Shown: positions 1 through 64,000 of the stretch, piece after piece
How the letters are laid out: each line of letters opens with the position of its first letter
How positions within the stretch are numbered: position 1 is the first letter of the stretch
DNA from: Haloterrigena sp. KLK7
GTDB lineage: Archaea > Halobacteriota > Halobacteria > Halobacteriales > Natrialbaceae
Length of the DNA stretch: 64,000 nucleotides
Assembly: GCF_037914945.1 (NCBI RefSeq)
Contig: NZ_CP149787.1
Span: 2,108,001 to 2,172,000 of the forward strand
Direction of reading: 5' to 3'
Notes under the pieces: generated by a model
What the model was told of the DNA's origin: nothing
Database searches by the model: none
Seen by the model: the letters and a program-made list of their open reading frames with translations, nothing else
Made by a program: the position numbers and the translations under genes

Positions 1-3000
1 CGCCGACGACCACCTCGAGGCGGCCACCGCGTCGCTGGTCGAGTACGGGAAACTGCTCGAGTACTGCCGCGAGAAGATCGCGGAGGCGCCGGAACCGTTC
101 CGCGAGGACGCCGTCGTTCGCGATATCGATCGCTACCTTCGGGTCATGCAGGACACCGTGACGAACGCGATCGAGGCGCTCTCGCTCGAGGACCGGACGA
201 CTAAACAGCTGCCGCGGGCGCTGTTCGGCAACGAGATCTGGCGGACCGCGACCGAGCGCCTCGAGCAGAGCCCCTTCGGCCGGCTGAAACACTACGTCGA
301 GTTCCTGCGGCTGGCCCGCCACTACACCGACGTCTACGCGGACTACCACGACGCCCTCGAAGCGGAGGGCGCGCTCGACTTCGACGAACTGGTCCGGACG
401 GCGACCGGGCTGCTCAGTGATCGCGCGGAACACCGTTCCGCGGACGATTCGAACGGGTCGACGACCCGTGAGACGATCGCCGACGAGATCACCGGCGAGT
501 GGACGCAGGTCTACTGCGACGAGTTCCAGGACACCGACGAGACGCAGTTCGCGCTGATCACCGAACTCACCGACGGCCCCGATCGACCCGACCTGCTCGC
601 CATCGGCGACAAGGACCAGGCGATCTACGGCTGGCGGGGAACCGATCGGGAGGGGCTCGACCGGCTCGCCGACGCCTACGACGACCACCGGGGGATCGAA
701 CTCGAGCTCAATTTCCGGTCGCGCCAGGAGATCCTCGATCTCACGAATCACTGCGACTACGGCTCGCAGTCCTCGAAGCGGCTCCGCGAGGTCGGGCGGA
801 CCCCCGGCGAGTACCGGGCGGATTGCGACGCGACGGCGGGAAGCGAAACGGGAGCCGAGAGCGACGAGACGCCGGCGGACGATGCGGCGACCGAGACCGA
901 CGAGGACCCGCCGGATCGCGTCGTCAAGATCGAAAGCGGCGAGCTCGGCCCGTCGACGGCCGATCAGGTCGCCACGACCGTCTCGCGGTTGCTGAACGGT
1001 GAGGCCGAGAACGTCCCCCGACGCTCGCTCGAGGACATCGCGGTCATCGTCCGCACCAATCGCCACGCGCAGGCCGTCGCCGACGAGCTCCGGGAGCGAC
1101 GGATTCCCTACGAGATCTCCGGCTCGCCGCGCGGCGAGATCGATCCCGGAACCCGGACGCTCATCTCGTATCTCCGCGTCCTCGTCGATCCCGACGCCGA
1201 CGCCCACCTCCGGCGCGTACTGCTCTACCGGTATCGGCTCTCCGAGAGCGATCTCGCGACGCTCCAGCGGGCGGACGGCTCGCTGTACGACGCCGTGATG
1301 GCGGTCGATCCGGGTGAGAGCGATGGAGTCGAGTCGGAGACGCCGACCGACAGACTCGAGTCGGATACCCTCGAGAACCCCGATCGCGTCCGGCGAGCGC
1401 GCGATCACCTCGCCGAACTCGAGGCGCTTCGCGACGTCTACCCGCTGTCGGGGTTCCTCCAGCGGTTCCGCGCGGTGACTCGCCTCGAGTGGTTCCTCAC
1501 CAGCGAGGAGCGCGAGGAACTCGAGCGCGTCGAGCGGTTCGCCGAGGCCTACGTCGGCGATTCCGTTATCGGGACGCTGACGCCGGCGTTCGTCGATTCG
1601 CTCGAGCGGACGCTCCGGGGCGGCGGGAGCGATCGGACGCGGGGCACTCAGTCGACGGACTCGATCGACGTGATGACCGTCCATCAGGCGAAGGGCCTCG
1701 AGTTCGACACCGTTCTCGTTCCCTACCTCTCCGACGAGGAGTGGTGCGTCGAGCGCGATTACGCCCAGCGAGCGCGATACCGGCTGCTCGCGGCGACGCT
1801 CGACGACGAGATCGAGTCGCCGCTGCTGGCCGACCTCGCGACCGAGACCGTCGGCGAGGAGTGGCGCGTGCTCCACGTCGCGCTGACGCGGGCCGAGAAC
1901 CACCTGTTCGTCTTCGGGAGCGAGTACGACTACGACGGCGACGAGGACGAACTCGGCTGCTCGACCGCCGACGCCTGCCTCTCCGGCGATATCGAGTGGT
2001 CGGTCGCCGGCGAGCGGATGGAGCTGTGGACGTCGCTCCGCACGAGTTTCGAGCGAGTACGGGAGACGTATCCCGAGACCGTCGTCGACCGCACCGACGA
2101 ACTCGCGATGGCGGCCAGCGTCGATCCGGGGACGATCACCTACTACGCCGGCTACGACGACCGCCGCGTCGAGCCCCTCGAGACGCGGGACGCGATCGAG
2201 ACCGTCCACCGACTGGGCCGACTGCTGCGCGGGGAGACGCTGTTGCCGGCCGCCGACGCGGCGAGTCACGTCCCCGAGGCGTTCGGAAGCGATCGGGGCG
2301 ATAAGAGCGGCGCGGCCGCCGAGATCGGTGAGGCGGATTCGACCCGCCGGATCCCGACCGGGCGTCGGCTCTCCGCGCTGACGACCGATACCGTTCGGTT
2401 CCCCGTCGAGACGCTCTCGGACGCGACGACGCTGCCGGTCGCTCTCCGTCACAGCTACACCGCCCTCGAGACCCACGACACCTGCCCGCGAAAGCACTAC
2501 CTCGATCACGTCGTGCGGGCGTTCGACGATCCGACGGGGGTCGCGGGCGGGGCGACGACGCGATCGGCGGCGGACGTGGCGGCAACGGCGGACGCGTCGG
2601 CGACGGACGCACCGCTCGAGTCCGGCTCTCGGCTCGTCGGCACCGTCTTTCACGACGTCGCGGAGGAGGCGTTCTACCGCGAGTACCACACCCGCGAGGC
2701 GTGGCGCGAGGCCGCCGTCCGACAGCTCACCGCGCGGGATCTACTTGAGTACCGCGAGGGCGTTCTGGGCTGTATCGACCGGTTCTTCGAGGCCACCGCG
2801 GCCGAGTACGACGCGCCGGTCGCCGACTGGGAGCCGGTCGCCGCGGAACTGCCCTTCGCGCTCGAGGACGTGGCCGACGTGACCGGCGACGTCGTCGGCT
2901 ATATCGACTCGATTCGGCGGACGCCCGACGGCGAGCTGGCGGTGCTCGACTACAAGGCGACGGCCGAACGGATCGCGCCGGCCGACGCCACGCAACTGGC

Positions 3001-3262
3001 GCTGTACGCCCGCGCCTGCGAGCAGCGGTTCGACGAGCCGGTGGCGTCGGTCGGCTACGTCTACGTGAGCGAGGCCGCCGGGCCGCGCGTCGACCTGCTC
3101 GAGCCGGACGAGCTCCCCCCGTGGACGACCGTCCGCGAGCGACTCGCGGCGGTCGACGATCCCTCCTTCGCCGAGACGACGCCGGGCGGCCACTGTCGGT
3201 ACTGTCCCCACCGATCGCTCGGCTGCGGGCCAGACGACCTCGAGACCCCGGGCGACGACTGA
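1..3262 (+). CDS. UvrD/AddA-type helicase with Fe-S RecB-like nuclease domain (5' truncated)
   Basis: The reading frame is open from the first base of the window, so the N-terminus and the Walker A loop lie outside. The visible part (about 1086 residues) carries superfamily 1A helicase motifs in order: DEFQDT (motif II), GDKDQAIYGWRG (III), LNFRS (IV), TVHQAKGLEFDTV (V) and ALTRAENHL (VI). A C-terminal PD-(D/E)XK nuclease follows: GTVFHDVAEEAF, then GYIDS, VLDYKAT and QLALYA. One cysteine before this domain (CPRKHYLDH) and three at the very end (CRYCPHRSLGC) match the four-cysteine Fe-S staple of AddB/Cas4 nucleases. The family unwinds and processes DNA ends in recombinational repair. Having active helicase motifs and a Fe-S nuclease in one chain is notable. 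The first neighbour downstream is on the other strand. Confidence 0.9.
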   Translation, partial: ADDHLEAATASLVEYGKLLEYCREKIAEAPEPFREDAVVRDIDRYLRVMQDTVTNAIEALSLEDRTTKQLPRALFGNEIWRTATERLEQSPFGRLKHYVEFLRLARHYTDVYADYHDALEAEGALDFDELVRTATGLLSDRAEHRSADDSNGSTTRETIADEITGEWTQVYCDEFQDTDETQFALITELTDGPDRPDLLAIGDKDQAIYGWRGTDREGLDRLADAYDDHRGIELELNFRSRQEILDLTNHCDYGSQSSKRLREVGRTPGEYRADCDATAGSETGAESDETPADDAATETDEDPPDRVVKIESGELGPSTADQVATTVSRLLNGEAENVPRRSLEDIAVIVRTNRHAQAVADELRERRIPYEISGSPRGEIDPGTRTLISYLRVLVDPDADAHLRRVLLYRYRLSESDLATLQRADGSLYDAVMAVDPGESDGVESETPTDRLESDTLENPDRVRRARDHLAELEALRDVYPLSGFLQRFRAVTRLEWFLTSEEREELERVERFAEAYVGDSVIGTLTPAFVDSLERTLRGGGSDRTRGTQSTDSIDVMTVHQAKGLEFDTVLVPYLSDEEWCVERDYAQRARYRLLAATLDDEIESPLLADLATETVGEEWRVLHVALTRAENHLFVFGSEYDYDGDEDELGCSTADACLSGDIEWSVAGERMELWTSLRTSFERVRETYPETVVDRTDELAMAASVDPGTITYYAGYDDRRVEPLETRDAIETVHRLGRLLRGETLLPAADAASHVPEAFGSDRGDKSGAAAEIGEADSTRRIPTGRRLSALTTDTVRFPVETLSDATTLPVALRHSYTALETHDTCPRKHYLDHVVRAFDDPTGVAGGATTRSAADVAATADASATDAPLESGSRLVGTVFHDVAEEAFYREYHTREAWREAAVRQLTARDLLEYREGVLGCIDRFFEATAAEYDAPVADWEPVAAELPFALEDVADVTGDVVGYIDSIRRTPDGELAVLDYKATAERIAPADATQLALYARACEQRFDEPVASVGYVYVSEAAGPRVDLLEPDELPPWTTVRERLAAVDDPSFAETTPGGHCRYCPHRSLGCGPDDLETPGDD

Positions 3263-3312
3263 TCGCGGCCGGCGATCGACTCCCGTCGGGCGCAGGCCGG
3301 CCCGCGACGCGG

Positions 3313-3732
3313 TCACAGCGACATGAGGACGACCGCGAGCACGGCGAACGCGATTCCCAGCCCCTTCCTGACCGTCAGGGACTCCTCGAGGACGACGATT
3401 CCGATGACGGAACTGATCGCGATGAACAGGCCGTAAATCGGGACGACGACGCTCACCGGACCGAGCGCCAGCGCCCGGTAGTAGGCCAGCAGGCCGACCG
3501 CGAGGAACGTTCCCCAGACCGCGATATAGGGCGCCTTCGGGTGCGAGAGATACTGCCACGGCGACGTTCCCCGGTAGGCCATCAGGCCGCCGATCAGGAC
3601 GGTCATGAGCGCGTTCGACAGGAAGACCGCGGTCGTACTCGGGATCGACTCCATCGCGATCTTCAGCAGGGGCGCGACCAGGCTGTACGTCGCGAACGCC
3701 AGCAGCGACAGGACGAGGTAGTTGCGCTTCAC
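3313..3732 (-). CDS. EamA-type half-size membrane transporter, second of a pair
   Basis: A 139-residue, almost wholly hydrophobic protein that forms a single EamA (drug/metabolite transporter) half with about four or five membrane segments. It contains the family-like stretches ALGPVSVVVPIYGLFIAIS and VLEESLT. Standard EamA carriers are about 300 residues with two such halves, so this gene encodes only one. Its start overlaps the stop of the upstream partner by 4 nt (ATGA), so the two are translationally coupled. I infer that both products assemble into one heteromeric carrier. The substrate is unknown; EamA members export metabolites, amino acids or sugars. Confidence 0.8.
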   Translation of the reverse strand: MKRNYLVLSLLAFATYSLVAPLLKIAMESIPSTTAVFLSNALMTVLIGGLMAYRGTSPWQYLSHPKAPYIAVWGTFLAVGLLAYYRALALGPVSVVVPIYGLFIAISSVIGIVVLEESLTVRKGLGIAFAVLAVVLMSL

Positions 3733-4151
3733 TGCTCACCACCCGCGCTACAGACGATCGCGACGACCGCACAGCCGATGCCGGCCGCTCGAGTCAGCGT
3801 CAGCGTCTCGTCGAGAAACAGGATGCCGATGACCGAACTACCGACGATAAAGAGTCCGTAGATCGGGACGACGACGCTGACCGGACCGACCTCGAGTGCG
3901 GCCGTGTACGCTAGTATTCCGACCGTCAGGAAGACGCCACCGGCGTAGACGTAGCCCGCGCCGGCCGACGTCGCGAGAGCGGGGTCGGCGGTGTCCGTGG
4001 CGACCATCACGACGGTCGCGATCGCGAGGAAGACGAGCGTCGCGAGGAACAGCCCCGGCGCCGGCGGAACGTCCTCCGTGACGTAACTCGTCAGCGGCGC
4101 GACCGCCGAGTACGCCAGCAGAGCGACGAGGACCCAGAGCAGATACTCCAT
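3729..4151 (-). CDS. EamA-type half-size membrane transporter, first of a pair
   Basis: A 140-residue membrane protein, first gene of a two-gene minus-strand operon. It shares VGPVSVVVPIYGLFIVGSS and FLDETLT with its downstream partner, so the two arose by duplication of one EamA half. About four or five hydrophobic segments are visible. The N-terminus begins MEYLLWVLVALLAYS at an ATG with no earlier start in frame nearby. The function is inferred to be one half of a heteromeric small-molecule transporter at the cytoplasmic membrane; the substrate cannot be told from sequence. Confidence 0.8.
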   Translation of the reverse strand: MEYLLWVLVALLAYSAVAPLTSYVTEDVPPAPGLFLATLVFLAIATVVMVATDTADPALATSAGAGYVYAGGVFLTVGILAYTAALEVGPVSVVVPIYGLFIVGSSVIGILFLDETLTLTRAAGIGCAVVAIVCSAGGEQ

Positions 4152-4288
4152 ACCGATGCTCGGGTGGTAACTACCTAACGGCTGTCGAAGGCGGCGAGGA
4201 TTCCCGGGAATATGACAACGATAGTAGGGGAGGGTGTGACACGGTAGACGACTCTCCGACGGCGGGACCGCGCCTCGAGTGCGGGCGC

Positions 4289-4294
4289 TTTATC
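4289..4294 (+). promoter_or_regulatory. TATA-like box of the Nudix gene
   Basis: TTTATC centred about 27 nt before the ATG at 4318. This spacing fits a leaderless haloarchaeal transcript and supports that ATG over the in-frame GTG at 4279. Confidence 0.55.
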
Positions 4295-4317
4295 CCGAGC
4301 GGGCCGAACGATGGCGT

Positions 4318-4875
4318 ATGACCGAGACGACGCTGTGCTTTCCGTTGCGGAGCCGCACGGCCGACGGTGACGGGGCGGGGGGAGACGGCGTGACTGCCGA
4401 GACGGACGAGGTGCTCCTGATCGAGAAGCGACGAGGCCTCGGCGAGGGCTGGTACAACGGTCCCGGTGGCAAACTCGAGGCCGGCGAGACGCCCCGCGAG
4501 TGTGCGGTCCGCGAGACCCGCGAGGAGGTCGGCCTCGAGGTCGACCCCGCGGCCCTCGAGAAGGCGGGCGAACTCGAGTTCGCGCTCGACGGGGAGGCCC
4601 ACACGTTCTGTCACGTCTATCGGACGCGGTCGTTCGCCGGCGAGCCGACCGCCACCGAGGAGGCCCGTCCGGAGTGGGTTCCCGTCGACGAGGTGCCCTA
4701 CGACCGGATGTGGGACGACGATCACCTCTGGCTGCCGAGCGTCCTCGAGGGACGGACCGTCGCCGGCCGGTTCCGGTTCGAGGGCGGGCAACCGCTGGAC
4801 GAAGCGGAGTTCGTCGATCACGATCTCGAGTGGGGCGTCGACTTCGCGGCGGACGACGGCGGCGGACGGTCGTGA
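4318..4875 (+). CDS. Nudix hydrolase (MutT/8-oxo-dGTPase-like)
   Basis: A 185-residue Nudix protein. The Nudix box is complete: GGKLEAGETPRECAV followed by RETREEVGL, which gives the Mg-binding REXXEE core. Family members hydrolyse nucleoside diphosphates linked to another group; the closest general resemblance is to 8-oxo-(d)GTP diphosphatases that clean the nucleotide pool. The start was set at 4318 because a TATA-like box lies about 27 nt upstream and the earlier GTG would add a non-acidic, unconserved-looking stretch. An internal acidic linker (residues 15-30) is typical haloarchaeal decoration. No operon partner is on the same strand. Confidence 0.85.
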   Translation: MTETTLCFPLRSRTADGDGAGGDGVTAETDEVLLIEKRRGLGEGWYNGPGGKLEAGETPRECAVRETREEVGLEVDPAALEKAGELEFALDGEAHTFCHVYRTRSFAGEPTATEEARPEWVPVDEVPYDRMWDDDHLWLPSVLEGRTVAGRFRFEGGQPLDEAEFVDHDLEWGVDFAADDGGGRS

Positions 4876-4952
4876 GACGGGACTCGAGGCCCGGCGTCGT
4901 TCGATCGGCGACCGTTTCGCCGTACAGGCATCGATTACTCTCGGGTCGCGTC

Positions 4953-5165
4953 GTGATAGCCCGGGGCGGTACGATCGAGCGGACGGTCGCCGCGGCAGCG
5001 AGCGTCGTCGGGACGCTCGCGGGCCGTCTGGGGGAACCGTCCGACGACAGCGACGGCGACACGGAGACGAAGGAGGGGGTCTTCGAAGACGACTCGGCGT
5101 CGGCCGCCGGCGACGGCGGGGCTGCTGCGGATGGCGACGAGCATCCCGTCGACGACGAGGAGTGA
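4953..5165 (+). pseudogene. Decayed paralogue of the acidic repeat lipoprotein that follows
   Basis: From a possible GTG start this frame encodes about 70 residues that align with the start of the lipoprotein beginning at 5348. It has LAGRLGEPSDD against LAGCLGETSDD, then DTETKEGVF against ETETEEDIF. The lipobox cysteine codon TGT has become CGT (Arg), so lipidation is impossible. The twin-arginine region is also degraded, and the long repeat tail is missing. I read it as the remnant of a tandem duplication. Whether it is still transcribed cannot be told. Confidence 0.6.
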
Positions 5166-5347
5166 CCGACCGGACGCTGCGAGACGAGGCCGGGAGCGAT
5201 CCCGTTCTCGAGGCGCCGACTCGGTGTTGGGGGCCCATAAGACGATTTCATCGATTGCGGCGCTCGTAACTGCGACAGCGCGGGGTCTCCCGCTCGCGTA
5301 TCGTCTGCATACTCTTTTCCGCGTCCGTGGTAGCGCCGGCCGAATAA

Positions 5348-6196
5348 ATGACTGAGACGACTCGTCGACGGACGTTCATCGGAGCAGTCGTCGGAATTGG
5401 CGGCGCGCTCGCGGGCTGTCTGGGCGAGACGAGCGACGACAACGGCGAGACCGAGACCGAGGAGGACATCTTCGGTACCGAGCCGGTCGAAGCCGGCCGC
5501 GACGAGGAGTCCGCCAACGCCGCGAGCGGTAGTGAGAATGACAGTGAAGACAGCGATGGGGCCGAAGACGAGGACGAGAGCGGCGGTGATGGGGAGAACG
5601 AGAGCGACGGCGAGGGAGACGAGGACGAGAGTGACGGCGGGGGAGACGAGGACGAGGGCGGCGACGACGGTAACGAGAACGACGGGGACGGCGGGGATGG
5701 CGGGGACGGCGGCGAGGGCGATGGGGATGACGGTGACGAGAGCGGCAGTGACGGGGACGAGAACGACAGCGATTCCGCGACGAGCGACGGCGGCGACGAA
5801 GACGGTGGCGACGGCGAGAACGACAGTGAGGACGACGGCAGCGGCGGCGAAGACGACGGCAGCGACGGCGAGGATGACAGCAGTGATGGCGAGGATGACA
5901 GCAGTGATGGCGAGGATGACAGCAGTGATGGCGAGGATGACAGCAGTGATGGCGAGGATGACAGCAGCGGCGGCGAGGACGACGGCAGTGACGGCGAAGA
6001 CGACGGCAGTGACGGCGAAGACGACGGCAGTGACGGCGAAGACGACGGCAGTGACGGCGAAGACGACGGCAGTGACGGCGAGGACGACGGCAGTGACGGC
6101 GAAGACGACGGCAGTGACGGCGAAGACGACGGCAGCAGTAGTGAGGATGACAGCAGCGGCGGCGATGAGAACGAGGACAACGAAAGCGACGACTGA
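5348..6196 (+). CDS. Tat lipoprotein with a long Ser/Gly/Asp/Glu heptad-repeat tail
   Basis: A 282-residue protein. The N-terminus TRRRTFIGAVVGIGGALAGC has a twin-arginine motif, a hydrophobic core and the lipobox LAGC, so it should be exported by Tat and lipid-anchored on the outer face of the membrane. The rest is nearly all Asp, Glu, Ser, Gly and Asn. The last part consists of sixteen heptads of the type SDGEDDG. No folded domain is visible. The role could be a highly charged surface spacer or cation/water-binding tail; this is inference. A decayed copy of the N-terminal part lies directly upstream. Confidence 0.75.
   Translation: MTETTRRRTFIGAVVGIGGALAGCLGETSDDNGETETEEDIFGTEPVEAGRDEESANAASGSENDSEDSDGAEDEDESGGDGENESDGEGDEDESDGGGDEDEGGDDGNENDGDGGDGGDGGEGDGDDGDESGSDGDENDSDSATSDGGDEDGGDGENDSEDDGSGGEDDGSDGEDDSSDGEDDSSDGEDDSSDGEDDSSDGEDDSSGGEDDGSDGEDDGSDGEDDGSDGEDDGSDGEDDGSDGEDDGSDGEDDGSDGEDDGSSSEDDSSGGDENEDNESDD
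5831..6166 (+). repeat. In-frame 21-bp minisatellite, 16 units
   Basis: Sixteen consecutive 21-bp units encode heptads of Asp, Gly/Ser, Glu. They fall in two homogenised blocks. Units starting at 5873, 5894, 5915 and 5936 are identical to each other. The seven starting at 5978 to 6104 differ from one another at only one position. The block structure points to recent expansion by slippage or unequal crossing-over that keeps the frame. Confidence 0.95.
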
Positions 6197-6249
6197 GGCC
6201 GGCGTCCGCGCTCGAGGGCGCGGGCTCCGGCTCGGTCAGTGCTCGGTGC

Positions 6250-7224
6250 CTAGGGCTTCAGGACGACCTTCCCGGAGCTCTTGCGGTCCTCGATGTACTG
6301 GTGGGCCTCGGCGGCGTCCTCGAGCGCGAACGACTCGCCGAGGATCACCTCGAGGTCGCCGCTCGTCAGCCCCTCGGTCAGCTCCGGCACCGCTTTCATC
6401 ACCTTTCCGGGGTCGTGCATGGAGGCCTGTCCGAGGTGGAACCCTTTGACCGTCTTGTTCTCGAAGAGCAGGCGTCGGTTCTCGACCTCGCCGGGGACGC
6501 CACTGGCGACGCCGAAGGTGACCATGCGACCGAAGTGGGCCATCGCGTCGAGGCTGCGCTCGAAGACGTCGTCGCCGACGCTCTCGAGGACGAGGTCGAC
6601 GCCCTCGCCGTCGGTCTCCTCGTCGACGACCTCGCGGAAGTCCGTCTCCGTGTAGTTGATCGGGTGGTCGCAGCCGAGGTCGGCCGCGAGATCGAGTTTG
6701 TCCTGGGTGCTCGCGGTGCCGAAGACCTCGGCGCCGGCGTTCGAGGCCAACTGGACGGCGGCCGTCCCGACCCCGCCCGCGGCGGCCTGGATCAGCACTG
6801 ATTCGCCCTCAGCCAGCCCGCCCCACTCGAACAGACAAGAGTGGGCGGTGAGGAACTGGACGGGGAAGCCGGCGGCCTCCTCGAAGCTCGTTCCCTCCGG
6901 AATCGGGAAGAGCATCGCGGCGTTGGCGGTCGCGTACTCCGCGTAGCCGCCGGTGTCGAGCATCGCGACGACGCGGTCGCCTTCCGAGACGTCCTCGACG
7001 CCCTCGCCGACCGCGTCGACCGTCCCCGCGGCCTCCATCCCGGGGACGTACGGCGCGTCGGGACCGCCGGGGTAGACCCCGCGTCGCTGCATGATGTCCG
7101 CGAAGTTGATTCCCGCGGCTTCGACGTCGATGCGGACCTCGCCCGCGTTCGGGTCCGGTAAGTCAGCGTCGACGACCTCGAGCGCGGCGCTGTCGCCGTA
7201 CTCAGTTACTTCGATCGCTTTCAT
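6250..7224 (-). CDS. NADPH:quinone reductase-like medium-chain dehydrogenase
   Basis: A 324-residue medium-chain dehydrogenase/reductase of the zinc-free quinone reductase type. The N-terminus reads MKAIEVTEYGDSAALEVVD, the substrate-domain motif GINFADIMQRRGVYPG is present, and the nucleotide-binding AAAGGVGTAAVQLA stretch sits near residue 150. The catalytic zinc ligands of alcohol dehydrogenases are absent. The family transfers hydride from NADPH to quinones or enones. The start at 7224 was chosen because the in-frame ATG further upstream adds MCDSGTRIR, which does not match family N-termini, and a TTATG element lies about 28 nt before it. Confidence 0.88.
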   Translation of the reverse strand: MKAIEVTEYGDSAALEVVDADLPDPNAGEVRIDVEAAGINFADIMQRRGVYPGGPDAPYVPGMEAAGTVDAVGEGVEDVSEGDRVVAMLDTGGYAEYATANAAMLFPIPEGTSFEEAAGFPVQFLTAHSCLFEWGGLAEGESVLIQAAAGGVGTAAVQLASNAGAEVFGTASTQDKLDLAADLGCDHPINYTETDFREVVDEETDGEGVDLVLESVGDDVFERSLDAMAHFGRMVTFGVASGVPGEVENRRLLFENKTVKGFHLGQASMHDPGKVMKAVPELTEGLTSGDLEVILGESFALEDAAEAHQYIEDRKSSGKVVLKP

Positions 7225-7371
7225 ACGAATGCGTGTACCGGAGTCGCACACATAACGCTGTCAGAACCGGACGAAACCGAGAGAGCGTTCATTGTTTTCG
7301 CCAGGGAACCCGACCGAAACAGTTGCGACTGCCACGCGTGGGTTCAACAGGACAGTCGTCGTACGACGCCT

Positions 7372-8148
7372 ATGTCGACCGTGGGGTCCGTCATCGCTCT
7401 CGCGAGGGATCGAAATCTGACGTTTCTGGCGGCGGGAATCGCCTACTACGCGTTCGTCTCGACGATACCGCTGATACTGCTTGCCGTGACGATCGCGTCG
7501 TTCGTGGGGGGTCAGGCGCTGGCGGATCAGGTGACCAGCATGCTCAGCCAGCAACTCTCGTCCTCGGGACAGCAGATGGTGTCACAGGCGCTCACCAACC
7601 CGTCCGGTCGGGCGGCCGCGTCCGTGGTCGGGTTCCTCGGAGTCCTGTGGAGCGCCCTGAAGCTCTTCCGGGGCCTCGATCAGGCGTTCGACGAGGTGTA
7701 CGCAGACGAGGTCGACGCCTCGCTACTGGGACAAATCTGGGACGGTCTCGTCGTCGTCGTCGGAATCGCGCTCGCCGTCGTACTCGTCGTCGCTGTCGGC
7801 GCCGCGCTCTCGATACTGAACCTGCAGATCCCGTTCGCTAACGTGCTCGGGTCGCTCGTGCTGATCGTCGTCCTGGCGATCGCGTTCCTGCCGATATACT
7901 ACGTACTGCCGCCGGTGAGCGTATCGATCGGCGAAGTGATCCCGGGGACGATCGTCGCCGCGATCGGCTGGGTTCTACTCCAGGTCGGCTTCCGGATCTA
8001 CGCGGCCAACGCCGGCAAGTACGCGGCGTACGGCGTGATCGGAGCCGTGTTGCTGTTCGTCACGTGGCTGTACTTCGGCAGCATCGTGATCCTGCTGGGC
8101 GCAGCGGTGAACGCCGTCCGTCGGGGTGCGACGGCGGAATCGCCGTAG
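7372..8148 (+). CDS. YihY/BrkB-family membrane protein
   Basis: A 258-residue polytopic membrane protein of the YihY/virulence-factor BrkB family, with about six hydrophobic segments. Family hallmarks are visible: AAGIAYYAFVSTIPLIL near the N-terminus, LWSALKLFRGLDQAFDEVY in the middle, and the Tyr/Gly-rich YAAYGVIGAVLLFVTWLYF before the last helix. The biochemical role of the family is not established; members have been called putative transporters or, wrongly, RNase BN. Its divergent neighbour is the quinone reductase-like gene. Confidence 0.85.
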   Translation: MSTVGSVIALARDRNLTFLAAGIAYYAFVSTIPLILLAVTIASFVGGQALADQVTSMLSQQLSSSGQQMVSQALTNPSGRAAASVVGFLGVLWSALKLFRGLDQAFDEVYADEVDASLLGQIWDGLVVVVGIALAVVLVVAVGAALSILNLQIPFANVLGSLVLIVVLAIAFLPIYYVLPPVSVSIGEVIPGTIVAAIGWVLLQVGFRIYAANAGKYAAYGVIGAVLLFVTWLYFGSIVILLGAAVNAVRRGATAESP

Positions 8149-8222
8149 CCCGCTCCGGCCCCTGTCGACGCAGGTGGCGTGACCGCGAGACGAGCGCCAC
8201 CGAGCGTCCGGCCTTCGCATGG

Positions 8223-8228
8223 TTTAAG
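8223..8228 (+). promoter_or_regulatory. TATA-like box of proS
   Basis: TTTAAG centred about 28 nt before the ATG at 8254. It supports a leaderless transcript and rules against the longer in-frame start at 8179. Confidence 0.55.
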
Positions 8229-8253
8229 ACCGCGCTGGCTGGATAACGTACCA

Positions 8254-9735
8254 ATGAGCGACGAGAGCCAGGAACTCGGGATCACCGAGTCGAAATCGCA
8301 CAAGCCCGGCGAGTGGTACGCCGAGGTCGTCCAGAAGGCCAACCTCGCGGACTACGCTCCCATGGGCGGCTTCATCGTGACGAAGCCCCGCGGCTACGCG
8401 CTGTGGGAGGGTATCCAGGACGCGCTCGACGGCTGGTTCAAGGAGACCGGCGTCGACAACGTCTACTTCCCGATGTTCATCCCCGAGAGCTTCCTCGAGC
8501 GCGAGAAGGACATCGTCGAGGGGTTCGACCCCGAGGTCGCCTGGGTGACCCAGGGCGGCCACGAGGAACTCGAGGAGCGCCTCGCAGTGCGTCCGACCAG
8601 CGAATCGATCATCGCGCCGTTCATGGCCGACTGGACGCGCAGCCACCGCGACCTGCCGCTGCGGCTCAATCAATGGTGTTCCGTGGTTCGATGGGAGGCC
8701 ACCGAGACTAAGCCCTTCTTCCGGACGAAGGAGTTCATGTGGCAGGAGGGCCACACCGCACACGCGAGCGACGAGGGTGCGTGGGACGAGGTCTGGACCC
8801 GACTCGGACAGTACGAAGACCTCTACGAGGACGTGCTCGCGATTCCGGTGCTGCGCGGGAAGAAGCCGGAACACGACAAGTTCCCCGGCGCGGACACGAC
8901 GACGACCGTCGAGGCGCTGATGCCCGACGGCAAGTCCGTCCAGGGCGCGACCAGCCACAACCTCGGCCAGAGCTTCGCCGAGGCGTTCGACATCACCTTC
9001 GCCGACGAGGACGAGGAGGAACGGACCGCCTACACCACCTCGTGGGGGCTCTCGTGGCGCGCGCTCGGCGCGCTCATCATGACCCACTCCGACGATCAGG
9101 GGCTCGTGCTCCCGCCGACCATCGCGCCCACGCAGGTCGTCATCGTCCCCATCTGGCAGGAGGACACCAAGGAGGACGTCCTCGAGTACTCCGAGAACAT
9201 CGCCGACGACCTCGAGGACGCCGGCTTCCGCGTCGAACTCGACGACCGCGACGAGCGCAATCCCGGCTTCAAGTTCAACGAACACGAGCTCAACGGGGTG
9301 CCGCTGCGACTCGAGATCGGCCCCTACGAGGTCGAAGACGAGGAGGTCACGATGGTCCACCGGCCGGACAACGAGGAGTCCGTCGAGGACCGCGACGACA
9401 TCGTCGAGAGCGTCGACGACCACTTGGAGGAGATCTACGACAAACTGTACGACGCGGCCGAGGAGAACTTAGAGGAGAACGTTCGGGAAGCCCACAGCCC
9501 GGAGGACATCCTCGGAACGATCGGCAAACACGGCGGCTACGTGAAGACGCCGTGGTGCGGCGACGAGGCCTGCGAGGAGGCGATCAAGGAGAAGATCGCC
9601 GCCGAGATCGTCATGCAGCCACTGGAGGACGCGGGCGGACGGTCGAGCGCTGAGGTGCCCGAACCCGACCGCGACGAGTGTGGCGTCTGCGGCGATCCCG
9701 CCGACGAGATCGCCTACTTCGCGAAGTCGTACTGA
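8254..9735 (+). CDS. proS: Prolyl-tRNA synthetase (archaeal/eukaryotic type)
   Basis: A 493-residue class II aminoacyl-tRNA synthetase that charges tRNA-Pro with proline. It has the class II motifs, including the VRPTSESIIAPF substrate stretch and VRWEATETKPFFRTKEFMW of motif 2. An anticodon-binding domain (PTQVVIVPIWQE) follows. The C-terminal zinc domain shows CGDEAC and CGVC pairs and ends in the aromatic tail AYFAKSY, as in archaeal ProRS. There is no bacterial editing insertion. The start is set by a TATA box 28 nt upstream. It appears to be a single-gene transcript. Confidence 0.97.
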   Translation: MSDESQELGITESKSHKPGEWYAEVVQKANLADYAPMGGFIVTKPRGYALWEGIQDALDGWFKETGVDNVYFPMFIPESFLEREKDIVEGFDPEVAWVTQGGHEELEERLAVRPTSESIIAPFMADWTRSHRDLPLRLNQWCSVVRWEATETKPFFRTKEFMWQEGHTAHASDEGAWDEVWTRLGQYEDLYEDVLAIPVLRGKKPEHDKFPGADTTTTVEALMPDGKSVQGATSHNLGQSFAEAFDITFADEDEEERTAYTTSWGLSWRALGALIMTHSDDQGLVLPPTIAPTQVVIVPIWQEDTKEDVLEYSENIADDLEDAGFRVELDDRDERNPGFKFNEHELNGVPLRLEIGPYEVEDEEVTMVHRPDNEESVEDRDDIVESVDDHLEEIYDKLYDAAEENLEENVREAHSPEDILGTIGKHGGYVKTPWCGDEACEEAIKEKIAAEIVMQPLEDAGGRSSAEVPEPDRDECGVCGDPADEIAYFAKSY

Positions 9736-10088
9736 TCGGCGATCGGGTCTCCCGCCGGCCCGGTTCTAGCTGCCCTTCTTCCCATACCGTCCGTGGCTCC
9801 CGCGCTCCGTTCGACGCGAGCCACCGCTCGCGGCTCGGATCATAGTTGCACCCACGGGAATTGCAGCAGTACCACCGACGGATCGAGCCCCGTGAGAGGA
9901 TAACACACGGGCCTAACTCTTTAACCGAATCTTCCTTACGGGTTGCGAGAGTACGAACGGATGTGGTGTTCACTCTGGTGGGTGAGCACTACGTGCCTCT
10001 GACACTGCTGCCCTGCCCGGGCAGCTATTCTTTCCCGCTCTCGAAACCGATTTTCGAAGCCAGTCTCGGTATTTCGTTTCGACAGTGA
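9736..10088. other. Intergenic stretch without recognisable gene
   Basis: I see no convincing coding sequence or RNA gene here. A 12-bp perfect palindrome, CTGCCCGGGCAG, lies at 10013-10024. A TTTAA-like box near 9921 could start an unannotated transcript. The short open frames have neither the codon usage nor the acidic composition of the neighbouring genes. Confidence 0.4.
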
Positions 10089-10236
10089 TCGACGTTCTTC
10101 GCTCCCGACAGATTCTGCTGAACAATTATGATACTTGTATAGTAGGGCAATATACCTTATATTCGATTATATGTGTTTATAATACACTTAGTCATTATGG
10201 ATCAGCCTCTTATAGGAGTTCTCGTTATGGTGGTGT
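10089..10236 (+). promoter_or_regulatory. AT-rich promoter region of gltB
   Basis: This stretch is strikingly AT-rich against the GC-rich surroundings. It contains several TATA-like boxes and an imperfect dyad, GTGTTTATAATACAC. The box CTTATA at 10209-10214 lies about 25 nt before the gltB ATG, which fits leaderless initiation. The length and composition suggest regulator binding, plausibly in response to nitrogen; this is inference. Confidence 0.55.
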
Positions 10237-14790
<4,554 letters not shown>

Positions 14791-14897
14791 TCGGCTGGTC
14801 GCTACTCGGTCGTCCGTTCGGTTCCGCCGGCTCCGCTCGTTCTGCTGGTACCGCTGCTGTCGCTGTTACCACGGCTTTCGCTGATTCTCCAGTCCTG

Positions 14898-15506
14898 TTA
14901 CTCCCGTCCCAACGTGTGGAACTCGTCGTTGGGCCGCATCCCGGCGAACATCGCCAGCCGATTGCTCAGGTTGTAGAACGCGGTCACCGCCGCGATGTCC
15001 CAGATCGCTTCCTCGCCGAACCCGGCCTCGCGGAGCGCCTCGAGGTCGTCCCGCTCGACCTCGGTCGGGCGTTCGGTCAGTTTCACGGCGACGTCGAGCA
15101 TCGCGCGGTGGGCGTCGCCGATGTCCGCGGTCCGGTAGTTGGCGACCAGTTGGTCGGCCAGCAGCGGATCGTCGGCGTAGATCCGCACGAGCGCGCCGTG
15201 GGCGACGTTGCAGTAGTAGCAGTGGTTGACCCCCGAGACCGCCACGATTATCATCTCGATCTCCTCGCGCTCGAGGGCCGCGTCCTCGACGAGCGCGTCG
15301 TGATACGCGAAGAACGCGCGGAAGTGCGACGGTTTGTACGCCATCGCCGCGAAGACGTTCGGCGTGAATCCCGCTCGCTCGGTCTCGTCATCGATGCGCT
15401 CTCTGAGGTCGTCCGGGAGGTCCTCGAGGTCGGGAACCGGAAACCGGTCCATCGCGTCGTCGTGCAGTACCGGCTCGGACGCGCCGTCGGTGTCCTCTTC
15501 GGCCAT
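14898..15506 (-). CDS. Carboxymuconolactone decarboxylase/AhpD-family (peroxidase-related) protein
   Basis: A 202-residue all-helical protein of the CMD/AhpD superfamily. The redox motif CYYCNVAHGA (CxxC with the following His) and the preceding Glu in EREEIEMIIVAVSG match the AhpD proton-relay site. Such proteins reduce peroxide or disulfide partners; the exact substrate is not deducible. The start at 15506 (MAEEDTDGASE) is backed by a TATA-like GTTATAC about 27 nt upstream; the longer open frame beyond it is Arg-rich and unlike the protein. The convergent neighbour is gltB. Confidence 0.85.
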   Translation of the reverse strand: MAEEDTDGASEPVLHDDAMDRFPVPDLEDLPDDLRERIDDETERAGFTPNVFAAMAYKPSHFRAFFAYHDALVEDAALEREEIEMIIVAVSGVNHCYYCNVAHGALVRIYADDPLLADQLVANYRTADIGDAHRAMLDVAVKLTERPTEVERDDLEALREAGFGEEAIWDIAAVTAFYNLSNRLAMFAGMRPNDEFHTLGRE

Positions 15507-15582
15507 AGGGACCGGTCCACACGGAGCGGTATAACTCGTGGTGGCGGTCCGCCGTCGGCGTCGGCGGTCGACGGCGGACGAT

Positions 15583-16002
15583 CTACTCGGTCCGAGGACG
15601 ACCGCCTTCGGCCACGGCGGCGTCGCGAACGGCGTCGATGCCGGGCACGTCGAGCAGGTGCCCCGCGCAGTCACAGTCCGAGGCCCCGAAACCGTCGACC
15701 TGCTCGCCCGGCAGCGAACTCGCCAGTTCGCACTCCCGGTCGGCGTCGGGAAACGTGAGCGCGGCCTCGAGGCTCGTCTCGGGGTGGCCGAGCAGGTAGT
15801 CGATGTGCCAGTGGCGAGTGTCCCGTTCGCCGCGGGCGAGTTCGCGGTGGCGATCGATTCGGGCGAAACCGCCGGGGCCGAAGGCGCTGCCGACGTAGGC
15901 GTAGGTCCCGGCGGCGAACTCGCGCTCGCCGAGCGCGCCGACCGCGAGCGTCGTCGCTCGCGGGACGTCGACGACGAGCACGTAGGTGCCGCTCTCGCTC
16001 AT
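15583..16002 (-). CDS. DUF123 (GIY-YIG-like) protein
   Basis: A 139-residue protein of the DUF123 family, which is distantly related to GIY-YIG nucleases and is sometimes fused to endonuclease III. Typical elements are TYVLVVDVP, GTYAYVGSAFGPGG with the YxG core, HWHIDYLLGH and the cysteine cluster ASDCDCAGHL. A role in DNA repair is inferred from the fold only. The start was moved to 16002 (MSESGTYVL), where the domain begins; the upstream ATG adds nine basic residues. Confidence 0.8.
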   Translation of the reverse strand: MSESGTYVLVVDVPRATTLAVGALGEREFAAGTYAYVGSAFGPGGFARIDRHRELARGERDTRHWHIDYLLGHPETSLEAALTFPDADRECELASSLPGEQVDGFGASDCDCAGHLLDVPGIDAVRDAAVAEGGRPRTE

Positions 16003-16089
16003 AGCCGGGCGTCGGGTCCGAGGCGACAAAAACGGGGTCGGTTCGGATCGACTCGAGATCGACGGAGACGGAACCGGTGCGTTAACGCC

Positions 16090-18300
16090 CTACCTGCGAT
16101 CGTCGCTGCGTTCGTCGTCTCGATCGACCGGATCGTTCTCGTGGACGTGCCGGCGGTTGCTCGTGTCCTCGTCGCCCTGCTGGGCGTGGTGGCGCTCCTC
16201 GCCGCCACCGGGGAGTCCCTGACTCGACTGATCGCCGCGGTCAGTCGAGGAGGGCTGGTCGCGCTGGCGGTTCCAGTCGCGGTTGTGGCCCTGCTCGCCG
16301 CGGTCGTCCGCGCGCCGGGACTCCTGATCTCGCGGGCTCTGGTACTCCCGGTCGAAGTCCGGTTCGGCGGTCCAGCTTCCGCCCTCGGACCGCCGGCCGT
16401 GCTGCTCGTGCTCGAGGCCGCCGCCGGACCGGGTCTCGGATCGGCGCTGGTCGCCGCCTTCGCCGCCCTGTGAGCGCTGTCCTCTCTGGGGCTGGCCGCG
16501 CTGGTCCGCGTACTGCTGGCCGCGCCGGCCCTGACTCTGCTGGCCGAACTGGGAGTCGCCCTCGCGGGCCTCGTTGCGACGTTCGTGGCCGCGCTGGAAT
16601 CCCTGCTGGCTGCCGCCCTGCTGAGAGGCGTCGCCACCGCGGCCGCGCTGACGTCGCTGCTCCTGGTGCTGGCCGCGATAGCCTCGTTCTCGGCGATCTT
16701 GCTGGTTCTGTTGGTCCTGGATCTCCGTCTCGCCGCGGGGCATTCGTTCGTTGATTCCCCGATCGCGGCCGCGCTGCTGGGATCCCTGGCGCTGCTGACC
16801 GCGCTGCTGGTCCCGTTGACCGCGCTGTTGGCGCTGTCCGCGCTGGCCCTGCTGCTCACGACGCTGCTGGTCTCCCATCCCCTGAGGCTGCTGACCGCCC
16901 TGGGGCTGGTACTGCTGGCGGTCGTGACGGGCCTCACCGCCGTACTGGAGGTTCGACTCCCGGATCGCGTCGGTCTCGAAACCGCTCTGCTGGCCCTGTT
17001 GGGTCTGGCCGCGCTGGCCTCGCTGGGCCTGGCCGCGCTGGCTCTGTTGCCGGCCCATCTGTTGGCGATCGCGCTGCCCGCGCTGTTGACCGCCCATCTG
17101 CTGTCGGTTCCGTTGACTCCGCTGATTGCGCTGCTGACCGCCAGTCTGCTGTCCGCGTTGGGTCCCTCTCTGCTGTCGATCCTGCTGGCCTCCCATCTGT
17201 TGGCGACCCTGTTGACCGCCCGTCTGTTGCCGACGCTGCTGCTGGCCGCGCTGCTCTCGCTGCCCGCGTGGGGACTGCGACTGATCGCCGCCTCGCCGGC
17301 GCGCTTCGGCGCCGTACTCGAGGTTCGCGTCGTCGCTCACGTCCGGTTCGAACTGACTTCCGGGATGGCGCTGTCGCTCGCGGCGGGACTGTTCGTAGCC
17401 GCCGTGTTGCTCGTACTGGCCGACTCGTTCGCGTCCCTGTCCCTGCTGACCGCGCTGTTCGTGTCCTCGAGATCCGCGCTGGGGCGCCTGTCGTCCTCGC
17501 TGCCCGCGCTGTTGAGTACCCGTCTGCTGGCGGCCCTGTTGCCCGCGCTGTTGACCCTCCATCTGCGGACGCTGCTGATCGGGTTGGCGGCCTCCCGTCT
17601 GCTGCGTCCGCTGGCCGCGCTGTTGGCCGCCCGTCTGATCGCGTCGTTGACCGCCCATCTGTTGGCGACCCTGTTGACTGCGCTGTGGCGATCGTCCGCG
17701 CTGACCCTGCTGATCGGTCCGACGCTGCTGGCCGCTCATCTCCTGGGGCTGGGGCTGCTGGCCGCCCTGTGGGTTGCGCTGCTGGCGATCGTGGCGGGCC
17801 TCGCCGCCGAACTGGAGATTCGACTCCTGAATCGCGTCGGTCTCGAAGCCGCTCTGCTGTCCACCCTGCTGGTTTCGTCCGCGCTGGCTCTGCTGGGGCT
17901 GTCCGCGCTGGCGCTGCTGTGACTGTCCGCGTTGCCCCTGCTGACCGCCCATCTCGGAACGGCCCCGCTGCTCGCGGTTCATCCGCTCGTTGCGACCGTA
18001 CTCCTCGCGGCGACCCTGCTGACGGTCGTCACCGCCGTGACTGCGACCCATGCTGGGTTCGCCGGACGTCCCGCGGACGTACTCCTCCGAACTGTGCCAC
18101 TCTCCGTCGTTCCCTCGAGACGGGCCGTTCGCGCCCGTCTCCTCGCTGCCGCCGCGACTGTATAGTCCGTGTACCCAGCCGCGATCGTCGTCGCGTTGCT
18201 GGCGTCCCTCGGACTCGCGATACCGATCGTCTCGCTCGGCGTCGCTCGAGCGGTCGGTGCTTCGGTCTCGCGTGCGGTCGCGGTCGTGTCGGTCGTTCAT
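16090..18300 (-). CDS. Large lysine-free Gln/Arg/Gly-rich disordered protein with three conserved modules
   Basis: A 736-residue protein I do not recognise. The translation contains no Lys and no Cys, only six Leu and four Ile. Residues 110-560 are RGQ/QQG/QQR low complexity, close in style to RGG-box proteins. Three conserved modules interrupt it: residues 150-172 (SGFETDAI, ESNLQFGGEARHD), 315-337 (SQFEPDVSDDANLEYGAEAR) and 439-461 (SGFETDAI, ESNLQYGGEARHD). Modules 1 and 3 differ at eight nucleotides, six of them synonymous on this strand, so this strand is the coding one. The ends (1-110, 620-736) are mixed-charge with Trp and Tyr. There is no signal peptide or membrane segment. Possible roles are RNA/DNA binding, condensate formation or desiccation protection; all are speculative. 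Confidence 0.7.
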   Translation of the reverse strand: MNDRHDRDRTRDRSTDRSSDAERDDRYRESEGRQQRDDDRGWVHGLYSRGGSEETGANGPSRGNDGEWHSSEEYVRGTSGEPSMGRSHGGDDRQQGRREEYGRNERMNREQRGRSEMGGQQGQRGQSQQRQRGQPQQSQRGRNQQGGQQSGFETDAIQESNLQFGGEARHDRQQRNPQGGQQPQPQEMSGQQRRTDQQGQRGRSPQRSQQGRQQMGGQRRDQTGGQQRGQRTQQTGGRQPDQQRPQMEGQQRGQQGRQQTGTQQRGQRGRQAPQRGSRGHEQRGQQGQGRERVGQYEQHGGYEQSRRERQRHPGSQFEPDVSDDANLEYGAEARRRGGDQSQSPRGQREQRGQQQRRQQTGGQQGRQQMGGQQDRQQRGTQRGQQTGGQQRNQRSQRNRQQMGGQQRGQRDRQQMGRQQSQRGQAQRGQRGQTQQGQQSGFETDAIRESNLQYGGEARHDRQQYQPQGGQQPQGMGDQQRREQQGQRGQRQQRGQRDQQRGQQRQGSQQRGRDRGINERMPRGETEIQDQQNQQDRRERGYRGQHQEQRRQRGRGGDASQQGGSQQGFQRGHERRNEAREGDSQFGQQSQGRRGQQYADQRGQPQRGQRSQGGEGGDQRRSETRSGGGLEHEQHGRRSEGGSWTAEPDFDREYQSPRDQESRRADDRGEQGHNRDWNRQRDQPSSTDRGDQSSQGLPGGGEERHHAQQGDEDTSNRRHVHENDPVDRDDERSDDRR
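16918..16986 (-). repeat. Conserved module 3 of the Gln/Arg/Gly protein
   Basis: Encodes residues 439-461. It matches module 1 (17785-17853) with only two conservative replacements, Gln to Arg and Phe to Tyr, and six synonymous changes. A more diverged module 2 lies at 17290-17358. Confidence 0.85.
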
Positions 18301-18482
18301 GGCTGTGACTGTGGTGAAACTGCGGTCGATCGGTGATCACTCGGCTCGGTTCCTGGCCGTTCGCGCCGTGCGCTGTCGGCCGGTCGCCGACAGGACTGGC
18401 GCCGCGGTAGCCTCGACATCGTGTGATCGACCGCCCGAGCGGATAAAAGGAGAGCGCGCGCTAGCGTGCACGCCGGACCGCG

Positions 18483-19496
18483 TCAGCGCCGCTCCCGGAC
18501 GCCCTGCGCCTCCCGCGACGGCGGTGCGCCGGGAGCCGTCCGTTCGGGAGATTCCACGACGGACGAGAGCAGTCCCCGAACCGGTTCGTACTCGTAGGTG
18601 ATCCACTGGGGCAGGAAGCGGGCGCCGGTCAGCTTCCGGATCCCCAACTGCCGGAGTCGCGTGTCGGACTCGAGGTGATCGGCCAGCCGCAGATCGACGA
18701 CGCCGTCGAAGACCGATTCGTCCATCGACGCGCCCTCGTCGCCGGCCGTCCAGCCGCCGAAGATCGGGACGTACCGCGCCTTGCAGACCGTCGCCCGCGT
18801 CTCCGTAACGAACTCGTGGACGTGGTCCGTCTCGAGGCCCCGAGCGAGTTCGCTCAACGAATCGATCGTCATCAGCCCGGTCTCGGTCATCTCGAGGTCG
18901 TCGAGCGCCGCGTTGCACTCCCGCAGGATCGGTTCGACGTCGGTCGGCTCCTCGATGGCGACGATCGACTCGGCGGCGGCCTCGCCGACGAACTCGATCC
19001 ACTCGCTGCGGTGGTCGCGGAACGCGTCGCGGTCCGCGAGCCGGTGGGTGAAACAGTCGACGAGCCGGAGTCGGTCGTCCTCGAGGGCCGGCAGGACGTT
19101 CCAGCCGTTCTCGAAGAACCGCTCGAGGACCGCCGCCGGCGGCGTGGTCGCGGTCACGAGGACGGCCGGTTCGCCGCGCTCGATGGCGCGCCAGACGAGT
19201 TCGGTCAGCAGTTCGCTCCGTCGGGTCCCCGCCGCGCCGGAGAGACAGACGAACGAGTCGGCCGGGACGCCGTTGGGTACCAGCGAGTCGATGGGTTCGA
19301 CGCCCGTGACGATGCGCTTGTACGCGCTCGGATCGGGGATCTCGTCCCCGTCGTCGCCCTCACTGGCCTCGAGACAGGCCGTCGAACAGAACTGGCCGTC
19401 GTCGGTCTCCTCGGGTTCGCCGGGGATCGGATAGCGACAGTGATCGCACTCGAGGGGATACTCGGCGGAGCGCTCCGGCCGCTGTTGTGATGTCAT
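18483..19496 (-). CDS. KaiC/RAD55-like RecA-fold protein with N-terminal zinc finger and degenerate P-loop
   Basis: A 337-residue protein. Residues 16-45 form a zinc-finger-like CDHCRYPIPG...FCSTAC. A RecA-type core begins around SAYKRIVTGVEPIDSLVPNG, a KaiC/GvpD-like start, followed by CLSGAAGTRRSELL in the Walker A position. There the usual GKS/T is RRS, so the P-loop lysine is missing. A Walker B-like LMTIDSLSEL is present. I expect a regulatory or binding role rather than normal ATP hydrolysis. The gene lies directly upstream of, and on the same strand as, the disordered Gln/Arg/Gly protein, with about 180 nt between them. Confidence 0.7.
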   Translation of the reverse strand: MTSQQRPERSAEYPLECDHCRYPIPGEPEETDDGQFCSTACLEASEGDDGDEIPDPSAYKRIVTGVEPIDSLVPNGVPADSFVCLSGAAGTRRSELLTELVWRAIERGEPAVLVTATTPPAAVLERFFENGWNVLPALEDDRLRLVDCFTHRLADRDAFRDHRSEWIEFVGEAAAESIVAIEEPTDVEPILRECNAALDDLEMTETGLMTIDSLSELARGLETDHVHEFVTETRATVCKARYVPIFGGWTAGDEGASMDESVFDGVVDLRLADHLESDTRLRQLGIRKLTGARFLPQWITYEYEPVRGLLSSVVESPERTAPGAPPSREAQGVRERR

Positions 19497-19653
19497 GGGT
19501 AACGCCGGCTACGACGAACGGGGAAAAAGAACCAGTCCGTGCCGAGCGCGACTTTCTCGTTCTCCTGATTTTCTGTCGCCGAAGATCGTACTCGTTCGGC
19601 CGCTCGCCTCGGCGGTCCGCCACCGTTTTCCACGCGACCGTCGAGGGTCGACC

Positions 19654-20643
19654 ATGGACGACGCACTCGTTATCGGCGGCACGCGCTTTATCGGGCGCCA
19701 CCTCGTCGAGGAGTTGCTCGAGCACGACTACGACGTGACGATCTGCAATCGCGGGACCCACGAGAACCCCTTCGCGGACGACGACCGCGTCGCCCGCGTC
19801 GAGGGCGACCGGACGAACGAGGCGGCGCTCGAGGCCGCGGCGATGACCGTCGAACCCGACGCGGTCTTCGACTGCGTGGCCTACCAGCCCCGGGACGTCC
19901 GCGCGGCGACCCGGATCTTCGACGACTGCGAGGCCTACGTCTACGTCTCCAGCGGTTCGGCCTACGGCCGCGAGGAGATCCCCAAGCGCGAGGACGAGAC
20001 GCCCCTCGAGCCCTGTACGGCCGATCAGGCGACCGACGACTCGAGCGAGACCTACGGCAACCGGAAGGCCGAGGGCGACCGGGCCGTCTTCGCGGCCGCC
20101 GAGCAGGGGGTGAACGCGATGAGCGTCCGTCCGCCCGTCGTCTACGGCCCGCACGACTACACGGAGCGCCTCGACTGGTGGATCGACCGCGTGAACCGCT
20201 TCGACCGCGTCGTCGTCCCCGGCGACGGGACCAACGTCTGGCACCGCGCGTACGTCGAGGACGTCGCGAGCGCGCTCCGGGTCGTCGCCGAGCGCGGCGA
20301 GGCCGGCGAGGCCTACAACGCCGGCGACCGACGGCTCGTGACGCTCGCGGAGTTAGTCGAGCTGATCGCGGACACGCTCGGTACGGACGTCGAAGTCGTC
20401 ACCGCCGGCCCCCGCGAACTCGCGGCCGGCGGCATCGAACTCGAGGACTACGCGCTCTACCGCGACTACCCGCACGTCCTCTCGACGGCGAAACTCGCCG
20501 CGCTGGGCTGGGAGTCGACGCCGCTCGCCGAGGCGATGGAGCGGTCGGTCGACGCCCACCTCGAGAGCGACCGCGACGGGAGCGAGCACGGCCCCGACAG
20601 AGACGCCGAGGAGCGCGTGCTGGGCATCTTGGATACCGTCTGA
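19654..20643 (+). CDS. NAD-dependent epimerase/dehydratase family protein
   Basis: A 329-residue Rossmann-fold short-chain (extended) dehydrogenase. The nucleotide-binding start MDDALVIGGTRFIGRHLVEE carries GGTRFIG, and the catalytic region has YVSSGSAYG followed by SETYGNRKAEGDR (Tyr-x3-Lys). The family acts on nucleotide sugars or similar substrates; sequence alone does not give the substrate. ATG 19654 begins the Rossmann strand directly; the longer open frame upstream is Arg-rich and is rejected. It runs divergently from the KaiC-like gene. Confidence 0.85.
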   Translation: MDDALVIGGTRFIGRHLVEELLEHDYDVTICNRGTHENPFADDDRVARVEGDRTNEAALEAAAMTVEPDAVFDCVAYQPRDVRAATRIFDDCEAYVYVSSGSAYGREEIPKREDETPLEPCTADQATDDSSETYGNRKAEGDRAVFAAAEQGVNAMSVRPPVVYGPHDYTERLDWWIDRVNRFDRVVVPGDGTNVWHRAYVEDVASALRVVAERGEAGEAYNAGDRRLVTLAELVELIADTLGTDVEVVTAGPRELAAGGIELEDYALYRDYPHVLSTAKLAALGWESTPLAEAMERSVDAHLESDRDGSEHGPDRDAEERVLGILDTV

Positions 20644-20733
20644 GCGAGACGGTCGCGCGATCGGATGGCGGCGGGCGGTCTCCGATCGATACGACAGGAA
20701 AAGCACATAGCCCGCGGGTGAGTGAGGGTGCGT

Positions 20734-21795
20734 ATGTTCGAGAAGTCGACGTGGATTCGCCTGCCGCGAAACGTCGTGGTCGGGCACGGCGTCATCGACC
20801 GGGTCGTCGACGTCGTCGACGATCTGCATCTGCAGGGTCGGCCGCTGTTCGTGACCAGTCCGACGCCGAAGGAGGTCGCGGCGGACCCGATCGTCGCCGA
20901 GTTCGAAGCCGTCGGCGTCGACCCCGCCGTCGTCACGGTCGAGGAGGCGACGTTCGGGGCCGTCGAGGACGTGATCGAGACCGCCGAGGCCGCCGACGTC
21001 TCCTATCTGGTCGGCATCGGCGGCGGCAAGGCCATCGACATCGCCAAGATGGCCAGCCACCACCTCGAGATGGGCTTTCTCTCGGTGCCGACGGCGGCCA
21101 GTCACGACGGGGTCATCAGTAATCGCGGCTCCGTCCCTGACGGCGACACCCGCCACAGCGTCGCGGCCAAGCCGCCGCTGGCGGTCGTCGCCGACACCGA
21201 AGTGCTCTCGCAGGCCCCGTGGGAGCTGACGACCGCCGGCTGTGCCGACATCATCTCCAACTACACCGCGGTGATGGACTGGCGGCTCGCGAAACGCCTC
21301 AAGGACGTCGAGTACTCCGAGTACGCCGCCGCGCTCTCGGAGATGACCGCCGAGATCCTGGTCGACAACGCCGACCTCATTCGGCCGGGCCTCGAGGAGT
21401 CGGCCTGGGTCGTCAGCAAGGCGCTGATGTCCTCGGGCGTGGCGATGAGCATCGCCGACTCCTCGCGGCCCGCCAGCGGCGCCGAACACCTCTTTTCCCA
21501 CCAGTTGGATCGGTTAGCGCCCGACGCCGCGCTCCACGGCCATCAGGTCGGCGTCGGTTCGATCATGACCGCCTACCTCCACGGCGGGGAGGACGGGATC
21601 TGGCACGATATTCGGGACGCACTGAACAGCATCGACGCGCCGACGACGGCCGCCGAACTCGGGATCGACGACGAGACGGTACTCGAGGCGTTGACGACCT
21701 GCCACGAGATCCGCGATCGCTACACCATTCTCGGCGACGGGATGAACGAGCGGGCCGCCCTCGAGGTGGCGACGAAAACGGGCGTCATCGACTGA
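20734..21795 (+). CDS. egsA: NAD(P)-dependent glycerol-1-phosphate dehydrogenase
   Basis: A 353-residue enzyme that reduces dihydroxyacetone phosphate to sn-glycerol-1-phosphate, the backbone of archaeal ether lipids. Seen are the nucleotide-binding GIGGGKAIDIAK, then TAASHDGVISNRGS, and the metal-ligand regions ASGAEHLFSH and HGHQVGVG. These give the Asp-His-His zinc site of the family. Length is typical. The start ATG 20734 (MFEKSTWIRLP) is preferred over the GTG 12 nt upstream. It stands on the same strand as the epimerase, 90 nt downstream, and may be co-transcribed. Confidence 0.95.
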   Translation: MFEKSTWIRLPRNVVVGHGVIDRVVDVVDDLHLQGRPLFVTSPTPKEVAADPIVAEFEAVGVDPAVVTVEEATFGAVEDVIETAEAADVSYLVGIGGGKAIDIAKMASHHLEMGFLSVPTAASHDGVISNRGSVPDGDTRHSVAAKPPLAVVADTEVLSQAPWELTTAGCADIISNYTAVMDWRLAKRLKDVEYSEYAAALSEMTAEILVDNADLIRPGLEESAWVVSKALMSSGVAMSIADSSRPASGAEHLFSHQLDRLAPDAALHGHQVGVGSIMTAYLHGGEDGIWHDIRDALNSIDAPTTAAELGIDDETVLEALTTCHEIRDRYTILGDGMNERAALEVATKTGVID

Positions 21796-21840
21796 CACGC
21801 CGACTCGAGAACGAAGGACAGACCCGTCGACCGGCGACGG

Positions 21841-22662
21841 TCAGCCCAGATCGGCGCGCTCGAACCGCCAGATACCGAGCACGAGCGGGACGACCAGCCA
21901 GGCGAGCAGGATGACGATCATCACCTCGCCCTCGAGATACCACGGACTGTCCGGCGCCGTCTGGCTGACTTGGGACGGAAAGACGAGATCCATCGCGCCG
22001 AAAAACGCCATGATCGGACTCATGGCCGCTTCGATAAAGGAGAGGGCGTTCTGGGAGAGATCGAGGCCGAAGAGGTCGTTGAGGATCCAATTGAGCGCGA
22101 AGCTCACCATTCTGAACAGGGCGAGAACGGTCGTCACGAAGAAAAAACCGATCGTCCCGCCCATCGCCCTCGATCGCGAGGCCGTCGCGGCGGAGATGCC
22201 GATCGCGACCGAGACGTACGTCAGGGTGAACAGGATCGTCAACGCGAGCGCTCCGAGGAGCATCTCGACGTCGATCGACGGATACCAGAGGGTCCCGAGA
22301 ATGGCGCCGATACCGAATCCGACGAGGATCGATCCGATGACGACGGTCGAGCGGGTGAGAAACTTCCCGAGGACGACATCGCGGCGACTGTTCGGAATCG
22401 AGAGCATGTACTTGATGCTCCCGGACTCGCGTTCGCCGGCGATGGCCAGATAGGCGGTCACGAGCGCGACGAGGGTGAGGATCATCGCCCCGTTGCCGGT
22501 CAACATGGTCAACGCGTAATAGAACTCGGGGTCGTCGGCGTTGTTCTGACCGAAGTAGAACATCAACACCGCGATGAGCACGTAGAGGCTGGAGACGAAC
22601 CAGACGATCTTCGCCCGACGAACGTCGAGGAAGTCCTTTTTCGCGACGTCGAGCGTGCTCAT
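21841..22662 (-). CDS. ABC-2 type transporter permease
   Basis: A 273-residue permease with six predicted membrane segments. The order is a cytoplasmic start (VAKKDFLDVRRAKIVW), a first helix, then ERESGSIKYMLSIPNSRRDVVLGKFL. That last stretch is the typical coupling segment of NosY/ABC-2 permeases. Its start overlaps the stop of the ATPase gene by 4 nt, so the pair is an operon read toward lower coordinates. It should form the membrane channel of an exporter; the substrate is unknown. Confidence 0.9.
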   Translation of the reverse strand: MSTLDVAKKDFLDVRRAKIVWFVSSLYVLIAVLMFYFGQNNADDPEFYYALTMLTGNGAMILTLVALVTAYLAIAGERESGSIKYMLSIPNSRRDVVLGKFLTRSTVVIGSILVGFGIGAILGTLWYPSIDVEMLLGALALTILFTLTYVSVAIGISAATASRSRAMGGTIGFFFVTTVLALFRMVSFALNWILNDLFGLDLSQNALSFIEAAMSPIMAFFGAMDLVFPSQVSQTAPDSPWYLEGEVMIVILLAWLVVPLVLGIWRFERADLG

Positions 22663-23606
22663 GCCGTCACCTCCGGCGCCGGGGCCTTCTCCTCGTCCGC
22701 CCGCTCGCCGTTCGTGTAGCTGTTGAACAGCTGCTCGAGCGAGGTGTCCTCGGAGATGATGTCCTCGACGGCCGTCGCCGCGGCGACGCGTTCGACGACG
22801 TCGACCTTAGCCGACGGGTCGGCGCAGGTCGCCGTGATCGTCGTCCCCTCGACGCTGACCGAGCGGACGCCCTCGAGTCTCTCGAGGGCGAGCGAGTCCG
22901 GCACCGTCGCGACCTCGAGCGAGATGGGGGCGCCGAGGTCGAGATCGCCCTGCAGGTCGTCGAGCGTGCCGGTCGCGACGAGGTTCCCCTCGTTCATGAT
23001 GCCGATCCGGTCGCAGACGGCCTCGACCTCCCCGAGGATGTGACTCGAGAAGAAGACCGTGGTGCCCCGCTCGGCCTCCCGCTGGATGATCTCGCGCATC
23101 TCCTGCATTCCCGTGGGGTCGAGTCCCGAGGAAGGTTCGTCCAGGAGCAGGAGGTCGGGGTCGCCGACCAGCGCCATCCCGAAGCCCAGTCGCTGGGTCA
23201 TCCCCTTCGAGTAGCCGCCGGCGGCTCGGTCGCCGTCCTCGCTGGTGAGACCGACTCGCTCGAGGAGGGCGTCCGGGTCGTCGTCGGTGCCTTTGGTATC
23301 GATGACCCACTGGAGGTGTTCGCGTGCGGTGAGTCGGTCGTAGACGCTCGCGCCTTCGGGGAGGACGCCGATCCGGTGGCGGATCTCCTCGGCGTCGGTC
23401 TGCGCGTCGAGGCCGAGCACCGTCGCGGTCCCCTCGGAGGGTCGCACGAAGTCCAGCAGCATGTTGATCGTGGTCGACTTCCCGGCGCCGTTGGGGCCGA
23501 GGAAGCCGAAGACTTCGCCTTCTTCGACGGTCAGGTCGAGGCCGTCGACCGCGAGGACGTCCCCGCCGTACCGTTTGGTCAGGGCGGCCGTTTTGATAGC
23601 GGACAT
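22659..23606 (-). CDS. ABC transporter ATP-binding protein
   Basis: A 315-residue ATPase. Walker A is GPNGAGKST, the signature is GGYSKGMTQRLG, Walker B is LLLLDEPSSGLDP and the H-loop is SSHILGEVEA. About 100 residues follow the ATPase domain, as in DrrA/CcmA-type exporters. It is the first gene of a two-gene operon, with its permease joined by an ATGA overlap. It powers export across the cytoplasmic membrane. The 190 nt upstream, toward the peptidase gene, hold no gene I can see. Confidence 0.92.
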   Translation of the reverse strand: MSAIKTAALTKRYGGDVLAVDGLDLTVEEGEVFGFLGPNGAGKSTTINMLLDFVRPSEGTATVLGLDAQTDAEEIRHRIGVLPEGASVYDRLTAREHLQWVIDTKGTDDDPDALLERVGLTSEDGDRAAGGYSKGMTQRLGFGMALVGDPDLLLLDEPSSGLDPTGMQEMREIIQREAERGTTVFFSSHILGEVEAVCDRIGIMNEGNLVATGTLDDLQGDLDLGAPISLEVATVPDSLALERLEGVRSVSVEGTTITATCADPSAKVDVVERVAAATAVEDIISEDTSLEQLFNSYTNGERADEEKAPAPEVTA

Positions 23607-23795
23607 ACATGAACTCCCTACCCGTCGAAATGTAAATCTTGCTAAGAGTATGGAGGGCGATTAACGAGTGACATGTTGTAACAAACGCGGCGAACCGGGC
23701 GAGGCCGGCGCGGCCGGCGAACGTCGACCGGCGCTACGAGGACGGCACCGACGCGATCGAGGCGGTGAGCCGCCGAATCGGGTTCGCCGGACCGA

Positions 23796-25622
23796 TCAGA
23801 CGTGTTCGTCGAGGAAGTCCGCGATCGCGGAGTAGGCCTCGATGCGGTTCTCGAGCTTCGAGAAGCCGTGGCCCTCGTCCTCGAAGATCAGCTTTCGGAC
23901 GGGGACGCCCTGTTCTTCGGCTCGTTCGGCGATCTGTTCGGCCTCACCGACGGGGACGCGGGGGTCGTTCTCGCCGTGAAGGACGAACAGCGGCGCCTCG
24001 ATGTTCTCGATGTTGTTCGTCGGCGAGATCTCCTCGAGGAACTCGCGGTCCTCCGCGAGCGAACCGTACTCGGCCTCACGGAGTTCGCGGCGCCAATCGC
24101 CCGTGTTCTCGAGAAAGGTGACGAAGTTGGCGATGCCGACGACGTCGACGCCGGCGGCCCAGAGGTCGGGGTACTCGGTCAGCGCGGCCAGTACCATGAA
24201 GCCGCCGTAGGAGCCGCCCTTGGCCGCGATTCGATCGGGATCGACCGCGGGGTGATCTCGAAGCCACTCCACGCAGGCCTCGATGTCGGCGACCGAATCC
24301 ATCCGGTTCTCGACGTCGTCGAGCGCGGCGTAGTCGGCGCCGTAGCCCGACGAACCGCGGACGTTCGGCTCGAAGTAGGCGTAGCCCCGATCGAGGAAGT
24401 ACTGCTTGACGGAAGAGAAGGACGGACGACGCTGGCTCTCGGGGCCGCCGTGGATGTCGACGATGACGGGGACGCCGTCTCCGTTCTCGTCGGCGCCGTC
24501 CGGCAGCGTGAAGAAACCGGGCACCTCGAGTTCATCGAAGCTCTCGACGTGGACGAGTTCCGAGTCGTCGAACGACTCCGGCGGGATACCGGCCGTGGGC
24601 GCGCTCGTCCACTGCTCGGCCGCGCCGGTCTCGACGTCGACGACGAAGACGTTCGTGTTGACCGCGTCGCCGGTCGTCGACAGCGCGAAGCGTTCGGCGT
24701 CGGGATCGAAGCTCACGCCGCCGGAGATCCCACCCGGGAGATCGGGTTCCGGGAAGGTCTCGAACGCGGTTGGGTCGCTCTCGTCGAATTCGCCGACGGT
24801 CAGGTCGGTGTAGCCCTCCACGTTCCGGGAGTAGACGAACCGGCCCGTCTCGTCGTCCAGCGCGATACCGCCGACGTTCCATCCGTCTCCGTCGGCGACG
24901 GTCTCGAGATCGCCCGTCTCCAAGTCGAGATACGCGAGGTAGAGGGTGTCCGCGTCGCCCTCGTCGGTGACGAGGTAGATCCCCTCGCCGTCGGGCGCCC
25001 AGCTGGCGCTCTGGTAGCGGACGTCGCCCTCGTGGGCCGTGAGGTGCTCGAGTTCGGGGTCGTCGGCCTCGAGGTCGAGGACGTAGAGGTCCTGATCGAA
25101 GTTGGAGTAGGCCTGCGAGACCAGCAGCCGGGAGTCGTCGGGGCTCCAGCCGGACAGCGAGAGCCAGCCGTCGCCCTCGTAGACGAGGGTCGCGTCGTCT
25201 CCGCGCTCGTCTCGGCCCTGCACGTAGAGGTCGAAGACGGACTCGTCGCGGCGGTTCGAGGCGAACGCGAACCGGTCGCCGTCGTGGCTCCAGCCGCCCC
25301 AGCGGTGTTTGGCGTCGGGCATCGCGGTCAGGTTCTCGATCTCGCCCGTTTCGGCGTCGAGTCGGAACAGCTGCGCGCGCTCGTTGCCGCCCTCGTCCAT
25401 TCCGAAGATCAGCTCCGGGCGCTCCGGCGACCACGAGGCGAAGGTCACTCGCTCGTCGTAGAACGTCCGCTGCTCGGGCCACGCGCGGGGTTCCTCGAGC
25501 GTCCAGACCTGCGGCGTACCGGTCGTGTTCATCAGGAACGAGAGCCGCTCGCCGTCGGGACCGAAGGAGGTCCCGTAGGCGCTTCGAATATTGAGGTACC
25601 GTTCGATCTCGTAGCTGCCCAT
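23796..25622 (-). CDS. S9-family serine peptidase (prolyl oligopeptidase/acylaminoacyl-peptidase-like)
   Basis: A 608-residue cytoplasmic peptidase. The N-terminal two-thirds form a WD40-like beta-propeller (repeats such as SWSPERPELIFGMDEGG and GWSPDDSRLLVSQ). The C-terminal alpha/beta hydrolase has the nucleophile GGSYGGFMV, the acid in HGENDPRVPVGEA and the histidine in FEDEGHGF. The family cleaves short peptides. The start at 25622 (MGSYEIERYLNIRSAYG) is where propeller homology begins; the open frame continues upstream without family-like sequence. There is no signal peptide. Confidence 0.92.
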   Translation of the reverse strand: MGSYEIERYLNIRSAYGTSFGPDGERLSFLMNTTGTPQVWTLEEPRAWPEQRTFYDERVTFASWSPERPELIFGMDEGGNERAQLFRLDAETGEIENLTAMPDAKHRWGGWSHDGDRFAFASNRRDESVFDLYVQGRDERGDDATLVYEGDGWLSLSGWSPDDSRLLVSQAYSNFDQDLYVLDLEADDPELEHLTAHEGDVRYQSASWAPDGEGIYLVTDEGDADTLYLAYLDLETGDLETVADGDGWNVGGIALDDETGRFVYSRNVEGYTDLTVGEFDESDPTAFETFPEPDLPGGISGGVSFDPDAERFALSTTGDAVNTNVFVVDVETGAAEQWTSAPTAGIPPESFDDSELVHVESFDELEVPGFFTLPDGADENGDGVPVIVDIHGGPESQRRPSFSSVKQYFLDRGYAYFEPNVRGSSGYGADYAALDDVENRMDSVADIEACVEWLRDHPAVDPDRIAAKGGSYGGFMVLAALTEYPDLWAAGVDVVGIANFVTFLENTGDWRRELREAEYGSLAEDREFLEEISPTNNIENIEAPLFVLHGENDPRVPVGEAEQIAERAEEQGVPVRKLIFEDEGHGFSKLENRIEAYSAIADFLDEHV

Positions 25623-25932
25623 ACACGGGGATGACGCCTCGAGTGGGTAGTGGTTTGGGTTGAGGCGACGGCGTTGCCGCCGATCGACGATTCCCCGCTG
25701 TCCGCCTCTTCGGCGTCGAGATCGCGCACCGAACTCGATCGGACGCGAGACAGTACGGATTCGCGATAGGACTAGGGGGATCTTACAGCGACGAGCGTCG
25801 CGGCCGGTCGGTGGCGCGATCGATTCCGGCGGATTCGACGCGCACACCCGCGAGGACTCGCTTCCGACCCGACGATTCGTCGTCTGATCGCAGCGCGTAA
25901 CAAACTTCCTCGAGCCGAAAGTCTGCGATACG
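25623..25932. other. Divergent intergenic region, no gene seen
   Basis: About 310 nt lie between the divergent peptidase and acidic membrane-protein genes. It should hold both promoters. I see no open frame with haloarchaeal codon usage and no RNA gene. Confidence 0.4.
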
Positions 25933-26535
25933 ATGCAAGATACAGGGGGCGAAACCGACGACGAGCGCGTTTCCACCGGTGCGGTCCTCGCAATGGTGGT
26001 CGTCGTACTCGTCGCGTTCGGACTGACGGTCGCTGCCATCGGCGCCGGGCTCTCGACGGGCGAATCGGAGACCGACGGCGGCGAGGAGTCGGTCGACATC
26101 GACGGCCCCGAGGACGACGGAGCCGCCGCCGAGAACGACACGACTGTGGCCGATGGAACCGACGACGCTGAGGACGGTACAGCTAACGACTCGCCGGACC
26201 AGGACGAGAACGATTCGGACGGCGCGGATGCCGGCGAAGACGGAGCAGATGACGGGAACGAGTCGAACGACGACGCGGTCTCCGAGAACGACTCGAGCGA
26301 GAACGAGACGGATGGGGAGGCTGCAGACGACGAAGACGATTCGGCTGGGAACGAGACGGACGGCGAACCCGAGGCGAACGAGACGGACGGCGAATCCGAG
26401 GCGAACGAATCCGACGGCGGTACAGAGGGCGCGACGGAGCCGTCGGAACGCGACGGCGCCGATAACGGCGGTTCGATCGTCGACCGAATTACCGGCTTCT
26501 TCAGCGATATGCTCCCGATCGGTTACGACGAGTGA
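25933..26535 (+). CDS. Membrane-anchored, highly acidic Asn/Asp/Glu-rich protein
   Basis: A 200-residue protein of unknown function. Residues 16-42 form one hydrophobic helix (TGAVLAMVVVVLVAFGLTVA), a signal anchor. The following 130 residues are almost all Asp, Glu, Asn, Gly, Ser and Thr, with many N-glycosylation sequons (NDT, NDS, NES, NET). The end (SIVDRITGFFSDMLPIGYDE) looks like an amphipathic helix. I infer a glycosylated external spacer. The frame continues open for 68 codons past the stop; see the next entry. Confidence 0.65.
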   Translation: MQDTGGETDDERVSTGAVLAMVVVVLVAFGLTVAAIGAGLSTGESETDGGEESVDIDGPEDDGAAAENDTTVADGTDDAEDGTANDSPDQDENDSDGADAGEDGADDGNESNDDAVSENDSSENETDGEAADDEDDSAGNETDGEPEANETDGESEANESDGGTEGATEPSERDGADNGGSIVDRITGFFSDMLPIGYDE

Positions 26536-26742
26536 TCGGATCGAGCAGGAACGACCGTCGCGCAGTCGAACGTCGGTCAGCGAGGTGACAACACCGCGGT
26601 CGCGGACGACGGCGGCGATGTCACTGCCTCGAACGCGATGAGCCAGTCGAACCGGAACGCGCTGAGAGGCGGTTCTGTCGAACGATCGAATACGCCGCTC
26701 GCGAGGACTGTCGACGGCCGCCGAACGGGACGAAAAAAGTGA
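26536..26742 (+). pseudogene. In-frame remnant with QSN/GDNTA repeats after the stop codon
   Basis: Directly after the TGA at 26533-26535 the same frame stays open for 68 codons. It reads TTVAQSNVGQRGDNTAV, then GGDVTASNAMSQSNRNA. These Gln-Ser-Asn and Gly-Asp-Asn units have the look of Asn/Gln-rich repeat surface proteins. There is no start codon of its own that I would trust. It is either a decayed neighbouring gene or a C-terminal extension lost by a nonsense mutation. Confidence 0.4.
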
Positions 26743-26743
26743 C

Positions 26744-26749
26744 TTTATA
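26744..26749 (+). promoter_or_regulatory. TATA box of the glycosyltransferase gene
   Basis: TTTATA centred about 28 nt before the ATG at 26775; it supports a leaderless transcript and that start codon. Confidence 0.6.
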
Positions 26750-26774
26750 CTCTGGGGGTACGTGGCGACCGAGT

Positions 26775-27836
26775 ATGCGCGTCGCGTTCGTCTCGAGCGA
26801 AACGGTTCACCACCGCGATACCGAGACGAACCGGCGACTCCAGTCGGTCCTCGAACTCCTCCGCGACGCCGGCCACGACGTGGAACTGTTCTGTGCGCGG
26901 TTCTGGGACGACGACTCGACGACCCTCGAGCGCGACGACGTCACCTATCGCGCCGTCACGGACGACCCCGACGCCCGGCGATCGTTTTGCCTGCGACTTC
27001 CGTTCGACCTCGCGGCGGCCGGCCCGGACATCGTCCACGCGAGCGCGCGGCCGCCGACCGCGCTGCTGGCGGCCGGCTGGGGGGCGCGCCTCGCGCGGGC
27101 TCCGCTGGTCGCTGAGTGGTACGGCGACGGCGGCGTCGCCGACGACCGGTGGACCAGACGGGCGACGAAGCGGGGCGATCTGATCGTCACGCCCTCGGAA
27201 CTCGTCGCCACGTGGGTCCGCGAGCGCGGCGGCGACGGCGACGTCGTCGAGACGGTTCCCAATCCGATCGATCTCGAGCGAGTACGGGAGGTGACGGCCG
27301 ACGAGCGCGTCGACGTGGTCTACGCCCGGCGGCTCGACGAGGGCGCGAACCTCGAGAGCCTCCTGCTCGGCCTGGCGGAGCTCCGCGGCCGCGACTGGAC
27401 GGCGACCGTGATCGGCGACGGGCCCGAACGCGAGGCCTACGAGCGACTGGCGAGCGACCTCCGGATCGAAGACCGGCTCTCCTTCGTCGGCGACTGCTCG
27501 CTCGAGGAGCGTATCGCGGCCTACAGAGGGGCCCACGTCTTCGCGCAGACGGCCGAACGCTGCGTCTTCCCCACGGAGATGCTGTGGGCGCTGGCCGCCG
27601 GCTGCGTCGGCATCGTCGAGTACCACGCCGACTCGAGCGCCCACGAGCTCGTCGAGGGCTGGGAGCGGGGGTTCCGGACGACCAGCGAGGACGAACTCGC
27701 CGACGCCATCCTCGCGGCCGGCGACCTCGAACACCGGACGTTCGACGACCGGTTCGCCGACTACGACCGCTCGGCGGTCGCCGAGCGCTACCTCGAGCAG
27801 TACCGGACGTTGCAGGAGGAGTTCGGCCTGCTGTGA
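26775..27836 (+). CDS. Glycosyltransferase family 4-like protein
   Basis: A 353-residue GT-B fold enzyme. The N-terminal domain starts MRVAFVSSETVHHRDTETN. The C-terminal nucleotide-sugar domain has VVYARRLDEGANLESLL, TVIGDGPEREAYERLA and the E-x7-E-like segment FPTEMLWALAAGCVGIVEY. It would transfer a sugar from an activated donor, perhaps to a lipid or a surface glycan. Sequence does not give donor or acceptor. The start is fixed by the TATA box 28 nt upstream. Confidence 0.85.
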   Translation: MRVAFVSSETVHHRDTETNRRLQSVLELLRDAGHDVELFCARFWDDDSTTLERDDVTYRAVTDDPDARRSFCLRLPFDLAAAGPDIVHASARPPTALLAAGWGARLARAPLVAEWYGDGGVADDRWTRRATKRGDLIVTPSELVATWVRERGGDGDVVETVPNPIDLERVREVTADERVDVVYARRLDEGANLESLLLGLAELRGRDWTATVIGDGPEREAYERLASDLRIEDRLSFVGDCSLEERIAAYRGAHVFAQTAERCVFPTEMLWALAAGCVGIVEYHADSSAHELVEGWERGFRTTSEDELADAILAAGDLEHRTFDDRFADYDRSAVAERYLEQYRTLQEEFGLL

Positions 27837-27857
27837 GCGCCGTCGGTACCGTCGCGC

Positions 27858-29009
<1,152 letters not shown>

Positions 29010-29172
29010 ACGTTCGCAGTGGCACGCCGACGGCAAATAGATTCCGTGCGTGAACCCCGATTCGACCGCGCTTCGCTCGCGGCCGGGGAGACGGCCGGTT
29101 CGGGTGGTCGCCGAGCCGCCGGCGCCTGCGCACACGGGTGGTGTGAGAATGTAGCTATCCTCGACCCCTCGG

Positions 29173-30156
29173 TCAAAACAGCACCAGCAACGCCGCGAGC
29201 GAGAGCCCGCTGCTGACGAGCAACGCCAGCAGAACGACGACGGCGGGCATCGGCCCGGTGGCCCGGAGATCGGCGAGCCGGATCTCGGTTCCGAGGCCGA
29301 CGAACGCGAACACGAACAGCCAGTCGTAGGCGTTCTCGATCGAGGCCACCTGGGCCGAAGAGAGGACGCCCGCGCTGGCGACGACGGCGAGTGCGAGAAA
29401 GCCCAGCACGAACGTCGGAAACTCGTCCCAGAGCGTCCGGACGGAGGGTCGACCACCGCTACCCGCGTGGGCGTAGTAACTCGCGTATGCGAGGACGACG
29501 ACGCCGATCAGGGCGTTTCGCGCTAACTTCGTCATCGTCGCCCACTGGCCGGCGACGTCGGAGTGAGCGAAGCCGACGGCGACGACGGGACCCGTCGAGA
29601 ACATACTGACGCCGGCCCACGTGCCGAACACCATCCCGGAGAGGTTCAGGAGGTCGCCGACGATCGGGTAGACGACGATGGTGATCGCGTCGAACAGCAG
29701 GACCGTCGCGGCCGCGTAGGCGATCTGTTCCTCGCGGGCGCTGACGGCACCCGCGACCGCGACGACCGCCGAGACGCCGCAGATACTGGCGCCGGCCGCG
29801 AGCAGCGACCCCATCCGATCGGCCAGCCCGAACACGTTTCGCGCGAGGAATTCGACGGCGAGCAGCGTCGTCGCGGTCACGACGACTACGATCAGCAGGA
29901 CGAGCCCGCCGACCTCGAGGACGGTCTCGAGCGAGATCGACGCGCCCATGAGCACGATCCCCCCGCCCAGCCACAGGTTGTGCGTCGCGATCCCGGGCTC
30001 GAGGCGGTCGGGGACACCCACGGCGTTCGTCGCGACGAACCCGAGCGCGATCGCGAGCAAAAGCCGGTTGAATCCGAGCGAGACGGCGAGCGCTCGGGCG
30101 AGTATCGCGCCGAGACAGAGGGCCAGCAGCCCCGGCAGCAGTCGACGGCCGTTCAT
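29173..30156 (-). CDS. YeiH-family putative sulfate/anion exporter
   Basis: A 327-residue membrane protein with about ten hydrophobic segments, of the YeiH family (UPF0324). Recognisable parts are [38 protein letters not shown], the Cys-containing [19 protein letters not shown] and a C-terminal [18 protein letters not shown]. Family members are predicted exporters of sulfate or related anions; direct evidence is limited. It lies upstream of trpB on the same strand, with 163 nt between. Confidence 0.85.
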
Positions 30157-30505
30157 CGCGTCGTCGCGGGACCTGCAGTTCGAACGCGCTCACCGGCGCG
30201 GCGATCGCCGCGTCGGCGAGGACGCTCCGCCAGTCCCGCTCGAGCCCTCCTCCGGCAATCCGTCACGGCGCCGGCAGTCGGCTGCCGGACATCGATCGAC
30301 ATGTGTCCCGTGCTCGGGTGGCGATCGCAGTTAACTGTTCTCGATTCCGTCGTCGGTCGCGGGGAAACTCGACGGATCGGCTGCGAAGGCGTCGGGAGAG
30401 ACCGTCGATCGCAGCCGCTCCGCGCGGAACCATCGCCTCGAGTACGTCGAAGCGGGCGGCGACGGACGGCCGAGAAACGAGTGACGCGGTCGAGAACTGG
30501 GGGGC
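30157..30505. other. Intergenic region, no gene seen
   Basis: About 350 nt lie between the YeiH-like gene and nuoCD, both on the minus strand. I see no coding sequence. It should include the promoter of the YeiH-like gene and the 3' end of the nuoCD transcript. Confidence 0.35.
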
Positions 30506-32191
30506 TCAGCGATCGACGCTCCCGAGGACGATATCCAGACTGCCCAGCGAGGCGACCAGGTCGGCGACGTACTCGCCTTCGGCCATCTCCGGTAGCGCCG
30601 AGAGGTTGTGGAAACACGGGCTGCGGATCTTGAACCGGGCCGGCGAGTTCGAGCCGTCCGAACGGATGTAGACCCCGAGTTCCCCCTTCGCGATCTCGAC
30701 GCTCCGGTAGGTCTCGGTGCCCGCGTCCGGCTTCAGCGTTCGGGGAACGTTGCTCTGGACGGTCCGCTCGTCCTCGGGCCAGTTCTCGAGGAGGTCGAGA
30801 CACTGCTCGATGATCTTGGCCGATTCTTCGACTTCCTTCAGGCGGACGAGGACGCGCGCGTGGTTGTCGCAGCTGTCTTCGGTGACGACGTCCCAGTCCA
30901 GGTGCTCGTAGTAACCGTAGGGGTCGTCTCGGCGGACGTCGTAATCGATGCCCGAACCCCGGGCGACCGGGCCCGTACAGCCGTAGTCCTTGGCGACCTC
31001 GGGCTCGAGAACGCCCGTCCCCATCGTCCGTCGCTGAAAGATCTCGTTGCCCGTCAGCAGGTCGTGGTACTCGTCGACCTTGGCGGGGAGTTCGTCGAGG
31101 AAGTCCCGGCACTTCTCGATCCACTCCTCCCGGGGTTCGGGGAGGTCCCAGGCGACCCCGCCCAGCCGGAAGTAGTAGAACATCATTCGCTGGCCGGTGA
31201 GATCCTCGAGGATGTCCTGGACGACCTCCCGATCGCGCATCCCGTACTGGAAGATGGCGGTGAAGTCGCCGTAGACGTCCAGGGCGAACGTCGAGACCGC
31301 GAGGAAGTGCCCGAGCATCCGGCCGAACTCGACGGACATCGTCCGCAGGACCTGGGCGTACTCGGGGACCTCGATGTCGGCGATGTCCTCGATGGCGCGG
31401 GCGACCGCCCACTCGTTGGGGAGATTCGCCGTGTAGTCCCAGCGGTCCGCGTAGGGGATGATCTGGTGGCGATACGTGCCGTTCTGGCACATCTGCTCCT
31501 CGCAGCGGTGCAGGTAGCCGACGTCGGGGTCGACGTCGATGACCGTCTCGCCGTCCAGTACCGTCTCGAGGTGGAGCACGCCGTGGGTCGCCGGGTGGTG
31601 CGGTCCGATGTTGAGGAACATCGTGTCGCTCTCGGGATCGTCGTGGTCCGACTGGATCGGGTTGGCGTGTGCGGTGTATTTGACGATCTGGGGCTTTTCC
31701 TGGTCGTAGTCCAGCGCGAGCGGGTGGCCCTGCCACGACTCGGGCAGGAGAATGCGTCGCGGATCGGGGTGGCCCTCGTACTCGATCCCGACGAGGTCGT
31801 AGGCTTCGCGCTCGTGCCAGTCGGCGGTGCGAAACACCGGTTCGGCGCTCTGACAGACGGGGTCGCTCTTGGGCAGTTGGACGACCAGCGTCACCTCGTG
31901 CGTTCGGTTCTCGTACTTCGTCAGGTGGAGAATCGACTCGTAGCGGTCCTCGTACTCCTGGGGCGTGAGACACGAGAGGTGATCGAACCCGGCCTCGTCG
32001 CGTAGCAGCCCCAGAACCGCTTGGACGTCGTCCGGACGGATGACGAACGCGGGCGCGTTCTCGTGTACGTCCCGGCGAAGCGTGTACTCGGAGAGCAGCG
32101 ACTCGAGGGACGCCTCGTCGACCCCGTCCTCCCGGCGGTGGTCGTACTCCGGATCGATACCCCTCGGCTCTCGCTGACGTTGTTCACTCAT
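30506..32191 (-). CDS. nuoCD: NADH dehydrogenase-like complex subunit CD (fused NuoC-NuoD), isolated copy
   Basis: A 561-residue fusion of the 30-kDa (C) and 49-kDa (D) subunits of complex I. The C part has the signature WHEREAYDLVGIEYEGHPDP. The D part starts near FLNIGPHHPATHGVLH, with GRMLGHFLAVSTFALDVYGD and RGSGIDYDVRRDDPYGYYE. It ends in the typical LGSLDIVLGSVDR. In haloarchaea this subunit normally sits inside a nuo operon; here no other nuo gene is within reach. It may be a second copy or a moved gene. Start 32191 (MSEQRQREPRG) was chosen over the longer frame because upstream residues are not family-like. Confidence 0.93.
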   Translation of the reverse strand: MSEQRQREPRGIDPEYDHRREDGVDEASLESLLSEYTLRRDVHENAPAFVIRPDDVQAVLGLLRDEAGFDHLSCLTPQEYEDRYESILHLTKYENRTHEVTLVVQLPKSDPVCQSAEPVFRTADWHEREAYDLVGIEYEGHPDPRRILLPESWQGHPLALDYDQEKPQIVKYTAHANPIQSDHDDPESDTMFLNIGPHHPATHGVLHLETVLDGETVIDVDPDVGYLHRCEEQMCQNGTYRHQIIPYADRWDYTANLPNEWAVARAIEDIADIEVPEYAQVLRTMSVEFGRMLGHFLAVSTFALDVYGDFTAIFQYGMRDREVVQDILEDLTGQRMMFYYFRLGGVAWDLPEPREEWIEKCRDFLDELPAKVDEYHDLLTGNEIFQRRTMGTGVLEPEVAKDYGCTGPVARGSGIDYDVRRDDPYGYYEHLDWDVVTEDSCDNHARVLVRLKEVEESAKIIEQCLDLLENWPEDERTVQSNVPRTLKPDAGTETYRSVEIAKGELGVYIRSDGSNSPARFKIRSPCFHNLSALPEMAEGEYVADLVASLGSLDIVLGSVDR

Positions 32192-32378
32192 TGGATTCCC
32201 GTGCGCCGACGAACGGCGGGCGCGCGTATCGGGCGTACGACTGACACGGAATTGAGGGTTTTCCCGTATTGCGGAGACTGTCACGGTCGAGCGACCGATC
32301 GGTCCGCTGTTCTGTCGACCCGGCAATCTGATTACCCAATCGAATCCCCTATGAACACGGCGGGCAATACCTCGAGAT

Positions 32379-33269
32379 ATGACAAAGCGGTACGTCTCGC
32401 TCCCAGGGGAGGCGGAGGCGGGAATGCGCGAGTTCATCGACGAGGTCGACCGGCGACTCTCGAGCGACGAGGACACCTGTTCGGTCGTCGAGGACGTCCT
32501 GATCGATCTCTCGGGCGACCGCGAGGCCTACGAGCGCTGGCGGAACGGCGAGTCGGTCTCGACGGCCGAGCGCGTCCGACTGCAGAGCTACGACCCCTGT
32601 AACACGACCCTCGAGAGCGAGTACTACGCCGAGAAGGACGAGGAGCGGTTCCGCCGCTCCAAGCACCTCCAGTGGCTGTGGCGACAGTTCGACAGCCTGC
32701 CGATCGCGGACAACGTCGAGTTCGCGCTGCGATTCCGGCGGATGCTCGCCGACCACCTCTTCGAGGAGTGCGGCGACGGCTGCCGCTTCTTCAAGGGTAT
32801 CACGTTCACCTACGGCCACAACATCACGATCGGTGACAACACGGTCGTCCACGACGACGTCCACTTAGACGACCGCGGGAAGCTGACCATCGGCGATCGC
32901 GTCTCGATCTCCGACGGCGTTCACATCTACAGCCACGATCACGACGTCGTCGACCAGACCGAGGTCCGCAACTACCACACCGTCGTCGAGGACGACGTCC
33001 GCCTCACCTACGACGCGATGGTCCGCGCGGGCTGTAAGGTCGGCGAGAACGCCATCGTCGGCGCGCGCGGCATCGTCCAGCACGACGTGCCCGCCCACCA
33101 CATCGCCATCGGCACGCCGGCCAAGAGCGTCAAGATCAAGCCCGGCTGGGAGGACGTCGCCACGCCGGTCGACGAGGCCGGCGTCAACCGCCAGGAACAG
33201 CGCCGCATCGAGTACGACCTCCCCGACGACCTCGAGGTCTTCGACGAGTTCGAGCGCGACCTCCGCTGA
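32379..33269 (+). CDS. Left-handed beta-helix (hexapeptide-repeat) acyltransferase
   Basis: A 296-residue protein. Residues 1-140 are a helical acidic domain of unknown role. Residues about 145-245 form hexapeptide turns (NITIGDNTVVHDDVHLDD, LTIGDRVSISDGVHIYSHDHDV). The His of YSHDHDV is in the position used by maltose/galactoside O-acetyltransferases, and IAIGTPAKSVKIKPGW is the usual family end. It probably transfers an acyl group from CoA to a sugar or similar hydroxyl compound. It runs divergently from nuoCD. Confidence 0.82.
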   Translation: MTKRYVSLPGEAEAGMREFIDEVDRRLSSDEDTCSVVEDVLIDLSGDREAYERWRNGESVSTAERVRLQSYDPCNTTLESEYYAEKDEERFRRSKHLQWLWRQFDSLPIADNVEFALRFRRMLADHLFEECGDGCRFFKGITFTYGHNITIGDNTVVHDDVHLDDRGKLTIGDRVSISDGVHIYSHDHDVVDQTEVRNYHTVVEDDVRLTYDAMVRAGCKVGENAIVGARGIVQHDVPAHHIAIGTPAKSVKIKPGWEDVATPVDEAGVNRQEQRRIEYDLPDDLEVFDEFERDLR

Positions 33270-33362
33270 CCGGTCGCCGGCCCTGTTATTCGCCCCGTTC
33301 TGACTCTCCGGGATTCCTGAGGCGGGGAATATCCAAGTGGCTTGAGAACCTATAGCACACTG

Positions 33363-33692
33363 ATGGAGCTCTGGGGCTGGCTCATCGGCTACGTGGTGTT
33401 GTTCGCCCTCCTCCACCTGGTACTGTACTACGTCTACGTCCGGGGCGGTGACGGCGACAACGCGAGCTCGCCCTCGTTCGCCGATCCCGACCGCGCGAGT
33501 TCCCACACCTCGCCCGGTCCCGACCGCTACCCGCGTGCGGTCGACGACGTCGGCGACCCGGACGACCCCGAGGGCGAGCACGACATCGAGTTCGACGGCG
33601 AGACGATCCGCTGTCCGCACTGCGGCGTTCGAAACGAGGCCGACCAGACGTTCACCTACTGTTGGAACTGCATCTCGACGCTCCGGCGGTGA
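33363..33692 (+). CDS. Small membrane protein with C-terminal zinc ribbon
   Basis: A 109-residue protein. One membrane helix lies at residues 3-24 (LWGWLIGYVVLFALLHLVLY). An acidic linker follows, and the end is a zinc ribbon IRCPHCGVRNEADQ...YCWNC. The zinc domain should face the cytoplasm or bind a partner protein. The function is unknown. ATG 33363 is used rather than the TTG 21 nt earlier. Confidence 0.7.
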   Translation: MELWGWLIGYVVLFALLHLVLYYVYVRGGDGDNASSPSFADPDRASSHTSPGPDRYPRAVDDVGDPDDPEGEHDIEFDGETIRCPHCGVRNEADQTFTYCWNCISTLRR

Positions 33693-33877
33693 CCGCGGTT
33701 CGGTGCAGTCGGCCAGCGGGTTTCCGATCTCGATCGCGGCGTTCCCGCCCGATATTCGCGATACTATAACTGTACGCATTTTCTATATATTCGCCTATAA
33801 CTCGTGGAATGAGTCGAGTAATGAACGATTACGTTTTTGGCCTTCAAACACAGAGTGGAAGGAGACGACGAACAGTC

Positions 33878-34198
33878 ATGCACGGACACCGCACTCACTC
33901 CCCCGCCTCACAGTCTCGCTCTCCATCGGTCTATCGCGCAACGCACGACCCCGACGGGCCGGCCAGGCTCAGCACGACCGTGGTCCACGCGCTGGCCGAC
34001 TGCATGGGGACCGACGTCACCGACGGCTACATCTCGCTGTACGACGCCATCGATCCCGTCGCCCTGAACGCCCTCTTCCGGCCGCGCCACGACGGCCGCC
34101 AGCGAAGCGGCGGCACGCTCGGCTTCACCGTTCGCGACCACTACGTGACGGTCTCCAGCGACGGCGAAATTCTGATCGAACCGCCCGCACAGCGCTGA
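33878..34198 (+). CDS. HalOD1 output-domain protein
   Basis: A 106-residue protein. Residues about 20-105 match the haloarchaeal HalOD1 output domain: ARLSTTVVHALADCMGTDV, SLYDAIDPVALNALF and GTLGFTVRDHYVTVSSDGE. The domain is thought to act in signalling; its ligand is unknown. An upstream ATG at 33809 is possible, since strong TATA-like boxes lie at 33784-33799. ATG 33878 has an AAGGAG-like site about 12 nt before it and gives the usual family length, so it is preferred with modest confidence. Confidence 0.7.
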   Translation: MHGHRTHSPASQSRSPSVYRATHDPDGPARLSTTVVHALADCMGTDVTDGYISLYDAIDPVALNALFRPRHDGRQRSGGTLGFTVRDHYVTVSSDGEILIEPPAQR

Positions 34199-34271
34199 CC
34201 CTCCCTCTCGCGGTTTGTGGCCGTCTCGCCGTCCGAAGTGACGACCTCGAGTAAGAAGCGGCGCGTCTGCG

Positions 34272-35021
34272 CTACGCCGACAGCGCGTCCGCCAGCGTCC
34301 CGAGGTGGTCGACGCCGACGACGGCGACGATATCGCCGTCCGTCTCCGTCCGCAACGTCTCGAGTCGGTCGATCATACAGCGCTCGCGGGTGTCGTCGCG
34401 GTAGGTGAGCGCACTGCCCTCGGTCGCGACGCTGCCCAGCAGCGCCTGGACGCTGGCGACGTGGGAGCGTTCGTGAGCGGCCTGGCGCTCCGGGGAGTCG
34501 TCGTGGTCGCAGTCGTACTCGATCGGATCGTCGCAGGCGATGGTCATCGACGTCGCGTGGGTCAGCGTCGCCGCGACGCGGCAGGTCAGCGCCTCCCGCG
34601 TCGCGCCGCCCAGCCCCGAGAGGACGCGGCGGGCCGTCGACGGCGAGACGCGGTCGGCGATCAGCCGGGCCACGAGCCGCCGGACGAACGACCAGTTGGG
34701 CGCGTCGATGCCGACGACGTCGGCCTCGGGCGCGGCGTGGATCGCGGCGCTCATCTCGCCGCCGAACCGGGGCGGGGAGTCGTCGGAGCCGTCGCGGGCG
34801 TAGGCGCGATACAGCGGGAGGGCCGCCGACGGTAACTCGAGGGCGACCGTGTCGGGGGCGACGGACTCGAGGATGCGATCGACGCGCGCGATGCTCGCGG
34901 GGTGGTCGTGGACGACGCCGAGAAGAACGCAGTCGCCGGACGACCCGGGGACCCGGCGGCAGAACTGGGTCGTGATCCGGGGGTCGTCGAACGACGCGGC
35001 GAAGGGAGGGGATTCGTCCAT
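34272..35021 (-). CDS. TraB/GumN-like (Tiki superfamily) protein
   Basis: A 249-residue protein of the TraB superfamily. The family pattern is present: LLGVVHDHPAS near residue 33 with the conserved His, DTVALELPS with the Glu about 30 residues later, and AVVGVDHLGTL at the end. Related proteins are metallopeptidase-like or membrane-linked regulators; the archaeal forms have no proven role. No membrane helix is visible, unlike many longer TraB homologues. It faces the HalOD1 gene. Confidence 0.75.
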   Translation of the reverse strand: MDESPPFAASFDDPRITTQFCRRVPGSSGDCVLLGVVHDHPASIARVDRILESVAPDTVALELPSAALPLYRAYARDGSDDSPPRFGGEMSAAIHAAPEADVVGIDAPNWSFVRRLVARLIADRVSPSTARRVLSGLGGATREALTCRVAATLTHATSMTIACDDPIEYDCDHDDSPERQAAHERSHVASVQALLGSVATEGSALTYRDDTRERCMIDRLETLRTETDGDIVAVVGVDHLGTLADALSA

Positions 35022-35249
35022 TGATCGACTGGTAATACGCGACTACCGGCATAACCCTTCTGTTGTGGACTCCCTCGAGCGGAGCTGAACGTCACTATCC
35101 CGACGTAACGGACGCCTACTCGAGCGCTAACGCGCGAGCGAGCGATAACGGGCCGGTGACCGGCGGAACGATTTCGGCTATTTATTGCTCGCGTCTCCGT
35201 CCCGTCGGCTAGTCGGTACGGTCGACGCGCGAACCACCGTCGAACGAGT

Positions 35250-35495
35250 ATGACCGAGGGGACACTCACCGAAGCGGACGAGGGGAAACGGGTCCTGAAC
35301 ACCGACGGGACCGAAGTCGGCCGACTGGTCGACGTCCACGACGGCCGCGGCTACGTCGAACCGGATCCGAGTCTGACGGACACGATCGCGGCGAAACTCG
35401 GCTGGGGGTCCAGAAGCGAGGAGGCCCACCCGCTCGACGAGGGGAGCATCGCGGAGATCACCGACGACGCGGTCCGCCTCCGCGGAACGCTCTAG
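35250..35495 (+). CDS. PRC-barrel-like domain protein
   Basis: An 81-residue acidic protein that looks like a single PRC-barrel: GKRVLNTDGTEVGRLVDVHDG followed by GYVEPDP and, at the end, DDAVRLRGTL. PRC-barrels bind partner proteins in RNA processing (RimM) or photosynthesis; in haloarchaea many small stand-alone copies are of unknown role. The 35022-35249 gap upstream should hold its promoter. Confidence 0.7.
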   Translation: MTEGTLTEADEGKRVLNTDGTEVGRLVDVHDGRGYVEPDPSLTDTIAAKLGWGSRSEEAHPLDEGSIAEITDDAVRLRGTL

Positions 35496-35605
35496 TGTCG
35501 GTCACTCGACTGCGAGCTCGGTTTTTCACGGTCCGTCCGGCCGTCTCGATCGGGACGGTCGCATCGCTGTCTCGGTACCTCGAGTCGAGGCCGTCGTCGC
35601 GACAC

Positions 35606-37018
35606 CTAGCTCTCGGTGCCGTATACGGTGACCGACCGGACGGCCGAGTCGTCCGGAGTCTCGACCCGAACCGGGAACTCGGTCGTCTGCGCCGCCGGAT
35701 AGGTCGTATACCCCAGCGACACGGTCTCGCTCGCGCCCGACTCGAGGGAGACGGTCGTCGAGTCGACCTCCTGAGGGTCGTGACCGACGACGAGCGCGAC
35801 GGTGCCCGAGGCCGATCCGCCGCCGGTGTTCTCGACGACCGCCGTCACCTCGAGGAAATCGCCGGCGTCGACGGGCGCGTTCGTCCCGTCGATCGAGACC
35901 GAGAGCGTTCCCTCGCCCCCGGCTCCGCTCTCGATCTCCTCGAGACAGGATTGGGCCTGTGGGTTCGAGCGGGAGATCGTCGCGGTCGGGTAGTCCGGCG
36001 GCAGCGTGATGCCGGTCAGCACCGTCCCGAGCTCGCCGTAATCCGGAACCTCCACGCGAGCCCCGTCGGGCGTGGTCGAGACGTCGCGTTCGTCGCCGAT
36101 CTCGAAGACGATCGTGCCCGAGAACGGCGCGTCGACGTGGGTGCCGATCTCGATCCAGTCCTCGAGGAGCGTGTTGCCGTAGAGCGGCTCGCCCCCGCCC
36201 TCGTTGTAGAAGCCGGTGCTCGCCGCCACGCTGTCGCCGTCGCCGAACGTGCCCGAAACCTCCGCTCGCGTACACGAGGTGAAGGTCACGTCCGTCTCGA
36301 CGGGGTCGTCGTTCCGTCCGATCACGCGGACGGTCCGTTCGGCCGAATCGGACGAGCCGACCACCCGGACCGGGAACTCCTGCGTGTTGTCGACGATCGC
36401 CGTCTCGAACTCCAGGGTTACCAGTCGGCCGCCGCCGGATTGCACCGAAACGGTCGCCGAATCGACGGTCGTCGGATTGTGACCGACGATCAACTCGACG
36501 GTCTCCGTCGCCGACACGTCACCCTCGGTCTCGAGCCGTGCGGTCACCTCGAGGACCTCGCCGGTCGCGAGGGGATCGTTCGTCCGAAAGATCTCGATCG
36601 CGACCGGCGGCGCGTCCGCGTAGGCGAGGACGTTCGTGCTGTCGGCCGCGCCGTCGACGACGACCCAGACGGGAAACTCCTGATCGTTGTCGACGATCGC
36701 CGTCTCGAACGTGAGTTCGACGGTCTCCGTGGCCCCGGCTCCCACCTGTATCGACCGCGTGTCGACGACCGTCGGATCGTGGCCGACGACGAGCACGGCG
36801 TCGGTCGACAGGGACCCGCTGCCGCCGTTCTCGACCGTCGCGGTCACCTCGAGGACGGCTCCCGTCTCGACCGGACTGTTCGTCTCCTGGATCGTTACGT
36901 CGATCGGTGCGTCCTGAACCGCCGTCCGCGCCGCGGCGGTCCCCGTGGCGGCGACGGGAACGAGCCCCCCGACCGCGACACCCTCGAGTACCCCCCGGCG
37001 CGTCGGTGTCTGCCACAT
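35606..37018 (-). CDS. Secreted Tat-exported protein with CARDB-type domains
   Basis: A 470-residue protein with a Tat signal (TRRGVLEGVAVGGLVPVAA) cleaved after an AAA-rich site near residue 30. Three similar immunoglobulin-like domains of the CARDB type follow, near residues 38-130, 138-230 and 375-465. Each has VLEVTA(T/R/V)VEN-like, VVGHDP and SVTV strands. Between the second and third lies a separate stretch of about 140 residues with two Cys (FTSCTRAEVSG, AQSCLEEIE) that could form a disulfide. It is likely a surface or adhesive protein; no ligand can be named. Confidence 0.75.
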   Translation of the reverse strand: MWQTPTRRGVLEGVAVGGLVPVAATGTAAARTAVQDAPIDVTIQETNSPVETGAVLEVTATVENGGSGSLSTDAVLVVGHDPTVVDTRSIQVGAGATETVELTFETAIVDNDQEFPVWVVVDGAADSTNVLAYADAPPVAIEIFRTNDPLATGEVLEVTARLETEGDVSATETVELIVGHNPTTVDSATVSVQSGGGRLVTLEFETAIVDNTQEFPVRVVGSSDSAERTVRVIGRNDDPVETDVTFTSCTRAEVSGTFGDGDSVAASTGFYNEGGGEPLYGNTLLEDWIEIGTHVDAPFSGTIVFEIGDERDVSTTPDGARVEVPDYGELGTVLTGITLPPDYPTATISRSNPQAQSCLEEIESGAGGEGTLSVSIDGTNAPVDAGDFLEVTAVVENTGGGSASGTVALVVGHDPQEVDSTTVSLESGASETVSLGYTTYPAAQTTEFPVRVETPDDSAVRSVTVYGTES

Positions 37019-37244
37019 ATTCGATCGACGTCAGCGAACGATCGAAAAGGGTAGAGTCCGTTACATCTTCTAATCGGCGAATGCACCCCTTCTCCCGGTA
37101 CTGGAGAGATTACGACTGGCTGGTAACGGCCCCGTACGGGGGAACGCGTTCGCTCGAGCGGTGGTCGACGAGTGAATCGGTCCGTCCGAAGCCGAGAGAA
37201 GAGAGCACCGACGGCGGAGAACGACAGGAGCGAGTACGGGACGC

Positions 37245-38504
37245 TTAGACGCCGGTGGAGTACCGCAGGAGACCGGCGAAGCCGCCGAAGGCGTTGTAGA
37301 GCTGTTCGCCCTTCTCGAAGTCCGTCGAGATGAACTTGGTCTCGGTGCCGCGCTGTTCGGCGATCTCGATGAGGTGGTCGATCGCGTCCTCGCGGTCGTC
37401 CTCGGTCGCCTCGACCTCGGTACCGCAGTCGGTGCAGGTGTGGTCGGGCGTGGACTTGCGGCGGTCGATGACCTCGCGGTCGGTGTTGCCACACTCCGGA
37501 CAGTCGTAGGTGACGACGTCCTTGCGGAGGTCCTCGCTGATGAGCAGTCGGTCGACCGCGCCCATCATCAGGTTCTGGCGGGTCTGCTCGAAGCCGTAGG
37601 TGGCCTGATCGCCCGCGTTGAGTTCCTCGAAGAACTCCTCCATGACCTTCTTGTCCTTCATCACCTCGGCGTCGGCCAGCGCCTCCTCGGCGTTGTCGAC
37701 GAGGTCCTTCAGGCCCGACTCGTCGGTGTAGGCGACGTCGAACTTGCCGATGACGTTGTCCTGGATCTCGTGGTGGAGATAGTCACCGTCGAGGAACTCG
37801 TCTTTCGTAGGCGAGGGGCCCCCGACGAGGATTCCGTCGAGTTCGTGGCGCCGGGGGACGAACAGGTCGTTCGCCATCCCGGCGACCTCCTGGTAGAAGT
37901 TGTCGATGGCCTCGAGGCGCAGGCGGGCGAATCGCTGGGCGGACTGACCCCCCTTACGCTGTTTGCCGGGGACGAGCGAGGAGGCGGACTTGACGGGTTC
38001 GATGCGCTTCCCCTTCAGCCAGCCGACGTTGGCCTCGCGCCGGTCGAGGACGATCAGACCGTAGAGGCCCTTGTCCGCCATCATCTCCTCTAACGGCTCC
38101 GTCAAGAAATCGGAGTCGCAGTGGTAGCGGAACGACTCGACGGGCTGGGGCGGGCTCTCGAGGACCTTCGTGACCATCTCCGTGCGGCCGCCGCCGGAGT
38201 CGACCGCACCCGAGAACAGCACGAGTCCGTTCTCCGGCGGATACGTGTCGTAGTAGCGCAGTCGGTCCTTGATGCTCGTCAGCGCGTCCTGGACGGCCGT
38301 CCGCGTCTGCTTGGACTTGATGTTGGCCGCCTCGCTGTGTTCCTGCGTGACGTGCTGGACGACGTCACTGATCTGTCTATCCTCGGGTACGTAGATCGTC
38401 ACGAGCTGCGTCCCGGAGCCGTCGAAGTCCTTGAGATCCTCGAGAACCTTCCGGAACTCGTATTTCTTCCGGTCGGATTGCTCCTGTTCGCCCTCCTGGC
38501 TCAT
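37245..38504 (-). CDS. prf1: Peptide chain release factor aRF1
   Basis: A 419-residue class I release factor that reads all three stop codons and releases the peptide. Stop recognition uses the NIKS motif (EAANIKSKQTRTAV), and hydrolysis the GGQ motif (KQRKGGQSAQRFARLR). The C-terminal domain has a zinc finger, CPECGN...HTCTDCG, as in many archaeal aRF1. The start is 38504 (MSQEGEQEQSDRKKYEF); the frame continues upstream without homology. It runs divergently from the MinD-like gene. Confidence 0.97.
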   Translation of the reverse strand: MSQEGEQEQSDRKKYEFRKVLEDLKDFDGSGTQLVTIYVPEDRQISDVVQHVTQEHSEAANIKSKQTRTAVQDALTSIKDRLRYYDTYPPENGLVLFSGAVDSGGGRTEMVTKVLESPPQPVESFRYHCDSDFLTEPLEEMMADKGLYGLIVLDRREANVGWLKGKRIEPVKSASSLVPGKQRKGGQSAQRFARLRLEAIDNFYQEVAGMANDLFVPRRHELDGILVGGPSPTKDEFLDGDYLHHEIQDNVIGKFDVAYTDESGLKDLVDNAEEALADAEVMKDKKVMEEFFEELNAGDQATYGFEQTRQNLMMGAVDRLLISEDLRKDVVTYDCPECGNTDREVIDRRKSTPDHTCTDCGTEVEATEDDREDAIDHLIEIAEQRGTETKFISTDFEKGEQLYNAFGGFAGLLRYSTGV

Positions 38505-38666
38505 TGTCCCTAGGAAACGGTCCTGTGGGTAAGTATTCTTTGAGACGCCGATGTCCGCGGGGGCGCACAACGGGAATCGACCGTCGCGTCCGCGAGCCGA
38601 TGTCGAGTCGCGTGCCGAGGTCACGTTTTAAGGTCCTCCCGTTCTACTGTCCGGACAGTATCCAGT

Positions 38667-39527
38667 ATGTCTCACGAGACGGTCTATGCTATCGCGAGCG
38701 GGAAAGGCGGGGTCGGAAAGACGACGACGACGGTGAACCTCGGGACGGCGCTGGCCCAGGCCGGCGAGCGCGTCGCCATCGTCGACGCCGACCTCGGAAT
38801 GGCGAACCTCGCCGGGTTCGTCAGTCTCTCCCCCGACTCGACGACGCTGCACGACGTGCTGTCCGGCGACGCATCGGTCGACGACGCCACCTATCGAATC
38901 ACCGAGAACATCGTCGCGGTCCCGAGCGGCACCAGCCTCGACGAGTACGCCGACACCTCCCCCGAGGGCCTGCGCGAAGTCGTCGACGAGCTCCGAGAGC
39001 GGTTCGACTACGTCTTCCTCGACGTCGGCGCCGGGGTCAGCCACGAAACCGTGCTCCCGCTCGGACTGGCCGACGCGGTCGTTCTCGTCTCCACGCCCGA
39101 ACCCGCGGCGGTCCACGACTCGAAGAAGACCCTCGAGTTGACCGAGCGCGCGGGCGGCGACGTCACCGGCCTCGTCATCACCCGGACGCGCCCCGACAGC
39201 GACGTCTCCTACGAGGAGATCGCCGCGCGCCTCGAGACGCCCCTGCTGGCGATGATCCCCGACGATCCCGCGGCCCGCGAGAGCGTCTACGCCGGAACGC
39301 CGCTGGTCGTCTACGAACCCGACGGCCCCGCCGCCGGCGCCTACCGACGGCTCGCGGCCGATCTGGCGGGCATCGAGGTCGCAGACACGACGGAGGACGC
39401 GGACGACGACGCCGATTCCACCGCGGCCGACCCGTCCGACGCCTCGACCGACGAGGAGTCAACCGAGCGGGAGGCGGCCCACGACGACGTCTCGAGTGCG
39501 ATTACGGAAGCCGAGTCCGACTCCTGA
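38667..39527 (+). CDS. MinD/ParA-like P-loop ATPase
   Basis: A 286-residue ATPase. The deviant Walker A is GKGGVGKTT near residue 12, followed by IVDADLGMANLAGF and FDYVFLDVGAG. The core ends near residue 235. A 50-residue acidic, disordered tail (DTTEDADDDADSTAADPSD) follows. There is no clear amphipathic membrane-targeting helix of the bacterial MinD type. Haloarchaeal MinD homologues position surface structures such as archaella and chemosensory arrays; the specific role of this copy is unknown. Confidence 0.88.
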   Translation: MSHETVYAIASGKGGVGKTTTTVNLGTALAQAGERVAIVDADLGMANLAGFVSLSPDSTTLHDVLSGDASVDDATYRITENIVAVPSGTSLDEYADTSPEGLREVVDELRERFDYVFLDVGAGVSHETVLPLGLADAVVLVSTPEPAAVHDSKKTLELTERAGGDVTGLVITRTRPDSDVSYEEIAARLETPLLAMIPDDPAARESVYAGTPLVVYEPDGPAAGAYRRLAADLAGIEVADTTEDADDDADSTAADPSDASTDEESTEREAAHDDVSSAITEAESDS

Positions 39528-39852
39528 TCGGCGTTACGCCCCTCGAGCGGCGGCCGGGACGTCCCGTATCCGTCCGCGTCGGACGGTAGGCAGTTCCTGT
39601 CCCGAGCGTTTCGCGCTCGAGACAGGCGGTTCCCATCGGATTCAGTGACGGTCGTAAACGCGTGATAATCACTCAATATTGTCGTTCATGCGGCACATAC
39701 TACCGATTGTATCGGCGATAGCGGGTCGCTCGAGCGACGATAGAGGTGAGTCCGAGAAAACCGTCCGCGTTCCCCTCTATTGCCGTGAGTGTATCTGTCT
39801 ACTGACCGTAACGAACTAATTACTAATCAATTCCCGTAGCGATCGGTCGCCC
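39528..39852. other. Intergenic region with one strong hairpin
   Basis: About 325 nt with no gene I can support. It contains the hairpin at 39596-39626 and an AT-rich TAATTACTAATC stretch near 39818, which is a likely promoter for the next lipoprotein gene. Confidence 0.4.
39596..39626. other. 31-nt inverted repeat (hairpin)
   Basis: CCTGTC pairs with GACAGG, and CGAGCG with CGCTCG, around a small loop. No T-run follows, so a classical terminator is unlikely; it could be an RNA structure or a protein-binding dyad. Confidence 0.55.
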
Positions 39853-40431
39853 ATGGAGCGACGAAAGATCCTCCTAGGCAGTGGCGCAGCGCTCACAACC
39901 GCACTCGCGGGCTGTACCGGCAGCGGCGGTGGCGACGACGAGCCCGACGACGATACCGAGTCGAACACCGACGACGAGCCCGAGAACGACTCCAAGGACA
40001 CCGAGGACAACTCCAAGGACACCGAGAACACCGACGACAGCGACTCCGAGAAGTCCGACGGGACCGACGACGAGACGTCCGATGCGGACATCCCCGGATT
40101 CGACGGCTCGAAACTCTCACTGAAGAGCGACTCGGTAACGGTCGCGTCGATCGAACGGACGGACGGCACGGTCGAGGTCGTCGCGACGAGCGACGTCACC
40201 GATCTCGAGAAACTGTACGCGGAGCTCGGGACGCTGGCCGACGCGCACAAGAGCGCGATCGTCGACCTCGAGGCGTTCGCGGACGCGATCGAGTCCATCG
40301 ACTGGGTCGTCGACCACGAGAAGAAGAAGGTGGTCTCGTTCTCCGTGAAGACCGAGTGGCTCGTCAGCTACAAGAACGGCGACCTCTCGGCGGAGGAGTT
40401 CCTCACGAAGGTCAAGTCGACGGCCGAGTGA
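39853..40431 (+). CDS. Tat lipoprotein with acidic linker and C-terminal folded domain
   Basis: A 192-residue protein. ERRKILLGSGAALTTALAGC is a twin-arginine signal with lipobox LAGC, so the mature protein starts at Cys21. Residues 22-80 are an acidic Asp/Glu/Ser/Thr linker. Residues 80-192 are a compact domain (SKLSLKSDSVTVASIER through FLTKVKSTAE) that I do not recognise. Unusually for a haloarchaeal surface protein the domain contains a lysine run, HEKKKVVSFSV. It should sit on the outer membrane face. Confidence 0.75.
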   Translation: MERRKILLGSGAALTTALAGCTGSGGGDDEPDDDTESNTDDEPENDSKDTEDNSKDTENTDDSDSEKSDGTDDETSDADIPGFDGSKLSLKSDSVTVASIERTDGTVEVVATSDVTDLEKLYAELGTLADAHKSAIVDLEAFADAIESIDWVVDHEKKKVVSFSVKTEWLVSYKNGDLSAEEFLTKVKSTAE

Positions 40432-40546
40432 GAGCGAGCGCGATCCGATCGACGATTCGACGCAAACCGTCTTTTTCACGCGCTCGAACGGCGTCAGTGG
40501 GGACCGGCCGTAGTAGCGAGTGAGCCGACGAGCGACCGGCCCGACG

Positions 40547-42334
40547 TCACATCGAGCGCGGTGCTTCGACGCCGAGGATCGACAGCGCGTTGGCGACCGT
40601 GTGTTTCGACGCGGCCACGAGCGCGAGTCGGGCCTCCCTGACGTCCGGGTCGACGTCGTCGGCCAGTACGGGACACTCCCGGTAGAAGGCGTTGAACCGG
40701 TCGGCGAACTCGCGCGTGTAGGTCGCGATCTGGTGCGGTTCGAGGTCGTCCGCGGCCTCGTCGACGACCGCCGGGAACCGCGCGATCGTCTCGAGCAGGT
40801 CCCGCTCGGCGTCGGTCTCGAGCAGATCGGCCTCGAGGGCCTCGAGTTCGACGTCCTGTCCCGCGAGGTCGGTTTCGGGGTCGAGACCCGCCTCTTCCAG
40901 GATGCCACAGCAGCGCGCGTGGACGTACTGGACGTACGGCGCCGACTGGGCCTCGAAGTCAAGCGCCCGGTCCCACTCGAAGGTGATCGCCTTCGTCGGC
41001 TGTTTGGAGACGATGTCGTACCGGACGGCGCCGATGCCGACCTGATGGGCGATACGCTCGATGTCCTCGACGTCCAGGTCGTCGTCGCGGATGCGGTCGT
41101 CCAGGCGGTCCTCGACCTCCTCGCGGGCGCGGTCGATCGCCTCGTCGAGCAGGTCGTCGAGATCGACGCCCGTGCCGCGACGCGTCGACATCTTCCCCTC
41201 GGGCAGGTTGACGTACGAGTAGAGCACCTGTCGGAGGCCGTCGGTGTCGTTGCCGAGCAGTTCGAGGGTCGTCCGGAGCTGTCTGGCCTGCAGTTTGTGG
41301 TCCTCGCCCAGCACCGTCACCGCGCGGTCGTACTCGTCGAACTTCCACTCGTGGTGGGCCAGATCGCGGGTGGCGTACAGCGAGGTGCCGTCCGAGCGCA
41401 GGAAGACGAGGTTCTTGTCGATCCCGTGGTCCTCGAGTTCGAGCTGCCAGGCGTCCTCCTCGTAGACCGCTTCGTCGAGCTCTTTCAGCCGCGAGACGAG
41501 GTCGTCGGTGTCGCCGTTTCGCATGAACCGGGTCTCCTTGACGAACTCGTCGAACTCCGCGGGCAGGCGCTCGAGACATTCCGTCATTCCGCCGAGCACC
41601 TGATCGACGACCTCGCTGACCCGCTCGTAGGCCTCGTCGTCGCCGGCCTCCAGGCCCTGCATGATCGACTCGATCTCGGCCTCGGCCTCCGCGACCGCTT
41701 CCTCGGCGGCGTTCTCGAGGTAGGCGTTCCCCTTCCGGTAGTAGCGCACGAGGTCGTACTCCTTCCGGTCGCGCTCGGGCTCTCCCTCGAGGTCCTCCTC
41801 GTCGAAGGTCTCGTAGGCCCACGTGAAGACGGCCATCTGCCGACCGGCGTCGTTGACGTAGTAGTGGCGGTCGACGTCGTAACCGGCGTACTCGAGCAGG
41901 TTAGCCACTGCGTCGCCGATGATCGGATTCCGGGCGCGGCCGACGTGGACCGGCCCCGTCGGGTTCGCGCTCGTGTGCTCGACGACGACGCTTTCGTCGC
42001 GGTCCTCGAGGGCGCCGTAGGTTTCCGCGGTCGCGGTCTCGAGAGTCTCGGCGAGATAGGCGTCGCTCGGCAGGAAGTTGAGATAGGGGCCCTGCGTCTG
42101 CACTTCGGAGACGTAGGTCAGCTCGTCGGCGTCGAGTTCGTCGGCCAGCTGGCCCGCGACCTGCGGCGGTGGAGCACCGGCTTCGCCGGCGAGTCGGAAG
42201 GCCACGCTCGAGGCGAGGACGCTGTCGACGTCTTCCGGCGGTTCTTCGATCCCGAGGTCGTCGGTCGGGAAGTCGAGTGCAGAGAGCGCCCGTTCGAGGG
42301 TCTCCTCGACCTCCGCGCGTAAGGCAAGGAACAT
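40547..42334 (-). CDS. argS: Arginyl-tRNA synthetase
   Basis: A 595-residue class I synthetase that charges tRNA-Arg. Seen are the N-terminal tRNA D-loop domain, [15 protein letters not shown] with the HIGH-like HVGR, and [10 protein letters not shown] (KMSK-like). The DALR anticodon-binding domain shows HARCCGIL and YRECPVLAD, and the end is [16 protein letters not shown]. The start [17 protein letters not shown] is family-like. It is the last gene of a minus-strand run that begins with the AstE-like gene; the gap to udk is 56 nt. Confidence 0.97.
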
Positions 42335-42390
42335 ACCCGCCCGTATTCAGGGCCGAAGTAAAGGAATGTCGGGTTCGCTCGCCCTCGCCG

Positions 42391-43071
42391 TCACTCCGTC
42401 GTCGGACCCTCGAACGACAGTTCGGAGCCGAGTTCATCTCCCGGCTCGGCGCCGTCGCTCGCGAGTTCGGCCTGAATCTTCTCGGTCAACAGGTCGACCG
42501 CCATTCGGTTCGCCCCTTCGGGAATGATCACGTCCGCGTTCTTCTTCGTCGGTTCGACGAACTGCTCGTGCATCGGTTTGACCGTTTCGAGGTACTGCCC
42601 GATCACCCCCTCCAGATCGCGGCCGCGCTCGATGACGTCGCGTTCGATCCGTCGGAGGATTCGGACGTCCGCGTCGGTCATCACGTAAACGCGGAGATCG
42701 AGCATCTCGAGGATATCCTCGTCGTACAGCGAGAGGATACCCTCCAGGACGATCACGTCCGTCGGCTCGACCGTGACGCGCTCGTCCTTGCGGTTGTGGA
42801 CCTCGAAGTCGTACTGGGGCATCTCGACCGGCTGACCCATGAGCAGGGCGTCCAGTTGCTCCCGGAGGAGTTCCCACTCGAAGGCCGACGGGTGATCGTA
42901 GTTGACGTCCGCTCGCTCTTCGTACGTGAGGTGCGAGAGATCCTTGTAATAGTTGTCGATCGGGATACGGGTGACCGCTTCGCCGACCGTCTCGGCGACG
43001 GTCCGCGCGACGGTCGTCTTCCCGGCTCCCGTCCCGCCGGCGATCCCGATAGCGAACGACGGAATGCTCAT
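42391..43071 (-). CDS. udk: Uridine kinase
   Basis: A 226-residue P-loop kinase that phosphorylates uridine (and cytidine) to the monophosphate in pyrimidine salvage. Walker A is GGTGAGKTTVA near residue 11; PIDNYYKDLSHL, YDHPSAFEW and IVLEGILSLYDE are the substrate-binding parts of the Udk family. A short acidic tail ends the protein. It lies in a minus-strand group with argS downstream and a Nudix gene upstream. Confidence 0.93.
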   Translation of the reverse strand: MSIPSFAIGIAGGTGAGKTTVARTVAETVGEAVTRIPIDNYYKDLSHLTYEERADVNYDHPSAFEWELLREQLDALLMGQPVEMPQYDFEVHNRKDERVTVEPTDVIVLEGILSLYDEDILEMLDLRVYVMTDADVRILRRIERDVIERGRDLEGVIGQYLETVKPMHEQFVEPTKKNADVIIPEGANRMAVDLLTEKIQAELASDGAEPGDELGSELSFEGPTTE

Positions 43072-43200
43072 CGTCCGATGGAGGGTCGGATCGCTATTGA
43101 ATCCCCTGATCCCGTCTCGCGCCGGTTCCGGTCGCAGCCGCGGTCGCGGCCGTCGACGACCCGCTCCGCGCCGGATTCGAAGAGCGGGGCGAGGCGACGG

Positions 43201-43737
43201 TCACTCGAAGACCGCGGCGGCCTCCCGGAACCGCTCGTCGTGGACGGGTCGGAACCGCTCGCCGGAGGCGTCGAAGGCCGCCGGCGTCCAGAACCGCGCG
43301 TTCGTCGCGTCGCTGCCGGCCGTCGGGTCGCCCGTCGCGTCCGTCCGGTCGGCGACGTAGTGGACCGTCACCACGTGCTTGCCGTCCCGGGGCGCCATCG
43401 CCGACGCGCTCAGGATCTCGAGCGCGCCGGGGTCGACGCTGACGCCGGTTTCCTCCTCGAGTTCGCGCGCGGCGGCCGCCGCGGGCTCCTCGCCGATCTC
43501 GATGTGGCCGCCGGGGAGGGTCCACTCGCCGACGCCCGGCGGGACGCCGCGCTCGACGCAGAGCACCGCGGCGTCGTCCCGCGAGCGGTCGACGACCGCG
43601 ACGCTCGCACAGGGGATGGGATTGTGCCAGACGACGGTCTCGCAGGCCGGACACCGTTTTCGATCGCGGTTGTCGACCCGTGTCTTCTCGAGGCGGGTAC
43701 CGCAGTCGGGACAGAACGTCGGCGGTCGACTGACCAT
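43201..43737 (-). CDS. Nudix hydrolase with N-terminal zinc ribbon
   Basis: A 178-residue protein. Residues 9-35 form a zinc ribbon, FCPDCG...RCPACE, and the Nudix box is GGHIEIGEEPAAAAARELE followed by EETG. The layout resembles NADH pyrophosphatase (NudC)-like and other zinc-ribbon Nudix enzymes, but the NudC SQPWPFPxS array is not seen, so the substrate is open. It lies 25 nt downstream of the threonine synthase-like gene on the same strand, so it is probably co-transcribed. Confidence 0.85.
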   Translation of the reverse strand: MVSRPPTFCPDCGTRLEKTRVDNRDRKRCPACETVVWHNPIPCASVAVVDRSRDDAAVLCVERGVPPGVGEWTLPGGHIEIGEEPAAAAARELEEETGVSVDPGALEILSASAMAPRDGKHVVTVHYVADRTDATGDPTAGSDATNARFWTPAAFDASGERFRPVHDERFREAAAVFE

Positions 43738-43762
43738 TCGTTCGGGTTTCGGAACCCCGTCC

Positions 43763-44923
43763 TCAAAGCGTTTTCAGTCCGCTGCCGGTCAGGGGGACGA
43801 CGACGTCGTCGTCGGCGTCGAGCACGTCGTCGTCGCGGTACTGCTCGAGCGCCGCGGGGGCGACCGCGCAGGTCGGCTCGACGTAGAAGCCGCCGCGGTG
43901 GAGCCGATCGAGCGCCGTCTCGATCGGGTCCGCGCCGAGAGCGATGGCGTCGCCGCCGGTCGCCTCGATGGCCCGGAGGATCTCGCCCTTCCGGGCCGGT
44001 TCGGCGATTCTGATCCCGTCGGCGATCTCGGCGCCGTCCGCGTCTTCGTCCGCTTCGGTACGCCCGCCCTCGAGTTCGTCGACGATCGGCGTGTAGCCGG
44101 TCGCCTGCGCACCCAGCAGTCGGGGCATGCCGTCGACGATGCCGGCCTCGTTGAGCAGCGAAAAGCCGCGGTAGGCCCCCAGAAACAGCGTTCCGTGGCC
44201 GATCGGGAGCACGACGGCGTCGGGCACGGTCCACCCCTGCTGGGCGGCGACCTCGAACGCGAAGGTCATCGTGCCCGCGTAGAACGCCGGGTTCCAGGCG
44301 TGGCTGGCGTACCAGCCCGCTCCCGTCTGTCGCGGGGTGTCCCCGCTCTCGCTTTCCGAGGCGCCTTGCGCCTCGCCCTCGACGGCGTCGATACAGGCGT
44401 CGGTGACGTCCCGTCGGCTCCCCTCGATCCGGACCGGCCGGGCGTCGGCCCGCTGGATGGCCATCAGCTTCGATTGCTTGACGTCCGCCGGGACGTAGAT
44501 GTCGGCCTCGAGGCCCGCGCGGGCCGCGTAGGTCGCGATCGCGGCGCCGGCGTTGCCCGAGGAGTCCTCGATGACCTTCTCGACGCCGAGTTCCACTGCT
44601 CGGGAGAGGGTCGTCGTCGCGCCCCGGTCCTTGAACGAGCCCGTCGGAAACACGTACTCGAGTTTGAACTGGGCGTCCCAGTCGGGCGCGTCGACGAGGG
44701 GGGTAAAGCCCTCGTGGAAGGTCACGTGCTTCTCGATCGGCAGGAACTCGAAGAACGTCCAGAGCCCCTCGGTCGTATCGAGGTTCTGTAGCGGCAGGGG
44801 ATCGCCCTGCGGGTGCGGCCGTTCGGTGAACTCGAGGGCGTGGCCGCAGGCGCAGCGCCACGGTTCGGTCGGTCCGGCCTCGTAGACGGTCTCGCAGTTC
44901 GGACAAATGAGATCGGATGCCAT
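43763..44923 (-). CDS. thrC: Threonine synthase-like PLP enzyme
   Basis: A 386-residue fold-type II PLP enzyme. The N-terminus has a zinc ribbon, LICPNCETVY...CACG. The PLP lysine is in FPTGSFKDRGATTTL, the Asn of the cofactor site is in EDSSGNAGAAIATYA, and the phosphate loop is near LPIGHGTLFLG. Threonine synthase converts O-phosphohomoserine to threonine. The start follows the stop of the AstE-like gene by one base, so both are in one operon. A related role, such as cysteate or another beta/gamma-replacement, cannot be excluded. Confidence 0.8.
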   Translation of the reverse strand: MASDLICPNCETVYEAGPTEPWRCACGHALEFTERPHPQGDPLPLQNLDTTEGLWTFFEFLPIEKHVTFHEGFTPLVDAPDWDAQFKLEYVFPTGSFKDRGATTTLSRAVELGVEKVIEDSSGNAGAAIATYAARAGLEADIYVPADVKQSKLMAIQRADARPVRIEGSRRDVTDACIDAVEGEAQGASESESGDTPRQTGAGWYASHAWNPAFYAGTMTFAFEVAAQQGWTVPDAVVLPIGHGTLFLGAYRGFSLLNEAGIVDGMPRLLGAQATGYTPIVDELEGGRTEADEDADGAEIADGIRIAEPARKGEILRAIEATGGDAIALGADPIETALDRLHRGGFYVEPTCAVAPAALEQYRDDDVLDADDDVVVPLTGSGLKTL

Positions 44924-44924
44924 G

Positions 44925-45884
44925 TCAGTAGTCGTCGATATCGGTGGCGACAGAACAGACGTACTCGCCGCTGGCGACCTGTGGCAGCCGCCGGGTCCGC
45001 CAGAGGATCCCGTCGCTGTCGGCGGTCACCTCCGCCTTCCGTTCGCCGAAGGGGGTCGTCAGTTCGAACAGCAGGTCGCCGCGACGGACGCGCTCGCCTA
45101 AGTCCCGCTCGAACGAGATCAGGCCGCCGCCCGGCGCCCCGTACTGTTCGAACCCGTTGGCACGCGTCTGGGTCTCGACGGTCGCCTCCCCGTCGAGGAA
45201 GCCGTAGTAGGTGAGGACGTTGAACACGCCCTCGACGCCCTTGCGGATACTCTCCTCGTCCCAGCCGACGGCCCCGCCGAGTTCGGGATCGACGGTCGGG
45301 ATCCCCTCGTCCGGTGCGGCGCGGGCCAGCTGGCCGTCGGGCCCCTTCTGATCGAGGATGTACCCGCAGCCGAAGACCTTCGCGAGTTCGAGGCAGTCGT
45401 CGTGGAGGCGGTGGCGTTTCCCGCAGCGAACCCGGACCTCGTCGATCATTCGACTGGTCGAGCCCTGGTGGAGGTCGAGGATCAGATCGGCCCGGGTCGC
45501 GACCTCGAACGTCGCGGCGGCGATCCGCTCGCTCGAGGTGCCGGTCTCGTTGCCGGGGTAGGCGCGGTTCATCTTCGTGTCGTCGATCGGATTCCGGTGT
45601 TCGGCGACCTGAAACGCGTGGTAGTTGACGATCCCGACGACCAGGATCGTCCCAGCGATTTCGGCGGGATCGAGCCGCGGGACGACGCGCTGAATGACGC
45701 CGACACCGTTGAGCTCGTCGCCGTCGCTCGCCGCCTGCAGATAGAGCGTCTTTCCCGCCCGCTCGCCGTTGATCACGGCGACCGGTAACCCGAACGAGCT
45801 TCCGTCCCGGGTTTCGCCGACCTCGAGACGGCCCGTATCGATCTCGCCGGGGGCCGCACTCGCCGTTCCGAGCGTCGTCGTCAT
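44925..45884 (-). CDS. Succinylglutamate desuccinylase/aspartoacylase-family protein
   Basis: A 319-residue zinc-carboxypeptidase-like (M14) protein, first gene of the minus-strand run leading to thrC. The family zinc motif GxHGDE appears here as AASDGDELNG, with Asp instead of the first His. LILDLHQGSTSR supplies the later His, and MNRAYPGN the Arg/Asn substrate region. The C-terminal half is a biotinyl-lipoyl-like beta domain (GGLISFERDLGERVRRGDLL). The family removes acyl groups from amino acids. The altered first ligand makes the activity uncertain. Confidence 0.82.
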   Translation of the reverse strand: MTTTLGTASAAPGEIDTGRLEVGETRDGSSFGLPVAVINGERAGKTLYLQAASDGDELNGVGVIQRVVPRLDPAEIAGTILVVGIVNYHAFQVAEHRNPIDDTKMNRAYPGNETGTSSERIAAATFEVATRADLILDLHQGSTSRMIDEVRVRCGKRHRLHDDCLELAKVFGCGYILDQKGPDGQLARAAPDEGIPTVDPELGGAVGWDEESIRKGVEGVFNVLTYYGFLDGEATVETQTRANGFEQYGAPGGGLISFERDLGERVRRGDLLFELTTPFGERKAEVTADSDGILWRTRRLPQVASGEYVCSVATDIDDY

Positions 45885-46023
45885 GTCCCTGTGGACGGAC
45901 CCGTTCGCCTTTATTGGTTCGGTGTTCGCCAGCGAGCGGGCAGTTCCGACAGTTTCACTGCGACGAGTCGTCGGCTGTCAGCTGAGGAAAACAACAAAGA
46001 CACTCGAACGGACACGTGCGACT

Positions 46024-47412
46024 ATGAGTCTCGAGCGGGACGCTCCGGAGACTGAGGAGGCCGATCCGCTGGACGCCTACCGACAGTTCTTCGCGCTCGA
46101 GCGCGACGTGCTGGTCCTCTCGGCGGCGATGTTCGCGTTCAGTCTGGGATTCCAGATGACCAGCCGCTACGTGGCCGAGTACATGTACGCGCTGGGTGCG
46201 TCGGCGTTCGTTGTCGGCCTGTTCGGGACGGTCGGGAACGTCATCAGCGCCGTCTACCCCTACCCGGGCGGGGCGATCTCCGATCGCATCGGCTCGCGGT
46301 ACGCACTGACCGCCTTCGGGCTGTGTTCGACCGTCGGCTTCGGGGTCTGGCTGGCCGCGCCCCTGCTCGCGGACGTCTCCGTCGGTCCCACGTCGCTCGC
46401 GATCGTCGCGATCTTCGTCGGCCTGTTCTTCTCGCAGGCGTGGAAGTCGTTCGGACTCGGGGCGACGTTCGCGATCGTCAAACAGGCGGTCCCGCCGTCC
46501 CAGCTCGCCGCCGGCTTCGCGAGCACCGAGACGTTCCGTCGCACCGCCTTTCTGGTCGGCCCGCTGCTCGCCGCCGCGCTGTTCTACCCGTTCGGCTCGA
46601 GCGACGCCGACGTGCAGGTCGCCTTTCAACTGATCCTGCTCGTCGCCGTCGTCTTCGGCGTCGTCGGCACGGTCGTCCAGCACGTCCTCTACGAGGCCGA
46701 GGCGGACAGCGTCGGGAAGGAGTTCGGCGGCGTCTCGCAGGTCATCGACGACCTGCGGGCGATGCCCGACGAACTCCGACCGCTGCTGGTCGGCGACACC
46801 CTCGTCCGCTTCGCCAACGGGATGGTCTACGTCTTCTTCGTCATCGTCGTCACGCGCTTCCTCGAGGTCGGACTCACCCTCTCCGTGCCCGCGATGGGGA
46901 CCCTCGAGCTCTCGCCCCAGTCGTACTTCGGCGTTCTGCTCGGGATCGAGATGTTCGTGGCCCTGCTGACGATGATCCCGGTCGCGAAAGCCGCCGAGCG
47001 AATCGGGCTGAAACCGGTCGTCGCGCTGGGCTTTTTCGTCTACGCGATCTTTCCGATCCTGCTGATCAACGCGCCGACGGAGAACGGGGGCGCCCTCGCT
47101 CTCGCCGCGCTCTTCGCCTTCTCCGGGCTGCGCTTCGCGGGCCTCCCCGCGCACAAGGCGCTGATCGTCGGCCCGGCCGAGCGGGGCGCCGGCGGCCGCG
47201 TCACGGGCACGTACTACCTCCTGCGGAACCTGATCGTCATCCCCAGCGCCGCGCTGGGCGGCCTGCTCTGGGGCGGGTTCTCGAACCCGCTCACCGGCGA
47301 GACGGTGTTCGGCGGCTCGCCGACGCTCGCCTTCTCCGTCGCGACCGTTGTCGGACTGCTCGGCACCGCCTACTTCCTGCTGTTCGGCGAGGAGTTCGAA
47401 GCGTACGCCTGA
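46024..47412 (+). CDS. MFS transporter
   Basis: A 462-residue carrier with twelve predicted membrane helices. The MFS loop motif between helices 2 and 3 is GGAISDRIGSRYAL. The two halves are joined by a cytoplasmic loop near residues 225-265 (EFGGVSQVIDDLRAMPDELR). The substrate is unknown. ATG 46024 (MSLERDAPETEEADPLDAYR) is used; the open frame further upstream overlaps the promoter of the divergent AstE-like gene and is not membrane-protein-like. Confidence 0.88.
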   Translation: MSLERDAPETEEADPLDAYRQFFALERDVLVLSAAMFAFSLGFQMTSRYVAEYMYALGASAFVVGLFGTVGNVISAVYPYPGGAISDRIGSRYALTAFGLCSTVGFGVWLAAPLLADVSVGPTSLAIVAIFVGLFFSQAWKSFGLGATFAIVKQAVPPSQLAAGFASTETFRRTAFLVGPLLAAALFYPFGSSDADVQVAFQLILLVAVVFGVVGTVVQHVLYEAEADSVGKEFGGVSQVIDDLRAMPDELRPLLVGDTLVRFANGMVYVFFVIVVTRFLEVGLTLSVPAMGTLELSPQSYFGVLLGIEMFVALLTMIPVAKAAERIGLKPVVALGFFVYAIFPILLINAPTENGGALALAALFAFSGLRFAGLPAHKALIVGPAERGAGGRVTGTYYLLRNLIVIPSAALGGLLWGGFSNPLTGETVFGGSPTLAFSVATVVGLLGTAYFLLFGEEFEAYA

Positions 47413-47472
47413 TCGAGAGTTTCCGTCACTGAGCCGCTCGAGGCGCGCCGGAGCGCGGACGGCCGGCGGACG

Positions 47473-48993
47473 TCAGAGCAGCAGGTCGTAGTAGTACGGA
47501 CTCACGAAGCCCTCGATGGCCGCCGCGACCGCCAGCAGGACGCCGACGCCGATCAGCACCCAAAACGCCCGCTCGAGCGCGTCGGCGAGGTCCGTCCGGC
47601 TCGCGTCCCCGCGAACGGTTCGCCAGCCGGTGACACCGAGCCGGATACCCAGCGCCGAGGCGACGAAGATCGCCGGAATCTCGAAGACGCCGTGGGGGAC
47701 GACGAACGCGAGCAGTTCCGTCGGCTCGACCTCGGTTCGGGCGACGACCCCCATCGCCACCCCGTTGAATAGCAGCGAGGCGACCGCGGGGAGTACCAAC
47801 ACGACGCCGGCCAGCGCCGTCGTGAGCGCGACCAGCCAGTTGTTGGCGAAGAACTCGAGGGTCGCGGCGAACGGGTTGTGATCGACGAGTCGCGCCGAGA
47901 TCGACGTCTCGACCGTGTCGGCGATCGGCGCCGCGGCCGCCCAGCCGGCCCAGAAGCCCCCGAGCGCGAGGGCGACGACGAGCGCGTGCGTGCCGGGCGT
48001 CTCGCGAACGAACGCGATCATCTCTGACCAGCCGTGCCGAACGCCGTCGCGCAACTGCTCGCCGAGGGACCGCTCCGGCGCGGTCGGCGGCTCGAGGCGC
48101 CGTCGATAGTCGTTGTAGACGGCCGTCTTCAGGAGGTCCAGCGCCGGGAACGCGACCAGCGGCGTCACCACCGACAGCAGGGTAGCGACGTCGACGAACG
48201 TGATTACCGCCGAGAACGCCGCGAGCGCGATCGTCGTCCCGAGCGCGACGGCGTAGTAGACGCCCGCTTCGATGGGCTTCGATCGGATGAATCCGAGCGC
48301 GTTCGTCACCGCGTCGACCGCGGTCGTGTCGTCGACGACGACGGCGACCGACGCGAACGCGAACACCGCGCGGACCGCCAGCAGTGCCGCGAGCCCGGCG
48401 ACGGCTCCGACGAGAAGGGTGGCCCCGCCCGAGCCGGTCGACAGCGTGACGACGGCGGCGACGATCCCGATGACCAGGCCGAGCGTCAGCAGGACGCCGA
48501 TCCACGCCAGCAACTCGAGGAGGTAGAGCCCGAGGAACCGCAGCCAGTAGCGACGGGCGCCCGCGAACCCGGCCGCGACGCCGCGATTCCCGCGGAGCCG
48601 TGCGGAACAGGCCGTCAGCTGTCCGGCGGCGACGGCCGCGTACAACGCGATCCCCACGACGATCGTCACGGCGATCGTCGCGAGGGTCAGCAGGATCATC
48701 GTCGGCGTGAGCACCTGCTCGACGAGCACCTCGAACTGGCTGGCCCACGCGTCGAACGCCTCGGGCTCGGCGTTCGGATCCGGCGGCTCGGTGTTCAGTT
48801 CCCGTAGCGCCGCGACGATCGTCTCGAGCCGGCCGGTCGTCGCGAGGTAGGCGTAGCCGATCGCGACCGCGAGGAACGGGACGACGCGGGCGATCGCGGG
48901 GACGGCGGCGCCGAGAACGTACCAGGGGAGGAGATCGCCCGGTCGGCGACGGACTGCTGCGACGGCCGCGTCGACGGCCTCTGAGAGGGACAT
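47473..48993 (-). CDS. Membrane protein fusing a DUF4013-like part to a SpoIIM domain
   Basis: A 506-residue polytopic protein with about ten to twelve helices. The C-terminal 170 residues are a SpoIIM (stage II sporulation protein M-like) domain: NPFAATLEFFANNWLVAL, then LLFNGVAMGVVAR and the signature FVVPHGVFEIPAIFVA. The N-terminal 320 residues are another membrane module, with tandem repeats typical of DUF4013-like proteins (PGDLLPWYVLGA, VDAVTNALGFIRSKPIE). SpoIIM in archaea has no known task; membrane remodelling or transport is a guess. It converges with the MFS gene. Confidence 0.78.
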   Translation of the reverse strand: MSLSEAVDAAVAAVRRRPGDLLPWYVLGAAVPAIARVVPFLAVAIGYAYLATTGRLETIVAALRELNTEPPDPNAEPEAFDAWASQFEVLVEQVLTPTMILLTLATIAVTIVVGIALYAAVAAGQLTACSARLRGNRGVAAGFAGARRYWLRFLGLYLLELLAWIGVLLTLGLVIGIVAAVVTLSTGSGGATLLVGAVAGLAALLAVRAVFAFASVAVVVDDTTAVDAVTNALGFIRSKPIEAGVYYAVALGTTIALAAFSAVITFVDVATLLSVVTPLVAFPALDLLKTAVYNDYRRRLEPPTAPERSLGEQLRDGVRHGWSEMIAFVRETPGTHALVVALALGGFWAGWAAAAPIADTVETSISARLVDHNPFAATLEFFANNWLVALTTALAGVVLVLPAVASLLFNGVAMGVVARTEVEPTELLAFVVPHGVFEIPAIFVASALGIRLGVTGWRTVRGDASRTDLADALERAFWVLIGVGVLLAVAAAIEGFVSPYYYDLLL

Positions 48994-49196
48994 ACCGATC
49001 GTTCGTCGGTGTGTCAGTTAAATGGACCTCTCTTCCGGAACGACAGTTGCGTCGAGTCTGACGCCGTCGGTGTCGGTCGGCGGTCGATCGTCTGTGAGCC
49101 GTCGGTCGAACGTCCGATCGCCGCGGAATCGGTCGCTTCGCCCCCAGCGGAACCTGCGTGACGGGACTTACGTCACGCGCGGACGTACGAACCGGT

Positions 49197-50362
49197 ATGG
49201 TCACCACGCTCTCGGCCGACCGACTCGCCGAACTCGTCGACGGGGACGACGAGTTCGCCCTCGTCGATACCCGCCCCGAGGACAGCTACGAGTCCTGGCA
49301 CGTCCCGGGGGCGGTGCACTTCTCCTTCGGCCCCGAGGAGGAACTGGACGACCGCCTCGAGGCGTTCGCGGACGTCGTCGGCGATACCGACCGCGTGATC
49401 ACCGTCTGCGCGAAGGGGATCTCGTCGGGCAACCTGGCGACGCGACTCGAGTCGGCCACCGACGCGTACGACGTGGCGACGGTCGACGGCGGGATGAAGG
49501 GCTGGAGCGGCGTCTACGACCACGTCCAGATCGACGTCGGTGGGGGCGGCGTCGGAATCGACACGGACGCCCCGACGATCGTTCAACTCCAACGGCGGGC
49601 GACGGGCTGTCTGGGCTACGTCGTCGGCTGTCCGGCGACGGGCGAGGCGATCGTCGTCGACCCGACGGATGAATCGACGAGTACGAGGTCGCCGCGGAGG
49701 AGGCCGGCCTGACGATCGTCGGCGTCGTCGACACCCACGTCCACGCCGACCACGTCTCCGGCGGTCGGGAGTTGGCCGATGGCCTCGCGGTCCCCTACTA
49801 CCTCGGCGCGCGAGCGGCCGACCGCGGCGTCGATTTCGAGTTCACGCCGCTCGAGCGAAACGAGGTCCTCGGCGTCGGGGACCTCGAGCTCAAGGCGCTC
49901 TCCGCGCCGGGCCACACCAGCGAGATGATCAACCTGCTGGTCGACGGCGCGGCGCTGCTCACCGCCGACACGCTGCACGTCGACTCGGTGGGGCGGACGG
50001 AACTCGAGTTCAGTGAGAGCGAGGGGGAGGAAGGTGCCGAGATGCTCTACGAGACGCTCCACCGGACGATCCTGGCCGAACCCGAGGACGTCGTCGTCCT
50101 CCCGGGCCACGTCTCGGTCGCCGACGACGGCACGTTCGAACACGGGTCGGCCGGCGAACCGATCCGGACGACGGTCCGAGAGGCTCGCACCGAAATCGAC
50201 GTGCTCGCCCTCGAGGAGGAGACGTTCGTCGACCGCATGGCCGACGCCGGCGAGAAGCCGGCGAACTACGAGGCGATCATCGACCTGAACCGCGGTCTCG
50301 AGGAGCGACCACCCGAGGACCGCACGGAACTCGAGTTGGGACCGAACAACTGTTCGGCGTGA
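49197..50362 (+). pseudogene. Rhodanese-MBL (persulfide dioxygenase-like) fusion, frameshifted
   Basis: Two adjoining frames form one family-typical protein. Frame one (from ATG 49197) encodes a rhodanese domain, ALVDTRPEDSYESWHVPGA, with the active Cys in TVCAKGISSGN. It ends in LGYVVGCPATGEAIVVDPT at the start of the MBL domain. The other frame continues from 49673 with VVDTHVHADHVSGGRE, LSAPGHTSEM and LLTADTLHVDSVGR, an ETHE1-like metallo-beta-lactamase fold. The frames meet near 49668-49673, where GATGAATCGACGAG would read through if one A were restored (GATGAAATC). The gene is either broken, subject to a -1 ribosomal shift, or misread in the assembly. The intact protein would oxidise persulfides or transfer sulfur. 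Confidence 0.8.
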
Positions 50363-50538
50363 GCCACTGACGAATCGCCCGTTATCGGAAGCCCCCGTGA
50401 AACCGAGCGAGAGCACAGGTGCGGCGCCTCAAAGAGGCGTGCACCTGCTCGCAGCCGCGAATGCGCCGGCAACTCGTTCGGTTTTCCTGAGAATCCGTTA
50501 TCTCCCTGCGTGCCGTACGGTAACACGGGTGAACGCGA

Positions 50539-50712
50539 ATGCAAATACCGGTGACGCAGGAGGTCGAGTGTCCACAGTGTGGAGAGCGAACGAGCGTTTC
50601 GGTCCCGAGCGAGGGTACCGAACTGAAGATCAGGCACTCGGTGGCGGCGTTCGGCGAGCACACGACGGTGACGTGTTCGAACGGACACCGGTACTGGGTG
50701 TACTTCTGTTAG
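50539..50712 (+). CDS. 57-residue zinc-binding microprotein
   Basis: A very short gene. The product begins MQIPVTQEVECPQCGERTSV and ends VTCSNGHRYWVYFC. The CPQCG knuckle plus a second Cys/His/Cys group (TCSNGH, FC) should bind one zinc ion. Haloarchaea encode many such CPxCG microproteins, some of which affect swarming, biofilm or stress in other species; this one has no assigned role. ATG to TAG is 58 codons with normal haloarchaeal codon usage. It converges with the aldehyde dehydrogenase gene 9 nt away. Confidence 0.72.
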   Translation: MQIPVTQEVECPQCGERTSVSVPSEGTELKIRHSVAAFGEHTTVTCSNGHRYWVYFC

Positions 50713-50721
50713 CGTAGCACC

Positions 50722-52212
50722 TCAGAACGGATACTCCCGCTCGTCGTGCTGCAGGGAGATCCACTTCTTCTCGGTGACCTCGTCCATGACGTCGGTGCTG
50801 TTGTAGCTGCCGACGCCGGAGGCCTTCGTCCCGCTGAACGTGACGTGGGCTTCGTCGTTGATCGGCTGGTCGTTGACGTGGACGTTCCCGGTGTCCATCC
50901 GCTCGGCGATCCGCATCCCGGTGCCGACGTCGCCGGCGTGGACCGACCCCGAGAGCCCGTACTCGGTGGCGTCGTGCATCTCGATCGCCTCGTCGATATC
51001 GGAGAACGGAATGACGGGTGCGATCGGCCCGAAGTGCTCGTTACAGGCCGCGGACATGTCGTTGGTCGCGTCCGAAATGACCGTCGGCGCGACCAGCAGC
51101 GAGTCCTCGACTCCGTCCATCGCGACGGTTCCGCCGCCGGTCTCGAGGGTCGCCCCCTGGTCGATCGTCTCCTCGACGTACTCGAGCATCTCGTCGCGCT
51201 GGCCCTCGTCGATGATCGGGCCGACGACCGTCTCCTCGTCGTGGGCGCTCCCGGTCGGCAGGGATTCCGCCCGCGCGGTCAGGCGTTCGACGTACTCGTC
51301 GTAGACGCTCTCGTGGACGAGGTGGCGATTGATCGAGATGCAGACCTGCCCCTGGTGGACGAACGAGCCGAAGACCGCCGAGTCGACCGCTCGCTCCACG
51401 TCGGCGTCGGCCGTGACGATGTGGGCGTTGTTGCCGCCCAGTTCCAGCGCCATCTCGGAGAGGTTCTCGCCGGCGGTCGCCGCGACGCCGCGGCCGACCG
51501 GCGTCGAGCCGGTGAAGGCGACGAGGTCGCTCTCGGGATGGCCGACGACGGCGTCGCCGATGTCGGAGCCGTGCCCGGTGACGACGTTGAGCAGTCCGTC
51601 CGGCAGTCCGGCCTCCTCGTACAGCTTCGCCATGAGGAGCCCGCCCGTGATCGGCGTGTTCGACGCGGGCTTGAGGACGACGGCGTTGCCGGTCGCCAGC
51701 GCCGGCGCGATGGCGCGTCCGGAGAGGTTCAGCGGGAAGTTCCACGGCGAGATGACGGTGACGACGCCCTGCGGTTCCCGTCGAACGAGGTTCTCCTTGC
51801 CGGGAACGTTCGAGTCGATCCGCTCGCCTTTCATCCGCCGCGGGAACGTGGCCGCCTCCGCGGCCTGATCCGAGGCGATGCTGACGGACGTCTCACCCAT
51901 GATCGGTCCGCCGCCTGCTTCGTGGGCTAACAGGTCCGAAATCTCGTCCTCGTACTCGCCCAGCAACTGCGCGAACTGCTGGGCGACCTGCTCGCGTTCG
52001 ATCGGTGGAGCCTGTTGCCACTCCGTCTGGGCGTCCGCGGCGGCCTCGTAGGCCGCGTCGACGTCGGCCTCGTTCGCCGCGGGAACGCGGGCGATCTCCT
52101 CGCGCGTCGACGGGTCTTCGACCGCGATCTCCTCGTCGCTCTCCGCGGTCGTCCACTCGCCGTCGATGTAGAGACTGTTCCAGTCCGCCTCGATCGAGAG
52201 ATCCGGCGACAT
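50722..52212 (-). CDS. Aldehyde dehydrogenase family protein
   Basis: A 496-residue NAD(P)-dependent aldehyde dehydrogenase. The catalytic Cys lies in FVHQGQVCISINRHL and the general base Glu in EMALELGGNNAHIV. Cofactor binding is at VVTVISPWNFPLNLSG and FTGSTPVGRGVA. It oxidises an aldehyde to an acid; candidates include benzaldehyde, succinate semialdehyde or similar, which sequence cannot decide. It is a single transcription unit. Confidence 0.92.
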   Translation of the reverse strand: MSPDLSIEADWNSLYIDGEWTTAESDEEIAVEDPSTREEIARVPAANEADVDAAYEAAADAQTEWQQAPPIEREQVAQQFAQLLGEYEDEISDLLAHEAGGGPIMGETSVSIASDQAAEAATFPRRMKGERIDSNVPGKENLVRREPQGVVTVISPWNFPLNLSGRAIAPALATGNAVVLKPASNTPITGGLLMAKLYEEAGLPDGLLNVVTGHGSDIGDAVVGHPESDLVAFTGSTPVGRGVAATAGENLSEMALELGGNNAHIVTADADVERAVDSAVFGSFVHQGQVCISINRHLVHESVYDEYVERLTARAESLPTGSAHDEETVVGPIIDEGQRDEMLEYVEETIDQGATLETGGGTVAMDGVEDSLLVAPTVISDATNDMSAACNEHFGPIAPVIPFSDIDEAIEMHDATEYGLSGSVHAGDVGTGMRIAERMDTGNVHVNDQPINDEAHVTFSGTKASGVGSYNSTDVMDEVTEKKWISLQHDEREYPF

Positions 52213-52323
52213 TGCCCGCGGTACGCGACTCCCGCGGAAAAGAAATCGGCCGGCCCCCGATGAAATTTGGCTGCGAGTGAACGAACGCGCGAGCCTCTCG
52301 CCGACTCGATCGTTCTCGAGCGG

Positions 52324-52710
52324 TCAGCGGGAGTACGTCTCGAGTCGCCCGATTCGGTCGTCCTCGATCGCGAAGAAATCGGCGAACTCGAACAGTGCGG
52401 TTTCCGATCCGGTATCGCGAACGCGGCCGCGGGCGGCGACCGTGTCGTCATCCGCGACGACCGCGAGCAGTTCGTGACTGGTGTCCGGATTCGGCCGCTC
52501 CTCGCGCATGAAGCGGACGAACGACGTGCGGTCCTCGAACGTCCGATCCGGCCGCCGCTGGACGAAGTCGGGCGCGAGGAGGGCCTCGAGTGCCTCGTAG
52601 TCGTGGTCGTCGAGGGCGTCGTAGTAGTCGCGGACGAGCGACGCGGCGTCCGACTCGCCGTCCGGATTCCCCGATGGATCGTTCGGCTCCCTCGCTGAAT
52701 CTCCGGTCAT
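52324..52710 (-). CDS. SnoaL-like/NTF2-fold protein
   Basis: A 128-residue protein. After an acidic, flexible N-terminus of about 22 residues comes an NTF2-like alpha+beta cone: [35 protein letters not shown] and [18 protein letters not shown]. SnoaL-like domains bind small hydrophobic molecules or act as isomerases and cyclases; many are ligand-binding only. The substrate is unknown. Confidence 0.78.
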
Positions 52711-52810
52711 ACCGTCCCGTTTGCCCCCGACCGGAAAAGGTGACGCGTTCGCGGCGCGCTTCGGGGGTCGATTCGGGCCGCTTTTCTCCCGGTACGCCCT
52801 ATCCTCGAGC

Positions 52811-53314
52811 GTGGAGTGTCACGTCTACTACGAGGGCGACGACGACCCGAACAAGTGCACCGCCAAGCGCCTCGAGAAGTTCGACGAGGCGACCCTCTAC
52901 CGCTCGATGGGGCAGGTGCCCTACGGCGTCGTCCTCAACCCCCACGCCGAGCGGGCGCTGTCGCCGGCCGACGCCGAGGAGGGGCTGGGGACGCTGGTCG
53001 CGCTGGACTGCTCGTGGGAGTCCGCTGAGGCCGCGTCGTTCAAGATGCGCGGCGTCCACCGGGCGCTTCCCTTCCTCGTCGCCGCGAACCCGGTCAACTA
53101 CGGGCGGCCGTTCCGGCTGACCACCGTCGAGGCGCTGGCCGCCGCCTGCTGCATCTTCGGCGATCGGGAACGGGCCGAGGAACTGCTCGAGCCGTTCCGC
53201 TGGGGCGAGACCTTCCTGACGCTCAACGAGGAACCGCTGCGCCGCTACAGCGAGTGTGCCGACTCGAGCGAGGTCGTCGCGGTCCAGGAGGAGTACCTGG
53301 CCGACGAGGAGTGA
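52811..53314 (+). CDS. tsr3: Tsr3-like rRNA aminocarboxypropyltransferase (DUF367)
   Basis: A 167-residue protein matching Tsr3. It adds the 3-amino-3-carboxypropyl group from S-adenosylmethionine to a modified pseudouridine of small-subunit rRNA. Diagnostic stretches are [15 protein letters not shown] at the N-terminus, [15 protein letters not shown] and [20 protein letters not shown], with the SAM pocket around [15 protein letters not shown]. The start is a GTG at 52811, where homology begins ([13 protein letters not shown]). The gene for ribosomal protein L40e follows, so the pair fits a ribosome-linked unit. Confidence 0.9.
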
Positions 53315-53321
53315 CCGCCGG

Positions 53322-53392
53322 TCATATCGAGGGCTGATGGCCGAGTCATGTCGAGGACCGATGGCCGAGGCATGCCGATGACCGATGGCCGA
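53322..53392 (+). repeat. Three imperfect 24-bp tandem repeats
   Basis: Units at 53322-53345, 53346-53369 and 53370-53392, each of the kind TCATGTCGAGGACCGATGG followed by CCGAG. They lie between tsr3 and rpl40e just upstream of the rpl40e TATA box and could be regulatory or neutral. Confidence 0.8.
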
Positions 53393-53424
53393 ACCGCTGG
53401 GACAGGACCACACAATCACAGCGA

Positions 53425-53430
53425 TTATAT
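53425..53430 (+). promoter_or_regulatory. TATA box of rpl40e
   Basis: TTATAT centred about 27 nt before the ATG at 53454; it supports a leaderless rpl40e transcript. Confidence 0.6.
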
Positions 53431-53453
53431 GCACCACGGGCGAACGGGGCGAC

Positions 53454-53603
53454 ATGCCAAGTTTCGACGCCGCCGAGAAACGGACGCTCGAGAAGATGAT
53501 CTGCATGCGCTGTAACGCTCGCAACCCGAAGCGAGCCGACCGCTGTCGGAAGTGCGGCTACGAGAACCTCCGTCCCAAGGCGAAGGAACCGCGCGCGGCA
53601 TAA
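53454..53603 (+). CDS. rpl40e: Large-subunit ribosomal protein L40e
   Basis: A 49-residue zinc-ribbon ribosomal protein. [20 protein letters not shown] carries the CxxC...CxxC zinc site, and the basic tail [14 protein letters not shown] binds rRNA. In eukaryotes the homologue is made as a ubiquitin fusion; the archaeal form is stand-alone, as here. The start at 53454 ([15 protein letters not shown]) is fixed by the TATA box 27 nt upstream. Strongly basic, unlike most neighbours. Confidence 0.95.
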
Positions 53604-53716
53604 CGCGGGCTCTCCGTTTTCGTTCTCTTACCGAACTTCTCTCGAGTGGCAACTGTACCAATGGAAACCCGGGCTCGAGCAGATTCGGGCTCGAGTAAAC
53701 CCGAGTCGAGCGCGGT

Positions 53717-53770
53717 CTACTCGTCGGGATACTTCGGCTCCCGCTTCTCCGCCCGCTCGAGCGCCGTCTC
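53717..53770 (-). repeat. Second copy of the last 54 nt of the MBL gene
   Basis: This segment repeats the 3' end of the MBL gene (53873-53926), stop codon included. The two 54-nt copies differ at four positions, all synonymous in the gene frame. Both encode ETALERAEKREPKYPDE and stop. The copy has no gene body of its own. Confidence 0.9.
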
Positions 53771-53872
53771 GCACCCACCTTTGTTCTTCGGGTCCTCCCT
53801 CACTTCGTTCGGTCGAACCACTCGAAAAATCTGGACCAAAAAGCCGCTCACTCACTCCGTTCGTTCGCGGTA
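53771..53872 (-). mobile_element. 102-nt non-coding element between the two 3'-end copies
   Basis: Read on the minus strand, it starts after the MBL stop with ACCGCGAACGAACGGAGTG. It then shows GTGAGCGGCTTTTTGGTC, CAGATTTTT, CGAGTGGT, GAACGAA and AAAGGTGGG, and ends just before GAGACGG. The same blocks in the same order occur in the element after hisH (57009-57164). No open frame is present. Whether it moves is unknown; I call it mobile-like because of its repeated occurrence and the flanking direct repeats. Confidence 0.5.
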
Positions 53873-54490
53873 CTATTCGTCGGGATACTTCGGCTCTCGC
53901 TTCTCCGCCCGCTCGAGCGCGGTTTCCACGACGTCGCGGACGTTCCCGTGGAAGACGCCGCCGTGGCCCGCGTACATGTGTTCGACGCCCTCTGGCATGC
54001 GCTCGAGCAGGTCCTCGATGCTCTCGATGAGTCGCTCGCGGGACTGACCGGCCATGTCGGTGCGGCCGAAGCTGCCGTAGTCGAACGCCCCGTCGTCGTG
54101 GACGACCACGTCGCCCGAGAACAGCGACGACTCGGAGACCAAGGAGACGTGGTCGTCGGCGTGACCGGGCGTGTAGACCACGTCGAATTCCTCGTCGCCG
54201 ATCGGTACCGTGTCGCCGTCCTCGAGCGCCTCCGTGCGGGTCGGATGGTCGTCGTAGGCGTAGACCTCGGGATCGAAGGCGTCGACGACGGCCGCGAGCC
54301 GTTCGACGTGATCGCCGTGCTGGTGAGTCACGACCACGCTATCGACGTCGTCGACGTGGCTCCGGATCTCGTCGACGATGCCGTCCCACGCGCCGGCGTC
54401 GACCAGCGTCGTCGCTCCGTCCTCGCCGACGGCGAGGAATGCGTTGCAGGTGAACGTCTCCGCGTCCTCGGTGACGTGATGGACCTCCAT
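53873..54490 (-). CDS. MBL-fold metallo-hydrolase
   Basis: A 205-residue metallo-beta-lactamase-fold enzyme. The metal site is complete: THQHGDHVERL (HxHxDH), TPGHADDHVSL, FSGDVVVHDDGAF and YAGHGGVF. The size and layout resemble glyoxalase II-like hydrolases; the substrate is unknown. The start was set at 54490 (MEVHHVTEDAETF), where homology begins. Its last 54 nt occur a second time at 53717-53770, behind a 102-nt element. Confidence 0.88.
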   Translation of the reverse strand: MEVHHVTEDAETFTCNAFLAVGEDGATTLVDAGAWDGIVDEIRSHVDDVDSVVVTHQHGDHVERLAAVVDAFDPEVYAYDDHPTRTEALEDGDTVPIGDEEFDVVYTPGHADDHVSLVSESSLFSGDVVVHDDGAFDYGSFGRTDMAGQSRERLIESIEDLLERMPEGVEHMYAGHGGVFHGNVRDVVETALERAEKREPKYPDE

Positions 54491-54654
54491 ACGCGATGGC
54501 TCGAGGGCCGGCCCCAAAAACGGTGCCGTCGCGGACTGGTCGCGGCGTTTGCCGGGCGAGAGCCGACGACCAGAGCGTCGTCTAGCGGCGACATAAACGG
54601 AAATAAACAGGTAACCACGAGATTTTTCAATCGGAATCCCAAAGATGACACCGT

Positions 54655-54828
54655 ATGGGATTCGGGAGCTACGACGAATCCGAGCAACAAGAAGTCGACG
54701 CTGATTTTGACGACGATGACGCGGTGAAATCCGGTGAAAACAGCCACGAAGGGACGATCGAATTCGAAAACGGTGCGTCCAGCGACGAGTTACTCGATCG
54801 CTTGCAGGAGATCAAAGACGAGACCTGA
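54655..54828 (+). CDS. DUF5786-type small acidic protein
   Basis: A 57-residue protein that starts MGFGSYDESEQQEVDADFDD and ends ELLDRLQEIKDET. This is the look of the DUF5786 family, which is small, acidic and found in haloarchaea; its function is unknown. The C-terminus should be a short helix. Its TGA stop overlaps the ATG of the DUF99 gene (TGATG), so translation of the two is coupled. Confidence 0.82.
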   Translation: MGFGSYDESEQQEVDADFDDDDAVKSGENSHEGTIEFENGASSDELLDRLQEIKDET

Positions 54829-55415
54829 TGAAGCCCGGGGTGCGGGCGCTGGGTATCGCCGAATCGTTTCGTCGCGACGCGGACCGGAGCACGCTCGCCG
54901 GTGCCGTCGTCCGCGCCGACCGGGTCGTCGACGGCCTCGCCTACCGTCGGTGTACCGTCGGCGGAACCGACGCGACCGACGCCGTCCGCGAGCTGATCGA
55001 CGAACTGGGTCGGCCCGACGTCCAGTACGTCCTGCTCGGCGCCGTCGCACCCGCGTGGTACAACCTTCTCGACTGTACTCGTATTCACGAGGCCGCCGAC
55101 CGGCCAGTGATCGCCGTCACCTTCGAGGTGAGTGACGGCCTCGAGGCCGGTCTCCGAGACGCCTTTTCCGGCTCCGACCTCGAGGAGCGTCTCGCGACCT
55201 ATCGCTCGCTGCCCGACCGCCGCGACCTGTCGGTCAACGACGAGACCGTCTACGTGCGCCAGCTGGGCTGTGACGAGGACGAGGCCGCCGAGGTCGTTCG
55301 GGCGTTCACACCCGAAGGCGGTCGTCCGGAGCCGATTCGGGTCGCGAGCGCGGCCGCTCGAGCGGGCGATTCGTACGCCGACGCGCTCGAGACCGAGGAA
55401 GAGGACTCGACGTAG
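54828..55415 (+). CDS. DUF99-family protein (endonuclease V-related fold)
   Basis: A 195-residue protein of the archaeal DUF99 family. Seen are VRALGIAESFRRD at the start, VLLGAVAPAWYNLLDCTRIH in the middle and RPVIAVTFEVSDGLE. The family is related in fold to endonuclease V, and a nucleic-acid role is inferred, not shown. Its ATG shares one base with the stop of the DUF5786 gene. The conserved linkage of a tiny acidic protein to DUF99 suggests they work together. Confidence 0.85.
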   Translation: MKPGVRALGIAESFRRDADRSTLAGAVVRADRVVDGLAYRRCTVGGTDATDAVRELIDELGRPDVQYVLLGAVAPAWYNLLDCTRIHEAADRPVIAVTFEVSDGLEAGLRDAFSGSDLEERLATYRSLPDRRDLSVNDETVYVRQLGCDEDEAAEVVRAFTPEGGRPEPIRVASAAARAGDSYADALETEEEDST

Positions 55416-55442
55416 CTCGAGTGTAATCGGATGGGCAATAGC

Positions 55443-55482
55443 AGCCCCGACTAGCCACCGCTGGGTGGGACTGAAAGGGGCT
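55443..55482 (+). ncRNA. Candidate structured RNA motif (nested hairpins)
   Basis: AGCCCC at 55443 pairs with GGGGCT ending at 55482. Inside, CCACC pairs with GGTGG around GCTG, and the asymmetric GACTGAAA lies between. The nested stems and internal loop look like a structured RNA rather than a terminator. It sits in the gap between the DUF99 and glycosylase genes. Strand is a guess. Confidence 0.35.
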
Positions 55483-55600
55483 TTCACCGTATCGTGTGTA
55501 GCGAAGTCGACTGTAGCCTTGGTTCGAACGACCTGCACCCGAACGGCTCCGGTAAGCGAGACCCGAAAGACGTAGGAGGCGACCGCCTGTCCCACACCGT

Positions 55601-56206
55601 ATGGACGAGTCGGAAGCGATGGACGGGCTCTGCGTGACCGAGTGTACGCGCTGTCCGAAGCTCGTGGACTCCCGGAGCCGGATCGTCAACGGCGCCGGGC
55701 CCGAGGACGCCGATCTGCTGTTCGTCGGCGAGGGGCCGGGCGCGAACGAGGACGAGAAGGGCGAGCCGTTCGTCGGCCGCAGCGGCACCGTCCTCGACGA
55801 CGGTCTCCGGACCGTCGGCCTGGATCGGTCGGACATCCGCATCACCAACTGCGTGCGCTGTCGGCCGCCGGAGAACCGCGACCCATCGAAGGAAGAACTC
55901 GCGAACTGCCGAGGCTACCTCGAGACCGAGATCGATCGGCTGGATCCGGACGTGATCGTCACGCTGGGAAAGGTCCCCAGCGAGCACCTGCTCGACCGCT
56001 CGGTGGCGGTCACCAAGGAGGCCGGCTCCCTCGAGGAGGTCCGCATCAACGGGTCGCCGCGGCGGGTGCTCCTCTGCGTCCACCCGGCGGCGACGCTGTA
56101 CGATCGCAGCCAGGAGGAGACCTTCGAGGACGCGCTCGAGCGGGCGGCGGAGTTGGCGGACGTCGGCGACGGCGACAGCGGCCAGACGCGACTCGACGGC
56201 TTCTGA
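55601..56206 (+). CDS. Uracil-DNA glycosylase family 4 (Fe-S)
   Basis: A 201-residue family 4 uracil-DNA glycosylase that removes uracil from DNA in base-excision repair. Cysteines of the 4Fe-4S cluster are in VTECTRCPKLVDS and NCVRCRPPENRDP with a further ANC. The uracil-binding motif is VGEGPGANEDEKGEPFVG, and motif II includes LLCVHPAATLYD. The last residues, QTRLDGF, resemble a PCNA-interacting peptide (QxxLxxF). It precedes hisH and the replication origin. Confidence 0.93.
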   Translation: MDESEAMDGLCVTECTRCPKLVDSRSRIVNGAGPEDADLLFVGEGPGANEDEKGEPFVGRSGTVLDDGLRTVGLDRSDIRITNCVRCRPPENRDPSKEELANCRGYLETEIDRLDPDVIVTLGKVPSEHLLDRSVAVTKEAGSLEEVRINGSPRRVLLCVHPAATLYDRSQEETFEDALERAAELADVGDGDSGQTRLDGF

Positions 56207-56345
56207 GTGTCTGCGCTGCGATCGGCCAGAGCAGTCCGCGATCGGCCAGAGCAGTCCGTCAGCGCTCGAGAGTACTCGATCTGTACCCGAGACTCGAGAG
56301 TGAGCGAACAGTAATTGACTTCAACGCGCCACACGGAGTACCGGT

Positions 56346-57008
56346 ATGAGCACGCTTTCGACTTCCAGCGAGCAGTCCCTCGCCTCGGTCGTCGTCGTCG
56401 ACTACGGGCTGGGGAACCTCCGGAGCGTCACCCGCGGTCTCGAGCGCGCGGGCGCCGACGTCGAAATCACCGACGATCCGGCCGCCTTCGCGGACGCGGA
56501 CGGCGTCGTCCTCCCCGGCGTCGGGGCGTTCCGCGAGGGCGTCGAGAACGCCGATCCGCTCCGTGAGGACCTCCTCGAGGTCGCCGAGAGCGGTACCCCG
56601 CTGTTCGGGATCTGCCTCGGGATGCAGATGCTGCTGACGACCAGTGAGGAGGGCGAGAACGACGGCGAGTCGGCCGTGCAGGGGCTGGACCTGATCCCGG
56701 GCACCAACGTCCGGTTTGCAGAGGGTCAGAAGGTCCCCCACATGGGCTGGAACGAACTGGACGTCCAGCGCGAGCACCCCCTCGTCGAGGGCGTCGACGG
56801 CCAGTACGCCTACTTCGTCCACTCCTACTACGCCGTGCCCGACGACGAGGACGCGGCGGTCGCGACGACCGACTACGAACGCGAGTTCCCCTCGATCGTC
56901 GCCAACGAGGCGGGCACCGTCTTCGGGACGCAGTTCCACCCCGAGAAGAGCGGCGAGACGGGACTGCGGATTCTGCGGAACTTCGTCGAGATCTGCAGTC
57001 GAGAATAA
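56346..57008 (+). CDS. hisH: Imidazole glycerol phosphate synthase, glutaminase subunit
   Basis: A 220-residue class I glutamine amidotransferase that supplies ammonia to HisF in histidine synthesis. The nucleophile is in LFGICLGMQML, the His/Glu pair in TQFHPEKSGETG, and the N-terminal strand VVVVDYGLGNLRSVTRGLER is HisH-specific. ATG 56346 gives the usual length plus about 15 flexible residues. No hisF or other his gene is adjacent. Its last 54 nt recur at 57165-57218 behind a non-coding element. Confidence 0.95.
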   Translation: MSTLSTSSEQSLASVVVVDYGLGNLRSVTRGLERAGADVEITDDPAAFADADGVVLPGVGAFREGVENADPLREDLLEVAESGTPLFGICLGMQMLLTTSEEGENDGESAVQGLDLIPGTNVRFAEGQKVPHMGWNELDVQREHPLVEGVDGQYAYFVHSYYAVPDDEDAAVATTDYEREFPSIVANEAGTVFGTQFHPEKSGETGLRILRNFVEICSRE

Positions 57009-57164
57009 TCGACCGCGAACGACCAGCGAGAGTGAGCGGTTTTTGGTCTCTTCGCGAACATCGTGAGCGAAGGTCAGCGAAAGCTTCGCTTTCGCTAGAC
57101 AGATTTTTGCGCGAGTGGTGAGTGAGCAGCGCGAACGAACCCGAGCGGAAAAAGGTGGGCGAGT
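57009..57164 (+). mobile_element. 156-nt non-coding element after hisH
   Basis: It shares ordered blocks with the element at 53771-53872: ACCGCGAACGA, GTGAGCGGTTTTTGGTC, CAGATTTTT, CGAGTGGT, GAACGAA and AAAGGTGGG. It has an extra insert of about 50 nt with the palindrome AGCGAAAGCTTCGCTTTCGCT. It ends just before GAGACGG, the first bases of the duplicated hisH end. No coding frame is seen. Confidence 0.5.
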
Positions 57165-57218
57165 GAGACGGGACTGCAGATTCTACGGAACTTCGTCGAG
57201 ATCTGTGCCGAGGAGTAG
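57165..57218 (+). repeat. Second copy of the last 54 nt of hisH
   Basis: It encodes ETGLQILRNFVEICAEE and stop; the real gene end (56955-57008) encodes ETGLRILRNFVEICSRE and stop. Differences are three amino-acid replacements, three synonymous changes and a stop change from TAA to TAG. There is no upstream gene body. Confidence 0.9.
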
Positions 57219-57248
57219 TTCGGGACGACCGTCCGGTTCGATCGTTTG

Positions 57249-57278
57249 TCGGCGTCTGAAGGGTCGGCGTCTGAAGGA
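57249..57278 (+). repeat. 15-bp tandem repeat, two units
   Basis: TCGGCGTCTGAAGG occurs twice, at 57249 and 57264, about 50 nt before the first origin repeat. Its role is unknown. Confidence 0.7.
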
Positions 57279-57329
57279 TTCGTATCGATAGCTGTCGCCA
57301 GTGGATCGGGACCGGATCGATGATCGGGT

Positions 57330-57362
57330 CTTCAGAGACACACCCCTCGTTGCCGCTGTATA
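57330..57362 (-). repeat. Inverted ORB-like origin repeat
   Basis: On the minus strand it reads TATACAGCGGCAACGAGGGG followed by TGTGTCTC, the same as the repeats at 57751-58256 but in opposite orientation. It bounds the origin on the hisH side. Confidence 0.85.
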
Positions 57363-57446
57363 GATTCGGGAGAGTGGTCATCTCTCGAGAGATCACCGAA
57401 CCCGGCTGCTATCGACTGCTGAACGGCTTCTGATCGATGATCCGTG

Positions 57447-57536
57447 GCTAACACCAATCACTGTTATTAAGTACTAGTTCTGTGTCAACGTCCATTGAGT
57501 GTATTGGACGAGGATACGTCCAATCGGTATTGGACG
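57447..57536. other. AT-rich putative duplex-unwinding element with ATTGGACG motifs
   Basis: The only AT-rich stretch in the origin region (around TTATTAAGTACTAG) lies between the inverted and direct ORB repeats. It carries ATTGGACG at 57503-57510, its complement CGTCCAAT at 57517-57524 and ATTGGACG again at 57529-57536, with a near match at 57489-57496. This is the likely site of strand opening. Confidence 0.65.
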
Positions 57537-57750
57537 TGGACTCGTCGCTCGAGACGAACTCATCCCGCTGTTCTCGATCAGTGTACCGTTACCGAACGGT
57601 GGCCGCAATCGCCGAATCCCTCACTGATTCTGGCTGACTCTGTCGGCATTCCGCTCGAGAACGTCGTTCCGCGTCACCGACCGCACCGCGGGCCGCCCCA
57701 TCCTCCCTCGCCCCACCTCCGCTTCGAGTCGACACCCACCGTCAACTCGT

Positions 57751-58256
57751 TACAGCGGCACCGCGGGGTGTGTGTCTCCACATACAGCGGCACCCCGGTG
57801 TGGAAACCGACCGGCTCAGTTTCGATAGAAACTCTTTTTATCCGATACAGCGGAACTACGGTAACCGTTCCGTTCACCGGGCCTGACTCGCTTCCGCCAG
57901 TGACGGTCGTTCGACCCCGCGTATCCCGATCGGTGGCCGGTTGTTGATCGCCGCGTGTGACCTCCCGCCATACAGCGGCACTCCGGGGTCCCCCGACGAG
58001 CGACGCGGTGAATCGGCGTCGCTATACAGCGGAACCGAGGGGTGTGGTCCCGGCTATACAGCGGCACTCCGGGGTTTCCCGTGCTCTCGCGTCTCCCCAC
58101 TGAGTCCCGATGATCGGTACAGGACGTTCGAGACGGCCATACAGCGGAACTGAGGGATGGGTTTTCGCCTATACAGCGGCACCGTGGGGTGTGTTTCTCC
58201 CTCGATGAGTACCTCTCGAGACGAAACCGAGCGTATACAGCGGCACTCAGGTTCCG
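57751..58256 (+). repeat. Replication origin: nine direct ORB-like repeats
   Basis: Nine copies of a repeat with core TATACAGCGGCACTCCGGGG and, in most, a following TGT. They begin at 57751, 57781, 57844, 57969, 58023, 58055, 58138, 58170 and 58234. The core CAGCGG(A/C)AC is invariant; the GGGGT part is weak at 57844 and 58234. Such origin recognition boxes bind the Orc1/Cdc6 encoded directly downstream. With the inverted copy at 57330-57362 they frame the AT-rich element. No gene is present in 57219-58296. Confidence 0.88.
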
Positions 58257-58260
58257 TACG

Positions 58261-58266
58261 TTTAAG
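58261..58266 (+). promoter_or_regulatory. Promoter element of orc1/cdc6
   Basis: TTTAAG about 33 nt before the ATG at 58297 and only 4 nt after the last origin repeat (58234-58256). A protein bound to that repeat would block this promoter. Confidence 0.5.
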
Positions 58267-58296
58267 GTATCGTAGCGCGCTCTCTCGAGTAACTGA

Positions 58297-59496
58297 ATGT
58301 CGGATTCGATGGACTACTTCGGCAGCGAGAACGAGATCTTCCGGAACAAGGAGCTCCTGCAGGTCTCGCACCTCCCCGACGGGGATCGGATCATCGGCCG
58401 CGAGGACGAGCTGACGAACCTCGCGAACGCGATCAAACCCGCCACGCGGGGGAACACGCCGAACAACGTGCTCGTCTACGGGAAGACGGGAACCGGGAAG
58501 TCCCTCTGTTCGAAGTTCATCACGAACCAGGCCATCGAACGCGCGGAGGGCAACGACGTCTCGATCGGCGTCGCGTACGTCGACTGCCTGCAGGAGTCGA
58601 CGGAGACCCAGGCCGTCCAGTCGGCCGGCCACCAGCTCAACGACCAGTCCGCGACGAACGTCTCGATCCCCCACTCGGGGCTGAGCACGGCCGAGTACTA
58701 CCGGCGCCTGTGGCACATCGTCGACACCCGCTACGACGTCGCCCTGATCATCCTGGACGAGGTCGACAAGATCGAGGACGACGACATCCTGATGCAGCTC
58801 TCGCGAGCCGTCGAATCCGGCAAACTCACCGAGAGCACGGTCGGCGTCATCGGTATCTCGAACAAGGTCCGCTACAAGGACTCGCTCGACGAACGGATCA
58901 AGTCCAGCCTCTGCGAGCGCGAGTACGTCTTCTCGCCGTACGACGCCACCCAGATCCGTGAGATCCTCCGCTCCCGATCGGACGCGTTCCACGAGGGCGT
59001 CCTCGAGGACGGCGTCATCCCCCGCGTGGCCGCGCTGGCGGCCCGGGAACACGGGGACGCGCGGAAGGCGATCGACATCCTCCGATTCGCCGGCGAGATC
59101 GCCGAGGAGAACGCCCTCGAGCGCGTCACGGAGTCCTGCGTCGATCAGGCCCACGAGCGCGAGGAGACCAGCCGGCTGGCCGAACTCATCTCCAAGAGCC
59201 CCAGTCACGCGAAACTCGTCCTCGAGGCGATGGCGCTGTTGACCCAGCAGAAGGAGGGCGACGACGCGCCCGTGACGACCAACGAGGTCTACGACCTCTA
59301 CAAGCGGCTCTGTGACCGCGACGGCTCCGAGCACCTGAAACTGCGCCGGATCCGGGACATCCTCTCGGAACTCGAGTTCCTCTCGATCATCGATCAGGAG
59401 CGCAAGTGGGCCGGGAAGGGGAAGGGCAACTACATGGAAAACCGGCTGATCGACGATCCCGAGGTCATCATCGCCGCCTGCAACGAGTCCGAGTAG
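58297..59496 (+). CDS. orc1: Orc1/Cdc6 replication initiator
   Basis: A 399-residue AAA+ initiator that binds origin repeats and helps load the MCM helicase. Walker A is VYGKTGTGKSLCSKF near residue 66, Walker B is LIILDEVDKIED, and sensor 1 lies in GVIGISNKVRYKD. Sensor 2 is REHGDARKAIDILRFAGE, and a C-terminal winged-helix domain starts near residue 300 (SPSHAKLVLEAMALL). The neighbouring repeats show that it serves its own origin. It lacks the long N-terminal extension of eukaryotic Orc1, as usual in archaea. Confidence 0.96.
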   Translation: MSDSMDYFGSENEIFRNKELLQVSHLPDGDRIIGREDELTNLANAIKPATRGNTPNNVLVYGKTGTGKSLCSKFITNQAIERAEGNDVSIGVAYVDCLQESTETQAVQSAGHQLNDQSATNVSIPHSGLSTAEYYRRLWHIVDTRYDVALIILDEVDKIEDDDILMQLSRAVESGKLTESTVGVIGISNKVRYKDSLDERIKSSLCEREYVFSPYDATQIREILRSRSDAFHEGVLEDGVIPRVAALAAREHGDARKAIDILRFAGEIAEENALERVTESCVDQAHEREETSRLAELISKSPSHAKLVLEAMALLTQQKEGDDAPVTTNEVYDLYKRLCDRDGSEHLKLRRIRDILSELEFLSIIDQERKWAGKGKGNYMENRLIDDPEVIIAACNESE

Positions 59497-59624
59497 CGAT
59501 ACGTCAGCGACTCGGGTATGATGGATACTCGCGCCTCTCGTTCTCCGGTATCCGCTTGGTGACTTCGGAGTCGATCGGCCTCGAGCGTTCTGCTATCGTG
59601 GCAACGGTGAGTGCCACACCCTCC

Positions 59625-59870
59625 CCAGCCGATTCGTTCGCTCCCTTCGTCTGCTCACGGCGTGGAGCGCCGTTCGCACGGTATGCGGGACCTTCGGTCC
59701 CGCACTGTTCGCACGGTTCGCGGGACCTCCGGTCCCGCGCCAGTCGCTCACTCATCCACAGTCAGAGCAAGCTCTGACAAGCCTTCGCTCGTGAAACTCG
59801 CGAAGACCTCGCACGAGTTCGAACTGCGCCTCACGGTCCGTTCGGCGCAGTTCAGCGCGCGCCATTGCAA
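59625..59870. repeat. Cluster of five inverted repeats after orc1/cdc6
   Basis: The 450-nt gap between orc1 and the SWIM gene holds no gene I can support but is dense in hairpins. These are GGCGTGGAGCGCC at 59659, GCGGGACCTTCGGTCCCGC at 59685-59703, GCGGGACCTCCGGTCCCGC at 59720-59738, the perfect GTCAGAGCAAGCTCTGAC at 59761-59778, and AACTGCGCC/GGCGCAGTT at 59822-59852. They may be REP-like intergenic repeats. Confidence 0.75.
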
Positions 59871-59944
59871 GACGGGTACCGATCGACGTGATATGGTGAG
59901 CATTGTACTGACACCGACGAGAGAAAACTAGTCAGACGCGTCTC

Positions 59945-60301
59945 TCAGAGCAGTTCCCGAACCTCCGAGTACCACATGTCGTGGTAGTCGACGTGGCCGA
60001 CCCGGCGCGCGATGGCGACGGCCAGCGCGTGCCAGCACTGCTCGGTCGGGTCGTCGGCGTCGAGGTTATACTCGCTGTCCTTGCAGGTACAGCCGCCGTC
60101 CTCGACGATGTACTCGTCCTCGTAGCCGACGACGATCGTGAAATCGCGGTAGGCCTTCACCCGGTTCTCGCCGACCGCCTCGATCGCGCGGACCCCGCGG
60201 TCGCCGTGGACCCGGGAGATTCGCTCGACGATCTCGGGCGTGAGCTCGCCGGTCTCCTCGAGGTCCGCCTGCCATCGCTCGACTGGGTTGGCCTCCGGCA
60301 C
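59945..60301 (-). CDS. SWIM zinc-finger protein
   Basis: A 118-residue protein with a SWIM motif near the C-terminal third: GGCTCKDSEYNLDADDPTEQ followed by CWHALAVAIARRVGH (CxC...CxH). SWIM fingers bind DNA or proteins. The N-terminal half is PEANPVERWQADLEETGEL. The start is a GTG at 60301, about 25 nt after a TTTTACA element, which fits a leaderless transcript; the longer frame upstream is Arg-rich and not used. Confidence 0.8.
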   Translation of the reverse strand: MPEANPVERWQADLEETGELTPEIVERISRVHGDRGVRAIEAVGENRVKAYRDFTIVVGYEDEYIVEDGGCTCKDSEYNLDADDPTEQCWHALAVAIARRVGHVDYHDMWYSEVRELL

Positions 60302-60560
60302 GACCGCAACTGTGCACCCAACTGTAAAATCGGTTTGGTTGTTGTGCCGCGACGACCGGTCGGGCGGTGTGAACGGGGTTCGGGCAGGCGGTGTGATTCG
60401 AGGGATAGTTCGCACCGGGTCGGCCCCGCTTCGACCGGCGGTCGACCGTTCGCGAGACCGCCTGATGAGCGGCCGCTGGGAACGATAATCGGCCCTCGAG
60501 TACCCGTAATCCTCGAGTAACCGCAATCCAGAAATAGAGCGCGCGATTCCAGTAGAGGTA

Positions 60561-61736
60561 ATGGATCAGGGGGACCAGAAGACGGCTACCGTCGGGGGGA
60601 GACCCCTGATCGCATCGCTCGGCGCCCTATATATCGTCCTCGCGATCGGGTGGTCGATCGGTCAACTGAACCTCGGCAAACCGGCGTCGAACGTCATGCT
60701 CGTCGCGGCCTTCATCGGGATTCCGGGGCTGGTACTCCTTTACGGCGGGTATCGGTTACCGCGAACCGACATCCGCCCGCGGTTCTATCCCGTGGTCGCA
60801 CGCTGGTGTTTCGGTGGGCTCCTCTTGCTGCTCAGCATGCTCGCACTCTACCAACTCGAGCCCGCCAAGGGCGTCAACGATCCGTCACAGGCCGCGCTCG
60901 TCCTCTCCGCGTTCGGAATCGCCGCGGGATTCGGCGTCGGCGTCTACGACGCGCTGGCGAAGACGCAAGCGCTCGAAGTGAAGCGGCGCAATCGGGAGCT
61001 ACAGGAGGTAAAGCGGCGCCTCGAGGAGACCAACAGCGAACTCGAGGCGTCGAACGAGCGCTTAGAGCAGTTCGCCTACGCCGCCAGCCACGACCTGCAA
61101 GAGCCGCTGCGGATGATCACGAGCTACCTCACGCTCGTCGAAGATCGGTACGGTGACGAACTCGATCAGGACGGTCGGGAGTTCATCGCGTACGCCGTCG
61201 ACGGCGCCGAGCGCATGCGCGAGATGATCGAGGGGCTGCTCGAGTACTCCCGCGTCGAGACGCAGGGCGATCCGTTCGAACCCGTCGATCTCGAGTCGGT
61301 GTTCGCGGACGTTCGCCGGGACCTCGAACTCCGACTCGAGGAGCACGACGCCACCGTGGAAATCGGGACGCTACCTCGTGTCGAGGGCGACGGCCGCCAG
61401 TTACGCCAGCTGTTCCAGAACCTGCTCTCGAACGCGGTCGAGTACAGCGGCGACGAACCGCCTCGGATCAGGGTCACTGCCGAGCAGAACGGCACCCGCT
61501 GGACGGTGTCGGTCTCTGACAACGGAATCGGCATCGACCCGGACGATCAGGAGCGCATCTTCCGCGTGTTTCAGCGGCTCCACGGCCGCGAGGAGCACGA
61601 CGGCACCGGGCTCGGACTCGCGCTCTGCCGGCGGATCGTCGAGCGCCACGACGGCGAGATCTGGGTCGACTCCGAGCCCGGCGAGGGGTCGACGTTCTCG
61701 GTGACGCTGCCGGCGGTCCCCGACCGCGGCGAGTGA
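60561..61736 (+). CDS. Sensor histidine kinase
   Basis: A 391-residue membrane kinase. Residues 15-135 contain four hydrophobic segments and no long external loop. A coiled-coil linker (LEVKRRNRELQEVKRRLEE, then NSELEASNERLEQ) precedes the H-box FAYAASHDLQEPLRM. The ATPase domain has the N-box LFQNLLSNAVEY, G1 SDNGIGID, the F-box IFRVFQRLHG and G2 GTGLGLALCRRIVERH. It would phosphorylate a response regulator, but none is encoded nearby, so it is an orphan. The signal is unknown. Confidence 0.92.
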   Translation: MDQGDQKTATVGGRPLIASLGALYIVLAIGWSIGQLNLGKPASNVMLVAAFIGIPGLVLLYGGYRLPRTDIRPRFYPVVARWCFGGLLLLLSMLALYQLEPAKGVNDPSQAALVLSAFGIAAGFGVGVYDALAKTQALEVKRRNRELQEVKRRLEETNSELEASNERLEQFAYAASHDLQEPLRMITSYLTLVEDRYGDELDQDGREFIAYAVDGAERMREMIEGLLEYSRVETQGDPFEPVDLESVFADVRRDLELRLEEHDATVEIGTLPRVEGDGRQLRQLFQNLLSNAVEYSGDEPPRIRVTAEQNGTRWTVSVSDNGIGIDPDDQERIFRVFQRLHGREEHDGTGLGLALCRRIVERHDGEIWVDSEPGEGSTFSVTLPAVPDRGE

Positions 61737-61809
61737 GATCACGTCGTCCGCTGTCGATCGCGACCCGTTCTCTCGGCTCGAGGCGACGCCAACGGTTCGC
61801 AGAGCCGAC

Positions 61810-62685
61810 TCAGGACGACGTGCTCGAGTCGGCCGGCGATTCGAGGGGCGACTCGGCCGCGGCGTCGACGGCGGTGTCGACGTCGACGGTATCGACGTCG
61901 ACGGTCGCAGCGGCATCGGTCCCGGAACCGGCTCCGATGTCGGCACCGCGACCGACGTCCCGCTGCTCGCGCACGAACGCGGTGAAGTTATCGAACAGGC
62001 GTTTGGCCTCGCAGGCGGCCTCGTATCGCTCGGCGTCGATCCCCGCGAGGACCGATTGGATCCGCGCCGGCTCGAGGTCGCCGTCCTTTCCGGCGGTCAC
62101 CCGCTCGGCCGTCGTCATGTCGTACTCGGGGTGGAACTGGACGCCGAAGACGCGGTCCCGCTGAAAGCCGTGGATGCCGTACTCGTTCCGGGCGAACACC
62201 GTCGCGCCCGGCGGCGCCGCGGCCACCCGGTCGGAGTGGGTGGTGAAGACGGTGAAGTCCTCGTCGACGCCAGTCAGCAGCCGGTTCGCTCCGTCGTGCT
62301 CGACGGATCGGTAGCCGATCTCGTACTCGCCCATGTCCTCGACGCGGCCGCCGAGCACGTCCGCGAGCAGTTGGTGGCCGTAACAGACGCCCAGAAACGG
62401 CAGCCCGGCCGCGACGGCCTCGCCGACCCACTCCTTCAGCGCGCCGATCCACGGCTCGTCCCAGTAGACCGAGGCGCTCGAGCCGGTGACGACGCAGGCG
62501 TCGAACGCGAACGTCTCGGGGAGTTCGCCCGACGGGCAGTGGAACTCGACCAGTTCCGCGTCGAGTTCCCGCTCGAAGTTCCGCCGCGTGCTCTCGCGTT
62601 TGTGCGCCGCGTTCAACAGGGCGATTCGGAGCCGGTCGTCGTCCGCGCCCTCGCCGGACCGGTCGTCGGCTGACGGGTCGGTCAC
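61810..62685 (-). CDS. Class I glutamine amidotransferase-like protein
   Basis: A 291-residue protein with a class I amidotransferase core. The nucleophile is in PFLGVCYGHQLLADVL and the His/Glu pair in VFGVQFHPEYD. TGSSASVYWDEPWIG is a GMP synthase-like subgroup feature. About 45 residues of acidic, disordered tail (DVDTVDVDTAVDAAAESPLE) follow. No synthase partner is fused or adjacent, so the acceptor is unknown. The start is taken as GTG 62685 (TDPSADDRSGEGADDDRLR), since no in-frame ATG lies near the domain; this start is uncertain. Confidence 0.8.
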   Translation of the reverse strand: MTDPSADDRSGEGADDDRLRIALLNAAHKRESTRRNFERELDAELVEFHCPSGELPETFAFDACVVTGSSASVYWDEPWIGALKEWVGEAVAAGLPFLGVCYGHQLLADVLGGRVEDMGEYEIGYRSVEHDGANRLLTGVDEDFTVFTTHSDRVAAAPPGATVFARNEYGIHGFQRDRVFGVQFHPEYDMTTAERVTAGKDGDLEPARIQSVLAGIDAERYEAACEAKRLFDNFTAFVREQRDVGRGADIGAGSGTDAAATVDVDTVDVDTAVDAAAESPLESPADSSTSS

Positions 62686-63034
62686 GAACCGATCCGCTCC
62701 GTTCGATTCGCGGCGGCCGAGGACGTGAGCGTTCGCGACTCGAGCTGTGGTACGGTATCCCGAGGCATCGATATGTGAACGGAAGGACCGTCGGGTACAA
62801 AATGCTTTGCACTGAGGAAGTAACTGAAAGGCCGATTTCAACGACGATCTCATGGGTATCCCGACTACCAGTGGACGATCGTCTCCCGAGACCGCTCGCT
62901 AGGAAAATACTACGGAGAACGGGATCGGCCGGTAAGCCGCGGTTACTCGCATCGAGCGCCGTTCGCGGACGAGAGGGAGCGACGCGGCCGCCACAGACCA
63001 CGGCGTTTTTCGCGGTCGCCCGTCGACAGGGGGT
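62686..63034. other. Divergent intergenic region, no gene seen
   Basis: About 350 nt between the amidotransferase-like gene and trm1. It should contain both promoters. I see no coding sequence or RNA gene. Confidence 0.35.
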
Positions 63035-64000
63035 ATGCGCGTCACCGAGGGCGGGATCGACCTCGAGGTCCCCGGCGAACAGACCGAGGGCGTCGAGGAG
63101 GCGGTGTTCTACAACCCCAGACAGGAGTTGAACCGAGATCTGACGATCGCGACGCTGCGGGCCTTCCGCGAGCGCGAGGAGCGCGCCGAGACGTATCTGG
63201 ACGCGATGACCGCCAGCGGCGTCCGCGGGATCCGCGCGGCCGCCGACGGCTGGGACGTCACCTGCTGCGATCTCGAGGAAGACGCAGTCGACCTCGCGCG
63301 GGAGAACCTCGAGCGAAACGACCTCGCGGACGAGGCGCGCGTCGAACACCGCAACGTCAACGCGCTCATGCACGACGAGATGTTCGACGTGATCGATCTC
63401 GATCCCTACGGGACGCCGATGCCCTTCGCCGACGCGGCCTTCGCCCGCTGTCGGGACCTCCTCTGCGTGACGGCGACCGACACCGCGCCGCTGTGTGGCG
63501 CCCACTTCAACAGCGGCGTCCGTTCCTACAGTGCGGTGCCACAGAACACCGACTACCACCCCGAGATGGGCGTCCGAATCCTCATCTCCGCGCTCGCCCG
63601 CAGCGGCGCCCGCTTCGACGTCGGCGTCGAACCGATCCTCACCCACGCGACCAGTCACTACGTCCGGACCTACCTCGAGCTCGACCGGAAGGCGAGCGCG
63701 GCCGACGCCGCACTCGAGCACCTCGGCCACCTCTCCCACTGCGAGGACTGTCTCTACCGCGAGGCCGAGCACGGGCTGGTCGCCGACCCCCTCGAGAGCT
63801 GTCCCCACTGCGGTGGCGACCGACTGCTCACCGCCGGCCCGATCTGGCTCGGCCCGGTTCAGGACACCGCGTTCGTCGCCGAGGTCCGCGCGGCGATCCC
63901 CGACGCCTTTGGCACCGCAGAGAAGGGCCGAGAACTCTGCGAAACGCTCGAGGCCGAACTCGACGAACCCACCCACTACGATCAGCACAAGCTCTGCAAG
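63035..64000 (+). CDS. trm1: tRNA (guanine26-N2)-dimethyltransferase Trm1 (3' truncated by the window)
   Basis: The frame is open from ATG 63035 to the end of the window (322 codons visible). Trm1 dimethylates G26 of tRNA using S-adenosylmethionine. Seen are [20 protein letters not shown] at the N-terminus, the SAM-binding [18 protein letters not shown] and the catalytic [14 protein letters not shown] zinc site is formed by [12 protein letters not shown]...CPHCGG in the C-terminal domain. The archaeal enzyme is about 370-380 residues, so only the last part is missing. The start begins [19 protein letters not shown], which fits the family. Confidence 0.95.

Follow-up and report, generated by a model that had tools for sequence, protein, structure and literature searches.

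Short hairpin elements at haloarchaeal gene ends, with proposed replacement gene ends upstream and displaced native ends downstream

Results

Two related elements lie between doubled gene ends

The window, by which we mean the whole 64-kb stretch of DNA analyzed here, contains two short non-coding elements, one following hisH and the other following a gene for an MBL-fold hydrolase on the opposite strand. In both cases, the 3' end of the gene recurs on the far side of the element: the hisH stretch with 95% identity across the first 41 nt and with its own stop codon, and the MBL stretch with 93% identity over 54 nt, including the stop codon. The features of the two loci are as follows.

56346..57008, plus strand: hisH (TIGR01855), the gene 5' of element 1
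56955..57008, plus strand: hisH 3' end, copy 1, functional; the last ~12 nt are the replacement part
57009..57164, plus strand: element 1, long form, 156 nt, non-coding
57013..57047, plus strand: 5' hairpin of element 1 (CCGC..GCGG), then the T-run TTTTTGGTC; terminator-like
57048..57099, plus strand: optional internal hairpin module of element 1, not in the short form (e.g. the G002 hisH orthologue)
57099..57159, plus strand: conserved 3' hairpin module of element 1, CAGATTTTT...AAAAAGGTGGG; match to model R1, 86 bits
57165..57218, plus strand: hisH end, copy 2 (CAEE, then stop), which resembles a displaced native end
53873..54490, minus strand: MBL-fold hydrolase gene (PF00753), the gene 5' of element 2
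53873..53926, minus strand: MBL gene 3' end, copy 1
53771..53872, minus strand: element 2, short form, ~101 nt; match to model R1 at 53774-53834
53717..53770, minus strand: MBL gene end, copy 2; four differences from copy 1, all synonymous

The original prediction, drawn from the letters of the window, held that both elements are followed by a gene-end repeat, and 54-nt copies are indeed found after the hisH and the MBL element. The ordered blocks that it described as common to the two are real, with columns such as TTTTTGGTC and AAAGGTGGG showing little or no variation among four elements of the genome. It further placed the downstream copy directly after the last common block; the copy is there, but a few extra nucleotides (cgagt or tgc) intervene. 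Its remark that the elements are too short for an enzyme gene also stands, as 60-200 nt leaves no room for an integrase. The two elements differ in form, the 156-nt one having an extra ~50-nt hairpin module that the ~101-nt one lacks, and they are the only matches in the window to R1, our covariance model of the 3' hairpin. The encoded hisH C terminus is ICSRE, compared with ICA[EDQ][EA] in relatives with an empty site.

Elsewhere in the source genome, gatB (L003) provides a third case, with a gene-end repeat matching at 46 of 47 nt, and a gene for a PINA-like ATPase (L149) has a gene-end repeat too; an element near an mrp-like gene (L002) is without one.

Two other repeat tracts were seen in the window. 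Adjoining the hisH element, at 57334-58251, an ~18-nt repeat (ATACAGCGGCACTCCGG) is present in at least nine copies, besides inverted ones, upstream of an Orc1/Cdc6-like gene (58297-59496, plus strand; named from its sequence only), and this region resembles a replication origin with repeats for origin recognition. At 53321-53392, past the gene at 52721-53314, a 24-nt unit ending ATGGCCGA is present three times in tandem.

The element is a covarying hairpin module with features of a terminator

Read from the stop codon of the upstream gene, the element consists of a few nucleotides, a 5' hairpin (CCGCGAGCGA..GTGAGCGAGCGG), the T-run TTTTTGGTC, an optional ~50-nt double-hairpin module by which the long and short forms differ, and CAGATTTTT. 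A second hairpin follows, with a TTTTT/AAAAA closing and GA steps inside, and then AAAAAGGTNN(N), a few nucleotides, and copy 2 of the gene end. The 3' terminus is defined (AAAAAGGTNNN) in all cases, and no matching terminal inverted repeats were seen among the aligned elements. Across 102 distinct sequences, standard pairs fill 96.7% of the paired cells of the hairpin. Compensatory changes on both sides were found in 12 of 17 pairs, whereas shuffles gave 6.0 and slid structures 3-6. Because the alignment had been fitted to the structure of the model, these counts are biased in its favor, yet they exceed both controls by a wide margin. Rfam gave no match at the gathering score, nor at E values up to 0.1 for representative loci.

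The element lies flush with protein-gene 3' ends, and its bottom strand contains CCTTTTTCC, with T-runs on both strands. Because of this position and the T-runs on both strands, the element is probably a bidirectional transcription terminator. Among the copies without a gene-end repeat, 42 of 104 have a convergent frame (at least 120 codons) with its stop no more than 40 nt from the 3' end of the element, and 33 of these 42 stops lie at -1 to 7 nt (random positions, 101 of 1055). A terminator role had been one of the options originally considered, and the many repeat-less elements that appear to lie between convergent genes support it. A scan for the bacterial-style terminator pattern did not flag the element and returned nothing above shuffles. 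Terminators made of a T-stretch and a hairpin are documented in Haloferax volcanii, where the T-stretch works in vivo, T5C at 95% (PMC7237163). The element resembles these in its position after genes and in combining a hairpin with T-runs. It differs in that it is a discrete module, conserved and covarying, that has T-runs on each strand, is found at some orthologous gene ends but not at others, and is accompanied by gene-end repeats. On inspection, the 3' end of the element directly abuts the apparent 3' end of convergent tRNA genes at four loci (L217, L219, L225, and L238).

A dispersed repeat of ~170 nt (L115-L118, L100, L109, and others) has the same hairpin core; the 42 copies aligned are conserved from TCAGTACAGG to about GTAGTTACCG. 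It does not lie at gene-end repeats and has several near-identical copies per genome. It is possibly a separate short mobile element, and its existence suggests a second route by which the core may move.

Gene-end repeats recur across Halobacteria

At E ≤ 0.001, R1 matched 114 of 117 genomes of the family, covering 28 of 28 genera, and at E ≤ 1e-6, it matched 86 of 146 genomes sampled from the order. Named records with the exact core pattern are mostly haloarchaeal, including Natrinema, Haloterrigena, Natronococcus, Halorientalis, and Halosimplex; single matches in unrelated bacteria may be due to chance. Upstream sequence, in nearly all cases the gene end, is repeated after 107 of 211 distinct copies, compared with about 10 expected when downstream flanks are re-paired with upstream flanks of other loci (at other loci, 88 of 146 and 19 of 65 elements compared with 7.5 and 2.0 expected). 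The search put forward as a test with the original prediction was carried out and passed, returning many matches flanked by gene-end repeats, with presence or absence varying among related species. As a general feature of the element, the repeat holds for these 107 copies but is missing from about half of the related elements. Generic composition as the source of the likeness is rejected by the re-pairing controls and the hairpin covariation.

The repeats are about 30-140 nt long and are found at about 15 identified housekeeping genes: hisH, MBL-fold, gatB, purH, dph6, etfA-like, ileS, pta-like, PINA-like ATPase, elp3, nuoI, hisE, M24 peptidase, and class-V aminotransferase genes, together with radical-SAM-like and DHH-like genes that have no NCBIfam match and whose names come from sequence alone. 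At several genes, the repeat has more than one start point (three at hisH), which argues for many separate origins. The same junction also recurs at one gene across genera. Some loci form tandem arrays with exact periods, such as five units of 124 nt in G080 and three of 145 nt in G099, and at L214 the gene end is present in three copies. In nearly every case, the final copy is without the 3' hairpin and continues into the native flank.

The downstream copy is the displaced native gene end in clean comparisons

Comparison of occupied with empty sites in related genomes indicated which copy is native. In the genus of the window, G000-G002 have an occupied hisH site and G003-G005 an empty one; for the MBL gene, the occupied genomes are G000 and G005 and the empty ones G001-G004. 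For purH, occupied, empty, and array forms occur side by side in 28 readable loci of one genus. The flank past copy 2 of hisH in G002 is that of the empty gene in G003, and copy 1 in the occupied genomes ends in CSRE, whereas the empty genes end in CA[ED][EA]. Separately, at the empty MBL site of G001 (L042), several ~21-nt units (CAGTCGCCACTCGAAAGAGCG) stand in tandem past the gene.

The purH pairs allow the same comparison nucleotide by nucleotide. Between occupied G108 and empty G111, the gene bodies are 4.5% different, whereas in the last 21 nt, copy 1 has nine differences and copy 2 has one, and the 40-nt flank past copy 2 has two. Similarly, for G091 and G013, copy 1 has four differences and copy 2 has none (flank, 4 of 40), and for G115 and G114, copy 1 has seven and copy 2 has one, the flank past copy 2 not matching in this pair. 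The corresponding P values, which assume independent sites and come from pairs chosen after the alignment had been viewed, are descriptive (1.5e-7 for nine or more differences in G108, 0.003 for G091, and 2e-4 for G115). The ileS locus of G108 agrees, in that its flank past copy 2 matches the empty site of G111. Two of the three purH pairs (G108/G111 and G091/G013) retain the native gene body as far as the duplicated stretch, and therefore the exchanged piece is short.

In these clean pairs, the addition consists of the upstream copy and the element, with a gene end (its last ~20 nt) that is foreign, and the downstream copy with its flank is the displaced native gene end. The claim that the element inserts at and duplicates gene 3' ends thus needs amending: the element does lie at doubled ends, but in the clean comparisons, a replacement end arrives and not a copy of the recipient's own. 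Another of the options first raised, that the elements carry a replacement gene end, is borne out in these comparisons. The flank test was clean in few pairs only; in hisH of G001 and G002, copy 2 is partly like copy 1, and in purH of G106 and G107, the stop codon is common to both copies. In recently formed cases where the copies are 100% identical (L031, L079, and L199), one cannot tell replacement from simple duplication.

Differences between the copies also bear on their history. In nine named genes, mismatches between copy 1 and copy 2 number 49, 30, and 205 at codon positions 1, 2, and 3, of which 207 are synonymous and 77 are not; this count leaves out the unframed loci classed as "other," and the loci are partly related, making the effective number smaller. 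A dead copy decaying beside a constrained one is expected, by a rough estimate, to give some 45% third-position changes. The 72% share seen here would be the pattern of two functional alleles, and the codon-position bias rejects neutral decay after self-duplication. With regard to a reverse-transcription origin (e.g. a diversity-generating retroelement), no adenine-directed mutation was evident. A viral or plasmid vehicle was rejected: the exact pattern had no match in viral contigs, phage gave no match, and plasmids gave three weak matches, to the hairpin only.

Discussion

We consider it reasonably probable that the element is a non-coding hairpin module, probably a bidirectional terminator, that forms a portable unit with a gene end at a limited set of conserved genes and enters by homologous recombination. 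The covarying hairpin, the gene-end repeats, the arrays of units, the patchy presence in related species, and, in the clean comparisons, the displaced native end with a foreign end upstream are all observed, and from them, we infer that the unit enters when its gene-end part undergoes homologous recombination with the end of the resident gene. The unit would pair with the resident end over ~40-60 nt, and a single crossover, with either a circle or a short piece of a tandem array as the partner, would leave the resident gene followed by the replacement end, the element, the displaced native end, and the old flank. The gene would remain intact with a slightly changed ending, and arrays could result from repeated events or unequal crossing-over. 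As far as sequence can tell, the topology equals that of a single-crossover insertion of the gene end and element into a resident end, and homology-driven entry of a small unit is preferred because G108/G111 and G091/G013 show a native gene body as far as the repeat. We saw neither a circle nor a donor nor an enzyme. The presence of one module at about 15 unrelated genes is not accounted for by homologous recombination, nor is its first arrival at a new gene.

In an alternative, a dedicated trans-acting enzyme (a tyrosine integrase, a Cas1-like enzyme, or a single-strand transposase) would insert the element as a non-autonomous passenger at gene ends, which would either serve as attachment sites or be duplicated as unusually long targets. 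The defined 3' terminus (AAAAAGGTNNN), the flush position at gene ends, hairpins prone to form in single-stranded DNA, and the core's presence in the dispersed ~170-nt relative would all suit such an enzyme, as would the likeness in topology to archaeal elements that lie in the 3'-distal parts of protein genes and supply a new stop (PMC6563490). However, no single site or fixed stagger fits unrelated gene ends with repeats of about 30-140 nt, and target duplication predicts near-identical copies that decay at random, not 72% third-position differences and a foreign copy 1. No full-size element with such ends was seen. We think an enzyme of this kind unlikely.

Quite unlikely, in our judgment, is allelic recombination between species, in which donor alleles that are already doubled are swapped together with flanking gene sequence and no mobile unit exists. 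Ordinary allelic exchange of an already doubled locus would leave the same sequence outcome. Haloarchaea are reported to recombine across species (PMC4500145); the copies look like diverged functional alleles, and the junction recurs at a gene across genera. Against this, G108/G111 and G091/G013 are native both before and after the duplicated stretch, which would place both crossovers in the same ~40 nt. Local tandem duplication of a gene end and its terminator, through replication slippage at the hairpins and subsequent loss of the last hairpin, might account for the exact-period arrays and the several pairs of 100% identical copies but is highly improbable, because it predicts a complete element after the last copy, where the 3' hairpin is nearly always missing (on which ground plain tandem duplication is rejected), and does not predict a foreign end.

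The proposed unit of gene end and element resembles several known systems in part. Archaeal integrated elements at gene 3' ends have attachment sites of 29-69 bp in Crenarchaeota, and tandem integration occurs (PMC6563490). Like these integrated elements, for example those of thaumarchaea (PMC6563490), the present insert is bordered by gene-end direct repeats, supplies the new end and stop, and displaces the old; unlike them, it is about 60-200 nt long and non-coding and has no integrase. Integrative elements have one attachment site per type, whereas here a single module family occupies ~15 unrelated genes, several of them with more than one start point. Its topology is thus known from integrative elements that rebuild gene 3' ends, and the several sites and the lack of room for an integrase set it apart. 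The haloarchaeal PATEs, MITEs, and SMRs (PMC3119063) are similarly short, non-coding, palindromic, dispersed, and variable between strains or species. PATEs, whose near-terminal palindromes are related to IS605 ends, and SMRs make no target duplications, whereas gene-end repeats follow 107 of 211 copies here; MITEs have transposon-derived inverted ends and duplications, whereas the repeats here are not short or fixed and the aligned elements lack matching terminal inverted repeats. None of the three carries host gene ends, as reported in PMC3119063. Casposons also use protein-gene ends as targets, inserting in the 3' end of ef-2, but are kilobase-sized and have Cas1 and terminal inverted repeats (PMC6563490). 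Among open-licence papers, we found no description of short elements carrying gene ends.

In the best reading, recombination through the carried piece of host gene end spreads the element, which would be a non-autonomous terminator cassette. More tentatively, the carried end may act as a homing sequence for a mobile terminator module that relies on host recombination and has no enzyme of its own. If so, every insertion would rebuild the gene that it enters, arrays could pile up, and such enzyme-free mobility would be categorically new. For the Halobacteria, the findings describe a conserved structured element outside Rfam at housekeeping genes throughout the class and a widespread route for the replacement of archaeal gene endings and terminators across species. 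The displaced ends form a readable record of recombination at single-gene resolution, and the element offers a testable case of mobility that may require homology alone.
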